Positions 1-64,000 of a DNA stretch of 64,000 bases are shown here, in pieces (positions within the stretch are counted from its first letter, which is position 1; each line of letters opens with the position of its first letter). The stretch comes from Pedobacter sp. MC2016-24 (GTDB taxonomy: Bacteria > Bacteroidota > Bacteroidia > Sphingobacteriales > Sphingobacteriaceae): positions 372,001 through 436,000 of the forward strand of contig NZ_JADFBX010000005.1 of NCBI RefSeq assembly GCF_015223055.1. Direction: 5' to 3'. The position numbers and the translations under genes are program-made. Under the pieces are notes generated by a model, which was not told where the DNA came from, did not search any database, and saw only the letters and a list, made by a program, of their open reading frames with translations.

Positions 1-253
1 CCATTCCTGTCCTAGCACCACGCCAAATCCGGTTACCTTTCAGATCAACACCAATAAAGTTCTTCTCCGGAAAAAACTTAGCCAGGTTTACAGAATATTC
101 TCCTTTACCACAAGCCAGTTCCAATACAATCGGATGGTCATTTTTAAAATGCTCAGAAGCCCATTTCCCTTTTAAAGGCTTACCCTCATCCAACTGGTAT
201 ACATTTGGGAAGGTGTCTATCTCTGCAAACTTTCTTAACTTATCTTTACCCAC
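1..253 (-). CDS. trmB: tRNA (guanine-N7-)-methyltransferase, 3' part missing
   Basis: This is the N-terminal part (about 84 residues) of TrmB, which uses S-adenosylmethionine to methylate N7 of G46 in tRNA. The reading frame contains ELACGKGEYSVNLA, the glycine-rich SAM-binding loop, followed by NFIGVDLKGNR, the acidic end of the next strand, both characteristic of TrmB. The frame runs off the left edge. The start is a GTG at 253: the frame is closed two codons upstream by TAA, and no in-frame ATG lies between. A TAAATTTG box at 270-277 would give a very short leader. It is divergent from the GDP-fucose synthase gene. Confidence 0.88.
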   Translation of the reverse strand, partial: MGKDKLRKFAEIDTFPNVYQLDEGKPLKGKWASEHFKNDHPIVLELACGKGEYSVNLAKFFPEKNFIGVDLKGNRIWRGARTGM

Positions 254-269
254 TACTTAATTTTTTATA

Positions 270-277
270 CAAATTTA
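270..277 (-). promoter_or_regulatory. -7 box of trmB promoter
   Basis: On the minus strand the site reads TAAATTTG, matching the Bacteroidota -7 consensus TAnnTTTG, 16 bases before the GTG of trmB. No good -33 TTTG was found at the usual distance, so the call rests on the -7 box and its position. Confidence 0.45.
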
Positions 278-327
278 GCCAAAAATACAATTAAATCCTT
301 CGAGTCGCTATGCTCGATCTGATTTTG

Positions 328-335
328 TACTTTTG
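328..335 (+). promoter_or_regulatory. -7 box of GDP-fucose synthase promoter
   Basis: TACTTTTG matches TAnnTTTG and lies 21 bases before the TTG start of the next gene. It is back to back with the trmB promoter in a 103-base divergent gap. No clear -33 element was seen. Confidence 0.45.
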
Positions 336-356
336 TAATATTATACAATAAAGATC

Positions 357-1286
357 TTGGAAAAAAACGCAAAAATATACGTAGCTGGTCACCGTGGAAT
401 GGTTGGTTCAGCCATTTACCGCAAATTGCTTAACGAAGGTTTTACCAATCTCCTCGTAAAAACTTCTTCAGAACTTGATCTTCGGGATCAAAATGCAGTA
501 ACCGATTTTTTTGAAACTGAAAAACCAGAATACGTGTTTTTAGCCGCGGCAAAAGTTGGTGGAATTGTGGCCAACAACACCTACCGTGCCGATTTTCTAT
601 ATGAAAACCTCTGCATCCAGAATAATGTTATCCATCAATCTTATAAAAACGGGGTAAAAAAACTCATGTTCCTGGGTTCAAGTTGCATCTATCCAAAACT
701 TGCGCCACAACCTTTAAAAGAAGAATACCTGTTAACCGGCCTGCTCGAAGAAACCAATGAACCTTATGCCATTGCTAAAATTGCAGGAATCAAAATGGCC
801 GATGCTTACCGTGCACAGTACAATTGCAATTTCATATCGGTAATGCCAACCAACTTATATGGTTATAACGACAATTACCACCCTCAAAACTCTCACGTAT
901 TACCAGCGCTGATCCGCAAGTTTCATGAAGCGAAAGTTAATGGAACTTCAGTAGTAAACATCTGGGGTTCCGGATCTCCCATGCGGGAATTTCTTTTCGC
1001 AGATGATCTGGCCGATGCCTGTTATTTCCTGATGCAAAATTACAACGAGCCTGGATTGGTGAACGTAGGAACTGGCGTAGATCTGACCATTAAAGATCTC
1101 GCCTTACTCATCAAGAGCATCATTGGTTTTGAAGGAACGCTAACATTCGACAGCAGTAAACCTGATGGCACACCGCGTAAACTGATGGATGTTTCTAAAC
1201 TACATGCCTTAGGCTGGAAACACCAGATTGAATTGGAAGAAGGCATCAAACTCGCCTACCGCGATTTTTTAAGTAAACACATTTAA
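357..1286 (+). CDS. fcl: GDP-L-fucose synthase
   Basis: An NAD(P)-dependent epimerase/reductase of the short-chain dehydrogenase superfamily that converts GDP-4-keto-6-deoxy-D-mannose to GDP-L-fucose in the cytoplasm, supplying fucose for surface glycans. The 309-residue length is normal for the family. Visible features are the Rossmann loop [10 protein letters not shown] near the N terminus, the SSCIYP serine motif, and the catalytic YAIAK (Tyr-x3-Lys) near residue 136. The start is an uncommon TTG; no in-frame ATG is nearby and the family's N terminus begins here. The partner GDP-mannose dehydratase (gmd) is not beside it. A rho-independent hairpin follows immediately. Confidence 0.93.
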
Positions 1287-1294
1287 CCCCATAA

Positions 1295-1321
1295 AGGAGC
1301 TGCTAAAAACAGCTCTTTTTT
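1295..1321 (+). terminator. rho-independent terminator after fcl
   Basis: Perfect 6-bp stem GAGCTG (1297-1302) / CAGCTC (1310-1315) with a 7-base A-rich loop and a following run of T. It lies nine bases after the fcl stop. Confidence 0.8.
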
Positions 1322-1376
1322 TACTTACATCATAATCAAAATTGATACCTTTACAAACTAAAGATCAATTTTAATT

Positions 1377-2309
1377 ATGACCCTGGTTCAATTGGAGTAT
1401 ATCGTCGCTGTAGATACCTACCGAAGCTTTGTTGGCGCTGCAGAAAAGTGTTTTGTTACCCAGCCAACTTTAAGTATGCAGGTACAAAAACTAGAAGAAA
1501 TGCTCAAAGTAAAAATTTTCGACCGCAGCAAACAACCTGTTGTGCCTACCGAAATCGGCTCACAGATCATTGAACAGGCTCGTCTGGTCTTACAGGAAAG
1601 TCATAAAATCAAAGAAATCATCAACAGTCAGCAACAAGAAGTAACCGGCGAACTGAAAGTAGGGATCATTCCTACTGTAGCCCCGTATTTACTCCCTAAA
1701 GTAATTGCAGCGATGATGGAAAAATATCCTGATTTAAAACTCCTCATTTGGGAATACACTACAGAAGATATCATACACCATTTAAAAACTGGGATCCTCG
1801 ACTGTGGTATACTGGCTACTCCGCTGGCAGACAACGCCATTGAAGAAACACCGCTGTATTATGAAAACTTTGTAACCTATATCAGTAAGAATAGCAAGCT
1901 CTATAAGAAAAAAACCATTGATGCTAACGATTTAGAAGATGAGAACATCTGGTTACTTAATGAAGGGCATTGCATGCGCTCACAGGTCCTGAACATCTGC
2001 AGGTCTACTAAAAACAATCGCTTGCAAGGCTTAACCTATAATACCGGAAGTGTAGAAACTCTGATCCGGATGGTGGACATCAATAATGGCGCTACCTTAC
2101 TTCCCGAACTGGCGTTGGAAGAACTCAGCAGTAAGCAGCTCAGTAAAGTAAGATATTTTAAGTCGCCGGAACCTGTTCGTGAAATCAGCCTGGTTACCCA
2201 TAAAAACTTCATCAAAAGAAGAATGCTAAATGCCTTAAAAGAAGAAATTCTGGAGGTGGTGCCAAAAACGATGAAGCAGAAAAAGAAAAAGGATGTCATA
2301 GGAATATAA
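1377..2309 (+). CDS. oxyR: LysR-type peroxide sensor OxyR
   Basis: A 310-residue LysR-family regulator. The N-terminal winged helix-turn-helix (about 1-60) is followed by the substrate-binding-like effector domain. Residues 194-210 read LNEGHCMRSQVLNICRS, placing cysteines at exactly 199 and 208, the numbers of the peroxide-reactive pair of E. coli OxyR that forms the activating disulfide. This supports a true OxyR rather than a generic LysR protein. Likely targets are peroxide-defence genes; the window carries a superoxide dismutase and a peroxiredoxin operon, but I saw no proof of binding sites there. Only 11 bases separate it from the following 7TM gene, so the two may be cotranscribed. 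Confidence 0.9.
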   Translation: MTLVQLEYIVAVDTYRSFVGAAEKCFVTQPTLSMQVQKLEEMLKVKIFDRSKQPVVPTEIGSQIIEQARLVLQESHKIKEIINSQQQEVTGELKVGIIPTVAPYLLPKVIAAMMEKYPDLKLLIWEYTTEDIIHHLKTGILDCGILATPLADNAIEETPLYYENFVTYISKNSKLYKKKTIDANDLEDENIWLLNEGHCMRSQVLNICRSTKNNRLQGLTYNTGSVETLIRMVDINNGATLLPELALEELSSKQLSKVRYFKSPEPVREISLVTHKNFIKRRMLNALKEEILEVVPKTMKQKKKKDVIGI

Positions 2310-2320
2310 ATGCGATCCCC

Positions 2321-4234
2321 ATGTCTAACAAATCTAAACCAATCGGCCTGTCCTGCTGGAAATCTATTATAGTTCTGTTTTGCCTGCTGAACACATTGGC
2401 TTCAAAAGCACAGGAGCGGGTTTTACTACAGGACGGGATCAGCAAACATATCTTCATTTATAAGGAAATAGAATCTTTTGTAGACACCACCAACAAGCTT
2501 ACCATCAAAGATGTGATCAAGCCTGCATTTTCTGACAAATTTAAACCCAGTAAAACCTTTACGCCTACCAACTATCAATATCTGCACAATGGCTGGTATA
2601 GAATTAAAATAAACCATAGCCAGGCCGTAAAAAATAGCTGGATCCTAGAATTTTTTGACCAGACCATAGAGGAAATACATTTTTACACCCCCGATCATCA
2701 GGGAGCATACTCGCAACAGAGCTTTGGTGCGGCTAGACCATTTGACCAAAGATTTTATTTCCATAAAAACTTTGCATTGAACTTGGATACCGCATTTAAA
2801 GGCGACCGTATTTATTACTTTTCAGTCAAATCAAGTCACCCGTCCAATGTGATGGTTGTCCTTAAACCTGTAGTATCCTATTTTAAATATGCGTTAAAGG
2901 AATATTACCTATTTGGAATATACTACGGCATGATCCTGATCTTTAGTCTGTACAATTTCATGATGTTTCTTGCGGTTAAACAAAAGCAATATATCTATTA
3001 CATCATCTACAATTTAAGCATAGGGATGTTTGAAATGAGTTCTAACGGAATTGCCTATCAATACCTATGGCCCGATTCTCCGGAATGGAATGGAATTGCC
3101 TTTGGGGTGATGCTTTACCTGGCCAGCATTTCTTCCATGCTGTTTACCCGTGAGTTTTTATACACCAAGACAAAAGCCCCAACTCTAAATAAACTGATCC
3201 TTGTAGCAATTGGTATCAGGACACTGTTTTTTGGGGCATGTTTATTCATAGACGAACAGTTATTTAACTACAAATATATTGAGATTATTCCGCTCGTCAT
3301 CTGCTATTTTACCGGTTGGTACGTATATAAAAAAGGTTACCGCCCGGCAAGGTTTTTCGTTGCTGGTTACACATTCCTGGTTTTGGGCGTACTGATTAGG
3401 GTCGTAAAAACAGTTTACCCCTATAATCTTCCTTTTGGACCAGCAAACTTTTATAGCCTTAGTTTTTGCTTTATCATGGAAATGCTATTTGTTTCGTTCG
3501 CCATTAGTGACAAGGTGCGTCTGCTAAAAAAGAAAAAGGACAAAGCCCAATCGCGTATGTTCCAGGAAATAAAGCTAAATCAGCTCTTAAAGGACAATCA
3601 GAATAAAGAGCTGGAAAAACAGGTATTGCTAAGAACCAAAGAGGTGATCGCGCAATCCGAGATCATTAAATCTCAAAACGAAGAGTTACTTAATATGAAT
3701 GAGTTACTCAATCTTAAAGCAGAAGAGATCAATAAAATAAATGAATTTCTAAAAAGAGATAACATCGAGCTGCAAACAGACATTGAAAAAGTAAGCCAAG
3801 CTAGGGTAATGTCTAAAGAAGTTGATTTCACCGAGTTTAGTAAAATATATCCAGATAACAACGCCTGTTTTAAATTCCTTGCAGAACTGAAGTGGAATGA
3901 TCAATATCAATGTCGAAAATGCGGTAATGTGCATTATTTTGAAGGCATTTCGCCTCATAGCAGAAGATGCTCTAAATGTGGCTATGATGAATCTGTAACA
4001 ACGAATACGATCTTCCACAACAGCAAAATCCCCATCAATAAAGCATTCTATATCATCTTCTTAATGTATTCCAGCAATGGAAAAATCTCTTCTTACAAAC
4101 TATCCGAAATTCTTTCCATGCGCCAAGGAACCTGCTGGGCCTATAGCAACAAAGTCAAAAAAATAATGGACGAGCGGAAGAAAGAGCTGAAAAATGCCGG
4201 AGAAAAGGGATGGAGCAAGCTCGTTCTGTTGTAA
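2321..4234 (+). CDS. 7TM-DISM membrane sensor fused to IS1595-type transposase zinc-ribbon/HTH domain
   Basis: 637 residues. A signal peptide ends near AQ at 30-31. Residues about 45-185 form a DISMED2-like periplasmic domain, a family predicted to be a carbohydrate-binding jelly roll. Residues about 190-395 contain seven hydrophobic segments (7TMR-DISM_7TM). A charged coiled coil spans about 400-500. The C terminus (about 503-637) matches the N-terminal part of IS1595-family transposases: a zinc ribbon with cysteines 531, 534, 550 and 553, the TTNTIFHNSKIPINKAFY stretch, and a helix-turn-helix with KLSEILSMRQGTCW. The DDE-type catalytic domain is absent, so it is not a transposase. I infer a membrane-tethered DNA-binding regulator. 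It lies between oxyR and the PUL, 242 bases before the GH2 gene. Confidence 0.85.
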   Translation: MSNKSKPIGLSCWKSIIVLFCLLNTLASKAQERVLLQDGISKHIFIYKEIESFVDTTNKLTIKDVIKPAFSDKFKPSKTFTPTNYQYLHNGWYRIKINHSQAVKNSWILEFFDQTIEEIHFYTPDHQGAYSQQSFGAARPFDQRFYFHKNFALNLDTAFKGDRIYYFSVKSSHPSNVMVVLKPVVSYFKYALKEYYLFGIYYGMILIFSLYNFMMFLAVKQKQYIYYIIYNLSIGMFEMSSNGIAYQYLWPDSPEWNGIAFGVMLYLASISSMLFTREFLYTKTKAPTLNKLILVAIGIRTLFFGACLFIDEQLFNYKYIEIIPLVICYFTGWYVYKKGYRPARFFVAGYTFLVLGVLIRVVKTVYPYNLPFGPANFYSLSFCFIMEMLFVSFAISDKVRLLKKKKDKAQSRMFQEIKLNQLLKDNQNKELEKQVLLRTKEVIAQSEIIKSQNEELLNMNELLNLKAEEINKINEFLKRDNIELQTDIEKVSQARVMSKEVDFTEFSKIYPDNNACFKFLAELKWNDQYQCRKCGNVHYFEGISPHSRRCSKCGYDESVTTNTIFHNSKIPINKAFYIIFLMYSSNGKISSYKLSEILSMRQGTCWAYSNKVKKIMDERKKELKNAGEKGWSKLVLL

Positions 4235-4365
4235 GTCCTATTTTTTTTAAAATTTATTGATGTGTATTAAAGTCAAATGTTACGATTTGGCAAAAGGGCG
4301 TTTTGCGCCTGTATATCAGCCTAAAAGCGCAACTGTCTTAATGCCACCAAAGCGTCTTAAACAAC

Positions 4366-4396
4366 CTGCAACTATCTATAAATTAGAATGTTGCAG
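4366..4396 (+). promoter_or_regulatory. inverted repeat upstream of the PUL promoter
   Basis: CTGCAAC at 4366-4372 and GTTGCAG at 4390-4396 form a 7-bp perfect inverted repeat with a 17-base spacer, ending nine bases before the proposed -33 element. The position suits an activator-binding site for the PUL. The rest of the 4235-4476 gap holds a T-run after the stop codon and a weak GGCG/CGCC hairpin, with nothing else I recognise. Confidence 0.35.
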
Positions 4397-4405
4397 CAAA
4401 ATAAA

Positions 4406-4438
4406 CTTGTTTTATTAGCGCACAGTATCATACATTTG
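4406..4438 (+). promoter_or_regulatory. promoter of the polysaccharide utilisation locus
   Basis: TACATTTG at 4431-4438 is an exact TAnnTTTG -7 box. A CTTG at 4406-4409, 21 bases upstream, can serve as the -33 element. Transcription would begin near 4445, giving a leader of about 32 bases before the GH2 start. Confidence 0.6.
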
Positions 4439-4439
4439 T

Positions 4440-4462
4440 ACAAATAACCAAATACAAACCAC
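4440..4462 (+). repeat. leader sequence copy 1 (before GH2 gene)
   Basis: ACAAATAACCAAATA followed by CAAACCAC. The first 15 bases are identical to 7574-7588 before susC, and the next eight match at six positions. It falls in the predicted 5' untranslated region of the PUL transcript. Confidence 0.5.
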
Positions 4463-4476
4463 CACATTATCATTTC

Positions 4477-6321
4477 ATGAAACGGAAATCCTCATCAGCA
4501 TTAGTCTTTGGCCTGCTTCTATTTTTCACCATTTCCAAAGTACAAGCCCAAAACGATTTGATTACCAACACAGCCGCACGTCAGTCTTTGAGTTTAAATG
4601 GAAAATGGGAATACATTATTGATCCATACGAAACCGGTTTCTATGACTACCGGTTTAAGGAACGGGCGGCGGGCGACCGGGAAGCCTACTGGAATTCGGA
4701 CGTACCGGATAACAAACTAGATCGTAAGGAGCACGGCTACATTTCAAAGTATAGCATCAATGTTCCTGGCGACTGGAATTCGCAGGATCCCAAGTTTAAA
4801 TATTATGAAGGAACTGTTTGGTATAAAAAATCTTTTGATTTTAAAAAGAAAAACCCATCAGATAAGCTGTTCCTCTATTTTGGAGCAGTAAACTACAGAA
4901 CCGATGTATATTTGAATGGAAAGAAACTGGGTAGCCATAAAGGCGGTTTTACCCCATTTAATTTTGAAATTCCGGATTCTGCTTTAAAGGACGAAGCAAA
5001 CTTCTTAATCGTCAAGGTCGACAATAAGCGCTATGCTGATGAAATACCAACGCTAAATACAGATTGGTGGAATTACGGTGGTATCACACGTGATGTACTC
5101 CTCATCAGCCTTCCAAAAGCATATATCAAGGATTATGTGATCCAACTCAACCCAAAAAATCCTGCAGGCAATGAGGTTTTAGGGAATGTGAAATTTGATG
5201 GCCCGGTAGCAGACAAAATGGTAAGTATAGAAATTCCGGAACTTAAGCTCAAAAAGCAATTTAAAGTCATCGGGAATGAAGCTAAAATCAATTTTACCCT
5301 TCCCAAATTCCAGCGCTGGTCGCCAGAAATGCCAAAACTATATGAAGTTATAGTTTCTTGCCAAACTGATCAGGTAAAAGAAAAAATCGGTTTCCGCAGT
5401 ATCAAAACCGAGGGGATTCAATTGATCTTAAATGATAAACCTATCTTTCTAAGAGGCATCAGTATTCATAGTGAAATCCCTCAGGAATCCAGAAGGGCCT
5501 ATAGCCAGAAAGACGCGGAGCAATTGCTCGGCTGGGCTAAAGAATTAGGTTGTAACATGGTTCGCCTGGCACATTATCCCCATGATGAAAAAATGACCAG
5601 ATTAGCAGATTCCCTAGGTTTAATGGTATGGTCAGAGATTCCTGTATACTGGACCATAAACTTTAGCAGTCAGAAAGTGTTGCAAAAAGCAAAGAAACAA
5701 CTGGATGAAATGATCACCAGAGACCATAACCGGGCCAGCGTTATCATCTGGTCGGTAGGAAATGAAACACCGGTTAGTGAAACCAGGACAAACTTCATGA
5801 AATCCTTATTAGCAACAGCCAAAAAGGATGATCCAACCCGCCTTGTAGCGGCTGCCCTGGAAGTGAATTACCATTCCGCTGAAAACCTGAGAACAATTGA
5901 TGATCCGCTTGGAGAATTTGTTGACATTGTGGCTTTTAACCAATACCTGGGCTGGTATGGCGGCACACCCGAAAGCTGCAGGGAAGCAAATTGGGCAACA
6001 AAATACAAGAAACCCTTATTTATTAGCGAAACGGGCGCTGAAGCTCTGGGCGGTTACCATGGTGATCGTACAACCTTGTGGACCGAAGAGTTTCAAGAGT
6101 GGTTTTATCAGGAGCAGATCGCTATGCTGAAGCGTATGCCTGCCAATTTTGTGGGTATCTCGCCCTGGATCCTGGCCGACTTCCGTTCACCGAGAAGAAA
6201 CAATCCAACCTATCAGGACGGCTGGAACAACAAAGGCTTCATCGACCAAAATGGCAGGAAAAAGAAATCCTTTTTCATCTTAAAAGAGTATTACAAAGAA
6301 ATCCAGCAAACACAAAAATAA
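4477..6321 (+). CDS. secreted glycoside hydrolase family 2 enzyme
   Basis: 614 residues with a signal peptide ending near VQAQ (22-25). The order is the GH2 type: an N-terminal sugar-binding jelly roll (about 35-215, with WYKKSF and the NTDWWNYGGITRDV patch), an immunoglobulin-like sandwich (about 215-310), then a TIM barrel. The acid/base is Glu430 in SVGNE and the nucleophile Glu518 in FISETG. GH2 covers beta-galactosidase, beta-glucuronidase, beta-mannosidase and others, and the sequence alone does not settle which. It is the first gene of the PUL and is followed after two bases by the GH5 gene, so its product probably trims beta-linked side groups or oligosaccharides in the periplasm. Confidence 0.9.
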   Translation: MKRKSSSALVFGLLLFFTISKVQAQNDLITNTAARQSLSLNGKWEYIIDPYETGFYDYRFKERAAGDREAYWNSDVPDNKLDRKEHGYISKYSINVPGDWNSQDPKFKYYEGTVWYKKSFDFKKKNPSDKLFLYFGAVNYRTDVYLNGKKLGSHKGGFTPFNFEIPDSALKDEANFLIVKVDNKRYADEIPTLNTDWWNYGGITRDVLLISLPKAYIKDYVIQLNPKNPAGNEVLGNVKFDGPVADKMVSIEIPELKLKKQFKVIGNEAKINFTLPKFQRWSPEMPKLYEVIVSCQTDQVKEKIGFRSIKTEGIQLILNDKPIFLRGISIHSEIPQESRRAYSQKDAEQLLGWAKELGCNMVRLAHYPHDEKMTRLADSLGLMVWSEIPVYWTINFSSQKVLQKAKKQLDEMITRDHNRASVIIWSVGNETPVSETRTNFMKSLLATAKKDDPTRLVAAALEVNYHSAENLRTIDDPLGEFVDIVAFNQYLGWYGGTPESCREANWATKYKKPLFISETGAEALGGYHGDRTTLWTEEFQEWFYQEQIAMLKRMPANFVGISPWILADFRSPRRNNPTYQDGWNNKGFIDQNGRKKKSFFILKEYYKEIQQTQK

Positions 6322-6323
6322 AT

Positions 6324-7556
6324 ATGAACAGATTAATCATACCATTTCTACTACTACTCCTACTGACCAGCTTTAACCAAAAAACACTTGCCCAAAGCAA
6401 GGGCTTTTTCAAGACCAACAAGGAAGAAATTATTGGTCCGGACGGCAAACCATTCCTCATCAAAGGAACCAATCTGGGCAACTGGTTGGTTCCCGAAGGT
6501 TATATGTTTAAATTTAAAAACACAAACTCCCCGGCAAAAATCCATGAAACAATTGCTCAGCTCATCGGTCCAGAACCAGCTAAAGAATTCTGGAAAAAAT
6601 ATTTGAACAATTACGTTACTGAAGCAGATATCCGGTACCTAAAAAAAATCGGTGTGAATTCCATCAGAGTGCCCTTCAATTACCGTCTTTTCAGCAATGA
6701 AGAATACCTGGGAGAAAACAATGCTACCAGGGGTATGGAATTACTTGACAGGGTCATTAAATGGTGTAAAAACGAAGGTTTATTTGTCATCCTTGATATG
6801 CATTGTGCACCAGGTGGTCAAACAGGGGATAACATAGACGATAGCTACGGATACCCGTTCCTTTTTGAAAACCAGGCAAATCAGCAACTCACCATTGACA
6901 TCTGGAAGAAAATCGCTACACGTTATAAAAATGAACAGACCGTAATGGGTTATGACCTATTAAATGAGCCGATCGCCCATTATTTCAATGCTGACTCTTT
7001 AGATCACCTGCTGCTCCCACTATACAAGAAAATCGTGAAAGAAATCAGAAGCATCGATAAAAATCACATCATCTTCCTGGGCGGTGCACAATGGAATACG
7101 AACTTCAAAGTATTCAACGATTTTTTTGATTCCAATATCGTTTACACTTTTCACAAATATGGCGATCAACCTTCATTGGGCAGCATCAAAAGATTCATTG
7201 AATTTAGAGCGAAGCAAAAAGTGCCGATATATATAGGCGAAACTGGCGAAAATACAGACGAGTGGATAAAAGAGTTCAGAACAGTACTTGAAAACAACAA
7301 CATCGGCTGGCACTTTTGGCCCTATAAAAAAATGGACAGTCCGAAAAATATCGCCTCGATTGTTCCGCCTCAAAATTACAACCTGCTGATTGATTACGCA
7401 GAAGCGCCAAAAAACAGTTACAAAGAAATTCGCGAAATCAAAGTTGACCGGATCAAAATCAAGCAAGTACTCAGCGACTTCCTGGAAGCCTGTAAGTTTG
7501 AGCGATGCCAATTTAACAAAGGCTACATCACAGCACTTGGGCTTCATGCCGGCTAA
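6324..7556 (+). CDS. secreted glycoside hydrolase family 5, exo-beta-1,3-glucanase-like
   Basis: 410 residues with a signal peptide (about 1-24, ending LAQ). GTNLGNWLVPEGYM at 48-61 resembles the start of the catalytic domain in fungal exo-beta-1,3-glucanases (Exg1-like GH5). Catalytic residues are Glu215 in LLNEP (acid/base) and Glu306 in IGETGE (nucleophile). The frame is open upstream to 6078, but that part only shadows the GH2 gene, and ATG 6324 begins a clean signal peptide two bases after the GH2 stop. The C-terminal 45 residues extend past the barrel. Cleavage of beta-1,3- or beta-1,6-linked glucan is the best guess; other GH5 specificities are possible. Confidence 0.85.
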   Translation: MNRLIIPFLLLLLLTSFNQKTLAQSKGFFKTNKEEIIGPDGKPFLIKGTNLGNWLVPEGYMFKFKNTNSPAKIHETIAQLIGPEPAKEFWKKYLNNYVTEADIRYLKKIGVNSIRVPFNYRLFSNEEYLGENNATRGMELLDRVIKWCKNEGLFVILDMHCAPGGQTGDNIDDSYGYPFLFENQANQQLTIDIWKKIATRYKNEQTVMGYDLLNEPIAHYFNADSLDHLLLPLYKKIVKEIRSIDKNHIIFLGGAQWNTNFKVFNDFFDSNIVYTFHKYGDQPSLGSIKRFIEFRAKQKVPIYIGETGENTDEWIKEFRTVLENNNIGWHFWPYKKMDSPKNIASIVPPQNYNLLIDYAEAPKNSYKEIREIKVDRIKIKQVLSDFLEACKFERCQFNKGYITALGLHAG

Positions 7557-7573
7557 CTGCCTTTTACTTACGT

Positions 7574-7596
7574 AACAAATAACCAAATATAAACTA
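7574..7596 (+). repeat. leader sequence copy 2 (before susC)
   Basis: ACAAATAACCAAATA then TAAACTAC, 15 bases identical to 4440-4454 plus six of the next eight. It lies in the 54-base gap between GH5 and susC, where no TAnnTTTG box is visible, so it is probably an internal leader that helps translation of susC or marks RNA processing. Confidence 0.5.
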
Positions 7597-7610
7597 CTAA
7601 ACAAACTTGT

Positions 7611-10600
7611 ATGAAGAGAATTAGACTAATGCAATTATGCAGTCTCTTGATGATCTTTTATTTGTGCCTATCAACTGCGCTGGTGTCCGCGCAGGAGAAC
7701 CGTACCATTAAAGGTGTTGTAAAAGGTTCAGATGACAATCTGCCACTACCTGGTGTTGCCGTGTCTGCTGTCGGAGTTCCGGGTAATGGCACTACTACAG
7801 ATCAAAACGGGCAATTCCAAATCACGGTTAGCAAATCCGTAAGTGCTTTGCTTTTCAGAAGTATCGGAATGAATTCCAAAGAAGTATCGATACAAAATAA
7901 CCAAACACTCGAGGTAAGCCTTAGCCCAGCTACACAATCCTTAAATGACGTAGTTGTTGTTGGATATGGCACTCAGAAAAAAAGTCTAGTAACCGGAGCA
8001 ATAAGCTCAATCAGTACAAAAGATCTGGAAGTTGCTGGCTTAATGCGTGCAGATCAGGCGCTGCAGGGGAAAGCCGCAGGTGTAAGTGTAATGATGAATA
8101 GTGGGCAGCCAGGCGCGGGCGTCAGTATCCGGATCAGGGGGATTGGCACCAACGGTTCAAATGATCCGCTTTACATCGTAGACGGTTATCCTGCCGGGGA
8201 CCTGGAGTCAATCAACCCCAAAGATATAGAAACCATGGAAGTGCTTAAAGATGCCGCTTCAGCTGCAATCTATGGCGCAAGAGGCGCAAACGGAGTGGTG
8301 ATCGTGACTACAAAAAGAGGTAAAAACGGGCAGTACAAAGTAAATTACGACTACTATTATGGAATCCAGAACGTAAGAAAGTATATCGATGTGCTTGATG
8401 CCACACAATATGCCAGAATTCAAAATGAAGCTTATTTCAACTCCAACTTACCGCTGCCGTTCTCCATTGATGAAATTTCAAAAATGGGCGCTGGTACCAA
8501 TTGGCAAGATGAAGTAAGTTATCACAATGCACCTATACAAAGTCATCAGGCAAGCTTATCCGGAGGTTCTGATCGTTCTACATTCAACACTTCATTTTCT
8601 TATTTCAGTCAGGATGGAACATTGGCTAAAGGAAAATCAAAATTTGACCGCTATACAGGTCGCGTCAATACCGAACAAAAATACCTGGATGGCATGCTGA
8701 CAACCGGGGTAAACCTCAGTTTTACCAATGTAAAAAGAGCATCAATCACCTCAAACTCGGGAAATGCAGGCCCGATCTTAAGTGCAATCAACATGGATCC
8801 AGTTACCCCGGTTATGAAAGATGATGGCACATTCGCCATTTCCAGATATGTATCTCAGGAGATCGTAAACCCTGTTGCCAGAATATATTACTCAAACGGA
8901 ACGTCAGGGTACACCCGTTTAATCGGAAATGCCTTTGGAGAACTCAGTATCCTAAAAAACTTAAAACTTCGGAGCACCTTAGGTTACACTTTCCAATACG
9001 ATCAGGGAGACAACTACATTCCCATATATTACCTCAATTCAACCAATTTTACACTGGCATCTGGAACCAGCAAAACTTCGGCTGAAAATAAATACCTGAA
9101 TTTTGAGAATACCCTTACGTATAACGAAACCATTCAAAAAAACAGTTTCTCACTCCTTATTGGAAACACCATTAACAAAGGCCAGGGAAGTAATATTTCA
9201 GCCTCAAAAAACGGTCTTTTATACGATGATCCCGCTTATGCTTATCTTGACCTCGCCAAAGACAACTTAAGTGCCTCAGCTTCAGGTGGAGCATTTCATA
9301 GTGCCTTCCTCTCGTATTTTGGCAGATTAAACTATGATTACGATGGCAGGTTTATGGCCACAGCAACATTTAGAGCAGATGGCTCGTTCAGGTTTGGACC
9401 AAATAATAAATTTGGTTACTTCCCATCCATCTCAGCCGGATGGAACATTTCCAAAGAACATTTTATGGAAAATCAACAGTGGATAAACAACTTAAAATTA
9501 AGAGCCAGTTGGGGTCAGACGGGAAATGACAGGATAGATGATTATAAATTTGTATCTACCATCAGTACCTATGCGCGCAATTACTACTGGGGGCCCAACA
9601 CCCAAATGATTGGCGCCTCGCCAAACGGTGTTTCCAATAACGATTTGAAGTGGGAAACATCAGAACAAACAAACATTGGTTTTGATGCTGATTTTTTAAG
9701 CGATTTCAATGCAACATTCGATTGGTACTCAAAGAAAACCAAGGATTTGTTACTCACCATTCCCATCCCATTATATGTGGGTAATGGTGCGCCGACAGGC
9801 AACGCGGGAAATGTAGTCAATAAGGGTGTTGAACTGACATTGGGCTATAAAAAAGATTTTGGCAAACTCAATGTAAGCCTGAATGTAAATGGCGCCTACA
9901 ACTACAACAAGGTAACTTTTGTAGGCAATGCAACTGGTTTTATTCCTGGTAGTGATGCCAGTAATCAAATGCAAGGAGTAACACGTATGGAGGCTGGATA
10001 TCCGATCGGGTACTTCTGGTTATATACTATGGATGGTATTTTCCAGAATCAATCGGAAGTCAGTCAGCATGTAGGACCAAATGGAAATAAAATACAACCC
10101 AATGCAGTTCCCGGAGACATTCGCTACAAAGACCTGAACGGTGATGGCATCATTGACAACAGAGACCGCTCTAATGTGGGCAGTCCGCATCCAAAATACA
10201 ATTATGGATTTAACCTCAGTATGCGCTATGCCAATTTCGACCTGAATGTTTTCTTCAATGGCTTAGCCGGAAACAAAATCTTCAATAGTTTACACCGATG
10301 GGATCTGCCTACGGCCAATTATCCTGTTGCCGTTTTAAACAGATGGCACGGTGAGGGGACATCAAATACCTTCCCAAGAGTATCCGCAGGAGATGCCAAT
10401 GGCAATTTCACCAACCCATCTGACTTTTTCCTTGAAGATGGAAGCTACCTGCGTTTAAAAAACCTCTCTTTGGGTTATACCATCAAGGGCTTATCTAAAT
10501 ACAAAATCAATAATCTCCGTTTATATGCCACAGGCACAAATTTATTTGTCCTTACCAAATACACCGGTTTTGACCCCGAAGTTTCCGGATCAGCTTTAGG

Positions 10601-10670
10601 CTTAGGTATAGACCGCGGGGTTTATCCACAGCCAAGAACATTCATTTTCGGCGCAAGCATTGGATTTTAA
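7611..10670 (+). CDS. SusC/RagA-type TonB-dependent outer membrane transporter
   Basis: 1019 residues. A signal peptide (ending about VSAQ, 28) is followed by a carboxypeptidase-D-like regulatory domain (about 32-110), the family's VVVVGYGTQKKSLVTGAIS entry to the plug domain (about 118-230, with the LYIVDGYPAG motif), then a large 22-strand barrel ending in the aromatic GASIGF. It imports oligosaccharides across the outer membrane with energy from TonB. The susD gene follows after 12 bases, and the two products form a lidded transporter. The substrate here is inferred from neighbouring GH5 and GH128 genes to be beta-glucan oligosaccharides. Confidence 0.96.
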   Translation: MKRIRLMQLCSLLMIFYLCLSTALVSAQENRTIKGVVKGSDDNLPLPGVAVSAVGVPGNGTTTDQNGQFQITVSKSVSALLFRSIGMNSKEVSIQNNQTLEVSLSPATQSLNDVVVVGYGTQKKSLVTGAISSISTKDLEVAGLMRADQALQGKAAGVSVMMNSGQPGAGVSIRIRGIGTNGSNDPLYIVDGYPAGDLESINPKDIETMEVLKDAASAAIYGARGANGVVIVTTKRGKNGQYKVNYDYYYGIQNVRKYIDVLDATQYARIQNEAYFNSNLPLPFSIDEISKMGAGTNWQDEVSYHNAPIQSHQASLSGGSDRSTFNTSFSYFSQDGTLAKGKSKFDRYTGRVNTEQKYLDGMLTTGVNLSFTNVKRASITSNSGNAGPILSAINMDPVTPVMKDDGTFAISRYVSQEIVNPVARIYYSNGTSGYTRLIGNAFGELSILKNLKLRSTLGYTFQYDQGDNYIPIYYLNSTNFTLASGTSKTSAENKYLNFENTLTYNETIQKNSFSLLIGNTINKGQGSNISASKNGLLYDDPAYAYLDLAKDNLSASASGGAFHSAFLSYFGRLNYDYDGRFMATATFRADGSFRFGPNNKFGYFPSISAGWNISKEHFMENQQWINNLKLRASWGQTGNDRIDDYKFVSTISTYARNYYWGPNTQMIGASPNGVSNNDLKWETSEQTNIGFDADFLSDFNATFDWYSKKTKDLLLTIPIPLYVGNGAPTGNAGNVVNKGVELTLGYKKDFGKLNVSLNVNGAYNYNKVTFVGNATGFIPGSDASNQMQGVTRMEAGYPIGYFWLYTMDGIFQNQSEVSQHVGPNGNKIQPNAVPGDIRYKDLNGDGIIDNRDRSNVGSPHPKYNYGFNLSMRYANFDLNVFFNGLAGNKIFNSLHRWDLPTANYPVAVLNRWHGEGTSNTFPRVSAGDANGNFTNPSDFFLEDGSYLRLKNLSLGYTIKGLSKYKINNLRLYATGTNLFVLTKYTGFDPEVSGSALGLGIDRGVYPQPRTFIFGASIGF

Positions 10671-10682
10671 CAATAAACAGAT

Positions 10683-12239
10683 ATGAACAGATATATAAAA
10701 GTAACTGCATTTTTATGGATACTAAGTTCAGTATCATGCAGTAAACAACTTGATTTAAAGCCCATCACAAGCGATGTGGAAACAAACTTCTATAAAGATC
10801 AGAAAGACTGCCTGCAGGGTTTGGTTGCAGCCTATAACGTTTTGCTATGGGATGCACCCCAGAATCAAAATGCCCCATTTCAATTGATCAGTGAAGTACT
10901 GGGAGATCATTGCTTTACCGGTGGCGCTTCCGTAACGGATTTGCCATCTGTGGCCAGAATAGACAAGGCAGAGATTCGGCCTGACGACCTTGGACCAAAA
11001 GCCCTTTGGTATAAATACTACACCGGAATTTACCGTTGCAACCTGCTTCTTGAAAAAATGCCCGATGCCACTTTTGATACACCTGGCCTTAGGGAGCGGT
11101 TTACCGCAGAATGCAAATTTTTGCGAGCCTATTATTATTTTGACCTTGTACGCCTTTTTGGCAACGTACCGCTCATTCTTAAAACCCTGTCCGCTTCAGA
11201 ATACAACCAAAAGCAAAGTAATCCAGAAGCGGTATACACCCAGATTTCGGCAGACCTGACAGCAGCGATCGATGTACTACCAGCTTATAAAAACATGCCC
11301 GCAACCGAACTCGGCAGGGTAACTGCTGATGCGGCAAGGGGCTTGCTAATGCGCGCCTGGTTATATTACACAGGCTATTATAAAAAGTCAGAATTGCCAG
11401 GTGTAAATGCACAAAAGATCCTTGAAATTAGCGAAACATTGATCAACAATAGCGGACATGACTTACTCAGCAATTTTGGAGATGTCTTTACGCCAATCCC
11501 TCCTTTCAACAACAACAACAAGGAATCTGTTTTTGAAATTCAGTATTCCAGTCTTGCCTACAGCGGAAACTTCAGTTATCGCGAAGAAGCCAATGGCAAC
11601 CTTAGCGTAATGCTTTGGTCGATGCGCGACCCCAACTCTGCTTCTCCGTATGCAGCAGGCTGGTCTTTTGCTCCAATTGACCAGACATTTTACAATCAGT
11701 TTGACAATACAGACTTACGCAAGGCTGCGACTTTCCTGCTCCCTAAAACACAATCAGTCTCCTTTACCCAAGGTTATCAGAACACCGATATTTTTCCTCA
11801 GAAATGGGTAGCCCTTAAAGTAAACAACTCCCCGAAGGGAAATGTAGGTTTGAATTATCCGAATCACTTTATTTCCATACGGTTTTCAGATGTGCTGCTC
11901 ATGGCCGCCGAATTGCAGCTCTTACATGGCGGCTCCGCTGCCAAGGCCCAACAATACTTTGAAAGAGTAGCCAAACGCGCCAGACCTGCCGGATATACGC
12001 CGCCCACCGTATCTTTGGACGTAATTTACAATGAACGGGACCTCGAACTGGCACTTGAAGGTGTTCGTTACTGGGATTTGATGCGAAGAGGCATAGACTA
12101 TGCCGCCAGTAAAATTAACATCAACAGAGCTGAGCCTTTCGTAAGCAAATTTAACACGGCAGCTGCCGGATTATTTCCAATCCCCGATTCAGAGATTATT
12201 CTATCTAAAAACACCCTAGTTCAAAACCCTGGCTATTAA
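10683..12239 (+). CDS. SusD/RagB-family glycan-binding lipoprotein
   Basis: 518 residues with a lipobox at SSVSC (Cys19). It has SusD-like helical TPR architecture, including LRAYYYFDLVRLFGNVPLI near 150 and the C-terminal NERDLELALEGVRYWDLMRRG stretch near 450, typical of the SusD_RagB domain. It acts as the hinged surface lid over the SusC barrel and captures oligosaccharides. It directly follows susC, and the PKD lipoprotein gene begins four bases after its stop. Confidence 0.95.
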   Translation: MNRYIKVTAFLWILSSVSCSKQLDLKPITSDVETNFYKDQKDCLQGLVAAYNVLLWDAPQNQNAPFQLISEVLGDHCFTGGASVTDLPSVARIDKAEIRPDDLGPKALWYKYYTGIYRCNLLLEKMPDATFDTPGLRERFTAECKFLRAYYYFDLVRLFGNVPLILKTLSASEYNQKQSNPEAVYTQISADLTAAIDVLPAYKNMPATELGRVTADAARGLLMRAWLYYTGYYKKSELPGVNAQKILEISETLINNSGHDLLSNFGDVFTPIPPFNNNNKESVFEIQYSSLAYSGNFSYREEANGNLSVMLWSMRDPNSASPYAAGWSFAPIDQTFYNQFDNTDLRKAATFLLPKTQSVSFTQGYQNTDIFPQKWVALKVNNSPKGNVGLNYPNHFISIRFSDVLLMAAELQLLHGGSAAKAQQYFERVAKRARPAGYTPPTVSLDVIYNERDLELALEGVRYWDLMRRGIDYAASKININRAEPFVSKFNTAAAGLFPIPDSEIILSKNTLVQNPGY

Positions 12240-12243
12240 CCTC

Positions 12244-13176
12244 ATGGATATTCTAAACCTAACTCAGATGAGATACATCATACTAGCGGCTATGGCATCG
12301 ATCATTTGCTTATCGTGTACAAAAAAGCCTGGTCTTGAGGATCCAATTCCTTCAGATGAAGTCAATATCATCGTGCAAAAAACGGACACCTTAAACGTAT
12401 ATCGTTTCATCAATGCAAAAATAGGGAAAACAGCTACCGCACGCTGGGACCTTGGCAACAATCAAAAGGCAGTTGGCGATACTGTAATTGGCCGTTATCC
12501 TTTTAAAGGGAATTATACGGTGACCTTATCCGTTTTCAATGGATTAACTGCGGTAGACAAATCCGTACTGGTTTCATTCAACCAGGATAATATCAATCTG
12601 GATCCCGTCTATGGCTTTCTTACCGGCGGACTTAGTGTTACCGCAGGAAAAACCTGGGTACTTGACTCGCTGACGGATGGGCATGTCAGACTGATCAATT
12701 CTGGTTCTAACACCCCATGGAATAAGCTGTCAAAAACCGGGAAGGGCGTATACGACGATGAACTGAACTTTAAGCTCGCCGGATATGAATGTACCTATAA
12801 CAACCACAACACCTCGTATGTACATGGGGGAACCATAGATGGAATTACCCAGTTTCGTTTAAAAGAGCTTAATGCCAACTGGGGAACGGCAACCAATCCT
12901 ACTGCAGACGGAGGCGATTTGATGATCAATTACACGCCATCAAAACCCGTTCAAAAATGGACTATGGAAATCAGAAATGGCAAACATTACCTTAGGCTTT
13001 ACAACGGCGCTTTCTTCTTTTTTTACCGGGGCTGTTCAGATGTCATTGAATACGAGATCAGTTCAATTTCTGAAAATGAAATGACGGTAACCCATACAGA
13101 AACCCTACCAGCTTCCAGGGTAGCAAGTGCCTGGAGAGATGTCTATTTATTAATCCGTAAAGGTTACGTAAGATAA
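12244..13176 (+). CDS. PKD-domain lipoprotein, probable surface glycan-binding protein
   Basis: 310 residues from the first ATG. A second in-frame ATG at 12268 gives a tidier lipoprotein signal (MRYIILAAMASIICLSC) and may be the true start. After the lipidated cysteine comes a PKD-like immunoglobulin fold (about 55-118, with WDLGNN and GNYTVTLSVFNG), then a roughly 185-residue C-terminal part rich in Trp and Tyr that I do not recognise. In PULs this position after susD is normally filled by a SusE/SusF-type or other surface glycan-binding protein, so carbohydrate binding is inferred. The next gene starts five bases downstream. Confidence 0.7.
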   Translation: MDILNLTQMRYIILAAMASIICLSCTKKPGLEDPIPSDEVNIIVQKTDTLNVYRFINAKIGKTATARWDLGNNQKAVGDTVIGRYPFKGNYTVTLSVFNGLTAVDKSVLVSFNQDNINLDPVYGFLTGGLSVTAGKTWVLDSLTDGHVRLINSGSNTPWNKLSKTGKGVYDDELNFKLAGYECTYNNHNTSYVHGGTIDGITQFRLKELNANWGTATNPTADGGDLMINYTPSKPVQKWTMEIRNGKHYLRLYNGAFFFFYRGCSDVIEYEISSISENEMTVTHTETLPASRVASAWRDVYLLIRKGYVR

Positions 13177-13181
13177 ACACA

Positions 13182-16004
13182 ATGAAAAGAAAACATTTTT
13201 TTATAAAGGTCATTTGCCTGGGTATCCTGGCAATGACCATACTCCAGGCCTGTAAAAAAGACAATGATCAACCCAAATCATTGCCGGATCGCATGGAGAT
13301 CATCGACACAAAATCAACCATTGACGGAAACCTGGTAGAAAGTTTAGCCCTAAATGCCAACAATACTTTCACCTTGTCTTTCAAAAATGCACCGACGGGG
13401 ACATCGGCCGTCATAAGTGCAGAAGCCGTAAACGGTATTTCCATTCCTGAAAGCACCGTGGAACTCAATGGCACGACCAGCGTAACTGTGCCCCTCAATG
13501 GCAAGCCGGGTACAGACGGAACTTTTGTCCTGGTCGTAAATGTCAAGGTTAACGGTACCACTTATGTTTGCAGTAAAGAATTCTATGTCGATTTGGCCAC
13601 GGTGACAGCCATAGAATTCCCTTTGGCAGAAACCCCAATATTCAATGTAAACAAGGTAACTGATATTGATTTTGACATTTACCCAAAATCTACTGCATTT
13701 ACCATCGTCACAGCACCGAATTTAACGGCAGAAATCATCAATGTGTCAGCGACCAAAAGAACGCTGAGGATCACACCAAATGGGCAGTTTACTACGGGCA
13801 CAGTAGCGGTTACAGCTAATTTCATGGCCATCACACCAGTTACCCGAACCATCAGTTGTAATGCATTTGCTGCGGGTTCTGGAACTGTAGCAGCACCATT
13901 CGAAATACCGGATGCTGATCGCATGAACAGAATTGCTTCCGCTTTAACCAGCAATTTTAAATTAACCAATGATTTTACACAAATCACTGCAACCACTTCA
14001 GGAAGCACCTTTAGCGGGACTGTTGATGGCAACGGCAAAACCATTACCGGTCTTATGCTGACCTCTATTACAGATAAATCAGGACTATTTGCTGAACTTG
14101 GCGAAAGTGCTTCCATTAAGAACCTGATCCTCAAAAATGTGAATATAAGCGGTCAGAATAATACGGCGGCACTAACTGGTGTCAACCGCGGCAGTGTAAG
14201 TAATGTAACGGTTAGCGGAACAGTTAGCGGCGGCTTGTTTGTCGGTGGCATTTCCGGAAACAATTATGGTTCCATTACCACATCTGATGTAAGCGGACTA
14301 AACATAAAAGGGCTGAACAACATCGGCTCCTTAACGGGAGGTGTCAATTCTGGATCAACACAAACTTCCAACGTTACTTTGCTACTCCCAGAAACCTTCC
14401 CGACGGAAGTGTATGGCATTGCATCGGCTAAAACCGCTGACTTTACTTTCGCACCTTCTGATGGTACAATTGCCGTTCTGACTACGCCTGCCTTGTTAAC
14501 TGCAAGCCCTGTAGCCGGGCAACAAAAGCTAAACTTAACACCACAGGCTGGATTTTTAAGTGGGGATCTACAAATATCCATGCAAAAAAATAATTTATCA
14601 GCCATCAGAACCGTTAAAATATTCTCGAAGCAGGCAGGTTCGTTTTTTGACGGTGGAGACGGATCTGTAGTTAGTCCATATATTATTTCTAACGAGTCGG
14701 CACTGGATTATGTCAGAAATGATGGCACTAAAAATTATAAAATCGTAGCAAACATCACTTTAACTAAAGTGTGGACACCCATACCGGCGTTCAGTGGAAC
14801 CCTGGATGGCGGGAAATTTAAAGTGACAGGTTTAACCATCAATTCAACTCTTGCCAATGATGGCTTCATCAATACCAATACCGGCACAATCAAAGACATC
14901 CAATTCCTGAATGTCGATTGCAAAACCGGTGCAGCATTTGGGGTAGTCACAGGTAAAAATGCTGGTGGAACCATTCAAAATGTAGTGGTTACCGGCGCTG
15001 TCCTTTCTACCAATACCGGTGATCTTTTGGGTGGCATTACTGGCGAAATATCTGCAGGTGGTAAAATTACACAGTGTTATACCAATCTTAACATGTCTGC
15101 CTCCTGTGGAATGGTTGGCGGAATTGCAGGCAGATTAACGACCTCCACCGGAGCAATCACAGAAATTTCTTATTGTACCAGCACTGGAAACATCGAAATC
15201 ACGGCTTCTAAAAATCGGATTGGAGGTATATTAGGCCGAGCAGAAGGAACGGTATCCGGGGGTATCATTAAAAATTGCCTTTCGACCATAAACATTACGA
15301 CCACAACAGCTGCATCAACTACAGTAAATGGCGTCGGTGGTATCTTTGGTGCAGATCAGAATGCCAACATTGTCCCTATCGATCAATGTATGTTTAGCGG
15401 ATCGATAACTGCAGGTTTCTCCATTGGGGGTATCGCTGGCGTAGGATCCTCGATTACCAATTGTATGGTAAAAGGTAAAGGTCCATTAGCTGCCCAGCCG
15501 ATGTTAAGCGCTACAAGTACAACACCTGCAACAGGAAACATCGGCGGTATTGCTGGAACCAACAAAACCAGACTGGAAAACTGCGTGGTTAGAGAAGCGA
15601 CCATTAAATCGGTGATTACGCCAGCAAGCCTGCCAAATGGCGGTATTACAAGCACTTATCAAAACAATGGATACACGAGGAACAGTTTCATTGCAAATAC
15701 TTCTATCGAAGGTTCAAACTCCGCACCAAACTGGGACAATAATTTTCGGATTTCAGGAACGCCTGCTAATGGAAACGGAGCTAATGGCAACAACTATGTA
15801 GGCACAGGAGTAAGCATTGCGGGACGTACAAGCACCATTGGTGATGATCAGAACGGTTTAGATGGGCAGGTGAAAACCCAGGCACAACTTACACAGAGCT
15901 TTTTTCAGGGTATTGGTTACGATTTTGCAATCTGGAAGATAGATACAGATGGCTATCTGTCCTTAAGAAACGTCGGTTATAACGGTAGCCTTCCAACACC
16001 ATAA
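13182..16004 (+). CDS. large lipoprotein with GLUG-type repeats
   Basis: 940 residues with a lipobox ending in Cys24 (TILQAC). The first ~230 residues look like tandem beta-sandwich domains. Two regions (about 270-400 and 520-780) carry short Gly-rich repeats of the GLUG kind, for example GLFAELGESASIKNLILKNV and VGGISGNNYGSI, suggesting a right-handed beta-helix. Composition is rich in Thr, Gly, Asn and Ser, as in secreted adhesins. Its place in the PUL between a PKD lipoprotein and GH128 suggests a surface protein that binds or scaffolds insoluble glycan. No catalytic signature was found, though beta-helix lyases cannot be excluded. Confidence 0.7.
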   Translation: MKRKHFFIKVICLGILAMTILQACKKDNDQPKSLPDRMEIIDTKSTIDGNLVESLALNANNTFTLSFKNAPTGTSAVISAEAVNGISIPESTVELNGTTSVTVPLNGKPGTDGTFVLVVNVKVNGTTYVCSKEFYVDLATVTAIEFPLAETPIFNVNKVTDIDFDIYPKSTAFTIVTAPNLTAEIINVSATKRTLRITPNGQFTTGTVAVTANFMAITPVTRTISCNAFAAGSGTVAAPFEIPDADRMNRIASALTSNFKLTNDFTQITATTSGSTFSGTVDGNGKTITGLMLTSITDKSGLFAELGESASIKNLILKNVNISGQNNTAALTGVNRGSVSNVTVSGTVSGGLFVGGISGNNYGSITTSDVSGLNIKGLNNIGSLTGGVNSGSTQTSNVTLLLPETFPTEVYGIASAKTADFTFAPSDGTIAVLTTPALLTASPVAGQQKLNLTPQAGFLSGDLQISMQKNNLSAIRTVKIFSKQAGSFFDGGDGSVVSPYIISNESALDYVRNDGTKNYKIVANITLTKVWTPIPAFSGTLDGGKFKVTGLTINSTLANDGFINTNTGTIKDIQFLNVDCKTGAAFGVVTGKNAGGTIQNVVVTGAVLSTNTGDLLGGITGEISAGGKITQCYTNLNMSASCGMVGGIAGRLTTSTGAITEISYCTSTGNIEITASKNRIGGILGRAEGTVSGGIIKNCLSTINITTTTAASTTVNGVGGIFGADQNANIVPIDQCMFSGSITAGFSIGGIAGVGSSITNCMVKGKGPLAAQPMLSATSTTPATGNIGGIAGTNKTRLENCVVREATIKSVITPASLPNGGITSTYQNNGYTRNSFIANTSIEGSNSAPNWDNNFRISGTPANGNGANGNNYVGTGVSIAGRTSTIGDDQNGLDGQVKTQAQLTQSFFQGIGYDFAIWKIDTDGYLSLRNVGYNGSLPTP

Positions 16005-16037
16005 TAAAGATATCAGTTCACGATTAAATTAAATAAG

Positions 16038-16916
16038 ATGATTAAGATTTTAAACCTGTTCTTTATCGGTTGCTGTTCAGTCCTGCTGGGCTGCTCAAAA
16101 AGCAATGTATATGTACCAACAAAAGCCGTATCAGGCAATTATACCGCCAAAGGCAAAAAAGGCGCAGATTTCAGCACCAATAACAAAAATGGGACCTGGT
16201 GGGGCAATACCATTTCCCTGCAAAGTCATTGGTTTTATACCTGGGGCACATCAGTCCCATTTGAGCTGGTGCCACAAAATGCTGAATTTGTCCCGATGTT
16301 TTGGAGTAAAGCCAATGTAACAGATGCAAACATTGCCTATGTAAAGCAGTTAAAAGATCAGGGAAGAGCCAAATATATCCTTGGTTTCAATGAACCCGAT
16401 CTGGCCGACCAGTCCAACATGACCGTACAAGATGCCCTGGCTTTATGGCCACAACTGGAAACCATTGGATTGCCCCTAGGCAGCCCGGCAGCTTCCTGGC
16501 CAACCAGACAATGGATTTATGACTTTATGGATCAAGCCATTGCTCAAAAAAGGCGGGTTGATTTTATCTGTGTGCACATGTATGTCGGTACTGATGATGT
16601 TGCTTTCATAAACGTATTACAGGATTTATACAACAAATACCATAAACCCATCTGGATTACTGAGTTTGCAACGGTGGCTGATAAAGCCACAACTATGGCC
16701 GAAAATCCTTATACACCAGATATGGTTTTAGGCTTTATGCAGCGCTTGCTGCCCAAACTCGAAGCGCTTGATTTTGTACAGCGATATTCCTGGTTCTCGG
16801 GCTCCCCAACCAGCGCACGCCTATGGCCCTCAGCTTTGATTGATGCCAATGGCAATTTAACCAAGCTTGGAAAATGGTATTCAGAATTTACGCCCAATAC
16901 GGAAATCAAAAGATAG
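16038..16916 (+). CDS. lipoprotein glycoside hydrolase of the GH128 type (beta-1,3-glucanase-like)
   Basis: 292 residues with a lipobox at LLGC (Cys19). The body matches the Asl1-like glycosyl hydrolase catalytic core used by GH128 endo-beta-1,3-glucanases. The likely acid/base is Glu119 in ILGFNEPD and the nucleophile Glu209 in IWITEFA; conserved aromatics include W54-W55, W89 and W252. It closes the PUL 33 bases after the GLUG protein gene. This enzyme is the strongest indication that the locus handles beta-1,3-glucan such as laminarin, curdlan or fungal wall glucan. Confidence 0.82.
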   Translation: MIKILNLFFIGCCSVLLGCSKSNVYVPTKAVSGNYTAKGKKGADFSTNNKNGTWWGNTISLQSHWFYTWGTSVPFELVPQNAEFVPMFWSKANVTDANIAYVKQLKDQGRAKYILGFNEPDLADQSNMTVQDALALWPQLETIGLPLGSPAASWPTRQWIYDFMDQAIAQKRRVDFICVHMYVGTDDVAFINVLQDLYNKYHKPIWITEFATVADKATTMAENPYTPDMVLGFMQRLLPKLEALDFVQRYSWFSGSPTSARLWPSALIDANGNLTKLGKWYSEFTPNTEIKR

Positions 16917-16942
16917 ATCATCCGGGGCATTCAATACTGGCA

Positions 16943-16990
16943 AAATAAAAAAACTGACTGCCATAGGGCTGTCAGTGGCGGGTCTTTTAT
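16943..16990 (+). terminator. terminator at the end of the PUL
   Basis: Stem ACTGAC-T-GCC (16953-16962), loop ATAG, GGC-T-GTCAGT (16967-16976), one internal T-T mismatch. It is preceded by an A-tract and followed, after a few G-rich bases, by a TCTTTTATTT run. The T-run is displaced, so efficiency is uncertain. Confidence 0.55.
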
Positions 16991-17029
16991 TTGTATTGTA
17001 GAAACAAGACACCCTTAAACAAAGACACC

Positions 17030-17539
17030 ATGACAACAAGCAACACAACCGAGACCACCTTATTTATGACGACCGAGAATCTGCTATCTCAATGGCAAGG
17101 GCATCGCCGCTTAACCAGAAGAGTTATTGAAGCTTTTCCAGAAGATAAACTATTTGACTATAGTATCGGCGGAATGCGCACTTTTGCGGAGATGATGAAG
17201 GAAATCATAGACATTTCTGGTCCGGGAATTAGAAGTATTGCAACCGAAAATTGGGAAAACACAGGTGGTTTTGATAAGCACACCCTTGATCCGGAGTACC
17301 AAACCAAGGCCGGACTACTTAAACTGTGGGATCAGGGCACTGAACTCATCAATGCTTATTTACCATTAATTCCGGAATCACGGTTCCAGGAGAACATTGT
17401 GGTTTTTGGCCAATATGAAGGCATTACCTTTTCCAGTATCCTGTACTTTATCGACAATGAAATACATCACCGGGCACAAGGTACGGTTTACCTGCGCAGC
17501 CTGGGCATTGAACCACCGGCATTCTGGAACAGGGACTAG
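17030..17539 (+). CDS. DinB-like (YfiT-type) putative metal-dependent protein
   Basis: 169 residues from ATG 17030; the frame is open to 16991 but the upstream codons lack a good start. The helical bundle pattern of the DinB/YfiT superfamily is visible: a helix with HRRLTRRVIEAFPEDKLFDY, GMRTFAEMMKEI, and the C-terminal NEIHHRAQGTVYLRSLGIEPPAFW with the His residues that complete the metal site. Many DinB-like proteins are thiol transferases or hydrolases, but no substrate can be assigned. It is a single-gene unit ending in a hairpin. Confidence 0.82.
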   Translation: MTTSNTTETTLFMTTENLLSQWQGHRRLTRRVIEAFPEDKLFDYSIGGMRTFAEMMKEIIDISGPGIRSIATENWENTGGFDKHTLDPEYQTKAGLLKLWDQGTELINAYLPLIPESRFQENIVVFGQYEGITFSSILYFIDNEIHHRAQGTVYLRSLGIEPPAFWNRD

Positions 17540-17549
17540 TTTGAAAAAT

Positions 17550-17587
17550 AAAACGGCTTGCAAGATTGATCTTACAAGCCGTTTTTT
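17550..17587. terminator. bidirectional terminator between DinB-like gene and sod
   Basis: Stem AAAACGGCTTG (17550-17560) / CAAGCCGTTTT (17575-17585) with an additional AAG/CTT pair inside. T-runs follow on both strands, so it can stop both converging transcripts. Confidence 0.85.
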
Positions 17588-17619
17588 ATAGCATTGATCC
17601 TGTATATACAGGCAGTAAA

Positions 17620-18225
17620 TTACGCTTTTTTGAAACGTTCTGCTACAGCATCCCAGTTTACTACATTCCAGAAAGCTGAAATATAATCAGGACGTCTGTT
17701 TTGATACTTTAAGTAATAAGCATGTTCCCATACGTCCATCCCTAAAATTGGCGTACCTTTTACTTCAGCGATATCCATTAATGGATTGTCCTGATTTGGC
17801 GTAGAAGAAACCACTAATTTTTTATCAGCGCCAACACTTAACCAAGCCCATCCGGAACCGAAACGGGTTGCGCCAGCTTCAGCAAATTTAGTTTTGAAAT
17901 CAGCGAAAGAACCAAAAGCAGCATTGATTGCATTAGCAAGTTCACCTTTAGGCTCACCACCTTTGTTTGGACCAATTACTTCCCAGAATAGAGAGTGGTT
18001 ATAATGACCACCACCATTGTTTCTTACAGCAGCAGGAAATTTAGAAATGTTTTTAACAATTTCTTCGATGCTCTGGTTTGCCTCTGGTTTGCCTTCTAAA
18101 GCTTTATTCAAATTGGTAACGTAAGCCTGGTGATGTTTTCCATGGTGAATTTCCATAGTTTGTTTATCGATATGCGGTTCTAATGCGTCTGTTGCGTAAG
18201 GTAACGCAGGTAATTCAAAAGCCAT
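17620..18225 (-). CDS. sodA: superoxide dismutase, Mn-type (Fe/Mn family)
   Basis: 201 residues, normal length. Metal ligands are His27, His77 (in HYNHSLFW), Asp164 and His168 ([18 protein letters not shown]). Gln145 in PNQDNPLM, followed by the E. coli SodA-like GMDVWEH stretch, points to a manganese or cambialistic enzyme rather than a strict iron SodB, which carries the active-site Gln elsewhere. No signal peptide, so cytoplasmic. It has a predicted leader of nearly 100 bases and inverted 11-base repeats around its promoter. Confidence 0.95.
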
Positions 18226-18292
18226 ATTATTATTTATTTAAAGGTTAAAATTATTCGTATATCGGCAATGCAACTTCATTCTGCCCCTATCA

Positions 18293-18362
18293 TTGAACAA
18301 AACCTGTTCATTTAGTGTTGCTGTATTGCAAATATAACAATCGGAGGTTAAGTTTTGTTCAA
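18293..18362. repeat. inverted 11-mers flanking the sod promoter
   Basis: TTGAACAAAAC at 18293-18303 and its exact reverse complement GTTTTGTTCAA at 18352-18362 bracket the -7 box. The left copy overlaps a smaller inverted repeat, TGAACA (18294-18299) / TGTTCA (18305-18310), just downstream of the predicted start site. These look like operator sites. Confidence 0.45.
18329..18336 (-). promoter_or_regulatory. -7 box of sod promoter
   Basis: On the minus strand TATATTTG matches TAnnTTTG exactly; ATTG on the minus strand (plus 18360-18363), 23 bases away, may be the -33 element. Transcription would start near 18322, leaving a leader of about 97 bases. Confidence 0.55.
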
Positions 18363-18375
18363 TACTTTGTCAAGT

Positions 18376-18849
18376 TTAGCCTCTTTTGTTTTCAAAAAAG
18401 CGTTTCATCAATGCTCCGCAATCCGCAGCCAGGACATTTCCTTTTAAAATTGTCTTGGGATGCAGTAAATTACCATTTTTAGTCGTAAAGCCTCGCTTTG
18501 GTTCCGGAGCTCCATATACCAGTCGGCCAATTTGCGTCCAATAACTCGCTCCGGCACACATAACACAAGGTTCAATGGTTACATAAAGCGTGCAATCTTT
18601 CAGATATTTGCCCCCAAGCGTTTGTGCCGCAGCAGTAAAAGCCTGCATTTCAGCATGGGCAGTAACGTCATTCAATTGCTCTGTCAGGTTATAGCCACGA
18701 CCAATAATCTTACCTTTACACACTACCAGTGCACCTATAGGAATCTCCTGTGCATCATATGCTTTCTGTGCTTCCTGCAAAGCCAGGCGCATGTAATGTT
18801 CATCTTCAGCTGCCGGATCTGTTTCTTCCGAAAAATTATAAAAGCTCAT
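18376..18849 (-). CDS. tadA: tRNA-specific adenosine deaminase
   Basis: 157 residues of the cytidine/deoxycytidylate deaminase fold. The zinc site is His65 with catalytic Glu67 (THE pattern here TAHAEM) and Cys95/Cys98 in IEPCVMCAG. The family deaminates A34 to inosine in tRNA-Arg(ACG). Length and the C-terminal LMKRFFENKR agree with TadA; a related guanine deaminase is less likely. The ATG lies five bases after a TATCTTTG box, in the 16-base gap behind csaA, so it probably has its own promoter and a nearly leaderless message. Confidence 0.9.
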   Translation of the reverse strand: MSFYNFSEETDPAAEDEHYMRLALQEAQKAYDAQEIPIGALVVCKGKIIGRGYNLTEQLNDVTAHAEMQAFTAAAQTLGGKYLKDCTLYVTIEPCVMCAGASYWTQIGRLVYGAPEPKRGFTTKNGNLLHPKTILKGNVLAADCGALMKRFFENKRG

Positions 18850-18853
18850 GCCC

Positions 18854-18861
18854 CAAAGATA
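18854..18861 (-). promoter_or_regulatory. -7 box of tadA promoter
   Basis: Minus-strand TATCTTTG is an exact TAnnTTTG. With the usual spacing, the start of transcription would coincide with the tadA ATG at 18849, implying a leaderless or near-leaderless message. Confidence 0.5.
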
Positions 18862-18865
18862 TCAT

Positions 18866-19201
18866 TTATATCATTTTACTTCCATTTGGTACCTTACCTT
18901 TTAAGGTCGTCAGCACAATATCTCCATTTTCATCCGCAAATCCGGTGACCAAAAACTCCGACATAAATTTCCCGATTTGTTTCTTCGGAAAATTAACCAC
19001 CGCCACAATCTGCTCTCCCACCAACGCTTCCTTCGTATAATGCTTAGTGATCTGGGCCGAACTCATCCGGACACCAAAATCACCAAAGTCTACTTTAACC
19101 TTATACGCAGGCTTCCTGGCTTCTGGAAAATCAAACACTTCCAATATCGTTCCAGCCCTTAGCTCTACTTTTTCAAAATCATTCCAGGTTATCTCTTCCA
19201 T
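18866..19201 (-). CDS. csaA: CsaA-like tRNA-binding domain protein
   Basis: 111 residues made almost entirely of an OB-fold tRNA-binding domain: VELRAGTILEVFDFPEARKPAYKVKVDFG followed by SSAQIT and VAVVNFPKKQIG, the CsaA pattern. In Bacillus CsaA has been described as a secretion-related chaperone, but the same fold in Arc1p/EMAP-type proteins binds tRNA; the cell role here is open. The ATG at 19201 is chosen; an upstream TTG at 19216 would add five residues and is less likely. tadA follows after 16 bases. Confidence 0.85.
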   Translation of the reverse strand: MEEITWNDFEKVELRAGTILEVFDFPEARKPAYKVKVDFGDFGVRMSSAQITKHYTKEALVGEQIVAVVNFPKKQIGKFMSEFLVTGFADENGDIVLTTLKGKVPNGSKMI

Positions 19202-19377
19202 AAAAATCAGGTTCAAATCGTAAAAGTACTAAAAACTAATAAAACACCTCCTATCTGCCTTATCAGCTCCTCAATCTTCAAAAAAACAGCTTCTCAGTGA
19301 AGTCCCAGACGCTGTGGCCCATTTCGCATAGCGGGCAACAGATGCCAGACTTCGAAGAGAAAGCTGTTTTTTTCTTT

Positions 19378-19385
19378 TATCTTTG
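19378..19385 (+). promoter_or_regulatory. -7 box of RlmI-like methyltransferase promoter
   Basis: TATCTTTG, five bases before ATG 19390. The expected transcription start falls at or next to the ATG, as for tadA, which suggests a leaderless message. No good -33 element was seen. Confidence 0.5.
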
Positions 19386-19389
19386 CACC

Positions 19390-20574
19390 ATGATCGATGT
19401 AATACTTAAAAAAGGCAAAGAAAAAGCGGCCATATTGCGCCACCCATGGATTTTCTCCGGAGCAATTGAGAAGATTAAAGGAAAGCCAGAAAACGGCGAA
19501 TTGGTAAGCGTAATATCCGCAAATAAAGAATTTCTCGCCTATGCTTATTATAACGATCAATCCAGGGTGGCCTTGCGATTATTGGAATGGGACGAGAACA
19601 CCAATATAGATCAGGAATGGTATGCACAAAAGTTAAAAAGTGCAATTGCAGCGCGTGCACACATCCTAAACGAAGAGACGAACACCTGTCGCCTGGTATT
19701 TAGTGAAGCTGATTTTTTACCGGGTTTAATCGTTGATCAATACGCAGATTTCTTGTCTTTACAAATCCTGAGTGCAGGTATGGAAAACATCAAAAAAGAA
19801 ATCATCAATATTCTCAGAACAGAACTCAACCCGAAAGGAATTTTTGACAAGAGTGATGCAGGTGCCCGTAAGCATGAAAACCTTGAACCGACACAGGGCT
19901 TACTTTGGGGCGAAGCTCCCCCGGAATTTATTGAAGTAAAAGAAAACGGGATTCTATACCACATCAACATTGCTGACGGTCAAAAATCTGGTTTCTACTG
20001 TGATCAGCGCGACAACCGATTAATCCTGGCAGAATATACAAAAGACAAAACGGTACTGGATTGCTTTTGCTATAGCGGCGGTTTTACTTTAAACAGCCTA
20101 AAACAAGGAGCTGCGCAGGTCACGAGTGTAGACAGCTCAGGGCTGGCTCTTGAAACCCTGCAGCACAACCTGAATTTGAATGGTTTTTCAGCAGACCAAC
20201 ACAGCAGCATTCAATCTGACGTAAACAAGCAATTGCGCACGTTTAAAGAAGAAGGAAAGCTATTTGATGTGATTGTACTGGACCCACCCAAATATGCGCC
20301 CTCACGCTCCGCATTAGACCGCGCAGCAAGAGCTTATAAAGACCTGAATAGATTAGGAATGCTGCTACTTGAAAAAGGCGGTATACTGGCCACCTACTCT
20401 TGCTCTGGCGCAGTAGATATGGAAACATTCAAACAGATCATTGCATGGGCTGCGTTAGATGCAGGAAGAGAAGTTCAGATCATTAAACAATTCCACCAGC
20501 CAGAAGATCATCCGGTACGGATTTCTTTCCCAGAAGGAGAATATTTAAAAGGGCTGTTATTAAGGGTTTTATAG
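19390..20574 (+). CDS. class I SAM-dependent rRNA methyltransferase, RlmI-like
   Basis: 394 residues. An N-terminal PUA domain (about 1-75, with HPWIFSGAIEKIKG) precedes a linker and a Rossmann methyltransferase domain: VLDCFCYSGGFTLN (SAM loop), VTSVDSSGLALE, DVIVLDPPKYAPS (catalytic DPP) and TYSCSGAV. This is the RlmI/YccW architecture, whose member in E. coli makes 5-methylcytosine in 23S rRNA; the exact base is not certain here. The frame is open upstream to 19297, but ATG 19390 is preferred because the upstream codons are unrelated to the family and overlap the -7 box. Confidence 0.88.
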   Translation: MIDVILKKGKEKAAILRHPWIFSGAIEKIKGKPENGELVSVISANKEFLAYAYYNDQSRVALRLLEWDENTNIDQEWYAQKLKSAIAARAHILNEETNTCRLVFSEADFLPGLIVDQYADFLSLQILSAGMENIKKEIINILRTELNPKGIFDKSDAGARKHENLEPTQGLLWGEAPPEFIEVKENGILYHINIADGQKSGFYCDQRDNRLILAEYTKDKTVLDCFCYSGGFTLNSLKQGAAQVTSVDSSGLALETLQHNLNLNGFSADQHSSIQSDVNKQLRTFKEEGKLFDVIVLDPPKYAPSRSALDRAARAYKDLNRLGMLLLEKGGILATYSCSGAVDMETFKQIIAWAALDAGREVQIIKQFHQPEDHPVRISFPEGEYLKGLLLRVL

Positions 20575-20579
20575 AAAGC

Positions 20580-20636
20580 ATTACCCATCAGAAAAGAGAG
20601 GTATCGTACTGACACCTCCCTTTTCTGATGGGTAAT
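20580..20636. terminator. long inverted repeat between converging genes
   Basis: Two 23-base arms (20580-20602 and 20614-20636) with one mismatch and an 11-base loop. The left arm begins ATTACCCATCAGAAAAG. There is no following T-run on the plus strand, and the mismatch becomes a G-U pair in minus-strand RNA. It probably ends both transcripts or protects their 3' ends. Confidence 0.65.
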
Positions 20637-20648
20637 ATGATAATTTGC

Positions 20649-20888
20649 TTAGTCTTCTGGCAACTTATCGTATTCTCCTTTCAGGGCATAATATCCAAAA
20701 ATCACCAGGCCCGCGCTAATTGGGATGAAGATGAATAAAATAATACCCCATTGTAAGGCCGTATTGGTCTTGTGCACACCTTCTTCGGCAAGGCCTACCT
20801 TCTCGATAGCCTGCATAAACATAAAAATAATGGATGCCGGACCCAATATGATCCAAAACAATCCCAATGCTTTTTTTAATCCGTTCAT
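20649..20888 (-). CDS. small two-helix membrane protein (DUF6814-like)
   Basis: 79 residues with two hydrophobic segments (about 7-27 and 45-67) joined by a loop containing EEGVHKTNTALQWGI and ending in YYALKGEYDKLPED. I believe this matches a Bacteroidota family of unknown function (DUF6814) usually found beside MFS transporters, as here: it starts 13 bases after the transporter gene. A role as accessory subunit of that transporter is inferred from the pairing only. Confidence 0.7.
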   Translation of the reverse strand: MNGLKKALGLFWIILGPASIIFMFMQAIEKVGLAEEGVHKTNTALQWGIILFIFIPISAGLVIFGYYALKGEYDKLPED

Positions 20889-20901
20889 AATTTGTACGTG
20901 T

Positions 20902-22446
20902 TTAAATTGATTCCGTTTCAGCCTCAGAATGGTCAGGCTTCTTGTTTGACAAATAAATTGCGCCGATTATAAAACTTAGAGCGGCAATACCAATTGGATA
21001 CCACAAGCCCGACAAAGGCATCGCACCGGAGAAACTAGCAATCAGGGTTGCTATAAAGGGCACCAGGCCACCAAAAACACCATTACCTACATGGTAAGGC
21101 AATGACATGGATGTATATCGGATTTTCGTTGGAAAAAGTTCGACCAGGAAGGCAGCAATTGGTCCATAAACCATGGTCACCAATAAAATCTGGAAAAAGA
21201 TCAGTCCCACAAACTTCCAGAATACCCCGGTAGAGAGTTTTTTATCTTTATATACTTCTGGCAGTACCGTAGGCGTTTTACTCGCATCTGCATATTGAGT
21301 ATGAGACTGGACCTTTTGGAAAGAGGCACCATTCAATAAAATAACGGTTGAACTGGTCGTAATCAAACTATCTGCTGTGCCAGCCACAGCAGTACGGGTA
21401 ATCACAGGATTGCCCACCTCCTGAATATCTTTTTGTTCTATTTTAGAAACATCTGTATCATCCAAAAAGACCTGGTAAATGGGTCTGTAGAAAATCACGC
21501 CCAACAGCATTCCGGTAAGCATAATCCATTTCCGGCCAACTTTATCGCTCCAGGAACCAAAAATAACAAAGAAAGGTGTAGCAAAGGCAATCCCCCAGAG
21601 TAGAATATACCTGGAATCGTTAAAATCAACGTGACAGGTATTTTCCAGGAACGACTGTGCATAAAACTGTCCGGTATACCAAATCACCCCCTGCCCCATT
21701 GTAGCACCAAACAAGGCCAGTAAAACCATTTTGAAGTTTGCTTTATTAGCAAAACTATCCTTTAAAGGGTTTTTGGAAACTTTACCTTCTGTTTTTAACT
21801 TGGTAAACATTGGGGATTCATGCATTTTCATGCGGATGTAAATAGAGACACCCACCAATAAAATAGAAAGCAGGAATGGAATCCTCCAGCCCCAATCGGC
21901 AAATGCTTCTGCACCAAGGATATTTTTAGTCAGTACAATAATACCCAACGACAGGAAAAGACCACCTGTTGCCGTGGTCTGTATCCAGCTGGTAAAATAA
22001 CCTCGTTTATTTGCAGGAGCATGTTCAGCTACATAAGTTGCTGCGCCACCATATTCTCCGCCCAGTGCAAGGCCTTGTACCAGTCTCAGAATCAAGACCA
22101 GAATTGGTGCGGCATAGCCGATACTGGAATAAGAAGGGATTAATCCGATCAAAAAGGTGGAACCACCCATTAGGACCAGCGTTAACAAAAAGGTATATTT
22201 TCGCCCAATGAGATCACCCAGTCTGCCAAAGACCAATGCGCCGAATGGCCTGACAATAAATCCGGCGGCGAATATCGCCAGGGTATTGATCAGTGCCGAA
22301 GCACCAGCATCAGCAGGGAACAACTGCGATCCGATGATGGTGGCTAAACTCCCGAAAATGTAAAAATCATACCATTCAATCAGTGTCCCCAGTGAAGAGG
22401 CACCGATGACTTTAAAAATACTACTTTGTTGTGGTTCTTGGTTCAT
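20902..22446 (-). CDS. MFS transporter of the metabolite:H+ symporter (MHS) type
   Basis: 514 residues, 12 predicted helices. It carries the MHS signatures: GTLIEWYDFYIFG near 20, FGRLGDLIGRKYTF near 73 and LALGGEYGGAATYVAEHAP near 126. Members (ProP, KgtP, ShiA) import osmolytes or organic acids with protons. An unusual polar insert of about 75 residues (about 329-405) lies between two helices of the second half, probably in the periplasm. Substrate unknown. It shares a transcript with the small membrane protein downstream and is divergent from the bestrophin gene. Confidence 0.88.
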   Translation of the reverse strand: MNQEPQQSSIFKVIGASSLGTLIEWYDFYIFGSLATIIGSQLFPADAGASALINTLAIFAAGFIVRPFGALVFGRLGDLIGRKYTFLLTLVLMGGSTFLIGLIPSYSSIGYAAPILVLILRLVQGLALGGEYGGAATYVAEHAPANKRGYFTSWIQTTATGGLFLSLGIIVLTKNILGAEAFADWGWRIPFLLSILLVGVSIYIRMKMHESPMFTKLKTEGKVSKNPLKDSFANKANFKMVLLALFGATMGQGVIWYTGQFYAQSFLENTCHVDFNDSRYILLWGIAFATPFFVIFGSWSDKVGRKWIMLTGMLLGVIFYRPIYQVFLDDTDVSKIEQKDIQEVGNPVITRTAVAGTADSLITTSSTVILLNGASFQKVQSHTQYADASKTPTVLPEVYKDKKLSTGVFWKFVGLIFFQILLVTMVYGPIAAFLVELFPTKIRYTSMSLPYHVGNGVFGGLVPFIATLIASFSGAMPLSGLWYPIGIAALSFIIGAIYLSNKKPDHSEAETESI

Positions 22447-22613
22447 ACTTGGTTTAAAAGGTTTTGACTTAAATGTTAAATCTACAATTTATTATGAATT
22501 ATATATCAGCCACTTTAACGAAATTCACAAAAAAACTTAAAGAAATTTTAAAGTATCCAAACAATTCTTCCTTTTTCTTTGTAGATTGATACTAGAAGAA
22601 AACACACCCCCTC

Positions 22614-23513
22614 ATGCTCATCACGCATAACATCAAACTCAGCAGAATTTTAATCAATACCTGGCAGGTAGATCTCATCATGATCGTTTCTTGTGCGGTC
22701 ACCTATTTTGCAAGAGAATTTCTAATTACCCATAACCTTGATATTCCGCCAATTATACCAGGGGTACTGGGAACGGCTATTGCCTTCTTTATTGGCTTCA
22801 ACAACAACCAGGCTTATGACAGGTGGTGGGAAGCACGTAAAATCTGGGGGATGCTTGTAAATGATTCTCGTTCCTGGGCAAGAAGCCTGATCAATTATGT
22901 AGAAATTAACGAAGACTCAAAGCCAATGGTCAAAAAAATGGTCTGCAGGCACATTGCATTTCTATATACACTCAAAGGAGCCCTGCGCAATTATGACGAC
23001 AGCATCTATACCAAGTACCTGACCGAAGAAGAACTCAAGGAAATTAAAAAACACAGCAATATGCACAATGCCATCCTTAACATCCAGTCGAGGGATCTCC
23101 AAACACTTTCCAAGGATGCTTACATTGATGGATTTAGATTTATAGAGCTGAATAAACTTCTGGTTAACTTTTCCAGTCAGATGGGCATGTGCGAGCGAAT
23201 TAAAAACACAGTATTCCCCACAACTTATACCTACCTCACCAAGGTTTTCATTTGGCTATTTGTAGTTTCGATAACGCTGGTGATCAGCTCTTACGTAGAA
23301 TACTGGTCAATATTTATCGGCTGGCTGCTGGGTTTTGTCTTTGTATCCACACAAATTAATGGAATGGGTTTAATCAATCCTTTCGAGAATAATTCCGCTT
23401 CTATTCCTTTAAACCAGATCACAAGGACCATAGAAATCAATCTGCTGGAGATGCTCGGTGAGCCCAATATTCCTGAGCCCATAAAACCGATCAATAATGA
23501 GTATATTCTGTAA
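22614..23513 (+). CDS. bestrophin-family anion channel
   Basis: 299 residues. Bestrophin features are the pore helix region IIPGVLGTAIAFFIGFNNNQAYDRWWEARKIWG (residues about 43-77), the following SRSWARS, and the later FENNSASIPLNQI stretch. Bacterial members form pentameric channels in the inner membrane; both anion and cation selectivity have been reported. The stop codon is separated by only three bases from that of the converging nucleoid-protein gene, and no terminator lies between. Confidence 0.9.
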   Translation: MLITHNIKLSRILINTWQVDLIMIVSCAVTYFAREFLITHNLDIPPIIPGVLGTAIAFFIGFNNNQAYDRWWEARKIWGMLVNDSRSWARSLINYVEINEDSKPMVKKMVCRHIAFLYTLKGALRNYDDSIYTKYLTEEELKEIKKHSNMHNAILNIQSRDLQTLSKDAYIDGFRFIELNKLLVNFSSQMGMCERIKNTVFPTTYTYLTKVFIWLFVVSITLVISSYVEYWSIFIGWLLGFVFVSTQINGMGLINPFENNSASIPLNQITRTIEINLLEMLGEPNIPEPIKPINNEYIL

Positions 23514-23516
23514 GGA

Positions 23517-24566
23517 CTATTCCTCTTCCTTAAAATATACTTTATAATAATTCATATACTTATCGTCGTCAAATCCTTTTTCGATAAGTTCTTTGTCGCC
23601 ATGAATATAGATGTGGAAGTTTTTGTCCAGTTTAAGTACGCTTTTATAAGTCCGCGCCTGCTTTTTTACTGCCGCGCCAGAGATGTCAAAGCTGTCCGGA
23701 ATAGGCTGGTCAAACTCTTCTTCAAAGTTCTTTTTATAACTTTTAAAAGATTCTATCCCTTCCGCGTTGCCAATCACCTCGTTTGAAAACTCCTCCAGAT
23801 CAAAACTCTCTTTTTCCTTAAAATACTTCATTGATTTATTAAGCAAATCAATTTTATCAGCCTTTGAGATATCGAATTCTTCATCCAGCTTCTCCGTTAC
23901 AAAGTTCTTGTAGACACCAAGTACACTGGCTGTCTGATTGAAACTGTCATTCCTGATCTTAAGCTTCAAAAATTCATCTTTCCAATACACAGAATCCGCA
24001 CTCTTCTGATCAATTACGGCCACTTTAAAGCCTTCTTCTTTTTCAGTATTGAAAATCAGACAGCCTTTGTCCAACTTATTGATATTGATTGCCTCTTCTT
24101 CGTAACTTAATCCAAAGCCATTCTTTTCCGGAAAAACCTTTAAATAACTTTCCTTATTTTCAGACTTAAAAATGCCGATCGCATCGTGCAGTTCCCCTTC
24201 TATCTGCACATTCTCGAAATAAGCCACATACAATTCACCGGCTTTAATTTTTGGATGACCAGAAACATCGTACAGGTATTTAGCCAGCTCCTTGCTGTTT
24301 TCATGAAAAGTCTCGCCACTAGCAAAAATCTCCGCAGCAAAATGATGGGCTTCATTCAAGTTTAAATCCCCATTTGGATGGATGAACCGGTAAATCTCGT
24401 TTACTTTCTCATATGGCCCTAAAAAATAGGTCTGTAATAATCTGCTTAAGGTGATGTCCCGGATCGCAATAGACTGATCAGATAAGACATAAAACTCGTC
24501 CTGGGATTTGTTCCCAATGCGGTGTATAGAAAGCTCGGCCAGTGAGGCCTCAAAAAAAGAAATCAT
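23517..24566 (-). CDS. nucleoid-associated protein, NdpA/YejK family
   Basis: 349 residues matching the 37-kDa nucleoid-associated family, from SIHRIGNKSQDEFYVLSDQ at the N terminus through the central IEGELHDAIGIFKSENKESYLKV stretch to the C-terminal LKLDKNFHIYIHG motif. E. coli YejK is nucleoid-bound with uncertain function, and phage proteins of this group have been linked to topoisomerase. It follows terC after nine bases, so the two are likely cotranscribed. Confidence 0.88.
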   Translation of the reverse strand: MISFFEASLAELSIHRIGNKSQDEFYVLSDQSIAIRDITLSRLLQTYFLGPYEKVNEIYRFIHPNGDLNLNEAHHFAAEIFASGETFHENSKELAKYLYDVSGHPKIKAGELYVAYFENVQIEGELHDAIGIFKSENKESYLKVFPEKNGFGLSYEEEAININKLDKGCLIFNTEKEEGFKVAVIDQKSADSVYWKDEFLKLKIRNDSFNQTASVLGVYKNFVTEKLDEEFDISKADKIDLLNKSMKYFKEKESFDLEEFSNEVIGNAEGIESFKSYKKNFEEEFDQPIPDSFDISGAAVKKQARTYKSVLKLDKNFHIYIHGDKELIEKGFDDDKYMNYYKVYFKEEE

Positions 24567-24575
24567 TAAAGAAAT

Positions 24576-25361
24576 TTAGTTTTCGTTTTGATTAGGTGTA
24601 TTGCGTAGCTCCACAGGCTTATTAGTATTTTTCTTCATTCTTAAATTTAGCATTTCAACTAAAACAGAGAAAGCCATCGCAAAATAAATATATCCTTTTG
24701 GAATGTGTTGGTCCAATCCTTCGGCAAGTAATGAAACTCCAATCAGCAGTAGGAACGACAAAGCCAACATTTTTACTGTAGGGTGCTGGTTGACAAAATT
24801 ACTGATAGCCGATGCAGAGACCATCATCACAATTACCGCAATAATGACCGCGGCAATCATAATTTCAACATGATCGGCCATGCCAACCGCAGTGATTACA
24901 GAATCCAAAGAAAAGACAATATCCAGCAACAGAATCTGAAGAATCACGCCGCTAAAGGAGTAGACTTTGCCTTTCACTTCCTTTTCTTCTTCACTTTCCA
25001 ATTTATCATGAATCTCGTGGGTACTCTTATAAATCAGGAACAATCCACCTACAATTAGAATGAGATCGCGGCCAGAAATGGCCAGTTTGTCCAGCCACTC
25101 GGTACTTGTAATGTTAAACCACGATCCCAGGTTAAATAGCGGAGTAGTCAAAGTCATCACCCAAGTCAGTGACAGCAGCAACAAAACACGTGTAATCATA
25201 GCCAGAGCTAAACCAAGCTGACGACCTTTTTTTTGCTGGTGCTCAGGAAGTTTTCCTGATAAAATAGAAATGAAAATGATGTTATCTATACCTAAAACAA
25301 TCTCCAGAACAGTTAAGGTTAAAAGTGAGATCCAGGCCTCAGGGCTACTTAATAATTCCAT
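24576..25361 (-). CDS. TerC-family integral membrane protein
   Basis: 261 residues with about seven transmembrane helices. TerC hallmarks are EIVLGIDNIIFISILSGKLP in the first helix and LLDIVFSLDSVITAVGM in the middle, each with membrane-embedded acidic residues typical of metal-transport proteins. Relatives export manganese or assist metalation of exported proteins; others are linked to tellurite resistance. I looked in the 193-base upstream gap for a yybP-ykoY manganese riboswitch and found none. Confidence 0.9.
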   Translation of the reverse strand: MELLSSPEAWISLLTLTVLEIVLGIDNIIFISILSGKLPEHQQKKGRQLGLALAMITRVLLLLSLTWVMTLTTPLFNLGSWFNITSTEWLDKLAISGRDLILIVGGLFLIYKSTHEIHDKLESEEEKEVKGKVYSFSGVILQILLLDIVFSLDSVITAVGMADHVEIMIAAVIIAVIVMMVSASAISNFVNQHPTVKMLALSFLLLIGVSLLAEGLDQHIPKGYIYFAMAFSVLVEMLNLRMKKNTNKPVELRNTPNQNEN

Positions 25362-25500
25362 GTGCTCGATAAATGTATGCGAAGATATAAAAACAATATT
25401 ATAATTTGATTGCCAGTAAATAGGGAAACCTTGCGAGATTTTTAAAATAAGGCCCCTTTGTCAAAACTTTTATCAATATAACAAGCTAAATGCCCGCAAG

Positions 25501-25533
25501 TTTGAAATATCCCGTTCAAAATGAATATTTTTG
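25501..25533 (+). promoter_or_regulatory. aspS promoter
   Basis: TTTG at 25501-25504 and TATTTTTG at 25526-25533, 21 bases apart, match the complete Bacteroidota consensus. Transcription should begin near 25540, about 15 bases before the aspS ATG. Confidence 0.75.
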
Positions 25534-25554
25534 CTACCTAATACTTTAATACTA

Positions 25555-27300
25555 ATGTTAAGAACAACTACTTGCGGAGCTCTGACAATTGAGAACCTTG
25601 GAGAAAATGTAACCCTCTGTGGATGGGTGCAGAAATCAAGAGATTTAGGCGGAATGACTTTTATAGACATCCGCGACAGGTATGGCATCACTCAATTGGT
25701 TTTCAATATGGATGATAACAGGGAATTGTGCGAAGCCGCCCGTAACCTGGGCCGTGAGTTTGTCATTAAAGCTTCTGGACTTGTTGTAGAACGCTCTAAT
25801 AAAAACCCTAAAATGCCAACCGGTGAGGTTGAAATCAAAATCACCGGTCTGGATATATTAAATGCGGCGAAGTTGCCACCTTTCATGATTGAAGATGAAA
25901 CGGACGGTGGCGATGACCTGAGAATGAAATACCGTTATTTAGATTTGCGCAGAAACCCGGTACGTAACAATATGGTACTGCGCCATAGAATGGCACAATC
26001 TGTTAGACGCTATCTGGATGCACTCGATTTTATCGAAGTGGAAACACCGGTGCTGATCAAATCTACCCCTGAAGGTGCCCGGGATTTTGTAGTGCCTAGC
26101 CGCATGAACGAGGGGCAGTTTTATGCCTTGCCACAATCGCCTCAAACCTTTAAGCAATTGCTAATGGTATCGGGATTTGACCGCTATTTTCAAATTGTAA
26201 AATGCTTCAGAGACGAGGATTTACGTGCCGACAGGCAGCCTGAATTTACTCAGATCGACTGTGAGATGTCCTTCATTGAGCAGGAAGACATCCTGAATAC
26301 TTTTGAAGGCCTGATCCGGACTTTGTTTAAAGAAGTTAAGAATTTTGATCTTCCAGAAGTACCTAGAATGCAATATGCTGACGCCATGCGTTTTTATGGT
26401 TCAGACAAACCGGATACCCGCTTTGACATGCGTTTTGTGGAATTGACAGACCTCGTTAAAGGAAAGGACTTTCCTGTGTTTGACAATGCAGAATTGGTTA
26501 TTGGTATCAATGCTACCGGATGCGCAGCTTACACGCGTAAACAGGTTGATGAACTGACCGATTTTATCAAACGTCCACAGATTGGTGCAACTGGTCTGAT
26601 CTATATGCGACACAATGAAGATGGCTCTTTAAAGTCATCCGTTGATAAATTCTATAACGAAGAAGAGCTGAAACGCTGGTCGGCCGCCTTGAATACAAAA
26701 CCTGGTGATTTAGCCCTGGTTATGGCAGGTACTACCGACAAAGTACGCAAACAATTGAGCGAACTTCGTTTGGAAATGGGAACACGCCTGGGTTTACGTG
26801 ATAAGAACGTATTTAGCGCGCTGTGGGTCCTTGATTTCCCGCTATTGGAGTGGGATGAGGATACTGAACGTTATCACGCTATGCACCATCCTTTCACTTC
26901 TCCAAAGCCGGAAGATATTGCCCTATTAGACACTGATCCAGGAAACGTAAGGGCAAATGCCTATGACATGGTCGTGAATGGAACCGAAATTGGCGGCGGG
27001 TCAATTCGTATCCACGACAGAACTTTACAGGCCTTGATGTTCAAACACCTTGGTTTTTCTCCTGAAGAAGCACAAAAACAGTTCGGCTTTTTAATGGATG
27101 CCTTTGAATTCGGAGCACCTCCACATGGTGGTATTGCCTTTGGATTTGACCGTCTTTGCTCTATTTTTGCAGGGCTCGACAGTATCCGAGACGTAATTGC
27201 CTTCCCAAAAAATAACTCTGGAAGGGATGTAATGATAGACAGTCCAGCAACAATTGACCAGAAACAACTGGATGAGTTGAGAATAAAAACCATAGTATAA
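25555..27300 (+). CDS. aspS: aspartyl-tRNA synthetase
   Basis: 581 residues, the bacterial-type length with the GAD insertion. An N-terminal OB fold ([20 protein letters not shown]) binds the anticodon. Class II motifs follow: FIEVETPVL (motif 1), [21 protein letters not shown] (motif 2) and [15 protein letters not shown] (motif 3). ATG 25555 is chosen; a TTG at 25531 in frame lies inside the -7 box and so cannot be used. A strong hairpin ends the gene. Confidence 0.97.
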
Positions 27301-27325
27301 ATGTTTTATACCTGCTATGACAGGT

Positions 27326-27373
27326 GTATCAACAAAAAAGGAGTATCGTTTGATGCTCCTTTTTTGTTGATAC
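27326..27373. terminator. bidirectional terminator after aspS
   Basis: Perfect 18-bp stem GTATCAACAAAAAAGGAG (27326-27343) / 27356-27373 with a 12-base loop. T-runs sit within the descending arm on both strands. Confidence 0.85.
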
Positions 27374-27376
27374 AAT

Positions 27377-27820
27377 TTAATAGGCTTCGCTGTCGGGTGG
27401 TATCCCATAGTCAACGTAACCTTCAGCTTTTTCTTTCTTCTTTTTAGAACCGCTAAACCAGGACTTTACAGAATTGAATATTGCCGATAAATGCTCGGCA
27501 TCAAGGCTTTTACCTACTTTATTGGAAGCAAGCCCTACCAGAGTTTTAGTTAAAAAACCAGAGCCCCTGAAGAGCGTGGAGTTCATAATAAATGGCAATA
27601 CCATAGACATAATACTACTGCTGATGTTCAGTTTATCATCCACCTTTAGTAGGGCAGAAGGTGTAGCATACTTTTTAATAAGTCCGCCTAAGGTAAACTG
27701 ATGCAGGTATTTCTTGCTATCATCAACCAGTATGGTGCCTTTTTGCTTGTGTTCCGCCCTCAACTGACACACCATGGCATGCAGTTCCTCACGGTTATTG
27801 ATGTTATACCTTCTGCTCAT
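27377..27820 (-). CDS. hypothetical protein of a YtxH/holin-X operon
   Basis: 147 residues that I do not recognise. The N-terminal third is charged (NNREELHAMVCQLRAEHKQKGT), the middle (about 65-110) is hydrophobic with two short segments, SIMSMVLPFIMNSTLF and GSGFLTKTLVGLASN, and the end is lysine-rich followed by an acidic tail. Its start overlaps the holin-X gene by 17 bases, so translation is probably coupled, and an envelope-associated job is likely from context. Confidence 0.65.
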   Translation of the reverse strand: MSRRYNINNREELHAMVCQLRAEHKQKGTILVDDSKKYLHQFTLGGLIKKYATPSALLKVDDKLNISSSIMSMVLPFIMNSTLFRGSGFLTKTLVGLASNKVGKSLDAEHLSAIFNSVKSWFSGSKKKKEKAEGYVDYGIPPDSEAY

Positions 27821-28190
27821 CTTCTTCCTCCTCTTTATCTACTAGTTTATTAAAGTAATTTTTGATGGTGAAATTGATAATAGCTTTCTCAATAAATTTT
27901 TCCTTAGTATAATACACTATTAGCGCCAGCAAAACATAGATAACGGCTACACAGCCAAAACCCCGGGCATAACTACCCAATACATCAGATAGGAAAAGTG
28001 CAAGCGTAAACGTTCCGAACAGGAAGGCAAGAATAAAGCAGATGATTACTGCAGCATTGGTCACAATGTCAGCAAATATTTTAGATACCTGTTCAACCAG
28101 ATATAGCCTGGTGTATTCTACACGGGTATCCAGATAGCTTTTCGCATCATCAAACAGATCTTTGAGGTCTTTTTCTTTATTATCTTCCAT
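27804..28190 (-). CDS. holin-X (phage_holin_3_6) family membrane protein
   Basis: 128 residues. An amphipathic N-terminal helix (about 8-40) precedes two transmembrane helices (about 44-68 and 75-95) and an acidic C terminus, EEEEDEQKV. This is the layout of the holin superfamily III proteins seen next to YtxH in many Bacteroidota. No lysis genes are near, so a structural or stress role at the inner membrane is more likely than phage lysis. It lies 27 bases downstream of the YtxH gene. Confidence 0.78.
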   Translation of the reverse strand: MEDNKEKDLKDLFDDAKSYLDTRVEYTRLYLVEQVSKIFADIVTNAAVIICFILAFLFGTFTLALFLSDVLGSYARGFGCVAVIYVLLALIVYYTKEKFIEKAIINFTIKNYFNKLVDKEEEEDEQKV

Positions 28191-28217
28191 TATACTGGTT
28201 TGGTTTTAGCAAAAATC

Positions 28218-28487
28218 TTATGCGTGCTCTAAATCATCATCCACAAATTCGTCCTCACCTTGACGAAGCTTGTTTTTAACAGAACTCACTACCTTATCTT
28301 TTAAGCCTGCCAAATGGTTGATTTCATCAGCAGCTCTATCTTTAATGGAATCACCAAGGTCTTTTAAAGACTGGTTCAACCGATCTCTAGTCTCACTCCC
28401 TTTTTCAGGGGCAAATAGCAAACCCAAAGCAGCGCCAGCTGCCAAACCTGCAAGTAATCCTACCAATACTTTTGAATTATCATTCAT
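28218..28487 (-). CDS. YtxH domain-containing protein
   Basis: 89 residues. The glycine/alanine-rich membrane helix VGLLAGLAAGAALGLLFAP followed by EKGSETRDRLNQSL is the YtxH signature, and the remainder is a charged helix ending in an acidic tail. YtxH proteins are often stress-induced in other bacteria; the biochemical role is unknown. It leads a three-gene operon. Confidence 0.85.
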   Translation of the reverse strand: MNDNSKVLVGLLAGLAAGAALGLLFAPEKGSETRDRLNQSLKDLGDSIKDRAADEINHLAGLKDKVVSSVKNKLRQGEDEFVDDDLEHA

Positions 28488-28644
28488 GATTATATAAATT
28501 TACAGTTAACAAATACATTTCATTAGGGACATGCTGCCATTATAACTCCTGGCATTTGAAAATTGTTTTAATTCTTTCCAATTTCCCCAATAAGGGGCTA
28601 CCAATAACTAAGCCAATTCCACTGTACAGGAAAGAAATGAGCAG

Positions 28645-30045
28645 CTATTTTTCCAAATCGATCGCTTTCATCTTATTGTAAAGTGTTTTGCGATCTATAT
28701 TTAACAGCTGGGCAGCCTTGGTTTTATTGAAATTAACTTCCCTCAATACTTTTAAAATAGCATCATATTCAGCTTCCAATGCCGCATTCTTTAATCCTCT
28801 CGGTCGTTCTGAACGCGAAATTGTATGTTCTAAAGCACTGGCCCTGGCATAGGTTGAAATCTCTAAAGGAAGCGCTTTCAACTGAATTTCGCCCGAGTCC
28901 GTCAACAAGGTTGCCCTTTTGATCACATTTTTCAGTTCACGAACATTTCCCGGCCAGTTATAGGTTAAAAAGCAATCCTCGACCTCCGTAGAAAAGCCGG
29001 TAATGTTTCTGTTTAATTCCCCATTGGCTACCTTAAGAAAGGTATGGGCAAAGATCATGATGTCATGCCCACGCGCACTAAGCGGCGGTAGATTAATCGA
29101 AAACTCGTTAAAACGATGGTACAGATCCTCTCTAAATCTTCCATTCTGTATGGCCGAACCTAAGTTTTCATTGGTTGCAATGATGATCCGTACGTCAAGG
29201 TCAATTTCCTTTGTACTTCCAATCCGTTTGATTTTTCGCTCCTGAACCGTCCTTAGCAATGCGGCCTGGATGTCATAAGATAGATTTCCAACCTCATCTA
29301 AAAACAAGGTCCCGCCATTGGCCATTTCAAAATGCCCAATCTTAGTATATAGCGCTCCGGTAAAAGATCCTTTCTCATGACCAAAAAACTCACTACCCGC
29401 CAATTCTTTAGTTAAAGAGCCACAATCCATCGCTACAAAAGGCTTGTTCTTTCTTGGACTATTCAAATGGATTGCCATGGCTACAGACTCTTTACCCGTA
29501 CCACTTTCGCCCAATAAAATTACACTGTAATTAGTGGGAGCAACCACCTCAATCTGCTTCAGTAGCTCTTTGGATGCGATGCTTTGCCCTACAACAAAGT
29601 TCTCCTGCTCACTATAAACCTGGTGATTTCCCTTTTCTTTCACCACTTCGCTCACCTGACGTGGAACATCAACAGCTAAAGCAATTTGGGTCTCTATGGC
29701 TTTATTGATTGTATTTAAGATCTCATCTGGATACAGGGGTTTCGTGATATAATCGTAAGCGCCAAGTTTAATCAGCTCAACAGCCAGTTTGATATCAGAA
29801 TATCCCGTAATGATGATAACGCCAGTATTGGGGTACTTTTCTTTGATCTTGACCAACATTTCCTTACCGTCAGTATCTTCCAAGCGATAATCACAAAGCA
29901 CAAGGTCATAAGTCTCTTTAGAAAGACATTCCATCGCCGTGAGACCACTAGATGCTGTAGATACACTAAATGAATTTCTCGTCAAGAATTTAGATAACAG
30001 AATACCAATATTTACCTCATCATCAACAATCAATATTTTTCTCAT
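28645..30045 (-). CDS. sigma-54-dependent response regulator, NtrC type
   Basis: 466 residues. A receiver domain (1-120) with phosphoacceptor Asp52 precedes an AAA+ domain (about 150-385) with GESGTGKE (Walker A), GSFTGA (the sigma-54 contact loop, Ser for the more common first Ala) and GGTLFLDEVG (Walker B). A Fis-type helix-turn-helix (FNKTKAAQLLNIDRKTLYNKMK) ends the protein. It activates transcription from -24/-12 promoters. No partner kinase is adjacent, so it is an orphan regulator whose targets are unknown. Confidence 0.93.
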   Translation of the reverse strand: MRKILIVDDEVNIGILLSKFLTRNSFSVSTASSGLTAMECLSKETYDLVLCDYRLEDTDGKEMLVKIKEKYPNTGVIIITGYSDIKLAVELIKLGAYDYITKPLYPDEILNTINKAIETQIALAVDVPRQVSEVVKEKGNHQVYSEQENFVVGQSIASKELLKQIEVVAPTNYSVILLGESGTGKESVAMAIHLNSPRKNKPFVAMDCGSLTKELAGSEFFGHEKGSFTGALYTKIGHFEMANGGTLFLDEVGNLSYDIQAALLRTVQERKIKRIGSTKEIDLDVRIIIATNENLGSAIQNGRFREDLYHRFNEFSINLPPLSARGHDIMIFAHTFLKVANGELNRNITGFSTEVEDCFLTYNWPGNVRELKNVIKRATLLTDSGEIQLKALPLEISTYARASALEHTISRSERPRGLKNAALEAEYDAILKVLREVNFNKTKAAQLLNIDRKTLYNKMKAIDLEK

Positions 30046-30160
30046 AGGAAAATGATTTATTATACAATAGTGAGTCTAAATATAGGAAAATATTTTTTTA
30101 CTGGGCAATATTTTCTACACTTTACAAGTGCGAATGAGGACAGATTTGTGCTTAAAACGA

Positions 30161-30943
30161 TTACTTTCCTGTAAAAACAGGCTTTCGTTTTTCCAGGAAG
30201 GCTGTAGTCCCCTCTTTGAAATCGGCCGTATCAAAACACTGGCCAAAAGCTTTAATCTCCGCCTCGAAACCATTTACATCAAAACTAAGCGAAGCATTAA
30301 CTGCTTCAATCGCACAGGCAACAGCTAAAGGTGCCCTCAGTTTAATCTTTGTAAGAAGCTCCTCGGCCTTAGCCAGCAGTTCCGTTTGTGGAACCACATA
30401 ATTAACCAATCCTATTTTTTCAGCCTGATCAGCTGTAACCATATCAGCGGTTACAATCATTTCAATAGCTTTCCCCCTGCCCACAAGTTGCGTAAGTCTT
30501 TGCGTACCACCATATCCCGGGATTAGGCCCAAAGACACTTCTGGCAAGCCCAAACGGGCATTTTCTGAAGCAATACGGATATGGCAGGCCATGGCCAATT
30601 CCAATCCCCCACCAAGTGCGAAGCCATTTATAGCCGCAATAACGGGTTTAGGACAATTAGCAAGGGCATCAAAAACATTTTTTTGTCCATTTCTAGCTAA
30701 CTCTTCTCCATTTTCAGCAGAATAATCTGCAAATTCAGAAATATCAGCACCCGCAACAAAGGCCTTTTCTCCAGCCCCGGTTAAAAGTACTGCCCGAACA
30801 TCCTCCGTCCTACCCGCGTAAGCGATCACATCGGCCAGTTCTGCCAGCGTTTCTTTATTCAGGGCATTTAATTTCTGCTCCCGGTTAATCGTAATGTATA
30901 ATACGCCTGATTTCAATGCTGATAAAATGTTTTGGTAAGTCAT
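30161..30943 (-). CDS. enoyl-CoA hydratase/crotonase
   Basis: 260 residues of the crotonase fold. The oxyanion-hole segment AFVAGADISEF and the catalytic region ALGGGLELAMACHIRIA followed by LPEVSLGLIPGYGGTQRL retain both glutamates used by true hydratases (in LELA and PEV). It would hydrate trans-2-enoyl-CoA in fatty acid or short-chain acyl-CoA breakdown. It follows the B12-binding subunit gene by two bases, linking it to acyl-CoA rearrangement chemistry. Confidence 0.9.
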   Translation of the reverse strand: MTYQNILSALKSGVLYITINREQKLNALNKETLAELADVIAYAGRTEDVRAVLLTGAGEKAFVAGADISEFADYSAENGEELARNGQKNVFDALANCPKPVIAAINGFALGGGLELAMACHIRIASENARLGLPEVSLGLIPGYGGTQRLTQLVGRGKAIEMIVTADMVTADQAEKIGLVNYVVPQTELLAKAEELLTKIKLRAPLAVACAIEAVNASLSFDVNGFEAEIKAFGQCFDTADFKEGTTAFLEKRKPVFTGK

Positions 30944-30945
30944 AT

Positions 30946-31365
30946 TTAGAAATTTCTATGTTCAGTAACCCAGTTTTTAATATAATTGACGATGGTTTCC
31001 ATTGTTGTTCCCGGTGCAAATAGTTCGCCAACTCCAATTGCTTTAAGTTTGTCCATATCACCTTCAGGAATAATTCCGCCACCGGTAAGCAACACATCAG
31101 TAACCTGTTTTTGTTTCATAATCTCTACAATCTTAGGAAAAACAGTCATATGTGCACCAGATAAAATAGAAACTCCAATCGCATCCACATCTTCCTGCAA
31201 GGCTGCATTAACCACCATTTCCGGAGTTTGGCGTAAACCAGTATAAATCACCTCCATTCCGGCATCTCTTAAAGAAGTAGCAATTACTTTTGCGCCCCGG
31301 TCATGGCCATCTAGTCCGACCTTGGCCACCAAAACCCGGATAGGCCTGTTTAATGCTTTGCTCAT
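30946..31365 (-). CDS. free-standing cobalamin-binding subunit of a methylmalonyl-CoA-mutase-type enzyme
   Basis: 139 residues consisting only of the B12-binding Rossmann domain. Asp19-Gly-His21-Asp-Arg-Gly24 is the DxHxxG motif whose His binds cobalt; VSILSGAH and TGGGIIP complete the SxL and GG motifs. In most Bacteroidota this domain is the C terminus of the large mutase; here it is a separate small subunit as in archaeal or isobutyryl-CoA-type mutases, so the catalytic barrel subunit must be encoded elsewhere. It is the first gene of a two-gene unit with crotonase. Confidence 0.87.
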
Positions 31366-31417
31366 ATTTTATGCTAATAAGTCGGTTGTAAATGTAAGTA
31401 AATTAGCGCTTTTATGT

Positions 31418-31425
31418 TAACTTTG
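31418..31425 (+). promoter_or_regulatory. -7 box of glnS promoter
   Basis: TAACTTTG matches TAnnTTTG, 21 bases before ATG 31447. No -33 element at normal spacing was found. It lies in the 81-base gap that separates glnS from the divergent B12-subunit gene. Confidence 0.5.
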
Positions 31426-31446
31426 AGCACTAAAATTACAGTTTTT

Positions 31447-33108
31447 ATGAGTGAGGAAAGATCATTGAACTTTATTGAAGAGATCATTGAAAACGATTTA
31501 AACAGCGGAAAATACGAGACCCTAATTACCCGTTTTCCACCAGAGCCCAATGGTTATTTGCACATTGGACATGCCAAGGCAATTTGCCTGAACTTTGGTT
31601 TAACCCAGAAATACGGCGGTTACACCAACCTGAGATTTGATGACACCAATCCGGTAACGGAAAAAACAGAATATGTAGACAGCCAGCAGGAAGACATCAA
31701 ATGGCTGGGATTTCAATGGAAAAATGAGCTTTACACCTCTGACTATTTTGATACGCTGTATGATTATGCCGTTAAATTAATTGAAAAAGGTCTTGCCTAT
31801 GTAGACCACAGTACCGCAGAAGAAATTGCTGCTTTGAAAGGCACACCTACCGAACCAGGAAAAGACAGTCCACATAGAAACCGTAGTGTTGCTGAAAACC
31901 TTGACTTGTTTACCCGCATGAAAAATGGCGAGTTTGCAGATGGTGTTTGCACCTTAAGGGCTAAAATTGATATGGCCAGTCCGAATATGATTATGCGCGA
32001 TCCCGTTATTTACCGGATCAAACATGCTGAGCATCACCGCACAGGCAACAAATGGTGTATTTACCCTATGTACGATTTTGCTCACGGACAAAGCGACAGC
32101 ATCGAACACATTACCCATTCCATCTGTACCCTGGAATATGTGAGTCATCGCGAATTGTACGACTGGTGCATTGAGAAATTGGATATCTATCCTTCTAAAC
32201 AATATGAATTTGCACGCTTAAACCTTACTTATACCGTAATGAGCAAGCGTAAATTGCTGCAACTGGTTAATGAAGGCGTGGTGAGCGGCTGGGATGATCC
32301 CCGCATGCCCACCATCAGCGGATTGAGAAGACGTGGCTATACCCCTGAAAGTATCCGTGAATTCTGCGAAAGAATTGGAATTGCCAAAAGAGAGAATCTG
32401 ATTGAATTGAGCTTACTTGAATTCTGTATCCGTGAGCACCTTAATAAGACCGCAAACCGGGTAATGGCTGTGCTTGATCCGATTAAATTGGTCATTATCA
32501 ATTATCCGGAGGGGCAGAATGATATCCTGATTGGTGAAAATAACCCAGAGGCAGAAGATAAAGGCGGAACTCGCGAAATTCCATTCAGCAACGAACTTTG
32601 GATAGAACGCGAAGACTTTATGGAAGAGCCAGCAAAAAAATGGTTCAGACTTGCTCCTGGCGCCATGGTACGCTTAAAACATGCTTATATAGTAAAGTGT
32701 GAAAGCTTTATTAAGGATGCAGACGGAAATGTAACTGAAATCCATTGTACTTATATCCCTGAATCTAAAAGTGGCGAAGATACCAGCGGCATCAATGTCA
32801 AAGGAACGATTCACTGGGTGAGCACCAAACATGCCAGACGTGCAGAGATCAGAACGTATGATAGATTATTTAGCGTAGAGGCCCCTGATAGCGAAGAAGG
32901 TGATTTTAAAGATTATCTAAACCCAAACAGCATAGAGGTGATTAAAGAAGCTTATATCGAGCCTTATCTGGCAAATGCAGATAAAGACAGCAGGTATCAA
33001 TTCATTAGAAAGGGATATTATTGTGTAGATAAAGAATCTAATTCGGATCATTTGATCTTTAATAGAACAGTCGGCCTCAAAGACGCCTGGGCTAAAGGAA
33101 ATAAGTAA
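31447..33108 (+). CDS. glnS: glutaminyl-tRNA synthetase
   Basis: 553 residues, the standard bacterial length. The class I signatures are [15 protein letters not shown] (HIGH) and VMSKRKL (the KMSKS loop), and the LRFDDTNP motif that recognises glutamine-type synthetases is present. The barrel anticodon domains follow. ATG 31447 is preferred to an upstream start at 31414, which would precede the -7 box. A hairpin shared with the converging amidase gene ends it. Having glnS means Gln-tRNA can be charged directly. Confidence 0.96.
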
Positions 33109-33138
33109 ATAAAAAAGCGCCATAAGGCGCTTTTTTAT
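33109..33138. terminator. bidirectional terminator between glnS and amidase gene
   Basis: AAAAAAGCGCC / GGCGCTTTTTT around a short ATAA loop, with T-runs on both strands. It fills nearly the whole 29-base gap between the two stop codons. Confidence 0.85.
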
Positions 33139-33977
33139 TACATATACTTCTTATACAAATTGTAAAGAATCAGGCGGTCTGCCGGGGTTAAAGCTGGCGT
33201 GATATCCGTTTGCACAAAGTGAATTTTAAAGGCCTCTATTGCAGCGCCAATATTTTTCACGTTATAACCCATAATGCGTAAGGCAGCTACAGCATCAAAA
33301 TCAACAGGAGGCATCACCAACACACTGTCATACCATAAACCAAAGCCATTATCAGCCATCCTTTTCCATGGAAAATTCTTTGGATCATTTTTACGGCCTG
33401 GCGCGATGTCGGCATGGCCAATAAAATTGGCGGTAGGAATATTATATCGTTTTTTTAAGGCATCCAATAGCTTGATGAGACCCTGAATCTGCGCTTCGGT
33501 AAAAACATCTGTGGTTCCGTTATTATCCAGCTCAATACCGATGGATGAGGAGTTCAAATCCGTATTGTTGCCCCAGCTTCCTACACCTGCATGATTGGCC
33601 CGTAAATAGTCATTGACCATTTGCACCACTTTACCATCTCTACCCACTACATAATGTGAACTTACTTCACTTTTTCCCTTAACCAGAAAAGTATTGATGG
33701 TTTGCTGCAATGAATTCTGTGCAGTGTGGTGAATGATGACAAAACTAGGCTTGCGAATTCCAAAATTTATAGAGCCAACCCACATCTGTTCGTCCGGACT
33801 TAAGCCGGCAACACCTTGTCCCACCGGCGGAACCGCTTTGATGGTTTCCGAAAAATCCCTGGCTTTATTTTTATAAATTTTCTCTGTCGCTGCATACCTG
33901 CTTGTTGTACAGGACGCTAACAAAAACAGGGGAACCGAGAGCAGACTATATAGCTTGATATTTGATGCTTGTTTCAT
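33138..33977 (-). CDS. N-acetylmuramoyl-L-alanine amidase, amidase_2 lipoprotein
   Basis: 279 residues with a lipobox at LLASC (about Cys23). The amidase_2 domain (about 75-215) has FVIIHHTAQNS and NFIGHADIAPGRKNDP, supplying the zinc ligands; it resembles AmpD-type enzymes that cut the amide bond between muramic acid and peptide. A C-terminal segment of about 55 residues (DFDAVAALRIMGYNV onward) resembles a small peptidoglycan-binding helical domain. As a lipoprotein it probably acts in the periplasm on the wall or on released muropeptides. Confidence 0.9.
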   Translation of the reverse strand: MKQASNIKLYSLLSVPLFLLASCTTSRYAATEKIYKNKARDFSETIKAVPPVGQGVAGLSPDEQMWVGSINFGIRKPSFVIIHHTAQNSLQQTINTFLVKGKSEVSSHYVVGRDGKVVQMVNDYLRANHAGVGSWGNNTDLNSSSIGIELDNNGTTDVFTEAQIQGLIKLLDALKKRYNIPTANFIGHADIAPGRKNDPKNFPWKRMADNGFGLWYDSVLVMPPVDFDAVAALRIMGYNVKNIGAAIEAFKIHFVQTDITPALTPADRLILYNLYKKYM

Positions 33978-34065
33978 AAGAGTAGTATAGAAGAGGTGAA
34001 ATTACTATTTTTTACTAATTTAGTTGCATCTTAGAATTGCATTATAACTAACACAATTTCATACT

Positions 34066-35742
34066 ATGAAGAAAACAAGCAAAGCAACGTCATTCATTGC
34101 CGGATGCGCTATTATTGCAGGTATTGCTTCCTGCACAAGCCCCCAGGGCAACAACACTACGACAAACAAACACACAGTTGAAGATAGCCTGCAACGCTAT
34201 GTAAGCGAACGTCTGGGCATTTATGAAAAAGTAAAATTAACGTCCAATTTAAATGAACTCAGTGCCAACGAACGTAAAATTCTACCATTATTAATTCAGG
34301 CAGCTCAAATTATGGACGACCTTTTCTGGAAACAGGCATATCCGCAGCGCGATAGCTTACTGGCAACCATTAAAGATGAAAAAACGCGGGCTTTCCTGGA
34401 CATTAACTATGGCCCATGGGACCGCCTGAACGGAGATAAACCTTTTGTTTCGGGTATTGGTGCTAAACCTGATGCTTCCAGCTTCTACCCTTCCGGAATG
34501 ACCAAAGCTGAATTGGAAAAATCGGATGTCAAAGACAAACTGGGCCAATATTCAGTAATTAAAAGAGACAGTACGGGAAAATTGATGTCTGTCCCATACC
34601 ACATTTTATATGCTTCAGAACTTCAGAAAGCATCAAACCTGTTAAAAGAAGCAGCCGTACTTGCAGAAGATGAAGGTTTCAAAAAATACCTGAACCTTCG
34701 TGCAGATGCTTTGATGTCTGATGACTTTACCGCAAGTGACTATGCCTGGTTAGATATGAAGAACAATGGCCTTGACATCATCATTGGTCCAATTGAAAAT
34801 TATGAAGATAAGCTTTTCAACGCCCGTGCCTCTTATGAATCCTATGTGCTCATTAAAGATAAGGTTTGGAGCAAGCGCCTGGCCAAATATGTAGCCATGT
34901 TACCGCAATTACAACTAGGTTTACCTGTCGATACAAAATATAAACAGGAGAAACCGGGAACGGACTCTGAATTGAATGCCTATGATGTGGTATATTATGC
35001 CGGAGATTGCAATGCAGGATCTAAAACCATTGCAGTGAACTTGCCGAATGATGAGGTGATTCAGCAGAAAAAGGGTACGAGAAGGTCTCAGCTGAAAAAT
35101 GCTATGAAGGCCAAATTTGATAAAATACTAATGCCTATTGCTAAAGAATTAATCGATAAAGGTCAACAACAATACATCAATTTTGATGCGTTCTTTGCCA
35201 ATGTTATGTTTCACGAAGTTGCACATGGACTTGGCATTAAAAAAACAATTACCGGAAAAGGCTTTGTAAAAGAAGCGCTGCAAGAGCAATATTCATGGCT
35301 GGAAGAAGGAAAAGCGGATGTACTGGGCCTATATATGGTGACCGGCTTGTTGAAAAAGGCCGAACTGGAAGGAGACATCAAACAGTTCTACACCACTTAC
35401 ATGGCTGGTATTTTACGTTCTGTGCGCTTTGGTGCAGCAAGTGCACATGGTAAAGCCAATATGCAATGTTTCAACTTCTTTAAGGAGAACGGAGCCTTCA
35501 TCAGAAATGACAATGGCACTTACAAAGTCGATTTCGCCAAATTTGAAACCGCAATGAACAAACTGAGCAACCTGATCATTACCCTGCAAGGCAATGGAGA
35601 TAAAAAAGCAGTAGAGAAAACTCAAAAGGAGAAAGCGATCATTACACCTGAACTTCAATCTGACCTGGATAAACTGACTAAAAAGGGTATTCCTGTAGAC
35701 ATTGTATTTGAACAGGGCGTAGACGTACTGGGTGTAAAATAA
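34066..35742 (+). CDS. M49-related (dipeptidyl-peptidase III-like) zinc metallopeptidase lipoprotein
   Basis: 558 residues with lipobox IASC (Cys23). The zinc motif is His383-Glu384-Val-Ala-His387, followed about 30 residues later by EEGKAD (413-418), whose glutamate would be the third ligand, as in EExRAE of peptidase family M49. Classical M49 enzymes carry HExxxH, one residue longer, so this belongs to the HExxH side branch that includes the DPP III-like domain of plant Nudix hydrolase 3. Peptidase activity is not certain. Its TAA stop directly abuts that of the converging response regulator gene. Confidence 0.75.
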   Translation: MKKTSKATSFIAGCAIIAGIASCTSPQGNNTTTNKHTVEDSLQRYVSERLGIYEKVKLTSNLNELSANERKILPLLIQAAQIMDDLFWKQAYPQRDSLLATIKDEKTRAFLDINYGPWDRLNGDKPFVSGIGAKPDASSFYPSGMTKAELEKSDVKDKLGQYSVIKRDSTGKLMSVPYHILYASELQKASNLLKEAAVLAEDEGFKKYLNLRADALMSDDFTASDYAWLDMKNNGLDIIIGPIENYEDKLFNARASYESYVLIKDKVWSKRLAKYVAMLPQLQLGLPVDTKYKQEKPGTDSELNAYDVVYYAGDCNAGSKTIAVNLPNDEVIQQKKGTRRSQLKNAMKAKFDKILMPIAKELIDKGQQQYINFDAFFANVMFHEVAHGLGIKKTITGKGFVKEALQEQYSWLEEGKADVLGLYMVTGLLKKAELEGDIKQFYTTYMAGILRSVRFGAASAHGKANMQCFNFFKENGAFIRNDNGTYKVDFAKFETAMNKLSNLIITLQGNGDKKAVEKTQKEKAIITPELQSDLDKLTKKGIPVDIVFEQGVDVLGVK

Positions 35743-36111
35743 TCAGGCCTCCAAATGTTTAACAATGATATCTTCAAGCTCCTGGATATCAAATGGCTTA
35801 GATAAATAGCCATCAGCACCTGCTTGTTCTGCCAATGACTTCACATCGTTGTTGGCAGAAAAGTAGATGACAGGGATGTGCTTTAGCTCACCATGTGCCT
35901 TCAACTCCCTGGTTGCATCAATTCCGCCAACATCAGGCAACCAATTGTCCATAAAAATGATATCCGGAGTATAGCCCATCACCTGATCAATGATATTATT
36001 GGATGTGGAAGAGGTTTTAATGTCATATCCTGCATCTTCCAAAATAATGGTGCAAAGCTCCAATATGTCAGTGTTATCGTCAAAAACGAATACTTTCTTG
36101 TTATTACTCAT
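35743..36111 (-). CDS. single-domain response regulator (last gene of phosphorelay operon)
   Basis: 122 residues, a lone receiver domain. Acidic pocket DDN near 11-13, phosphoacceptor in FMDNWLPDVGG (about Asp55) and the conserved Lys in YLSKPFD. With no output domain it probably acts as a phosphate shuttle or sink, or by binding a partner, like CheY or Spo0F. Its start overlaps the CheB-type gene by eight bases. Confidence 0.9.
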   Translation of the reverse strand: MSNNKKVFVFDDNTDILELCTIILEDAGYDIKTSSTSNNIIDQVMGYTPDIIFMDNWLPDVGGIDATRELKAHGELKHIPVIYFSANNDVKSLAEQAGADGYLSKPFDIQELEDIIVKHLEA

Positions 36112-36685
36112 GATATGATTGATTGGAAAGCAAATTTATAAATTCTGCGATATCTTCTATACCTAAAATCCGATCTATTTCTACATGAAGCTTGGCTTGT
36201 GCAGGCATATAAGCAACCTGCGCAGAAGCAGGATCCTGGATAACAGCCTGTCCACCCCAGGCTTTTACACTTTTCAACCCGTTTACACCATCTGCATTAG
36301 ATCCGGAAAGTAGTAAACATACCAGTTTTTTCTTATAAACCTCGGCTGCAGTTTGAAAAGTAGCATCAATCGCAGGTCTGGAATAATTGATCTTCTCTGA
36401 ATAATCCAAAGAAAATGTCCGGTCCTGCTCAATTAATAAATGATAATCCGAAGGCGCTACGTATACCGTTCCGGCATTAATCTTTTCCTTTTCATCAACC
36501 TCCTTGACAATTAAACTGGTGCGGCTGGCTAATAAATTCGGCAACAGGGAATCTGCTCCATGTTTTCGGTGTACCACAATGATGATCGGGAAACTCAGAT
36601 CCGATCTGACTTCAGAGAGTACCCGCAACAATACTTCCAGACTGCCGGCAGATCCACCAATGATAAAGGCCTCACATGTTTTCAT
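36104..36685 (-). CDS. stand-alone CheB-type methylesterase domain
   Basis: 193 residues comprising only the CheB catalytic domain; the usual N-terminal receiver is absent. The expected triad is Ser12 in GGSAGS, His39 in VVHRKHG and Asp in SGSNADG. It would remove methyl groups from glutamates of a chemoreceptor-like protein. ATG 36685 is chosen because it gives the family N terminus (MKTCEAFIIGGSAGS) and overlaps the end of the CheR gene by 14 bases; the frame extends to 36739 only inside cheR. A free receiver protein encoded next to it may replace the missing domain. Confidence 0.88.
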   Translation of the reverse strand: MKTCEAFIIGGSAGSLEVLLRVLSEVRSDLSFPIIIVVHRKHGADSLLPNLLASRTSLIVKEVDEKEKINAGTVYVAPSDYHLLIEQDRTFSLDYSEKINYSRPAIDATFQTAAEVYKKKLVCLLLSGSNADGVNGLKSVKAWGGQAVIQDPASAQVAYMPAQAKLHVEIDRILGIEDIAEFINLLSNQSYHE

Positions 36686-37505
36686 GTCCCACCTTTCTCC
36701 ATATTTTATGCCCTGGCAATCGTTTGTATCGATTGGCAATCCTTGAAAAATCGACGGTTTCTTTTGTTCCCAATGCCAGGTAACCTAAATCTTCCAGGCT
36801 TTCATCAAAAAGATCCAGCACATTATGCTGAAGCTCCCTTTCAAAATAGATCAGTACATTTCTGCATAAAATCAGTTGAAATTCATTAAAAGAATGGTCC
36901 GAAACCAGGTTATGGGTCGAGAAAATGATCTTTTGCTTCAGCTCTTCATCAAACTTAGCCAGGGAATAATTGGCAGTATAATAGGTAGAAAAATCCTGCG
37001 TACCACCAGAAAGGATATAGTTTTCCGAATACTGCTTCATCTGGCTCATCGCAAACATGCCATGCGCAGCTTTTTCCAGCACAGCAGGATTCAGATCAGT
37101 CGCATAAATCAGGGACTTGTGCAACAAATTGAGTTCCTTAAGTATGATAGAAATCGAATAGGCTTCTTCCCCGGTAGAGCAACCAGCCAGCCAGATCCTG
37201 ATAAAAGGATAAGTACCCAATTTAGGCAGGACCACATCACGTAGCGTCTTAAAAAAAACAGGATCTCTGAACATTTCCGTCACATTCACCGTGATCTGCT
37301 CTACAAACCGCTTAAAATAAGCCTGATCGCTATATATCCTGTATCTGAACTCAGCAAAACTCAAAGCTTTATCCAAACTGTACAACCGGCTGATCCTGCG
37401 CTTGAGAGACGCCCTGGAATAACCTGTAAAATCATACCCATACTGCTCCAGAAGATCTGAAATCAGCATCTCTACCTGCTCATCGTTGATTGCTGAAAGC
37501 TCCAA
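36672..37505 (-). CDS. CheR-type protein-glutamate methyltransferase
   Basis: 277 residues. An N-terminal helical CheR domain (with YSRASLKRRISRL, and VNVTEMFRDP) precedes the SAM-binding domain, with IWLAGCSTGEEAYSIS as its glycine loop and FQLILCRNVLIYF as the catalytic-side motif. CheR normally methylates chemoreceptors, but no receptor gene is present in this cluster. It sits between a receiver gene (one base away) and the CheB-type gene (14-base overlap), so the three are coupled. Confidence 0.92.
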   Translation of the reverse strand: MELSAINDEQVEMLISDLLEQYGYDFTGYSRASLKRRISRLYSLDKALSFAEFRYRIYSDQAYFKRFVEQITVNVTEMFRDPVFFKTLRDVVLPKLGTYPFIRIWLAGCSTGEEAYSISIILKELNLLHKSLIYATDLNPAVLEKAAHGMFAMSQMKQYSENYILSGGTQDFSTYYTANYSLAKFDEELKQKIIFSTHNLVSDHSFNEFQLILCRNVLIYFERELQHNVLDLFDESLEDLGYLALGTKETVDFSRIANRYKRLPGHKIWRKVGHENM

Positions 37506-37506
37506 A

Positions 37507-37881
37507 TTAAACGCTTGTATATTGAATTAATAACTTAGTTAGTTCTTCGACATTGATGGGCTTAGAAACATATCCAACAGCCCCGGCATTTAAGCACCTT
37601 TCTTTATCGCCCAACATCGCCTGTGCAGTTACTGCAATAACAGGGATGTTTTTGAGCTCAGGATGCGTCTCCATTTTGGCCATTGCCTGGTAACCGTCCA
37701 TCCCAGGCATCATCATATCCATAAGTACCACGGCAATTTGCTGATCCTGCTTCAGCAGTTCCAGCCCTTCTTCTGCTCCGGCCGCAGAAAGGCAATGATA
37801 GCCCCTGGCCTTTAAAACCGCCTTTAAAGCAAAAATATTCCTATTATCGTCGTCTATTATAAGTATCTTATTGTTCGCCAT
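37507..37881 (-). CDS. single-domain response regulator
   Basis: 124-residue receiver domain with acidic pocket DDDN (about 10-13), phosphoacceptor in VVLMDMMMPGMDG (about Asp56) and YVSKPIN with the conserved Lys. It resembles the third receiver of the neighbouring hybrid kinase (DMMMP and SKP contexts), suggesting duplication from it. It lies 24 bases after the hybrid kinase gene. Confidence 0.92.
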   Translation of the reverse strand: MANNKILIIDDDNRNIFALKAVLKARGYHCLSAAGAEEGLELLKQDQQIAVVLMDMMMPGMDGYQAMAKMETHPELKNIPVIAVTAQAMLGDKERCLNAGAVGYVSKPINVEELTKLLIQYTSV

Positions 37882-37905
37882 ATTTATAAAATATGATTGT
37901 ATCTG

Positions 37906-40900
37906 TTAAACTTTATCATATAGCCACACCCTGAGCAAAGAAATCAGTTGATCAATGTCAACAGGCTTAGAAATGTAATCTGATGCCCCTGCAGCAATAC
38001 ACTTTTCCCGATCGCCCATCATTGCCTTCGCAGTAACAGCCAAAACAGGCAATTGTTTATAGGCGGCCATTTTTCTGATTTCCTTTGTGGTTTCATATCC
38101 GTCCATTTCCGGCATCATCATATCCATCAGCACAACATCTACAAACGGGTGCTCTTTGAGCATCTGTAAGGCTTCTTTTCCATCCGTAGCAGCCAATACT
38201 TTCATCTTATGCTGCTCTAGGGCCTTAGTCAGCGAAAATATATTCCGCACATCATCATCCGCAATCAAAACGGTTTTGTTATTTAGTACTTCATACAAAC
38301 CGCCTAACTTCTCCAATCCCTGCTTTTTCGTTTTACTATCACCTTCCTTTTCTTCAACCAGGTGTAAAAATAGTGCGGCTTCGTCTAAAATACGCTGGTA
38401 AGAATGTGCCGTCTTAACCACAATAGAATCAGCATACTGCTTAATGCGACTTTCTTCACCTTTAGAAAGATTTTTACCTGTAAATATGATAATGGGTAAG
38501 TTCTCTAACCCTTCGCTTCTCTTAATCGTTTCCAATGTCTCGTAAGCGTTCTTATCCGGAATCCCCATATCCAGGATCACACAATCCACTTCTTTCTTAC
38601 TCAAAGCGCCAATGCTCTCGTTTACGTTATTGGCAACCTCAGTATGGATATTGTAATTGCTCAGGAAATAACTCAATGCCTCAGCGTGCTGTTTATTCTC
38701 CTCAACGATCAATACTTTTTTGGGATGTCGGCTTAAGGCATGTTCAAGCTTTTGGAAGATTTGCTGCATATGCTCCAATGCAACAGGTTTATTGATGAAA
38801 TCAACAGCCCCTTTGAGCAAACTCTCTTTTTTCACTTCAAGTGAAGACATGATGTGGACCGGAATAGACCGGGTTGAAGGATTTGATTTCAATTCCTCCA
38901 TAACCTGCCAGCCATCTTTAACTGGCAACTGAATATCCAGCAGTATCGCCAAAGGCTGATAATGGTTGGCCAGTTCGATACCCAAATCACCACGGACTGC
39001 GGTTATGCCTTTATAACCTCGTTTACGGGTAAACCTAAGCAGGGTTTTGGCAAAATTCGTATCGTCTTCAACAATCAGGATCACCTTATCGCCGGGCTGG
39101 ATGTCATTCCGGTCGTCTTCTAATTCCTGAGGGATATGCGTCACGGTAAAGCGTTCTTTAACAAGTTCCACCTGGTGGTCTGGTGCAGACGGGCTGATCG
39201 CAATTACATCTTGCTTAAAATCAGACTTTTCCATGGGATTCCATTCCAGAGGCAAATGGAAGGTAAACTCACTACCCACGTGTTCTTTACTTGTTAGCTC
39301 AATTTCACCTCCAAGAAGTTTAGCCAGTTCACGACTGATGGATAAGCCCAGTCCAGTACCGCCAAACCTTCTTCTGGTTGAACCATCGGCCTGTTGGAAA
39401 GCTTCAAAAATTAGCCCGACTTTGTCTGCAGGGATACCAATACCCGTATCTGTAACTTTAAACAGCAGATATTTACCCGAATCATTCAGTTTAACCGTTA
39501 AAACCACTTTTCCTGAAGTGGTGAATTTAATCGCATTAGATAGCAGATTTTTAAGGATCTGCTCCAAACGCATTTTATCAGTATTGACCGCAGGTAAATT
39601 CGCGGCCACATCGAACACAAGCTCCAGATTCTTATTTTTTGCCAATGGATTAAACAAAGAGCGCATATCTGTGGCCACCTCATTGACGCTAATTTCCGTG
39701 AATTCCAGCTTCATTTTACCTGCTTCTATCTTAGAAAGATCAAGAATCTCATCAATCAGGCCTAATAGTCCTTGTCCAGAACTTTGAATCACTTCCGCGT
39801 ATTCAATATATTCCGGATCTAGCTCCTTATTCTCAGACATGAGCTTAGACAACAGCAAAATAGAATTTAAAGGTGTACGCAACTCATGCGACATATTGGC
39901 GAGAAACTCGGATTTATATTTGGTACTTTGTTCAAGCTGTTCTGCTTTTTGCTGAATGTCCAGGTTTCGCTCTTGTATCAACTGATTTTTCTCTTCCAGT
40001 AAACTGGTCCGTTCCTCCAGCTCCTGGTTGCTTTGTAACAGTTCTTCCTGTTGTACACGCAGTTCTTCTTCAGAGGTTTGGATACGTTGTGTCTGTGCCT
40101 CCAATTCTGCATTCAAACCTTCCAGCTCACGATGTTGTGCCTGCAGCTCTTCTGCCTGAGCCTGGGTCTCTTCTAGAAACTCCTGTAATTTTCTACGGTT
40201 CTGGGCAACGTGGATAGCCAGCCCTATATTATTTGAAATACCATTTAGAAAGTCAAGCTGAACTGGTGTAAAACCAATTAAGCTACCAAACTCCATTACC
40301 CCCACAACGATGTCATCTCTTAAAACCGGAACAGCTACCACATTTCTGGGTTTCGTACTTCCAACGGCATAACTGATGGTCAGTTCGCCGTCCGGGATGT
40401 CATTGATCAACATCTGTTTGCCGGATCGGGCAGCCTGGCCCGCTAAACCTTCTCCAAACTTGAGCATGTTCTTTTTATGATCTTCAACCAAGGCATATCT
40501 TCCTGCCAGCACTAAGGATTCTTCATCCTCAACCAGATAAAATGCGGCAACCTGGCTATTGACATGTTCTACAATACTTTCCAGGATATCTTTTGCCAGT
40601 TCAGGCACATCCTTTTCCCCAACCATTTTGTTATTCAGATTGGCGATACCAGACTGCAGCCATTCCTTGTCGGCAAGCAGCGTAAATGAATATTGTAGCG
40701 ATTCGGCCATGGCATTCAAAGAGGTAGAAAGGCTGCCCAGGCCATCTTTAACAGTTTCATCCATCCTAACCTGGTAATCTCCGTTAGAAATCTTACCCGC
40801 TACGCCCTGGATGATCTGGATTCTTTTGTCAATTTCTTCATTTTTCTCCTGTAGCTCCCGCTGCAGCAGTGCTCTTTTATTGAAATCACTGCTTACTCTT

Positions 40901-41499
40901 CTGTAGAAAGATAACGTGATTATAACCGCCAAAACGGCGGCCAGAAGAATGAGTATCGGCGTATAGCCGGCAAGGGTATTCATGGTTCTAGTTCTCACAT
41001 CCAAAAGCCTCAACTCCTCTGTTTTCATGGTTTTAATCAAAACCCTGGCCGCATCCATGTAGGTTTTACCATTCCTAAGCTCCGCGATACTAACGTTTCC
41101 ACCCCTGCTTTTAACGGCAATGGTACTTTCCAATATCCCCATCCTCCCCTGAATGATTTCTTCCAGTTTCTTAGCATTAGCTTGCTGGAAAGCATTGTCA
41201 CGGGTCTGAACATGAATGTAATTCAACAATTCCAATGAAGTTTGTCTAGCCCCGTTATAAGGTTCCAAAAATTCCTTTTCCCCAGTTAGCAAATAGCCGC
41301 GCTGCCCAGTTTCTGCATCCTTTAAAGTAGAAAGCACACCATCCAAATTGGACAATACCTCATTGCTGTGTGCAACAAGGTCAGAATTCTTAATTAAGTT
41401 TCTAATGCTGATGAATGAGGCGAATGAGGTTACAAAAAGAATCAGTAACGACAGCCCCAAACCAACACGAAGATTATTTTTAATAGACGTTTTGCTCAT
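37906..41499 (-). CDS. hybrid histidine kinase: CHASE3-HAMP-GAF-HisKA-HATPase-REC-REC-REC
   Basis: 1197 residues. Two transmembrane helices (about 10-32 and 178-200) enclose a periplasmic CHASE3 domain with the DAETGQRGYLLTG motif. Then come a HAMP-like linker, GAF domain (about 300-440), a long coiled coil (about 440-545), HisKA with FLANMSHELRTPLNS, HATPase_c with the G boxes (DTGIGIP, GGTGLGLSIS), and three receiver domains (about 825-945, 955-1070, 1080-1195), the last with VLMDMMMPEMDGYE. It autophosphorylates on the HisKA histidine and passes phosphate to its own or free receivers. Central protein of the MCP-free CheB/CheR cluster. Confidence 0.94.
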   Translation of the reverse strand: MSKTSIKNNLRVGLGLSLLILFVTSFASFISIRNLIKNSDLVAHSNEVLSNLDGVLSTLKDAETGQRGYLLTGEKEFLEPYNGARQTSLELLNYIHVQTRDNAFQQANAKKLEEIIQGRMGILESTIAVKSRGGNVSIAELRNGKTYMDAARVLIKTMKTEELRLLDVRTRTMNTLAGYTPILILLAAVLAVIITLSFYRRVSSDFNKRALLQRELQEKNEEIDKRIQIIQGVAGKISNGDYQVRMDETVKDGLGSLSTSLNAMAESLQYSFTLLADKEWLQSGIANLNNKMVGEKDVPELAKDILESIVEHVNSQVAAFYLVEDEESLVLAGRYALVEDHKKNMLKFGEGLAGQAARSGKQMLINDIPDGELTISYAVGSTKPRNVVAVPVLRDDIVVGVMEFGSLIGFTPVQLDFLNGISNNIGLAIHVAQNRRKLQEFLEETQAQAEELQAQHRELEGLNAELEAQTQRIQTSEEELRVQQEELLQSNQELEERTSLLEEKNQLIQERNLDIQQKAEQLEQSTKYKSEFLANMSHELRTPLNSILLLSKLMSENKELDPEYIEYAEVIQSSGQGLLGLIDEILDLSKIEAGKMKLEFTEISVNEVATDMRSLFNPLAKNKNLELVFDVAANLPAVNTDKMRLEQILKNLLSNAIKFTTSGKVVLTVKLNDSGKYLLFKVTDTGIGIPADKVGLIFEAFQQADGSTRRRFGGTGLGLSISRELAKLLGGEIELTSKEHVGSEFTFHLPLEWNPMEKSDFKQDVIAISPSAPDHQVELVKERFTVTHIPQELEDDRNDIQPGDKVILIVEDDTNFAKTLLRFTRKRGYKGITAVRGDLGIELANHYQPLAILLDIQLPVKDGWQVMEELKSNPSTRSIPVHIMSSLEVKKESLLKGAVDFINKPVALEHMQQIFQKLEHALSRHPKKVLIVEENKQHAEALSYFLSNYNIHTEVANNVNESIGALSKKEVDCVILDMGIPDKNAYETLETIKRSEGLENLPIIIFTGKNLSKGEESRIKQYADSIVVKTAHSYQRILDEAALFLHLVEEKEGDSKTKKQGLEKLGGLYEVLNNKTVLIADDDVRNIFSLTKALEQHKMKVLAATDGKEALQMLKEHPFVDVVLMDMMMPEMDGYETTKEIRKMAAYKQLPVLAVTAKAMMGDREKCIAAGASDYISKPVDIDQLISLLRVWLYDKV

Positions 41500-41508
41500 A
41501 ATGTTTCT

Positions 41509-42633
41509 TTATTCAACCTCTGGTACTACATCCAGAGGCAAAGTGAAATAAAACTCAGATCCATTTCCCAACTCACTTTCTACCCCCACTTCTCCACCAT
41601 GACGATTAATGATCTCAGCAGAGATGTAAAGCCCAATACCTAATCCCTGAAAATGGATGGCCGTTTCTTCCACGCGATAAAATTTTTCAAATACATTCTT
41701 TTGTAACTCAGGATCAATTCCGATCCCATAATCCTTCACACCAAGATACAGCATGTCTTCTCTAACCTGTACGTTAACCTGTATTCTATTGGTCCCGGGC
41801 GAATATTTAATCGCATTGGTCAGAAAGTTAATGATGACCTGTTCAATGCGCATTTCATCACCATATAGCGCTTTGGGTGCTTTACCACTTCGGGTAATGG
41901 TAAATTCCGGATTTGCCTGATGCATCACCTCAATTACATTATCCAATACCTGGTCCAGGTTAAAGTACTTTTTATTGAATTTCAGCTTTCCACTTTCAAT
42001 TTTAGAAATATCCAGCAAATCTGCAATCAGATCATTCAATTTATCCAGCTGAACCTGCGCCTTGCTTAAATGCTTTTTAACCGTCTCTATATCACCTTTA
42101 TCTATACTTCTGCCCAGCAGCTGCACATAACCCTTTACACTGGTTAACGGCGTTTTAAGTTCATGGCTTGCAATACTGATAAACTCATCCTTTTTTCGCT
42201 CTGCTTTCTTTCTAAACTCAATTTCATCCAGCAATGCTTTTTGAATTTCAATGAGTTTACGGCTTTGCTCATAAATCCGGTAAAAAGTTTTAACCTTCAG
42301 CAACAATACGCCCATGTCAACAGGCTTAGTGATATAATCCAAGCCTCCGGAAGAATATCCTTTGGTAATAAACTTAAGTTCGGTATTTGCCGCAGATAAG
42401 AAAATGATTGCCGTTTCACGTGCTTTACTATAGCCTGAAATCGCTTCAGCTACTTCAAATCCGTCCATTCCAGGCATCTGTACATCGAGAATGATCAGTA
42501 CATATTCATTCTTAAGAACTTTCTTTAATGCTTCTTCACCTGATGATGCGGTATCTACTTCGAAATTATGTCTCTCCAGAACCTTTTTCAAGGAAATCAA
42601 GTTTTCTGGGGTATCATCTACAATTAATATCAT
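41509..42633 (-). CDS. REC-HisKA-HATPase hybrid kinase (first gene of phosphorelay operon)
   Basis: 374 residues, soluble. A receiver domain leads (1-118; phosphoacceptor in LIILDVQMPGMDGFE), followed by a short coiled linker, HisKA (FISIASHELKTPLTS) and HATPase_c (DYGIGIDPE and GLGIGLYIS). Such REC-first kinases take input as phosphate rather than from a ligand-binding domain. It begins the six-gene run and is separated by nine bases from the large hybrid kinase gene, so they probably form one relay. Confidence 0.92.
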   Translation of the reverse strand: MILIVDDTPENLISLKKVLERHNFEVDTASSGEEALKKVLKNEYVLIILDVQMPGMDGFEVAEAISGYSKARETAIIFLSAANTELKFITKGYSSGGLDYITKPVDMGVLLLKVKTFYRIYEQSRKLIEIQKALLDEIEFRKKAERKKDEFISIASHELKTPLTSVKGYVQLLGRSIDKGDIETVKKHLSKAQVQLDKLNDLIADLLDISKIESGKLKFNKKYFNLDQVLDNVIEVMHQANPEFTITRSGKAPKALYGDEMRIEQVIINFLTNAIKYSPGTNRIQVNVQVREDMLYLGVKDYGIGIDPELQKNVFEKFYRVEETAIHFQGLGIGLYISAEIINRHGGEVGVESELGNGSEFYFTLPLDVVPEVE

Positions 42634-42754
42634 TTACGAATAATAAATAAGGCTTCTGAAATTGATGAACAATGGATTTTGTGTAAAAACTTTGCCTTAA
42701 AGTTATACAACATTAGGTGTTTAACCTTATATTTTTAAAATTTTATTGAATCTG

Positions 42755-43597
42755 TTACAAAGTCGCGGCATTAAAAGTATCGCCCTGATTGATATCTCCG
42801 GTATCAAAACCTTTTTTAAACCAATACATTCTTTGTGCGGAAGTGCCATGTGTAAAAGCGTCAGGAATGACCTCTCCCTGAGCCTGTTTCTGCAGCTTAT
42901 CATCTCCAATTGCATTCGCCGCATTCAGTGCTTCCTCTAAGTCGCCATTTTCCAACTCAATATCTTTCATCAGCTGCGCATTGTGCGCCCATAACCCGGC
43001 AAAAAAGTCGGCCTGAAGTTCAAGTTTAACAGACAATTTATTGTATTCCTTTTCACTAAGCTGCTGACGAGCCCTTTCCAACTTCTCTGATATGCCTAAA
43101 AGATTTTGCACATGGTGCCCAACTTCATGGGCAATCACATAGGCCTGGGCAAAATCACCGTTAACGCCAAAACGCGTTTTCAAGTCCTTGTAGAAATCAA
43201 GATCAATATAAACTTTATGGTCTGCCGGACAATAAAAAGGACCAACAGCAGAACTGGCATAACCGCAACCAGATTGTTCTCCGCCAGTAAATAGCCGAAG
43301 CACGGGCTTTTCATATGACTTACCCATTTTTTTAAATTCTGCTTCCCAAACCTGGTCTGTCGAGGCCAGCACATTGGCTACAAATTTCCCTTCTGCATCC
43401 GTAGGAGTTCCTTTTTGGACAAGAGTTTGTTCAGAATTGCCTACAGGCATTTGAGAAACAAGTCCCGTTAAATCCTTACCGAAAAATAAGCCGACAATGA
43501 CGATAATGATGCCAATGCCACCTCCCAGTACCTTTCCACCGCCTGAGCTGCCTCTCGCATCCTCGACGTTGTCGCTACTTTTACCGAAAAATTTCAT
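42755..43597 (-). CDS. YpfJ-type neutral zinc metallopeptidase
   Basis: 280 residues. The family layout is plain: SSDNVEDARGSSGGG at the N terminus, a membrane helix (about 24-42), then a zinc domain with AYVIAHEVGHHVQNLLG (HExxH) and QADFFAGLWAH. ATG 43597 is chosen as it gives the family N terminus MKFFGKSSDNVEDARG; the upstream frame to 43636 runs through the inverted repeat. Physiological substrates of this family are unknown. The message would begin near a hairpin formed by a 15-bp inverted repeat. Confidence 0.88.
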   Translation of the reverse strand: MKFFGKSSDNVEDARGSSGGGKVLGGGIGIIIVIVGLFFGKDLTGLVSQMPVGNSEQTLVQKGTPTDAEGKFVANVLASTDQVWEAEFKKMGKSYEKPVLRLFTGGEQSGCGYASSAVGPFYCPADHKVYIDLDFYKDLKTRFGVNGDFAQAYVIAHEVGHHVQNLLGISEKLERARQQLSEKEYNKLSVKLELQADFFAGLWAHNAQLMKDIELENGDLEEALNAANAIGDDKLQKQAQGEVIPDAFTHGTSAQRMYWFKKGFDTGDINQGDTFNAATL

Positions 43598-43605
43598 ATC
43601 AACAC

Positions 43606-43655
43606 TTTTAGTTTGGTATAGCTCAACTTGCGTCAATAGTTATACCAAACTAAAA
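43606..43655. repeat. perfect 15-bp inverted repeat before the YpfJ-type gene
   Basis: TTTTAGTTTGGTATA at 43606-43620 and its exact complement at 43641-43655, spacer 20 bases. It lies between the gltX stop (43668) and the ATG at 43597. No T-run follows on the minus strand, so it is not a classic terminator. It may be an operator or a 5' leader hairpin. Confidence 0.6.
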
Positions 43656-43667
43656 TTATTGGTTGAT

Positions 43668-45173
43668 TTATTCGAAAACAGTCAATGCATGCTGAATCCT
43701 TTTCCGGGTTTCTTCAACACCTAGCGCAGCAGAAATATCAAAGACGCCTGGTCCAAATTTACCCCCCACCAACATCAATCGGAAAGGCAACATCAATTCG
43801 CCAGGCTTTAAAGCACGCTCCGCAGCCAATGCTTTAAATTGCTCTTCCTGAACTACTGGTGATAAACTTGCCAACCCTGCAGCAAAATCCTTGAAAAAGG
43901 ATGCTTTCTCCGGGCTCCATTTACCCTTAACCGCAGTCAGGTCATACGCTTGAGGAGCGGTAAAGAAATAAGCACTTTGCGGATAGAAATCAAGTAGTAA
44001 GTTGCAACGGTCCTTAATCAGATCAATCACTTTCAAAGTATATTCGTCATCAGCCACTGAAACATCCTGCGCGAGCAATACCGCTTTCACCGGCTCCAGC
44101 AAATCAGCTGCTGCTGTATTTTTAATCCATTCGTGGTTATACCACTTTGCTTTTTCAAAATCAAATTTGGCTCCTGCCTTACTAATCCTTTCCACAGAAA
44201 ATTTATCAATCAGATCGGCCATAGAGAACAATTCCTGATCGGTTCCATCATTCCAGCCAAGCATCGCCAGCAAATTCACAAAAGCTTCCGGCATAAAGCC
44301 CAGCTCTTTAAATCCTTTGGTCAGGTCGCCAGTTTTAGGGTCAGTCCAGTTTTGAGCATAAACCGGGAAACCCAGCCGGTCCCCATCACGTTTACTCAAC
44401 TTACCATGGCCATCAGGTTTCAAAATTAAAGGCAGATGTACCCAGGCAGGCATTTCATCTCCCCAACCTAAATAACGCCAAAGCAAAATATGGATTGGTG
44501 CAGATGGCAGCCATTCCTCTCCCCTAAACACATGGCTGATTTCCATAGCCCGGTCATCCGCCACAACAGCAAGGTGATAGGTTGGCATCCCGTCCGCTTT
44601 AAGTAATACTTTATCATCCACCAGATTAGTATCAAAACTCACGTGGCCTCTAATCAGATCTGTAAAAGAAACAACCTCATTTTCAGGTATTTTTATTCGC
44701 ACAACATGCGGGGTATTGGCGGCCAGCAAGTCCTCCACCTCTGCCTCAGATAAAGTAAGTGAGTTTCTCATTTGTCCCCTTGTCGCCAGGCCATACGTAA
44801 AATTCGGAACCTCTTTACGTTTCGAATCCAGCTCTTCCGGCGTATCAAAAGCATAATAAGCATAGCCGTCCAGAATCAACTGATCTGCATATTGTTTATA
44901 AGTAGACTTTCGCTCACTTTGGCGATATGGTCCGTAATTTCCACCTAACTCCGGACTTTCATCAGGTTCCATACCACACCATTTCAAACAGGATGCGATA
45001 TAGTCTTCTGCACCAGGTACAAAACGGGTCTGGTCTGTATCTTCGATGCGCAAAATAAAGGCGCCATTGTGCTTCTTAGCAAATAAATAATTGAATAACG
45101 CGGTACGCACACCACCTAAATGCAATCCTCCTGTCGGACTTGGGGCAAATCTTACTCTAACTTTCTTTTCCAT
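43668..45173 (-). CDS. gltX: glutamyl-tRNA synthetase
   Basis: 501 residues, usual for bacterial GluRS. Class I motifs are FAPSPTGGLHLGGVRTALFN (the HIGH region) and GKLSKRDGDRLGF (the KMSKS region). It charges tRNA-Glu and supplies Glu-tRNA for tetrapyrrole synthesis where that route is present. It has its own promoter and is divergent from the histidine kinase gene at 45261. Confidence 0.96.
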   Translation of the reverse strand: MEKKVRVRFAPSPTGGLHLGGVRTALFNYLFAKKHNGAFILRIEDTDQTRFVPGAEDYIASCLKWCGMEPDESPELGGNYGPYRQSERKSTYKQYADQLILDGYAYYAFDTPEELDSKRKEVPNFTYGLATRGQMRNSLTLSEAEVEDLLAANTPHVVRIKIPENEVVSFTDLIRGHVSFDTNLVDDKVLLKADGMPTYHLAVVADDRAMEISHVFRGEEWLPSAPIHILLWRYLGWGDEMPAWVHLPLILKPDGHGKLSKRDGDRLGFPVYAQNWTDPKTGDLTKGFKELGFMPEAFVNLLAMLGWNDGTDQELFSMADLIDKFSVERISKAGAKFDFEKAKWYNHEWIKNTAAADLLEPVKAVLLAQDVSVADDEYTLKVIDLIKDRCNLLLDFYPQSAYFFTAPQAYDLTAVKGKWSPEKASFFKDFAAGLASLSPVVQEEQFKALAAERALKPGELMLPFRLMLVGGKFGPGVFDISAALGVEETRKRIQHALTVFE

Positions 45174-45184
45174 ATTATGAGGTA

Positions 45185-45216
45185 CAAAGATATATTTTTA
45201 GGCGTTACCATTCAAT
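45185..45216 (-). promoter_or_regulatory. gltX promoter
   Basis: Minus-strand TATCTTTG (45185-45192) is an exact -7 box; minus-strand ATTG (45213-45216) 20 bases upstream fits a weak -33 element. The predicted transcript start is about five bases before the gltX ATG. Confidence 0.55.
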
Positions 45217-45260
45217 TGATACATTTTTGATTGCTATTTTGTAATTTGCCTGCTTAAGAT

Positions 45261-46478
45261 ATGAATCCATACGAAAAAAAACGCCGCTGGAAATTCTTTT
45301 TGCTTGTTTTTGCCATCGTTATAGGCACTGCATCAGTTTTTTACAGCGACTCCTTTGTTAAAAAAATGGAACGCGAAGAGCAGATCCAGCTACAGCTCTT
45401 TGTGAAAGTAACAGAGCAATCGATGGTGATGTATGATGACGACCGCTACACCAGTTTAATTGACCTGATCAGAACAAATACAAAACTACCGGTAATCATG
45501 ATCGATTCCGGCGGTACCATTCTTTCCTATCAGGGTCTGGACTCGACCAAAACCAATTACGAGGTAGAGAAACAACCGAATAAAACCTATGATCCTGGCT
45601 ATTTTGCCCGCGAACTTAAAAAAATGAAACAGCAGCATCCGCCTACCCCAATCATTGGCTTAGACGGCAACCGCTGGTACATTTACTACAAAGACTCTGC
45701 GACATTAACACAGTTGAGATACTTTCCATACATTCAACTGGCAGTAATAGCCTTATTCCTGCTTACCGCATACGTAGCCTTCAGCTCTGCCCGAAAGGCA
45801 GAACAAGACCAGGTATGGGTCGGAATGGCGAAAGAAACAGCACACCAGCTGGGTACGCCCATATCCTCCCTCATGGCCTGGGTAGAACTGATGAAATCAC
45901 GCTTTGACGCGGAAGATGACCCGCTGATTGCCGAAATGGAAAACGACATCAAAAGACTCGAGGTCATTACCGATCGTTTTTCTAAGATCGGGTCCAAACC
46001 CATTGTAGAAGATCATGTGGTTTATACCGTAATCTATAATTTTGTCCAATATTTTAAACTCCGCACATCCGATAAAATCGTTTTCAAGATTACAGGCGAC
46101 GAGCAGGTACGGGCATTACTGAATGTACCTTTGTTTGACTGGGTCATAGAAAATCTACTTAAAAATGCAGCCAATGCCATTGAAAACGAAGGCAATATCA
46201 CCATAGACATCATAGAAAACCTGACTAAGGAAGAAGTATTTATTGATGTGACCGACACCGGAAAAGGCATTGCCCGTTCCAAGTTCGATGCAGTTTTCCA
46301 ACCAGGTTATACCACCAGAAAACGCGGCTGGGGCCTGGGCTTATCCTTAACCAAAAGGATTATTGAAAACTATCACAATGGTCAGATCTTCGTCAGGGAA
46401 TCTGAACTTGGTAAAGGAACTACATTTCGAATTGTTTTAAAAAGCAGCATAACCTATGAACCTACCTCAAACACATGA
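45261..46478 (+). CDS. orphan membrane sensor histidine kinase
   Basis: 405 residues. Two transmembrane helices (about 12-29 and 155-174) flank a periplasmic sensing domain of about 125 residues that I do not recognise. The H-box region reads AKETAHQLGTPISSLMAWVELM, with the phosphoacceptor His in AHQLGTP, a Bacteroidota variant. The ATPase domain has NLLKNAANAIE, DTGKGI and GWGLGLSLTKRI. No response regulator is adjacent. The last 23 bases overlap the following DinB-like gene, so translation is coupled. Confidence 0.92.
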   Translation: MNPYEKKRRWKFFLLVFAIVIGTASVFYSDSFVKKMEREEQIQLQLFVKVTEQSMVMYDDDRYTSLIDLIRTNTKLPVIMIDSGGTILSYQGLDSTKTNYEVEKQPNKTYDPGYFARELKKMKQQHPPTPIIGLDGNRWYIYYKDSATLTQLRYFPYIQLAVIALFLLTAYVAFSSARKAEQDQVWVGMAKETAHQLGTPISSLMAWVELMKSRFDAEDDPLIAEMENDIKRLEVITDRFSKIGSKPIVEDHVVYTVIYNFVQYFKLRTSDKIVFKITGDEQVRALLNVPLFDWVIENLLKNAANAIENEGNITIDIIENLTKEEVFIDVTDTGKGIARSKFDAVFQPGYTTRKRGWGLGLSLTKRIIENYHNGQIFVRESELGKGTTFRIVLKSSITYEPTSNT

Positions 46479-46959
46479 GTACCCCGTATGGGCTGAAGCG
46501 TACATATCCCTGGTAGATGCAGATGTACAAAAGATCTTGAAAAAACAAGCCACGGACTTTCCTGAATTTATCAGCGGTTTAGGAAAAAAGGGCGACTATG
46601 CTTATGCGCCGGGAAAATGGACCATCAAGCAACTGATTGGCCACATCATCGATTCAGAGCGTGTTTTTGCATATCGCCTTACCTGCTTTGCCCGCGGGGA
46701 AATTCATGCCTTACCAGGCTTTGAAGAGGATGAATATGTAGCAAATGCACATTTTCAGGACAGAACCCTTCACAGCCTGGCCGAAGAGTTCTCTTTACTC
46801 AGAAAAGCGAACTTATTTCTGTTTCAAAGCCTGACAGAAAAGGAATTAAACCGCAGTGGAACAGCATCAGAAAGGCAAATTTCTGTCCGGGCCCTGCTTT
46901 TTGTAATTGCAGGTCACCTGATCCACCATACACAAATCATCAAAGAGCGTTACTTATGA
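46456..46959 (+). CDS. DinB-like putative metal-dependent protein
   Basis: 167 residues of the DinB/YfiT superfamily. The signature GKWTIKQLIGHIIDSERVFAYR near 47-68 supplies the first His, and the C-terminal GHLIHHTQIIKERY supplies the others of a three-His metal site. Activity and substrate are unknown. It starts inside the histidine kinase gene and its stop overlaps the next start (ATGA), so the three form a tightly coupled unit. Confidence 0.87.
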   Translation: MNLPQTHEYPVWAEAYISLVDADVQKILKKQATDFPEFISGLGKKGDYAYAPGKWTIKQLIGHIIDSERVFAYRLTCFARGEIHALPGFEEDEYVANAHFQDRTLHSLAEEFSLLRKANLFLFQSLTEKELNRSGTASERQISVRALLFVIAGHLIHHTQIIKERYL

Positions 46960-47381
46960 TCTGGTTTACAAATTTTACACCTGAAATGTTAAACGACCGA
47001 CCCAAAAATCACATGGGTGCTTTCCTGGATATCCAATTTACCCAGGTAGCGGAAGATACGTTAACGGCGACTATGCCGGTCGATGAACGAACACACCAAC
47101 CTGCAGGTATTTTACACGGAGGAGCCTCTGTTGTACTTGCAGAAACATTGGGTAGTATCGCTTCTTTTATGGTTATTGATCCGGATAAATATCAGGCTGT
47201 AGGCCTGGAAATTAATGCAAACCACCTCCGGCCTGTTAAAAGCGGTCTGGTCACCGGAATCTGTAAACCATTACACATCGGGGCTAAAACCCATGTTTGG
47301 GAAATCAAAATTTACAACGATAAAGGAAAAATGAACTGTGTAAGCAGGTTAACAGTCGCCATACTGAATAAAATGGTATAA
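46956..47381 (+). CDS. hotdog-fold acyl-CoA thioesterase (PaaI/YdiI-like)
   Basis: 141 residues, a single hotdog domain. The sequence HQPAGILHGGASVVLAETLGS carries the catalytic-loop glycines and the glutamate of YdiI/MenI-type thioesterases, followed by GLEINANHLRP. Candidates are 1,4-dihydroxy-2-naphthoyl-CoA hydrolysis in menaquinone synthesis or general acyl-CoA release; the sequence does not decide between them. Its stop codon abuts that of the converging Crp/Fnr gene. Confidence 0.9.
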   Translation: MIWFTNFTPEMLNDRPKNHMGAFLDIQFTQVAEDTLTATMPVDERTHQPAGILHGGASVVLAETLGSIASFMVIDPDKYQAVGLEINANHLRPVKSGLVTGICKPLHIGAKTHVWEIKIYNDKGKMNCVSRLTVAILNKMV

Positions 47382-47999
47382 CTATCTGATTTCTGCCCGG
47401 ATCCGGCTTAGGGTTACCTGTGTAACACCTAAATAAGAGGCAATATAACCCAGTTGTATCCTTTGGATCAACGCGGGGTTACTGCTCAGAAGCTCCTGAT
47501 AACGCTCAGTAGCCGACCTGAACAACCTGGCTATCAGCCTTTCTTCTGTTTTAATCAGCTCTCGCTCCGCGAGTTTACGCCCCCAGTTCGCAAACACAAC
47601 ATCCGAATCAAAAAGTTGCTGCAAATCGTCCAAATTAATTTCATGTAAAACGCAGGCCTCCAACAATTCCACACTTTCATAACCTGCTAATCCATTGATA
47701 TAACTGTTATAGGAAAAAATCAAATCCCCTTCCATACCAAACCAAAAGGTGATCTGGTTATCTGGCCCATCACAATAAGCCCTTGCAATCCCCTTCTCAA
47801 TAAAGTAAATGGATTTTTCGACGCGATCAGCGCGGATGATAACCCTGTTTCTAGGCATTTCAACCCTGCGCATTAAGCCACGCAGTTGTGCAATATGCCG
47901 TTCATCTAAAGGGTAAATCTGCGTAAGCTTGTCTAAAATATGCTGCAAAATGCTCGTGTTTTTGTAAAGATAAATCTCCTGGACCGCATTTTTTAACAT
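47382..47999 (-). CDS. Crp/Fnr-family transcriptional regulator
   Basis: 205 residues from ATG 47999. A cyclic-nucleotide-binding-like beta roll (about 40-130, with IYFIEKGIARAYC) is followed by a C-terminal helix-turn-helix, IQLGYIASYLGVTQVTLSRIR. Bases contacted by cAMP are not obviously conserved, as usual in Bacteroidota members. The open frame continues to 48197, but that part overlaps the divergent SMR gene and lacks family similarity. The promoter gap is shared with that exporter gene, so it may regulate it. Confidence 0.88.
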   Translation of the reverse strand: MLKNAVQEIYLYKNTSILQHILDKLTQIYPLDERHIAQLRGLMRRVEMPRNRVIIRADRVEKSIYFIEKGIARAYCDGPDNQITFWFGMEGDLIFSYNSYINGLAGYESVELLEACVLHEINLDDLQQLFDSDVVFANWGRKLAERELIKTEERLIARLFRSATERYQELLSSNPALIQRIQLGYIASYLGVTQVTLSRIRAEIR

Positions 48000-48028
48000 T
48001 TGTAAAAAAGTGTCCTTGCCGCAAAGCT

Positions 48029-48036
48029 TACTTTTG
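48029..48036 (+). promoter_or_regulatory. -7 box of SMR exporter promoter
   Basis: TACTTTTG matches TAnnTTTG, 13 bases before ATG 48049. It lies in the 49-base divergent gap next to the Crp/Fnr gene, within reach of a regulator bound there. A TTTG 26 bases upstream is farther than usual for -33. Confidence 0.5.
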
Positions 48037-48048
48037 TATAAAAAAAAT

Positions 48049-48372
48049 ATGAATTGGATTGTATTGATTATCGCCGGCCTCTTTGAAATCGGCTTTACCA
48101 CCTGCTTAAAACTTTCGAATAATTTCAGCAACCTCAAGTGGAGTATTGGCTTCTTTGTTTGTATAACCCTGAGTTTTTTACTGCTAAACAAAGCCACACA
48201 AACCTTGCCAATGGGTACAGCCTATGCGGTTTGGACAGGCATTGGTGCTGTAGGCACCGTTCTGGTCGGAATTTTATTTTTTGAAGAACCGGCCAATTTC
48301 TGGCGCGTATTTTTCATCGCCACACTAATCGGATCTATCTTAGGCTTGAAGTTTATAGCTGGCGGACATTAA
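48049..48372 (+). CDS. SMR-family exporter, Gdx/SugE type
   Basis: 107 residues, four transmembrane helices. The central glutamate of helix 1 is in IIAGLFEIGF, and LPMGTAYAVWTGIGAVGTVLVGIL in helix 3 is the SugE/Gdx signature that distinguishes guanidinium exporters from EmrE-type drug pumps. It would work as a dual-topology dimer exchanging guanidinium for protons. ATG 48049 begins the family N terminus MNWIVLII. No guanidine riboswitch fits in the short leader. Confidence 0.9.
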   Translation: MNWIVLIIAGLFEIGFTTCLKLSNNFSNLKWSIGFFVCITLSFLLLNKATQTLPMGTAYAVWTGIGAVGTVLVGILFFEEPANFWRVFFIATLIGSILGLKFIAGGH

Positions 48373-48924
48373 CTATTTGATTTGGATGGGCACCTGCACC
48401 ATGGTGGTGTCCCAGCCAATTGTTAAATCTGCACCGTAAGTTTGCGTAACAAATGTCATGGAAAAAGATTCCATGGGCTTGAGTAACTGGATTACAGGCA
48501 CCTCAATTCTAACCAGGTCTTTACTCGAATCATAACTAAAAGCGCCCCAACGGTCAACCTGTTTATTGACAATAAATGTCCATTTTTCCCGACCTGGAAT
48601 CGCAAAAAGGCTATAGGTACCTGCTTTAATCCGCTTGCCGCCAATACGAACGTGTTTGTAGAATTTAATCTCCGTTGATTCATTGGCGCCCAGGCGCCAT
48701 ACTTTCTCAAATTGCTCCAGAACACCGAAAATCTCCCGACCCTTTTTAGTTGGCCTTGAATAAACCAATTTCACAAGCGGTTTAGAATCGTCTTTAGCTT
48801 TAGCTGCATTTAATGGAAAATAAACTATGTCGGCCGGACTGGTATCCACAGGAGCAAATTTCGGCTCCTGCGCATAAACACCACAACTAAACATTGCCAA
48901 TACAATAAAGCCCAGTCTTTTCAT
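48373..48924 (-). CDS. secreted DUF2911 protein
   Basis: 183 residues with a signal peptide (MKRLGFIVLAMFSCGVYAQ). The body fits DUF2911: VKLVYSRPTKKGREIFG, VWRLGANESTEIKF and IKAGTYSLFAIPGREKWTFI. Function unknown; members are common in Bacteroidota and may be periplasmic beta-sandwich proteins. Its stop codon abuts that of the converging SMR gene. Confidence 0.88.
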   Translation of the reverse strand: MKRLGFIVLAMFSCGVYAQEPKFAPVDTSPADIVYFPLNAAKAKDDSKPLVKLVYSRPTKKGREIFGVLEQFEKVWRLGANESTEIKFYKHVRIGGKRIKAGTYSLFAIPGREKWTFIVNKQVDRWGAFSYDSSKDLVRIEVPVIQLLKPMESFSMTFVTQTYGADLTIGWDTTMVQVPIQIK

Positions 48925-48950
48925 GTTCCTGACAATAACGTCGGTATCAA

Positions 48951-49136
48951 TTAATATTCCCGACCTTTAACAATACCGTTTAAGAAAACAGCGCCAAATA
49001 TAAAGCCGATAATTCCGCCTAATACAGACCAAAGGAAACTACCTGAAATGATTGCTGCTGTTAAAATTCCAAAAACCAGACCTAATACATAGTATGCCCA
49101 GTCGTATTTACTGTTGTCTTCTTGTTTAATCATCAT
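48951..49136 (-). CDS. small membrane protein
   Basis: 61 residues from the first of two adjacent ATGs (49136, 49133). A charged N terminus (IKQEDNSKYDW) is followed by two closely spaced hydrophobic helices rich in Gly, with a small cytoplasmic tail GIVKGREY. I recognise no family. It precedes the DUF2911 gene by 26 bases and may share its transcript. The open frame extends upstream to 49184 but those residues look unrelated. Confidence 0.55.
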   Translation of the reverse strand: MMIKQEDNSKYDWAYYVLGLVFGILTAAIISGSFLWSVLGGIIGFIFGAVFLNGIVKGREY

Positions 49137-49297
49137 GTTAAATCTTAGCTGCCAAAGATATTGATTTATTTGATCTCTATGCAATTATTGACAGATTTCC
49201 ATCAAAATTCTACGCTTCAAGGCGCACAGGCCCCTTTAATTTCAAAGCTTGCACTGTCAGCCTTCAGTCATTATTAACATAGAATCGTTTCTTTCTT

Positions 49298-49326
49298 AAA
49301 ATTAATCAATCGATTGATTAATTTTG
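49298..49326 (+). promoter_or_regulatory. 28-bp palindromic operator overlapping the efflux operon promoter
   Basis: Bases 49298-49325 form a perfect palindrome with half-site AAAATTAATCAATC. The -7 box TAATTTTG (49319-49326) lies in its right arm. The tetR start follows 17 bases later. This is the arrangement expected for autorepression by the TetR protein. Confidence 0.8.
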
Positions 49327-49342
49327 TCGGGTCAAATTCAAC

Positions 49343-49963
49343 ATGGAAAAAGTAGATAAAAAAGCAAATATCCTGGAGGCAGCAGAAAAACTGTTCTCAC
49401 AACTCGGGTACGAGGCTACTTCAACCCGGCAAATCGCAAAGGAAGCCGGCGCTAATATGGCCATGATCAATTATTATTTTGGTTCTAAAGAAGGCGTATT
49501 CATGGAAATCATGAGTTACCGCATTGCTGGTTTCAGCAACCAGCTAAACAGCATCAAATTAGAAGATCTGCCTCATTTAGAAAAACTGATCAAAGCCATT
49601 CAAGGTTATGCAACCCGGATTTTATGTAACCACAATTTACATAAAATGATGCATAGGGAACTTTCACTGCCACATCGTCCGGAAATGTTTTTCAAAATTA
49701 AAAATGCCATGGTCGAGAACCAGGCGATCGTCGAAGAACTCATCAACAGTGGCATTGCGGCCGGAGATTTCCGACAGGTTGACGTCAGAATGTTTATCGC
49801 CTCGCTTATGGGAACGATTAGCAATGTGGCCATTAATCCGGCAAAAATAACTTCCGGAACCGCCCTGGACATCAACAACACGGAAGACCGAAAGCTGATC
49901 ACTCAACGGCTGGTCGACTATTTAAAAGATTTAATAACCACGTATTTAACATCCAAACAATGA
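49343..49963 (+). CDS. TetR/AcrR-family repressor of the efflux operon
   Basis: 206 residues. The N-terminal helix-turn-helix is clear: LFSQLGYEATSTRQIAKEAG followed by ANMAMINYYFGSKEGVF. The remainder is the helical ligand-binding and dimer domain. As first gene of the tolC-emrA-emrB operon behind a palindrome that overlaps the promoter, it most likely represses its own operon and is released by the exported compounds. Its stop overlaps the tolC start (ATGA). Confidence 0.93.
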   Translation: MEKVDKKANILEAAEKLFSQLGYEATSTRQIAKEAGANMAMINYYFGSKEGVFMEIMSYRIAGFSNQLNSIKLEDLPHLEKLIKAIQGYATRILCNHNLHKMMHRELSLPHRPEMFFKIKNAMVENQAIVEELINSGIAAGDFRQVDVRMFIASLMGTISNVAINPAKITSGTALDINNTEDRKLITQRLVDYLKDLITTYLTSKQ

Positions 49964-51276
49964 TACACAAATCTATCAAATTAAGCTTTCTGGCTTTTTT
50001 GCTTCCCGGACTCTTATATGCCCAGGAAACCAAAAAACTAAGCTTACAGGAAGCAATCGCCCTTGGTATCGAGAACAGCAAAAATCTGAAGCTGTCTCAA
50101 AACAAAATTGATCAGGCCATTGCCAACTTAAATGTAGTAAAAGACAATGCCTTGCCTACCGCAAAAGCTTCGTTTTTATACAATCACGCAGAAATCCCAA
50201 CCAATACCTTAATTATTGGAGGCGCAGATCCCCTTCACCTGCCTAAACGTGCAGATGCTTTCGTAGGGACTGCTGCTGTTGAAGAATTGATTTATGGTGG
50301 TGGCAAGCTAAGGTATGCTGAAGAGTCAACCAAATTGCTTACGGAAGTAGCGAGACTGGACGCCGACAAAAGCAAGGAAGAAATCAGCTATGCCGTAATC
50401 AACACCTATTATTCACTCTTCAAGGTATTGCAAAGCAAAAAAGTAGTTGCACAAAACCTGGAAGCCATTGCCGGTCAACTGAAGCAATCTCAACGCTTCT
50501 TTGAACAGGGAATCGTAACCAAGAATGATGTGCTGAGATTTCAATTGCAACAGGCAAACATCTCCCTCACCGGAATGGAAATTGAAAACAACAGAAAAAT
50601 CATCAACTATAATCTGGATATTCTGCTGGGTCTGAATGAAAATACGGAGATTGAAATCTCCGATCCGGATAAAGAAATCAAACAATTGGCTCCTTTAAGC
50701 AATTACATGGAGGCCGCTTTTGCTAGCAGACAAGAATTGAAACAACTGGACCTTCAAAATAAGTTAGCCGATGTAAACATCAAATCGGTTAAAGCGAACA
50801 CCTTACCTACTGTAGGTGTAGGTGCCAATTTATATTATATAAACCCAAGTGGCAGTTTCATTCCGCCAACCAATCAGTATATCGTTCCGATAACCATTGG
50901 TGCGAACATCTCCTGGAACATCGGTAACCTTTGGACCAACAAAAACAAGGTGTCAGAAGCCCGTATCCAGCAAAAAAGCATTGACATCCAGAAAGATCTG
51001 ATTTCAGATAATGTAAAAACTGAAATCAATAAGAACTATCAGGATTATAAACTGGCCTTAAGTAAAATATCAGTATTAGAGACCTCTATTGCCCAGGCTA
51101 CAGAAAATGATAAATTGCTGGAATCTAAATACAAAAACAACGTAGCATCCGCCATTGACCGCATCGATGCAGAGACGTTATTGTACCAGGCAAAAATCAA
51201 TCTGGAACTGGCCAAAGCCGATGCCGGGCTGGCTTATTACACTTTATTAAAATCAACAGGAAAAATTTCTCAATAA
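49960..51276 (+). CDS. TolC-family outer membrane efflux protein
   Basis: 438 residues with a signal peptide ending at about LLYAQ (21). Two outer-membrane-efflux repeats with long coiled-coil helices: LSLQEAIALGIENSKNLKLSQ opens the first, and the second opens near NYMEAAFASRQELKQLDLQN. It forms the outer channel of the tripartite pump with the two genes that follow. The HlyD-type gene starts 19 bases downstream. Confidence 0.93.
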   Translation: MIHKSIKLSFLAFLLPGLLYAQETKKLSLQEAIALGIENSKNLKLSQNKIDQAIANLNVVKDNALPTAKASFLYNHAEIPTNTLIIGGADPLHLPKRADAFVGTAAVEELIYGGGKLRYAEESTKLLTEVARLDADKSKEEISYAVINTYYSLFKVLQSKKVVAQNLEAIAGQLKQSQRFFEQGIVTKNDVLRFQLQQANISLTGMEIENNRKIINYNLDILLGLNENTEIEISDPDKEIKQLAPLSNYMEAAFASRQELKQLDLQNKLADVNIKSVKANTLPTVGVGANLYYINPSGSFIPPTNQYIVPITIGANISWNIGNLWTNKNKVSEARIQQKSIDIQKDLISDNVKTEINKNYQDYKLALSKISVLETSIAQATENDKLLESKYKNNVASAIDRIDAETLLYQAKINLELAKADAGLAYYTLLKSTGKISQ

Positions 51277-51295
51277 TACCTTAACAAATCAAGCG

Positions 51296-52339
51296 ATGAC
51301 AACGGAAACAAAAAAGAAAAATAAAGTTATACCTATCATTTTAGGCGTGCTTATCATTATAGGTGCCTTTTTCGGCACCAAAGAATATATCTATTATAGT
51401 AAACACGTGGATACCGATGATGCGCAAATCGACGGCGATATCAGTCCGGTAGTCGCCCGCGTTGGTGGTTACGTACAGGAAATTAAATTTGAAGAAAACA
51501 CCAAGGTAAATCAAGGCGATATACTTGTTAAACTGGACGACAGCGATTATAAAGTAAAACTGGAACAAGCAATGGCCGGTCAGCAAGGTGCAAGTGCAGG
51601 CGTAGGTGTATCCGAATCTCAGATTGCCGCTACAGCTGCCAATACCAGTACAGCCAAAGCAAATATCGAAGCTGCAAGGGTTAAATTAAACCTTGCCCAA
51701 AAAGATTACGACCGTTATGCCAACCTGGTTAAAGATGGCTCAGTAACACAACAGGCTTTTGATCAGGCCAAAGCGCAAAAAGAATCCGCCCAGGCGGCAT
51801 ATACCGCTGCGCAGGATCAATATACCGCTGCTGTTAAACAAGTAGGAACAACACAGTCTCAACTGGCAGTAAGCCATAATGGTGTAAGTCAGCGTCAATC
51901 TGATGTTGATTTTGCAAAATTGCAATTGTCATACACAGAAATTAAAGCCCCGGCTACTGGTATCGTGTCTAAAAAGAATGTACAAAAAGGCCAGTTGGTA
52001 CAAGCTGGACAATCTTTATTTTCGATTGTAAACGAAAACAGCATTTATGTAACTGCAAATTTCAAAGAAACACAATTGGAGGACATCAAGCCAGGCTCTA
52101 AGGTAAAAATTGAAGTTGATGCCTATCCAAAAGATGATGTAGAAGGTGAAGTTTACAATTTTGCGCCAATTACCGGTGCAAAAGGCTCTTTACTGCCTCC
52201 AGACAACGCAACCGGAAACTTTGTGAAAGTAGTACAACGTGTTCCCGTTAAAATTAAAATCACGAAAGCCCCTAAAGACGTGTTAGAAAAATTGCGCCCG
52301 GGCATGAGTGTTAAAGTTTCTGTTTCTATAAAAGACTAA
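51296..52339 (+). CDS. HlyD/EmrA-type periplasmic adaptor
   Basis: 347 residues. One N-terminal membrane helix (about 12-30) is followed by YSKHVDTDDAQIDGDISPV, a lipoyl-type hairpin half, an Ala/Gln-rich coiled coil (about 95-205), the second lipoyl half (YTEIKAPATGIVSKKNVQKG) and a beta-barrel domain. It bridges EmrB in the inner membrane to TolC. EmrB begins two bases after its stop. Confidence 0.94.
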   Translation: MTTETKKKNKVIPIILGVLIIIGAFFGTKEYIYYSKHVDTDDAQIDGDISPVVARVGGYVQEIKFEENTKVNQGDILVKLDDSDYKVKLEQAMAGQQGASAGVGVSESQIAATAANTSTAKANIEAARVKLNLAQKDYDRYANLVKDGSVTQQAFDQAKAQKESAQAAYTAAQDQYTAAVKQVGTTQSQLAVSHNGVSQRQSDVDFAKLQLSYTEIKAPATGIVSKKNVQKGQLVQAGQSLFSIVNENSIYVTANFKETQLEDIKPGSKVKIEVDAYPKDDVEGEVYNFAPITGAKGSLLPPDNATGNFVKVVQRVPVKIKITKAPKDVLEKLRPGMSVKVSVSIKD

Positions 52340-52341
52340 AA

Positions 52342-53889
52342 ATGGCCGAGAAAGGTTTAAAAAAGTGGGTAATCACGTTTACAGTGATCACTGCTTCTTT
52401 ACTGGAGCTGATTGATACCACGATTGTAAACGTTGCCATACCCCAAATACAGGGAAACCTGGGCGCAACCCTCGAGGATGTGGCCTGGTTATCTACCGGC
52501 TATGCGGTTGCTAATGTAATCGTATTGCCCATGTCCGGATGGCTCGGTAGTCGTTTCGGACGTAAAAACTATTTCCTGTTTTCCATTATCCTGTTCACCA
52601 TCGCTTCTTTTTTGTGCGGTAACGCAACCAATCTGGAAGAACTCATCGCCTTCCGGATCCTGCAGGGACTTGCTGGTGGTGGTTTGATCTCCACTGCACA
52701 GGCCATCTTAATTGAAACCTGGCCAAGAGAAGATGTGGGTATTGCCACGGCCCTATTTGGACTGGGCGCCGTCGTTGGACCAACCGTTGGCCCAACCATT
52801 GGTGGCTATTTATTGGAAATCAGTACCTGGCCGATGATCTTTTACGTAAATATTCCTGTCGGAATCCTCGCGGCCTACTGTACCTATATGTTTGTGCGCG
52901 AGACGCCAAAAGATGGCAAAGGTATGCCGGTCGACTGGTGGGGAATTGCCTTACTGGCCATCGCAGTAGGAAGTTTACAAACGGTCCTGGAAAAAGGAGA
53001 AAGTGAAGACTGGTTTGCAACGCCATACATTACAGCACTTGCTGTGGCATCCGTTCTTGGCTTGCTGTTGTTCATCTGGCGGGAAATGAGTACCGACCAC
53101 CCGATTGTGAACTTCAAGATCATGCGTCACCGAAGCTTTTCAATAGGGATGTTCACTTCCTTTATTCTCGGTTTCGGTTTGTATGGATCGGTGTTTGTAT
53201 TCCCTGTTTTCTGTCAGAACTTATTGGGTTTCTCACCACTTCAAACGGGGGAGCTGTTATTCCCGGGTGGGCTATGTACCATTTTGATGATGCCTTTCAT
53301 TGGGATTTTCCTTAAAAAAGGTATTCCAGCGCAGTTTATGGCTACCATAGGTATGTTCCTCTTTTTTGTATTCTGCTCGATGCTGAGTAAATCGACTTTA
53401 CAATCAGGAACAAACGACTTCTTCCTGCCATTGGTCATCAGGGGTGTCGGAATGGCATTATTGTTCGTTCCGCTGACTACCCTGGCCATTCAGGATCTGA
53501 AAGGTGCAGAAATCGGGCAAGGTTCAGGCTTAAACAACATGATGAGACAATTGGGCGGATCATTCGGTATCGCGGCCTTGACTACATTAATCCACGTACG
53601 TCAGGGTTTTCATCGCAGCAATCTGCTGGTTAATATCAATGAGTATAATCCAGCCTTTACGGAACGCTTCAATGCCTTCATCCATAATTTTATGGCCAAA
53701 GGATACAATTACCTGGATGCTAAAAACCTGGCTGCAAAAGCCATAGAAGGAACCGTCACCAAACAGAGCTTATTGCTAACCTATAGTGACGCTTACTGGG
53801 TTGCCGGTTTGGTACTCTTGTGTTCTATCCCGTTGTTGTATTTACAGAAATTCAAAAAGAATGTAGAAGTTCCAGCAGATTTGCACTAA
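52342..53889 (+). CDS. EmrB/QacA-type MFS drug transporter, DHA2 family
   Basis: 515 residues, 14 predicted helices. Family motifs are LIDTTIVNVAIPQIQGNLG in helix 1, GWLGSRFGRKN (motif A) and LGAVVGPTVGPTIGGYL (motif C of drug:H+ antiporters). It exports hydrophobic drugs or bile-like compounds with TolC and EmrA. It is the last gene of the operon, followed by a strong hairpin. Confidence 0.95.
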   Translation: MAEKGLKKWVITFTVITASLLELIDTTIVNVAIPQIQGNLGATLEDVAWLSTGYAVANVIVLPMSGWLGSRFGRKNYFLFSIILFTIASFLCGNATNLEELIAFRILQGLAGGGLISTAQAILIETWPREDVGIATALFGLGAVVGPTVGPTIGGYLLEISTWPMIFYVNIPVGILAAYCTYMFVRETPKDGKGMPVDWWGIALLAIAVGSLQTVLEKGESEDWFATPYITALAVASVLGLLLFIWREMSTDHPIVNFKIMRHRSFSIGMFTSFILGFGLYGSVFVFPVFCQNLLGFSPLQTGELLFPGGLCTILMMPFIGIFLKKGIPAQFMATIGMFLFFVFCSMLSKSTLQSGTNDFFLPLVIRGVGMALLFVPLTTLAIQDLKGAEIGQGSGLNNMMRQLGGSFGIAALTTLIHVRQGFHRSNLLVNINEYNPAFTERFNAFIHNFMAKGYNYLDAKNLAAKAIEGTVTKQSLLLTYSDAYWVAGLVLLCSIPLLYLQKFKKNVEVPADLH

Positions 53890-53911
53890 AACTTCAGCTA
53901 TTCAACTTAAA

Positions 53912-53948
53912 TAAAACAGCCGTTAAGAAATCTTAACGGCTGTTTTAT
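53912..53948 (+). terminator. terminator of the efflux operon
   Basis: Arms TAAAACAGCCGTTAAGA (53912-53928) and its complement (53931-53947); in RNA the two innermost pairs would open to make a loop. The descending arm carries TTTT. The following gap to ppc (53949-54132) holds nothing I recognise apart from AT-rich sequence. Confidence 0.85.
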
Positions 53949-54132
53949 ACCCCAAAAAAATAACAATTAGAATCACAGGCCTGGCCCGCAAATACTTTAA
54001 AAAGATTTATTCAATCTCTGTAAATCTAAGTTATCGATTTTAGCAGAAGTATCAAAATAAAATTATTAACACCTTTTACGCTGTTTTTTGGATCATTTTT
54101 GCTAGCTTAAGCGCGAAAAAATACCTCCTAAA

Positions 54133-56721
54133 ATGATGCAAAAACTACGTGCAAAAGGCCAGAGAGAATCGATATTCAACAATGAAGTTGTGTCGCGTTT
54201 CGAACTTTACAATAGCCTTTTTCTTACCCTTCCCTTTTACAAAATAAAAGATACGGGCACCCTCTTACCTCTTTTTATTAAATACTGCGAAGATGGCGTA
54301 AACCGCCATGAAACCCCAGCAGAGATCATTGATGCCTTTTTTAAGAAGTACACGCAAAACAATTCGAACACCGACGTGATCGATCTTTTATTCCGGTTTA
54401 TCCAGTATATCGAACGTCAGGTTGTCCTTTTTGATGCCGTAGAAGATGCCTCTTTTAATAAGTTAAATGCTTCGGAAGAACAAAATACTTTACTCTCCTA
54501 TCTGAAGAAAGGAATCGATAACAAAGCCTTAAATGATAAAATCGAAGCCCTGATCGAAGACTTTTCCCTTCGTTTGGTCCTCACGGCACATCCGACACAG
54601 TTTTATCCAGGCAGTGTTTTGTCGATCATTACAGACTTAACCTCCGCCATTAAAACCAATGACATTTCGACCATCAACCTCCTGTTGCAGCAATTGGGCA
54701 AGACCCCGTTTTTCAATAAAAAATCGCCAACCCCGGTAGATGAAGCTTTAAGCTTAGCCTGGTACCTGGAAAATGTGTTCTATTTTGCCGCTGCAAATAT
54801 CCAGACCGAAATAGACCGCAGCTTAAACGACTATAACCTGGAATCAAAAAAGATCATCGAACTTGGCTTCTGGCCAGGCGGAGATCGTGACGGAAACCCA
54901 AATGTACATTCTGAATCTACCATTCAGGTGTCTAAAATGTTGCGTCAGATTCTCTTCAGATGCTATTACCGGGATTTTAGAAACTTAAAGAGAAGGATTA
55001 CCTTCAGAGGTGTAGAAGAACCCATCGCCACCATACAGGATGTTTTGTATAAAAATGCATTCGATCCAAACATAGAAACAGAAAACATTGCGGACTTCCT
55101 GATCGAAAACCTGAATAAGATCAAAACTACGTTGATCGAAGACCACAATGGCCTGTTTGCAGACCTGGCTTCCGATCTGATCCGTAAAGTTGAGCTGTAT
55201 GGCAGCCATTTCGCTTCATTGGACATCAGACAGGACAGTCGTGTGTTGAGAGATGTGCATGCCTATTGCCGTCAAAGCAAACCGATCATCTCTCTGTTCC
55301 CGGAAAATTACGATAGCTTATCAGAAGCGGAAAAAATTAAAGCCCTTTCTTTCAAAAGTGCCCGGGTAAACTATGAGGAATCATCAGACCCACTGGTAGA
55401 TGATACCCTCCAAACCATTGCCGAGATCAAACAGATCCAGGAAAGCAATGGTGCTTTGGCCTGTCATCGTTTCATCATCAGTAACTGCCAGCAGGCCAGC
55501 GACATCTTGCAACTGATAGAATTGTTCCTTTGGAATGGCTGGGAAGAAGACAATCTTTCCATCGACTTCGTTCCCCTGTTTGAAACAGTACACGACCTGG
55601 CAGATGCTGCGGTCATTATGGAAACACTGTATTCGCATCCATTCTACAAAGCGCACTTACAAAAGCGAGGCAATAAACAGGACATCATGCTCGGTTTCTC
55701 CGACAGCACCAAAGATGGTGGCTATCTGATGGCCAACTGGTCGATTTTTAATGCCAAGGTAGCTTTAACAGAAACCGCAAATAAACACAACATACAACTT
55801 GCATTTTTTGACGGCCGGGGTGGACCACCAGCCCGCGGCGGAGGTAAAACCCACCGTTTCTATGCCTCTATGGGCAAAGAAATTGCCAATAAGAACATCC
55901 AGTTAACCATACAGGGCCAGACCATCAGCTCACAATATGGCTCCATTGACAGTGCAGAATTCAATATCGAACAACTGATCAATGCCGGGATTTCTGCTGG
56001 CGTCAAAGAAAAACACAACATCCTCTTAGATCCTTTACATAAAAATCTATTGGACGCCATGGCTACTGAAGCCTATGATTCTTTTGTAGCGCTGCGTAAA
56101 CACCCATTGTTTTTAAGCTACCTGGAGCGTTTTTCTCCATTAACCCTGCTGTCGAAAATTACGATAAGTAGCCGCCCTGTCAAAAGAAATTCCGGTGGTG
56201 CATTAAAACTGGAAGACCTTCGTGCCATCAGTTTCGTAACTGCCTGGAGCCAGCTTAAACAAAACATTCCTGGTTTCTATGGTATGGGAACAGCTTTGAA
56301 GAGTCAGGAAGAACTGGGCAATTGGGATAAAGTAGTTAAAACCTATCAGGAATCCGGATATTTTAAAACCATTATCGACAATTGTATGATGTCGATGAGT
56401 AAATCAGATTTCTCCATCACCGCCCATTTTGCAAACGACAAGGAATATGGCGCTTTCTGGAAAATGCTGCACGACGAATTTGAGCTTTCTAAAACGATGT
56501 TATTAAAGTTGTCGAACCACGAGACCCTCATGGAGAATTACCCCGTTGAGAAGAGCTCTATTGCAGTCAGAGAACGCATTGTGCTGCCACTTGTACTCAT
56601 CCAGCACTATGCACTGGAAATGCTGCAGAATAAAGTGACCGATCAGGAGCAACAGGCTTATGAAAAACTAGCCATCAGAACCGTTTACGGTATTGTCAAT
56701 GCCGGCCGGAATTTAGCATAA
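54133..56721 (+). CDS. ppc: phosphoenolpyruvate carboxylase
   Basis: 862 residues. PEP carboxylase signatures are RLVLTAHPTQFYPG (the catalytic His near 155), GFWPGGDRDGNPNV, and FFDGRGGPPARGGGKTHRF (the mobile Gly-rich loop). It adds bicarbonate to PEP to give oxaloacetate and refills the TCA cycle. Two adjacent ATGs (54133 and 54136) could start it. The length is a little below that of proteobacterial enzymes, as in other Bacteroidota. A hairpin shared with the converging operon follows. Confidence 0.95.
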   Translation: MMQKLRAKGQRESIFNNEVVSRFELYNSLFLTLPFYKIKDTGTLLPLFIKYCEDGVNRHETPAEIIDAFFKKYTQNNSNTDVIDLLFRFIQYIERQVVLFDAVEDASFNKLNASEEQNTLLSYLKKGIDNKALNDKIEALIEDFSLRLVLTAHPTQFYPGSVLSIITDLTSAIKTNDISTINLLLQQLGKTPFFNKKSPTPVDEALSLAWYLENVFYFAAANIQTEIDRSLNDYNLESKKIIELGFWPGGDRDGNPNVHSESTIQVSKMLRQILFRCYYRDFRNLKRRITFRGVEEPIATIQDVLYKNAFDPNIETENIADFLIENLNKIKTTLIEDHNGLFADLASDLIRKVELYGSHFASLDIRQDSRVLRDVHAYCRQSKPIISLFPENYDSLSEAEKIKALSFKSARVNYEESSDPLVDDTLQTIAEIKQIQESNGALACHRFIISNCQQASDILQLIELFLWNGWEEDNLSIDFVPLFETVHDLADAAVIMETLYSHPFYKAHLQKRGNKQDIMLGFSDSTKDGGYLMANWSIFNAKVALTETANKHNIQLAFFDGRGGPPARGGGKTHRFYASMGKEIANKNIQLTIQGQTISSQYGSIDSAEFNIEQLINAGISAGVKEKHNILLDPLHKNLLDAMATEAYDSFVALRKHPLFLSYLERFSPLTLLSKITISSRPVKRNSGGALKLEDLRAISFVTAWSQLKQNIPGFYGMGTALKSQEELGNWDKVVKTYQESGYFKTIIDNCMMSMSKSDFSITAHFANDKEYGAFWKMLHDEFELSKTMLLKLSNHETLMENYPVEKSSIAVRERIVLPLVLIQHYALEMLQNKVTDQEQQAYEKLAIRTVYGIVNAGRNLA

Positions 56722-56729
56722 AAAGCCAG

Positions 56730-56772
56730 GCATAAAAAAAGGCGAACTCGATGAGTTCGCCTTTTTTTATGC
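56730..56772. terminator. bidirectional terminator between ppc and the peroxiredoxin operon
   Basis: Perfect 20-bp stem 56730-56749 / 56753-56772 with a GAT loop and core GGCGAACTC / GAGTTCGCC. Each strand ends in a run of seven T. Confidence 0.88.
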
Positions 56773-56783
56773 TTATAGCTAAA

Positions 56784-57035
56784 TTAACCTCTGTCAATAG
56801 AGCCCATGACCTTTTGTCCAAATGCATTTAACGCATCTTTCTCTGCAGCGCCGGCTTTTACACTTTCATGCACCTCAAGCGCCCCGCAAATATTTGTGAT
56901 CAGTTCTCCTGCCACATCAATTTCCTGTTCGCTCACACCTCTAAACTCACAAAAAGCTTCCAATACGCTTAGCGTAGCTTCAAGATTTTCAGGCGTATTA
57001 TTTTGGAACAGTTGTTTTATTACCGGAATTTTCAT
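56784..57035 (-). CDS. small conserved protein (DUF6952-like) of the redox operon
   Basis: 83 residues, helical and acidic, with EATLSVLEAFCEFRGVSEQEIDVAGELITNI and ending GQKVMGSIDR. I believe it belongs to a Bacteroidota family of unknown function (DUF6952) that accompanies thioredoxin and peroxiredoxin genes, as here. Its ATG overlaps the thioredoxin stop (TAATG), which indicates translational coupling. Two cysteines (in AFCEF and NICGA) could be redox active, but this is a guess. Confidence 0.72.
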   Translation of the reverse strand: MKIPVIKQLFQNNTPENLEATLSVLEAFCEFRGVSEQEIDVAGELITNICGALEVHESVKAGAAEKDALNAFGQKVMGSIDRG

Positions 57036-57343
57036 TATCTTATTTTTTCAAATAATTCATTCAATACTTCTGCTTTATTGGTCTGAACCTGCTCAACCAA
57101 CGCTCCGCCTTCAAAGGCAGCAAACGTCGGCAAATTGTCAACGTTCGCAAGCTTACGTGAAGCCGGAAGTTTCTCGGCGTCCACAATTAAAAAGGTTACA
57201 TCTTCGTTTTCAGCAGCCAGTTTCTTAAACTTCGGTTTCATGATCCTGCAGTTTCCACACCAGGATGCGGCATACTGAACCATTACTTTGTTGTTTTCAG
57301 CAACATATTGTTGAAGATTATCTTCTGTTAATTCTAAAAACAT
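57035..57343 (-). CDS. thioredoxin-family protein with CGNC active site
   Basis: 102 residues, a minimal thioredoxin fold. The active site is Cys29-Gly-Asn-Cys32 in SWCGNCRIMKPKF, rather than CGPC, and NLPTF holds the cis-proline. No signal peptide, so cytoplasmic. It sits 14 bases after the peroxiredoxin gene and is probably that enzyme's dedicated reductant. Confidence 0.9.
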   Translation of the reverse strand: MFLELTEDNLQQYVAENNKVMVQYAASWCGNCRIMKPKFKKLAAENEDVTFLIVDAEKLPASRKLANVDNLPTFAAFEGGALVEQVQTNKAEVLNELFEKIR

Positions 57344-57357
57344 AATTTTTGTTGTTA

Positions 57358-57990
57358 TTAATTAGCGCTTAAGTATTCAGCAACGCCAGTTCTGTTGGCA
57401 TTCATTGCTTCTTTACCTTCTTCCCAGTTTGCAGGACAAACTTCACCATGCTTTTGTACGTGAGCATAAGCGTCAATTAAGCGTAAATATTCTTTTACAT
57501 TTCTACCTACAGGCATATCATTTACACTTTCGTGGAATACTTTACCAGTCTCATCAATCAGGTAAGTTGCTCTGAAAGTTACATTTGAACCCGTAAATAC
57601 TTCTCTTCCTTCTTCATCATACTCTACTTCCTGTTCAACGATATCTAAAATATTCGCCAGATGTCTGTGGGTATCCGCTAAAATCGGATAAGTAACACCT
57701 TCGATACCACCGTTATCTTTTGGCGTATTTAACCAGGCGAAATGAACTTCGTTGGTATCGCAAGATGCGCCAATTACAAGGGTATTTCTTTTTTCAAAAT
57801 CAGGCAATGCTGCTTGAAATGCATGTAGTTCTGTTGGACAAACGAAAGTGAAATCTTTTGGGTACCAGAATAATAATACTTTTTTCTGCTTATTTACTGC
57901 TTCTTCAAAGATGTTGATTTTCAAATCATCACCCATTTCTGACATCGCATCGATACTAACACTCGGGAATTTTTTACCTACTATTGCCAT
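57358..57990 (-). CDS. typical 2-Cys peroxiredoxin (AhpC/Prx1 type)
   Basis: 210 residues from ATG 57990, the family start MAIVGKKFPS. The peroxidatic Cys51 lies in DFTFVCPTEL, and the resolving Cys185 in HGEVCPANW. It reduces hydrogen peroxide and organic or peroxynitrite substrates, using the thioredoxin encoded next to it. First gene of the three-gene operon. A perfect -7 box lies upstream; OxyR control is plausible but no operator was identified. Confidence 0.94.
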   Translation of the reverse strand: MAIVGKKFPSVSIDAMSEMGDDLKINIFEEAVNKQKKVLLFWYPKDFTFVCPTELHAFQAALPDFEKRNTLVIGASCDTNEVHFAWLNTPKDNGGIEGVTYPILADTHRHLANILDIVEQEVEYDEEGREVFTGSNVTFRATYLIDETGKVFHESVNDMPVGRNVKEYLRLIDAYAHVQKHGEVCPANWEEGKEAMNANRTGVAEYLSAN

Positions 57991-58026
57991 AATTATTTTT
58001 GTATTTAATGTTCTTTTTTGACAGTG

Positions 58027-58062
58027 CAAAGGTAAGCCTATATCCACTCAAAAACAACCAAA
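58027..58062 (-). promoter_or_regulatory. peroxiredoxin operon promoter
   Basis: Minus-strand TACCTTTG at 58027-58034 is an exact -7 box; minus-strand TTTG at 58059-58062 lies 24 bases upstream, slightly long for a -33 element. The leader would be about 30 bases. Confidence 0.5.
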
Positions 58063-58153
58063 TTGGAGATATAACACATACTTAATATTGATAACACTAT
58101 AGTCAAAAACTATACATAACCATACAAAATTAGTTTTATTCTATTTGAAACAG

Positions 58154-59362
58154 CTACCGGATCACCCGGCCGGAGGCATCAATGTTCACGTCAAATGGTT
58201 TTAAATATGCATTGACAAGAACTGCAAATTCCCTGCGGCTAATCATTCGCTTTAAATCAAAGTCGCTTTTAAAGCCATAATCCTTCGTCCATTTTTTCAG
58301 TACCTCTGCCTGCGTATGCTCCGGAGATTTATTCCCTACAAAGCAAACCAGGCTCAATGTAGATTGAATCGTCATTCCTTCAGCTTTATAATCATCAAAC
58401 CAGATCTGCGCTTTATAATAGTAAGCTTTCACCATATCCCTGATTTCTGCAGTAGTTACTTTTTGCTCTGGTAAAAAACGGAGCTTACCATTGACAACCT
58501 CTCCTTTTAAAAAGCCCGAAAGACCAACAAACTGTATCGCAACCCAGTTTGAATCAACATTGGATACATCGATGAAAGGAACCAACGACAAGCGGAATTT
58601 GATCAGCTCGGCCTGGGTCATCTTTAAATTCACCTTAGAGGTCTTGGTGTCATAGAAAGCTGCATAGGCCGCCGCAGCACCCACCGCTTGTCCCGCAATC
58701 ATACTTTCAGATCTGGTATTTACATGCAGTAAATTCTCCTGTCCTTCCACCTGGAAATCCTTCAGCAAGGCATAATTAACAGCAGTCCCCACATCATAAG
58801 CTCCCGAAGCGATGCTGTTTTTATACACATCATCCGCATAAGAAAAGGGATGCCACCGCGTAACCGGGGCTACAGGCAAACCAATAGCCGCACCTACATT
58901 TCCGCTTTGATCCGCATTTACCAATACAACCGCCTTGATGGCTTTTCCATTGCTCAGCAAAACATTCCAGCCACCGCCAGAACGCTTAATACGCGACCAC
59001 TTGATGTTACTGATCAGCGTTAAGTTTTTTACACTATCTGCCCAACGCTTCACTACAGCATTGGCACTGGTCTGGTCCAGGTAAACCGGGGATTCAGCAT
59101 CTTTGATACCTTTAGCCTTACGCATTTTTTGCAAAAATTCGGCTTCAAGGCCAGAATGAATGTTTTGCTCCAATGGAGCCAGCACAAACTCCGGAGCCTG
59201 GATCAGCAAAGTAGTTTTTGCACCAGACATGGCCGACTGTATACCGGCAGCCAGAGCAGCACTTCCGTTTCCGATAATCAAAACCCCTGTTTTTGCAGTT
59301 TGCGCGGATGTAATCTGGCTAAGCAGAACAAAAGCACAAATAATCAAACCGATCTTTTTCAT
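58154..59362 (-). CDS. secreted FAD-dependent oxidoreductase-like protein
   Basis: 402 residues from ATG 59362, giving a clean signal peptide (MKKIGLIICAFVLLSQITSAQ). A dinucleotide-binding start follows, TGVLIIGNGSAALAAGIQSAM, with GxGxxA instead of GxGxxG. Later segments such as VLVNADQSGNVGAAIGLP and RSESMIAGQAVGAAAAYAA match the FAD_oxidored family. The last ~130 residues resemble repeated small helical segments of the S-layer-homology kind. It is shorter than most family members; the substrate is unknown. Confidence 0.68.
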   Translation of the reverse strand: MKKIGLIICAFVLLSQITSAQTAKTGVLIIGNGSAALAAGIQSAMSGAKTTLLIQAPEFVLAPLEQNIHSGLEAEFLQKMRKAKGIKDAESPVYLDQTSANAVVKRWADSVKNLTLISNIKWSRIKRSGGGWNVLLSNGKAIKAVVLVNADQSGNVGAAIGLPVAPVTRWHPFSYADDVYKNSIASGAYDVGTAVNYALLKDFQVEGQENLLHVNTRSESMIAGQAVGAAAAYAAFYDTKTSKVNLKMTQAELIKFRLSLVPFIDVSNVDSNWVAIQFVGLSGFLKGEVVNGKLRFLPEQKVTTAEIRDMVKAYYYKAQIWFDDYKAEGMTIQSTLSLVCFVGNKSPEHTQAEVLKKWTKDYGFKSDFDLKRMISRREFAVLVNAYLKPFDVNIDASGRVIR

Positions 59363-59527
59363 CCGTATACTTCTATTTTTTAAAGGTAATGAAGATTTCA
59401 TGAACATATTTTTTACTCAAGCAGGTATCGCCTTGCAATATCGCTTAAATGAATTAACTTTATCATTAGTGTAACGACCGCTCCTACCATTTAACGTATT
59501 TTAACAATTTAAACACCGCGTATCCCT

Positions 59528-60934
59528 ATGACACTGATGCACACCATCAATTCTGTTTTTGAGGCTCAGCAGAAACATAAATATACGCTTCGAAACAGCA
59601 ATGCCACGCAAAGAATTGAAAAATTAACGGCATTAAAAAATAGCATCAGTAAATTTGAACGCGAAATTTACGAGGCGTTAAAAAGCGATCTCCGAAAATG
59701 CACCTTCGAAGCGGCTGTAACTGAAATTCTTTTCATCCACAGCGAGATCGATTTTGCCATTAAAAACATCAGCGACTGGATGCAACCAAAAAAAGTGGGC
59801 AAAACCATCAGCAACTTTCTTGCAAAAAACAGGATTTACTACGAACCAAAAGGTGTATGCCTGATCATCGCACCCTGGAATTACCCTTTCCAGCTGATGA
59901 TCGGTCCTTTAGTCTCCGCCATTGCAGCTGGCAACTGCGCAATTCTTAAACCATCTGAACTGAGTCCGGAAACCAGTTCAATCATCGCAAGAATCATTGA
60001 GGATTGTTTCGAGGAGGAAGAAATAGCTTGTTTTGAAGGCGATGCAGAAATGTCTACCGCACTGCTTACTTTGTCTTTTGATCACATCTTTTTTACCGGA
60101 AGCACCAATATTGGTAAAATCATCATGACAGCTGCCGCGAAACACCTGAGCTCAGTAACCCTCGAACTGGGCGGTAAATCACCAGTCATTATTGACGACA
60201 CGGCTAACCTGGCCCAGGCAGCACAAAAAATCGCCTGGGGCAAGCTCATCAATGCCGGTCAAACCTGTATTGCACCAGATTATCTGCTCATCCCTGAAAA
60301 ACTACAAGATGTATTTATCCAACATTATATAAAAGCAGTAAAGGATTTGTTTTTTAAAGATCAGCAAACCATCGATGAGTCTGTCTATGCAAAAATCATC
60401 AGTCAGCACCATTTCGACAGGCTGACAGCACTGGTCAAAGATGCGCTAAAAAAGGGAGCTTCAGCTGCGCTGGAAGGTCATCATAATACGCAAAAGCATA
60501 CCATTGGCCCTTGGGTATTAACCCAGGTTCCGGCAGATGCCAGTATCATGAAAGAAGAAATTTTTGGACCAATACTGCCCATGATCACCTATCAGACACT
60601 GGACGAGGCCATTCAATTTATAAATGACAAAAGCAAACCCCTGGCTTTATATCTCTTTAGTCAAAAACGCACAAACATCAGGCAGATACTCAAAAATACC
60701 AGTTCCGGCGGGGCCTGTATCAACGATGTGCTCATCCACATTTCCAATCCCAAACTTCCCTTTGGTGGGATTAACGGAAGTGGAACAGGAAGTTGCCATG
60801 GCATCTTTGGGTTCAAAACCTTTTCCCATGAACGGGCTGTAGTTTTTCAGTCCAGGTTCAACATGACCAGTTTGATTTATCCTCCTTACGCCAAAAAAAA
60901 CTGGGTATTGAACTTACTTCATAAAATCATGTAA
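59528..60934 (+). CDS. class 3-like aldehyde dehydrogenase
   Basis: 468 residues. Catalytic Cys in NAGQTCIAPDY, general-base Glu in TLELGGKSPVI, and the NAD-binding FFTGSTNIGK are present, with IIAPWNYPFQL near 113. Length and the lack of an N-terminal extension fit ALDH3-type enzymes that oxidise fatty or aromatic aldehydes. ATG 59528 or 59537 could start it. Its TAA stop abuts that of the converging dioxygenase gene. Confidence 0.93.
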   Translation: MTLMHTINSVFEAQQKHKYTLRNSNATQRIEKLTALKNSISKFEREIYEALKSDLRKCTFEAAVTEILFIHSEIDFAIKNISDWMQPKKVGKTISNFLAKNRIYYEPKGVCLIIAPWNYPFQLMIGPLVSAIAAGNCAILKPSELSPETSSIIARIIEDCFEEEEIACFEGDAEMSTALLTLSFDHIFFTGSTNIGKIIMTAAAKHLSSVTLELGGKSPVIIDDTANLAQAAQKIAWGKLINAGQTCIAPDYLLIPEKLQDVFIQHYIKAVKDLFFKDQQTIDESVYAKIISQHHFDRLTALVKDALKKGASAALEGHHNTQKHTIGPWVLTQVPADASIMKEEIFGPILPMITYQTLDEAIQFINDKSKPLALYLFSQKRTNIRQILKNTSSGGACINDVLIHISNPKLPFGGINGSGTGSCHGIFGFKTFSHERAVVFQSRFNMTSLIYPPYAKKNWVLNLLHKIM

Positions 60935-61762
60935 TCAGCCAATCCGAACTGAAGTCATTGTTAAGGAACCACCAACAGCTTTATCGTTAAACAGGGAGAC
61001 CTCCTCCCGGTCATTTTTTAACCCCAGCGTATACATCAGCGGTAAATAATGTTCTGGTGTTGGTATAGCCAGCATGGCTTCCTTACCCAATTGCGCGTAG
61101 GTCGTCAAAGGTTGGTGTTCATTGGCTAAAATCAGCCGCTTAAAGGTATCGTTTGCCTGTAAAGCCCAATCATACCCCCCGCCATGAATCATTTCCCAGC
61201 TCATCATGCGCAAGTTATGTACCATATTGCCACTGCCTAATATCAGTACTCCTTTTTTGCGTAAACCATAAAGTTCATGCGCAAGGTCGTAATGGTAACG
61301 GGCATCCCGTGTATAATCAATGCTCAACTGAAGTACCGGAATATTCGCATCCGGATACATGTGCCTTACTACAGTCCAGGCCCCATGATCCAGGCCCCAA
61401 TCGTGATCCAGCCCCACATTCGTGCTGTGAATCAGCCCTGCCGTCTCCAGAGCAAGCTCGGGACTGCCCGGCGCAGCATATGTCACATCGAACAAGGCTT
61501 GTGGGAATCCCCCAAAATCGTGTATCGTTTGCGGAAAATCCATTGCCGTAATGTGTGTCCCATTCGTAAACCAATGCGCAGAAACGACCAGCACTGCTTC
61601 TGGCACAGGAATATCGCGTGCCTGCGCCGCCCATTGCAAACTAAATTCGTTGGCTTCAATCCCATTCATCGGAGAACCATGTCCGATAAACAAAACTGGC
61701 ATCAGGTAATCTTTTTCCTGTAAATTACTTGTATATTTTTTGAAATTAAATAAATTGTCCAT
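60935..61762 (-). CDS. ygiD: YgiD-type extradiol ring-cleavage dioxygenase
   Basis: 275 residues from ATG 61762. The LigB-type class III extradiol fold is shown by MPVLFIGHGSPMNGIE (His ligand), VVSAHWFTNG, and LDHDWGLDHGAWTVVRHMYP (the second His and catalytic pair). E. coli YgiD cleaves L-DOPA at the 4,5 position to betalamic-acid precursors; the natural substrate in bacteria is uncertain. The enzyme probably uses zinc or iron in the cytoplasm. Confidence 0.9.
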   Translation of the reverse strand: MDNLFNFKKYTSNLQEKDYLMPVLFIGHGSPMNGIEANEFSLQWAAQARDIPVPEAVLVVSAHWFTNGTHITAMDFPQTIHDFGGFPQALFDVTYAAPGSPELALETAGLIHSTNVGLDHDWGLDHGAWTVVRHMYPDANIPVLQLSIDYTRDARYHYDLAHELYGLRKKGVLILGSGNMVHNLRMMSWEMIHGGGYDWALQANDTFKRLILANEHQPLTTYAQLGKEAMLAIPTPEHYLPLMYTLGLKNDREEVSLFNDKAVGGSLTMTSVRIG

Positions 61763-61884
61763 TACATTAGTTAGTAAAATAGGGAACACACAAAGATAAC
61801 AAACCTCAGGAGCTCAAACTGTTGATGTATGGTAAGAAATTTAACATCAGTATAAAGGAGATTTAGCTTAACTTAGCTTATTAT

Positions 61885-62595
61885 ATGTTTTCAATGAAGT
61901 CTTATCTAACCATATTGCTCTGTGCTTGCTTTTTAAGCGCCTTCTCTGCAAAGCCAAAGCACCAGTACATTAAAATCAAAACCGAGTTCGGCGAATGCGT
62001 CGTGATGTTCTATAACGAAACGCCGCTGCATCGCGATAATTTCATTAAACTCACTAAAAAAGGTACATTTAACGGCACCCTATTCCACCGCGTGATCCAA
62101 AACTTCATGATCCAGGGGGGTGACCCCGATTCAAAAACGGCCAAACCGGGTGCGCTTCTAGGCGAAGGAACTGTCGGCTATACCGTACCCGCAGAGTTTA
62201 AGGATAGTTTATTTCACAAAAAAGGCGCTTTTGCTGCAGCAAGGGATGACAATCCCGAAAAAGCGTCCAGCGGTAGCCAGTTCTACATTGTACAGGGGAA
62301 AAAATTTACCGACGAACAATTAGACAACCTGGAGCAGAACAGGCTCCATTTTAAATTACCGGTTACGCAGCGCGAAGTGTATAAATCCCTTGGCGGATCG
62401 CCACACCTCGACCGTAGCTATACGGTATACGGAGAGGTAGTAAGGGGGCTCGAACTTGTGGATAAAATTGCAGCCTTGCCGGTCGACAGCAACAACCGCC
62501 CTTTGAACGACATCAAAATGGATATTGTCATCCTCAAAAAAAGAGAGGCCAGAAAGCTCGAAAAAGAACTCGCTAAACAGGCCATCAAAGTTTAA
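61885..62595 (+). CDS. secreted cyclophilin-type peptidyl-prolyl isomerase
   Basis: 236 residues with a signal peptide ending about FSAK (22). The cyclophilin core reads FHRVIQNFMIQGGDPDSKT, then VPAEF and ASSGSQFYIVQG, retaining the catalytic Arg in FHRV. A 35-residue insert after FYIVQG and a basic C-terminal helix are typical of the Bacteroidota periplasmic form. An upstream direct repeat TTAGCTTA (61863-61870 and 61873-61880) precedes the ATG. The exonuclease gene begins ten bases after its stop. Confidence 0.92.
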   Translation: MFSMKSYLTILLCACFLSAFSAKPKHQYIKIKTEFGECVVMFYNETPLHRDNFIKLTKKGTFNGTLFHRVIQNFMIQGGDPDSKTAKPGALLGEGTVGYTVPAEFKDSLFHKKGAFAAARDDNPEKASSGSQFYIVQGKKFTDEQLDNLEQNRLHFKLPVTQREVYKSLGGSPHLDRSYTVYGEVVRGLELVDKIAALPVDSNNRPLNDIKMDIVILKKREARKLEKELAKQAIKV

Positions 62596-62605
62596 ACACA
62601 CACAA

Positions 62606-63376
62606 ATGAGAATCATATCTTACAACATCAATGGCATTCGCTCTGCCACCACCAAGAACTTTTTAGGCTGGTTACAGGCTACTGATGCCGACATTGTCTG
62701 CCTTCAGGAAGTCAAAGCCATGCCAAGTCAGATTCCTGAAATCATCGCAATGATTGAAGATCTTGGCTACCACCATTACTGGTTTCCAGCGGAAAAAAAA
62801 GGCTACAGTGGTGTTGCTATCCTTAGCCGCATCAAACCTAATCACGTGGAATATGGTTGCGGTGAAGAATGGATCGACAAAGAAGGACGCATTTTAAGGG
62901 CCGATTTTGACAAATGTTCTGTGATGAGTCTCTATCTGCCATCTGGATCAAGTGGAGACGACAGACAGGTTAAAAAGTATGAATTTTTACATTTTTTCAA
63001 TGGATATATTGCAGAATTGCGAAAAGAAATTCCAAACCTGATCATCTCCGGAGATTATAACATCTGTCATACCGCCATAGACATCCATAATCCAAAATCC
63101 AACGCCAACTCTTCTGGTTTTTTACCTGAAGAAAGAGAATGGATGGAATTGTTCCTGAAAGCTGGTTTTATCGATACCTTTCGACACTTCAACAAAGATC
63201 CCCATCATTATACCTGGTGGAGCTTCCGTGCCAATTCCAGAGCAAAGAACTTGGGCTGGCGTATCGATTACCACCTTGCAAGCGCGCCCATGCTGGATCA
63301 GCTCAAAAATGTTACCATCCTTGCCGATGCTGTTCATTCAGACCATTGTCCAATTTTATTAGAATTAAACCCATAA
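62606..63376 (+). CDS. xth: exodeoxyribonuclease III
   Basis: 256 residues of the endonuclease/exonuclease/phosphatase fold. Signatures are ISYNINGIRSA at the start, VCLQEVKA (metal Glu), SGDYNICH (GDxN), WRIDYHLAS and SDHCPILLEL (SDH). It incises DNA at abasic sites and removes 3' blocking groups in base-excision repair. ATG 62606 gives the family N terminus MRIISYNING. hutI begins three bases downstream of its stop. Confidence 0.94.
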   Translation: MRIISYNINGIRSATTKNFLGWLQATDADIVCLQEVKAMPSQIPEIIAMIEDLGYHHYWFPAEKKGYSGVAILSRIKPNHVEYGCGEEWIDKEGRILRADFDKCSVMSLYLPSGSSGDDRQVKKYEFLHFFNGYIAELRKEIPNLIISGDYNICHTAIDIHNPKSNANSSGFLPEEREWMELFLKAGFIDTFRHFNKDPHHYTWWSFRANSRAKNLGWRIDYHLASAPMLDQLKNVTILADAVHSDHCPILLELNP

Positions 63377-63379
63377 GCT

Positions 63380-64000
63380 ATGGCTGTCCTGATTGTCATC
63401 AATATCGGAACCCTTGTCGGAATGCACCCAGAAGGTACCTGGGCGCTTAAAGGAACAGAACTGTGCGACTTACCAAGGCTGGAGAATGCCTGGCTGCTTA
63501 GCCATGACGACATCATCAGTGGCTTTGGCAGTATGGACAAGCTGCCAGAACATTTTGTGAATGTAAAGACCATTGATGCCAAAGGCGGCTTTGTTTTCCC
63601 TTCCTGGTGTGATTCCCACACCCATATCGTTTTCGCGGCCTCCCGGGAGGAAGAATTTGCGATGAAGATCGCCGGGAAAAGTTATGAAGAAATTGCCGCC
63701 GCAGGTGGAGGCATCCTCAATTCTGCCCGAAAACTTCAACTGGCTTCGGAAGAAGAATTGTTTGAATCGGCCTCGTTAAGGCTTCAGGACATGATTATGC
63801 AAGGTACAGGCGCTGTAGAGATCAAAAGCGGCTACGGACTGACCACTGAAAGTGAACTGAAAATGTTGCGTGTCATCCGCAGACTTAAAGAAAGCTCGCC
63901 GGTTATGATCCGCGCATCCTTTCTTGCAGCACACGCCTACCCACCAGAATATAAAAACAACCACCATGGTTATATTAAGCTTATCACAGAAGAAATGCTG
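63380..64000 (+). CDS. hutI: imidazolonepropionase, 3' part missing
   Basis: The first 207 codons of an amidohydrolase, about half of the usual length, running off the right edge. The metal-binding PSWCDSHTHIVFAASREEEF, GGGILNSARKL and EIKSGYGLTTESELKMLRV are the HutI signatures. It hydrolyses 4-imidazolone-5-propionate to N-formimidoyl-glutamate in histidine breakdown. It begins three bases after exonuclease III, so it shares that transcript; other hut genes would be expected beyond the window. Confidence 0.92.
   Translation, partial: MAVLIVINIGTLVGMHPEGTWALKGTELCDLPRLENAWLLSHDDIISGFGSMDKLPEHFVNVKTIDAKGGFVFPSWCDSHTHIVFAASREEEFAMKIAGKSYEEIAAAGGGILNSARKLQLASEEELFESASLRLQDMIMQGTGAVEIKSGYGLTTESELKMLRVIRRLKESSPVMIRASFLAAHAYPPEYKNNHHGYIKLITEEML

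Follow-up and report, generated by a model that had tools for sequence, protein, structure and literature searches.

Relation to described regulators

SusR is a membrane protein with a periplasmic sensor and a cytoplasmic DNA-binding domain (DBD) that activates the sus genes (PMC3878776, accessible part). The same partial text gives the predicted operators of SusR-like proteins as direct repeats with a spacing of 67 or 77 bp, each bound by dimers along a single DNA face, and reports no significant similarity of the SusR DBD to the DBDs of other known transcription factors; the accessible part of PMC11633381 contains nothing on this DBD. HTCS are PUL-linked membrane regulators as well (PUL, polysaccharide utilization locus), also with predicted direct-repeat operators (PMC3878776, accessible part).

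Here, we analyse a gene in the window (the whole stretch of DNA studied, 64,000 nucleotides) whose product joins a 7TMR-DISM receptor to an IS1595-type zinc ribbon and HTH. With good probability it controls transcription of the adjacent PUL as a membrane-anchored one-component regulator, working like SusR. Its domain order would fit the sensor, anchor and DBD of SusR-like proteins (SusR, BT3705) in one chain, given the predicted topology and presumed DNA binding, and the long-spaced direct-repeat operator recurs in the fusion family, the distal copy in the window being degenerate. By description, the 7TMR-DISM receptor and the IS1595 ribbon-HTH set the fusion apart from SusR. It differs from HTCS, which combine kinase, receiver and AraC-type domains and whose predicted tandem sites have a mean distance of 21 bp (PMC3878776, accessible part). 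It shares with IS1595 transposases a zinc ribbon followed by an HTH, but is without their catalytic domain, and no framing inverted repeats were found. RetS-like 7TMR-DISM receptors have the same DISMED2 and 7TM domains, whereas the output of the fusion is the ribbon-HTH and that of the five other 7TMR-DISM proteins of its own genome is a kinase. The first description of 7TMR-DISM reportedly dates from a 2003 paper. One such protein has been reported with a GGDEF output (PMC5342196, accessible part), and 7TMR-DISM is one of the domains named alongside the ChiS-family DBD in the Fig. 5 legend of PMC8092284. In the accessible part of the latter paper the ChiS-family proteins have this other DBD and belong to proteobacterial genomes, whereas the fusions carry a transposase ribbon and lie in PULs.

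The sequence-only reading had suggested a novel kind of one-component regulator. The regulator is supported by the PUL neighbourhood and by a tandem operator-like repeat; the novelty has to be narrowed, as membrane PUL regulators such as the membrane-anchored SusR (PMC3878776), 7TMR-DISM receptors and 7TMR-DISM with another DBD, of the ChiS family (PMC8092284), are already known from the accessible parts of these papers. In the literature searched, with preprints and most subscription journals outside its scope, no description of a 7TMR-DISM/IS1595-ribbon fusion or of its role in PULs was found; within these bounds, the IS1595 ribbon-HTH on a 7TMR-DISM receptor, with its proposed role and candidate operator, appears to be new. 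We lean towards regarding the fusions as a further main class of PUL regulator in Bacteroidota, the fourth after the SusR-like, HTCS and ECF/anti-sigma classes, namely a seven-helix receptor that would bind promoter DNA via an insertion-sequence module, present in several families and with a tandem operator of constant core and varying spacing and edge bases. PUL control sets which glycans soil and host-associated Bacteroidota consume. A widespread fusion family would gain a likely function together with an operator and target genes, a membrane receptor would have acquired a transposase DNA-binding module as its output, and the idea is directly testable, with the protein, site, promoter and candidate glycans defined.

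Protein architecture and structure prediction

The fusion gene and the parts of its product lie in the window as follows.

2321..4234, + strand: fusion gene, 637 aa, ATG start, single open frame (ORF, Pfam, NCBIfam)
2465..2863, + strand: periplasmic 7TMR-DISMED2 domain, residues 49–181, RetS-like fold (Pfam, 3.4e-24; AF2 model versus 3jyb)
2900..3514, + strand: 7TMR-DISM_7TM membrane domain, residues 194–398 (Pfam, 1.4e-42)
3515..3808, + strand: long helix, coiled-coil-like, residues 399–496 (AF2 helix; coiled coil presumed)
3854..3985, + strand: IS1595-type zinc ribbon, residues 512–555, Cys531/534/550/553 (Pfam, alignment)
4019..4189, + strand: HTH region, residues 567–623, homologous to the beginning of the transposase domain of IS1595 (NCBIfam)

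The sequence-only reading had described an uninterrupted frame with a DISMED2-like periplasmic domain, seven membrane helices, a four-cysteine ribbon and an IS1595-type HTH, the transposase catalytic domain and terminal repeats being absent, and this description was borne out. The frame is intact, and the profile searches proposed with that reading returned both 7TMR-DISM models for the periplasmic and membrane part and Zn_ribbon_IS1595 for residues 512–555 of the C terminus (Pfam; 1e-5), at 25.9 bits just above the cut-off of 25.4. Residues 567–623 match positions 1–58 of 215 of the NCBIfam model transpos_IS1595 (NF033547; 1.8e-6) at 28 bits, which falls under the cut-off of that model (75 bits). 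NF033547 is matched only at these positions, after which the frame ends: the ribbon and HTH are present and the DDE-type catalytic domain is absent. None of the eight inverted repeats in region 1900–4700 forms a convincing framing terminal pair, and no Pfam match to a kinase, receiver or AraC-type HTH was found in the fusion protein up to E 1.

The AF2 model of the fusion protein (58 sequences) has a pLDDT of 81.9. It contains an N-terminal helix at residues 8–28, a candidate signal peptide, and a single long helix (374–496, with low confidence at 461–500) that joins the membrane domain to the ribbon, and its periplasmic part superimposes on the RetS sensor domain (3jyb) with a Z of 15.8 and an r.m.s.d. 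of 2.5 (138 aligned). Prediction of the C terminus alone, also suggested earlier, gave a confident model (pLDDT 88.2) but no significant counterpart in the PDB (best E 0.88, Z 3.9); the weak rows are confined to zinc-ribbon proteins and proteins with an HTH (Lrp, MarR). A sequence search of the PDB with query set A2 gave nothing significant (best E 0.36). Because its predicted fold has no significant PDB match, the identity of the C terminus rests on sequence.

Conservation of the family

The protein is a true fusion and belongs to a conserved family. A second full-length copy in the genome of the window (618 aa, 50% identity) has the whole architecture, and the fusion was present in 36/36 confirmed relatives in a scan of genome contigs; an assembly join of two genes is therefore excluded. 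The fusion of locus L059 is cut by a contig end at residue 612. The hosts of the 36 relatives are Mucilaginibacter, Pedobacter, Olivibacter, three more Bacteroidota MAGs (two of them labelled Cyclobacteriaceae) and one contig labelled Beijerinckiaceae. The last (L060, CAJCIQ010000019.1) holds a fusion–SusC–SusD–GH30 locus with an operator, and is probably a mislabelled Bacteroidota contig.

The C terminus was matched at E 1e-3 in 136 of the 301 genomes of the window's family, with fusions and transposases counted together, and the frames are at least 618 aa long for all 150 C-terminal matches among those listed in this family. Both 7TMR models of Pfam are matched by 58/58 family members and the ribbon model by 43/58 at E 1e-3. 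Cys531, 534, 550 and 553 are invariant in the 58-member alignment, as are residues of the HTH (e.g. R601, Q602, T604 and W606), and the C terminus ranks among the best conserved parts of the protein.

Genomic neighbourhood

The survey of Bacteroidota genomes that the sequence-only reading had called for placed the fusions, present in all 36 confirmed relatives, beside SusC/SusD and glycoside-hydrolase (GH) genes. A total of 97 fusion loci were collected (the 36 relatives, 60 from further genomes and the window), of which 93 were retained after dropping four with identical fusion C-termini; the neighbouring genes were called with a simple longest-ORF script. SusC/SusD or a GH gene (GH30/5/16/3/2) occurs within five genes in 88/93 distinct loci, and SusC on the same strand is directly next downstream in 48/93 and within five genes downstream in 58/93, loci from close strains of Pedobacter and Mucilaginibacter not being independent in these counts. 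Two of the five loci without SusC, SusD or GH are at contig ends (L044 and L059), and, with the seeds used here, L159, L163 and L168 count as genuine exceptions; in L163 and L168 sites of 19.5 and 16.5 bits, respectively, precede other genes. The gene order of the window (fusion–GH2–GH5–SusC–SusD) was found again in L143 and, in a different family, in L150.

Linkage to SusD alone would be weak evidence because the genome of the window has 132 SusD hits. Each of the two fusions of this genome is followed within 10 kb by a co-oriented SusD hit, and none of its five other 7TMR-DISM genes has a co-oriented SusD within that distance; these five hits, one of them below the family cut-off, carry histidine-kinase outputs.

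In one Pedobacter group (L054, L055, L057 and L058) the fusion is directly preceded by a response-regulator-like gene of 225 aa and a kinase-like one of about 434 aa, both assigned from sequence start and length only. The upstream gene pair has similar lengths in L149, L165–L167 and L172.

Tandem repeat upstream of the target genes

A direct repeat, TGGTATTAAAGCGTATCA in gene direction, precedes the target genes, with copies mostly 78–92 bp apart; it is the core RATACGCTT...A..CC of a 24-column matrix on the strand opposite the target gene. The motif was obtained de novo by EM from the stretches upstream of the first SusC or GH gene. The first search kept 59 of 62 such stretches after thinning, and the final matrix was built from all 62, including the window. 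The log-likelihoods were 426 and 528 (widths 16 and 24, respectively) versus 69–105 in block shuffles, with two or three draws each. Among the 72 loci with a target gene, two sites of at least 10 bits were present in 55, one in nine and none in eight, the last including all three f9 loci. The orientation is shared by 119/122 sites, and the spacing is 76–94 bp (mostly 92, 86, 78 and 90). A 14-bit scan of 1.68 Mb, covering many of the loci that trained the matrix, gave 141 hits, of which 118 are intergenic before SusC or GH30, four precede GH5, two GH2 and two the fusion, with 15 elsewhere. As a held-out test, a matrix was derived de novo using only 14 GH30-type loci; in 35 of the 58 others its single best hit within the entire locus fell in the gap between fusion and target, versus 0.96 expected by area.

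Across the 301 genomes, 58/139 exact tandem pairs have one of the 150 listed fusions no more than 5 kb away. The expected orientation is found in 55 of these 58 and a spacing of 86–92 in 49, whereas the spacings of distant pairs are spread out. There is no exact pair in 35/109 genomes with a listed fusion, and there is one in 35/192 other genomes.

The motif TAnnTTTG, the consensus of the Bacteroidota −7 element (PMC7366714, accessible part), lies between the proximal site and the start codon in 27/64 loci versus 6.8 in shuffles, and 63–67 nt past the proximal site in 19/63. A palindrome, CTGATnATCAG, is conserved between the copies about 34 bp before the start of the proximal site; CTAATTATCA is conserved about 34 bp after it. 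A candidate inverted-repeat operator in the window, TGCAAC-N17-GTTGCA, noticed by eye, was rejected, exact hexamer dyads being common to five loci at most.

Putative promoter elements and presumed target genes in the window

The elements and genes that follow the fusion are listed below.

4252..4275, − strand: distal copy, degenerate at 2.9 bits, located 90 bp before the proximal site (matrix, weak)
4309..4319, strand not applicable: CTGTATATCAG, at the position of the conserved CTGATnATCAG palindrome (sequence)
4342..4365, − strand: proximal operator-like site, 15.7 bits (matrix; window among the 62 training stretches)
4431..4438, + strand: TACATTTG, −7-like element, 65 nt past the proximal site (consensus TAnnTTTG; PMC7366714, accessible part)
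4477..6321, + strand: GH2-type glycoside hydrolase, first presumed target (Pfam)
6348..7556, + strand: GH5-type glycoside hydrolase (frame opens at 6078)
7611..10670, + strand: SusC-like TonB-dependent transporter
10683..12239, + strand: SusD-like protein
12244..13176, + strand: PKD-domain protein, same gene run
16038..16916, + strand: glycosyl hydrolase (Glyco_hydro_cc)

The site at 4342–4365 is the sole hit of at least 14 bits in the 64 kb window, the next best having 11.6 bits. It is a putative, diverged operator, and is read as diverged because the window helped to train the matrix and because the held-out matrix preferred another place (best window hit at 15384, 10.8 bits). At the locus of the paralogue (L146) two sites scoring 19.5 and 19.1 bits lie outside its training stretch with a spacing of 78 bp, and the promoter has TAGCTTTA 65 nt beyond the site.

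A second family

In a second family (f8) the C terminus was matched at 1e-25 in 61/118 genomes; 40 loci were collected and five added (45 in all), in 25 of which SusC is the first gene downstream. The f8 motif was derived by EM with no input from the first motif; of the 30 usable intergenics 25 were taken and those of L227, L229, L239, L240 and L255 omitted. Its core, TGTTATT-AAGCGT-A, reached a log-likelihood of 189 versus 71–82 in shuffles. The best site points in gene direction in 24/25, and its best same-strand partner is 64–66 bp away in 21/24. Core and direct-repeat layout are kept between the families, whereas spacing and edge bases differ; the −7-like TAnnTTTG was seen once in f8. Long-spaced direct repeats may, as this suggests, be a common solution of membrane-anchored PUL regulators.

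Locus L227, from an f8 genome but with the helix of the window's family (IRQSTCWAY), scores 19.9 with the first matrix, versus −2.5 for its genome-mate L228. This contrast between helix and operator hints that the fusion protein reads the repeat, but falls short of proof because L259, with a different helix, scores 19.1 and L236 15.2. In an f8 subtype with the helix RRETCWAF or RRETCWTF (L231, L235, L238, L241, L243, L244, L248 and L250) the next genes are on the opposite strand.

Proposed function and mechanism

Direct switching of the glycan genes from the membrane is probable because the fusions have a PUL neighbourhood and a matching tandem signal stands before those genes. The sequences hold the fusion itself, its conservation, the kinship with IS1595, the link to SusC/SusD and GH genes and the conserved tandem element between regulator and target, and from these we infer glycan sensing, DNA binding and activation. 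The RetS-like domain would detect a glycan fragment, perhaps a beta-glucan oligosaccharide (a guess from the GH30/GH5/GH3/GH16/GH2 neighbours), and the seven-helix domain would hand the signal on to the coiled coil. A dimer could then place two ribbon-HTH modules, from the membrane, on two direct-repeat sites about 65–92 bp apart, and the bound dimer would activate the SusC/GH promoter; in promoters with a visible −7-like element, this element is mostly about 65 nt past the proximal site. The arrangement closely resembles the one predicted for SusR (PMC3878776).

It is unlikely, in our estimate, that another DNA-binding protein reads the tandem repeat and that the fusion signals to this partner by protein contact of its ribbon-HTH. 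The palindrome conserved between the copies shows that the repeat is not the sole element of these promoters and would fit such a partner, as would the response-regulator-like and kinase-like genes directly upstream in one Pedobacter group; yet loci that lack these two genes also have the repeat beside the fusion, as does f8 with a related core, and no other regulator gene is common to the clustered neighbourhoods (37 loci, genes of at least 80 aa). An RNA leader element, or a property of SusC promoters in general that has nothing to do with the fusion, is a highly improbable account of the repeat: the intergenic region of the window folds somewhat better than its shuffles (z −2.42; 3/200 as good), but in loci with a visible −7-like element the sites mostly precede it, and the neighbourhood of the listed fusions shows a strong excess of exact pairs despite the many SusC genes (132 SusD hits in the genome of the window). 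Least credible is a C terminus that serves only dimerization or structure, with no DNA binding, to which the bare passing of the Pfam ribbon cut-off by the window protein would lend itself, against the invariance of the ribbon cysteines and of R601, Q602, T604 and W606 over 58 members and the high conservation of this part.

Origin of the ribbon-HTH module

Besides the fusions, the C-terminal profile retrieves transposases in which the VDE and TDxW motifs are present (e.g. L118, L267 and L269). In a 67-row tree the fusions nest among IS1595 transposases. The branch starred at 100/93 unites them with L080, a free-standing 137-aa module, and joins a clade of L118, L119 and ten G457 proteins at 93/70; a starred 50-row clade encloses all of these together with further transposases. 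Capture of the module from an IS1595-type element is well supported by these relationships. All 28 fusions fall on one side of a branch, and a single capture event is likely, no firmer, because the support of that branch is only 50/2.

Descent of the operator from a transposon end was considered and rejected. In 22 related transposase or ribbon-protein loci the first matrix scored at best 12.0 bits (L123) and at most 9.0 elsewhere. Two 18-column matrices gave no significant match to either end of L267 and L269 (window p about 0.25 to 1), which are ISs of about 965 bp with intact motifs and repeats of about 22 bp. A short likeness noticed by eye between AATAAGGCGT and ATTAAAGCGT was discounted.

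Ribbon-HTH proteins without a complete transposase are encoded at L080 (1194–1607, 137 aa) and L084 (1471–2028, 185 aa). The G457 loci (L100–L109) are ten diverged IS1595-type transposase homologues from one genome, with frames of 306–339 aa; they lack both catalytic Asp positions that are kept in six related transposases and have no common flank beyond about 50 bases (blastn), and look like another domesticated family. The IS1595-ribbon matches in the genome of the window are the two fusions and L002 (C1:884925–885056) only, the last being an IS1595 transposase remnant broken by a stop codon.
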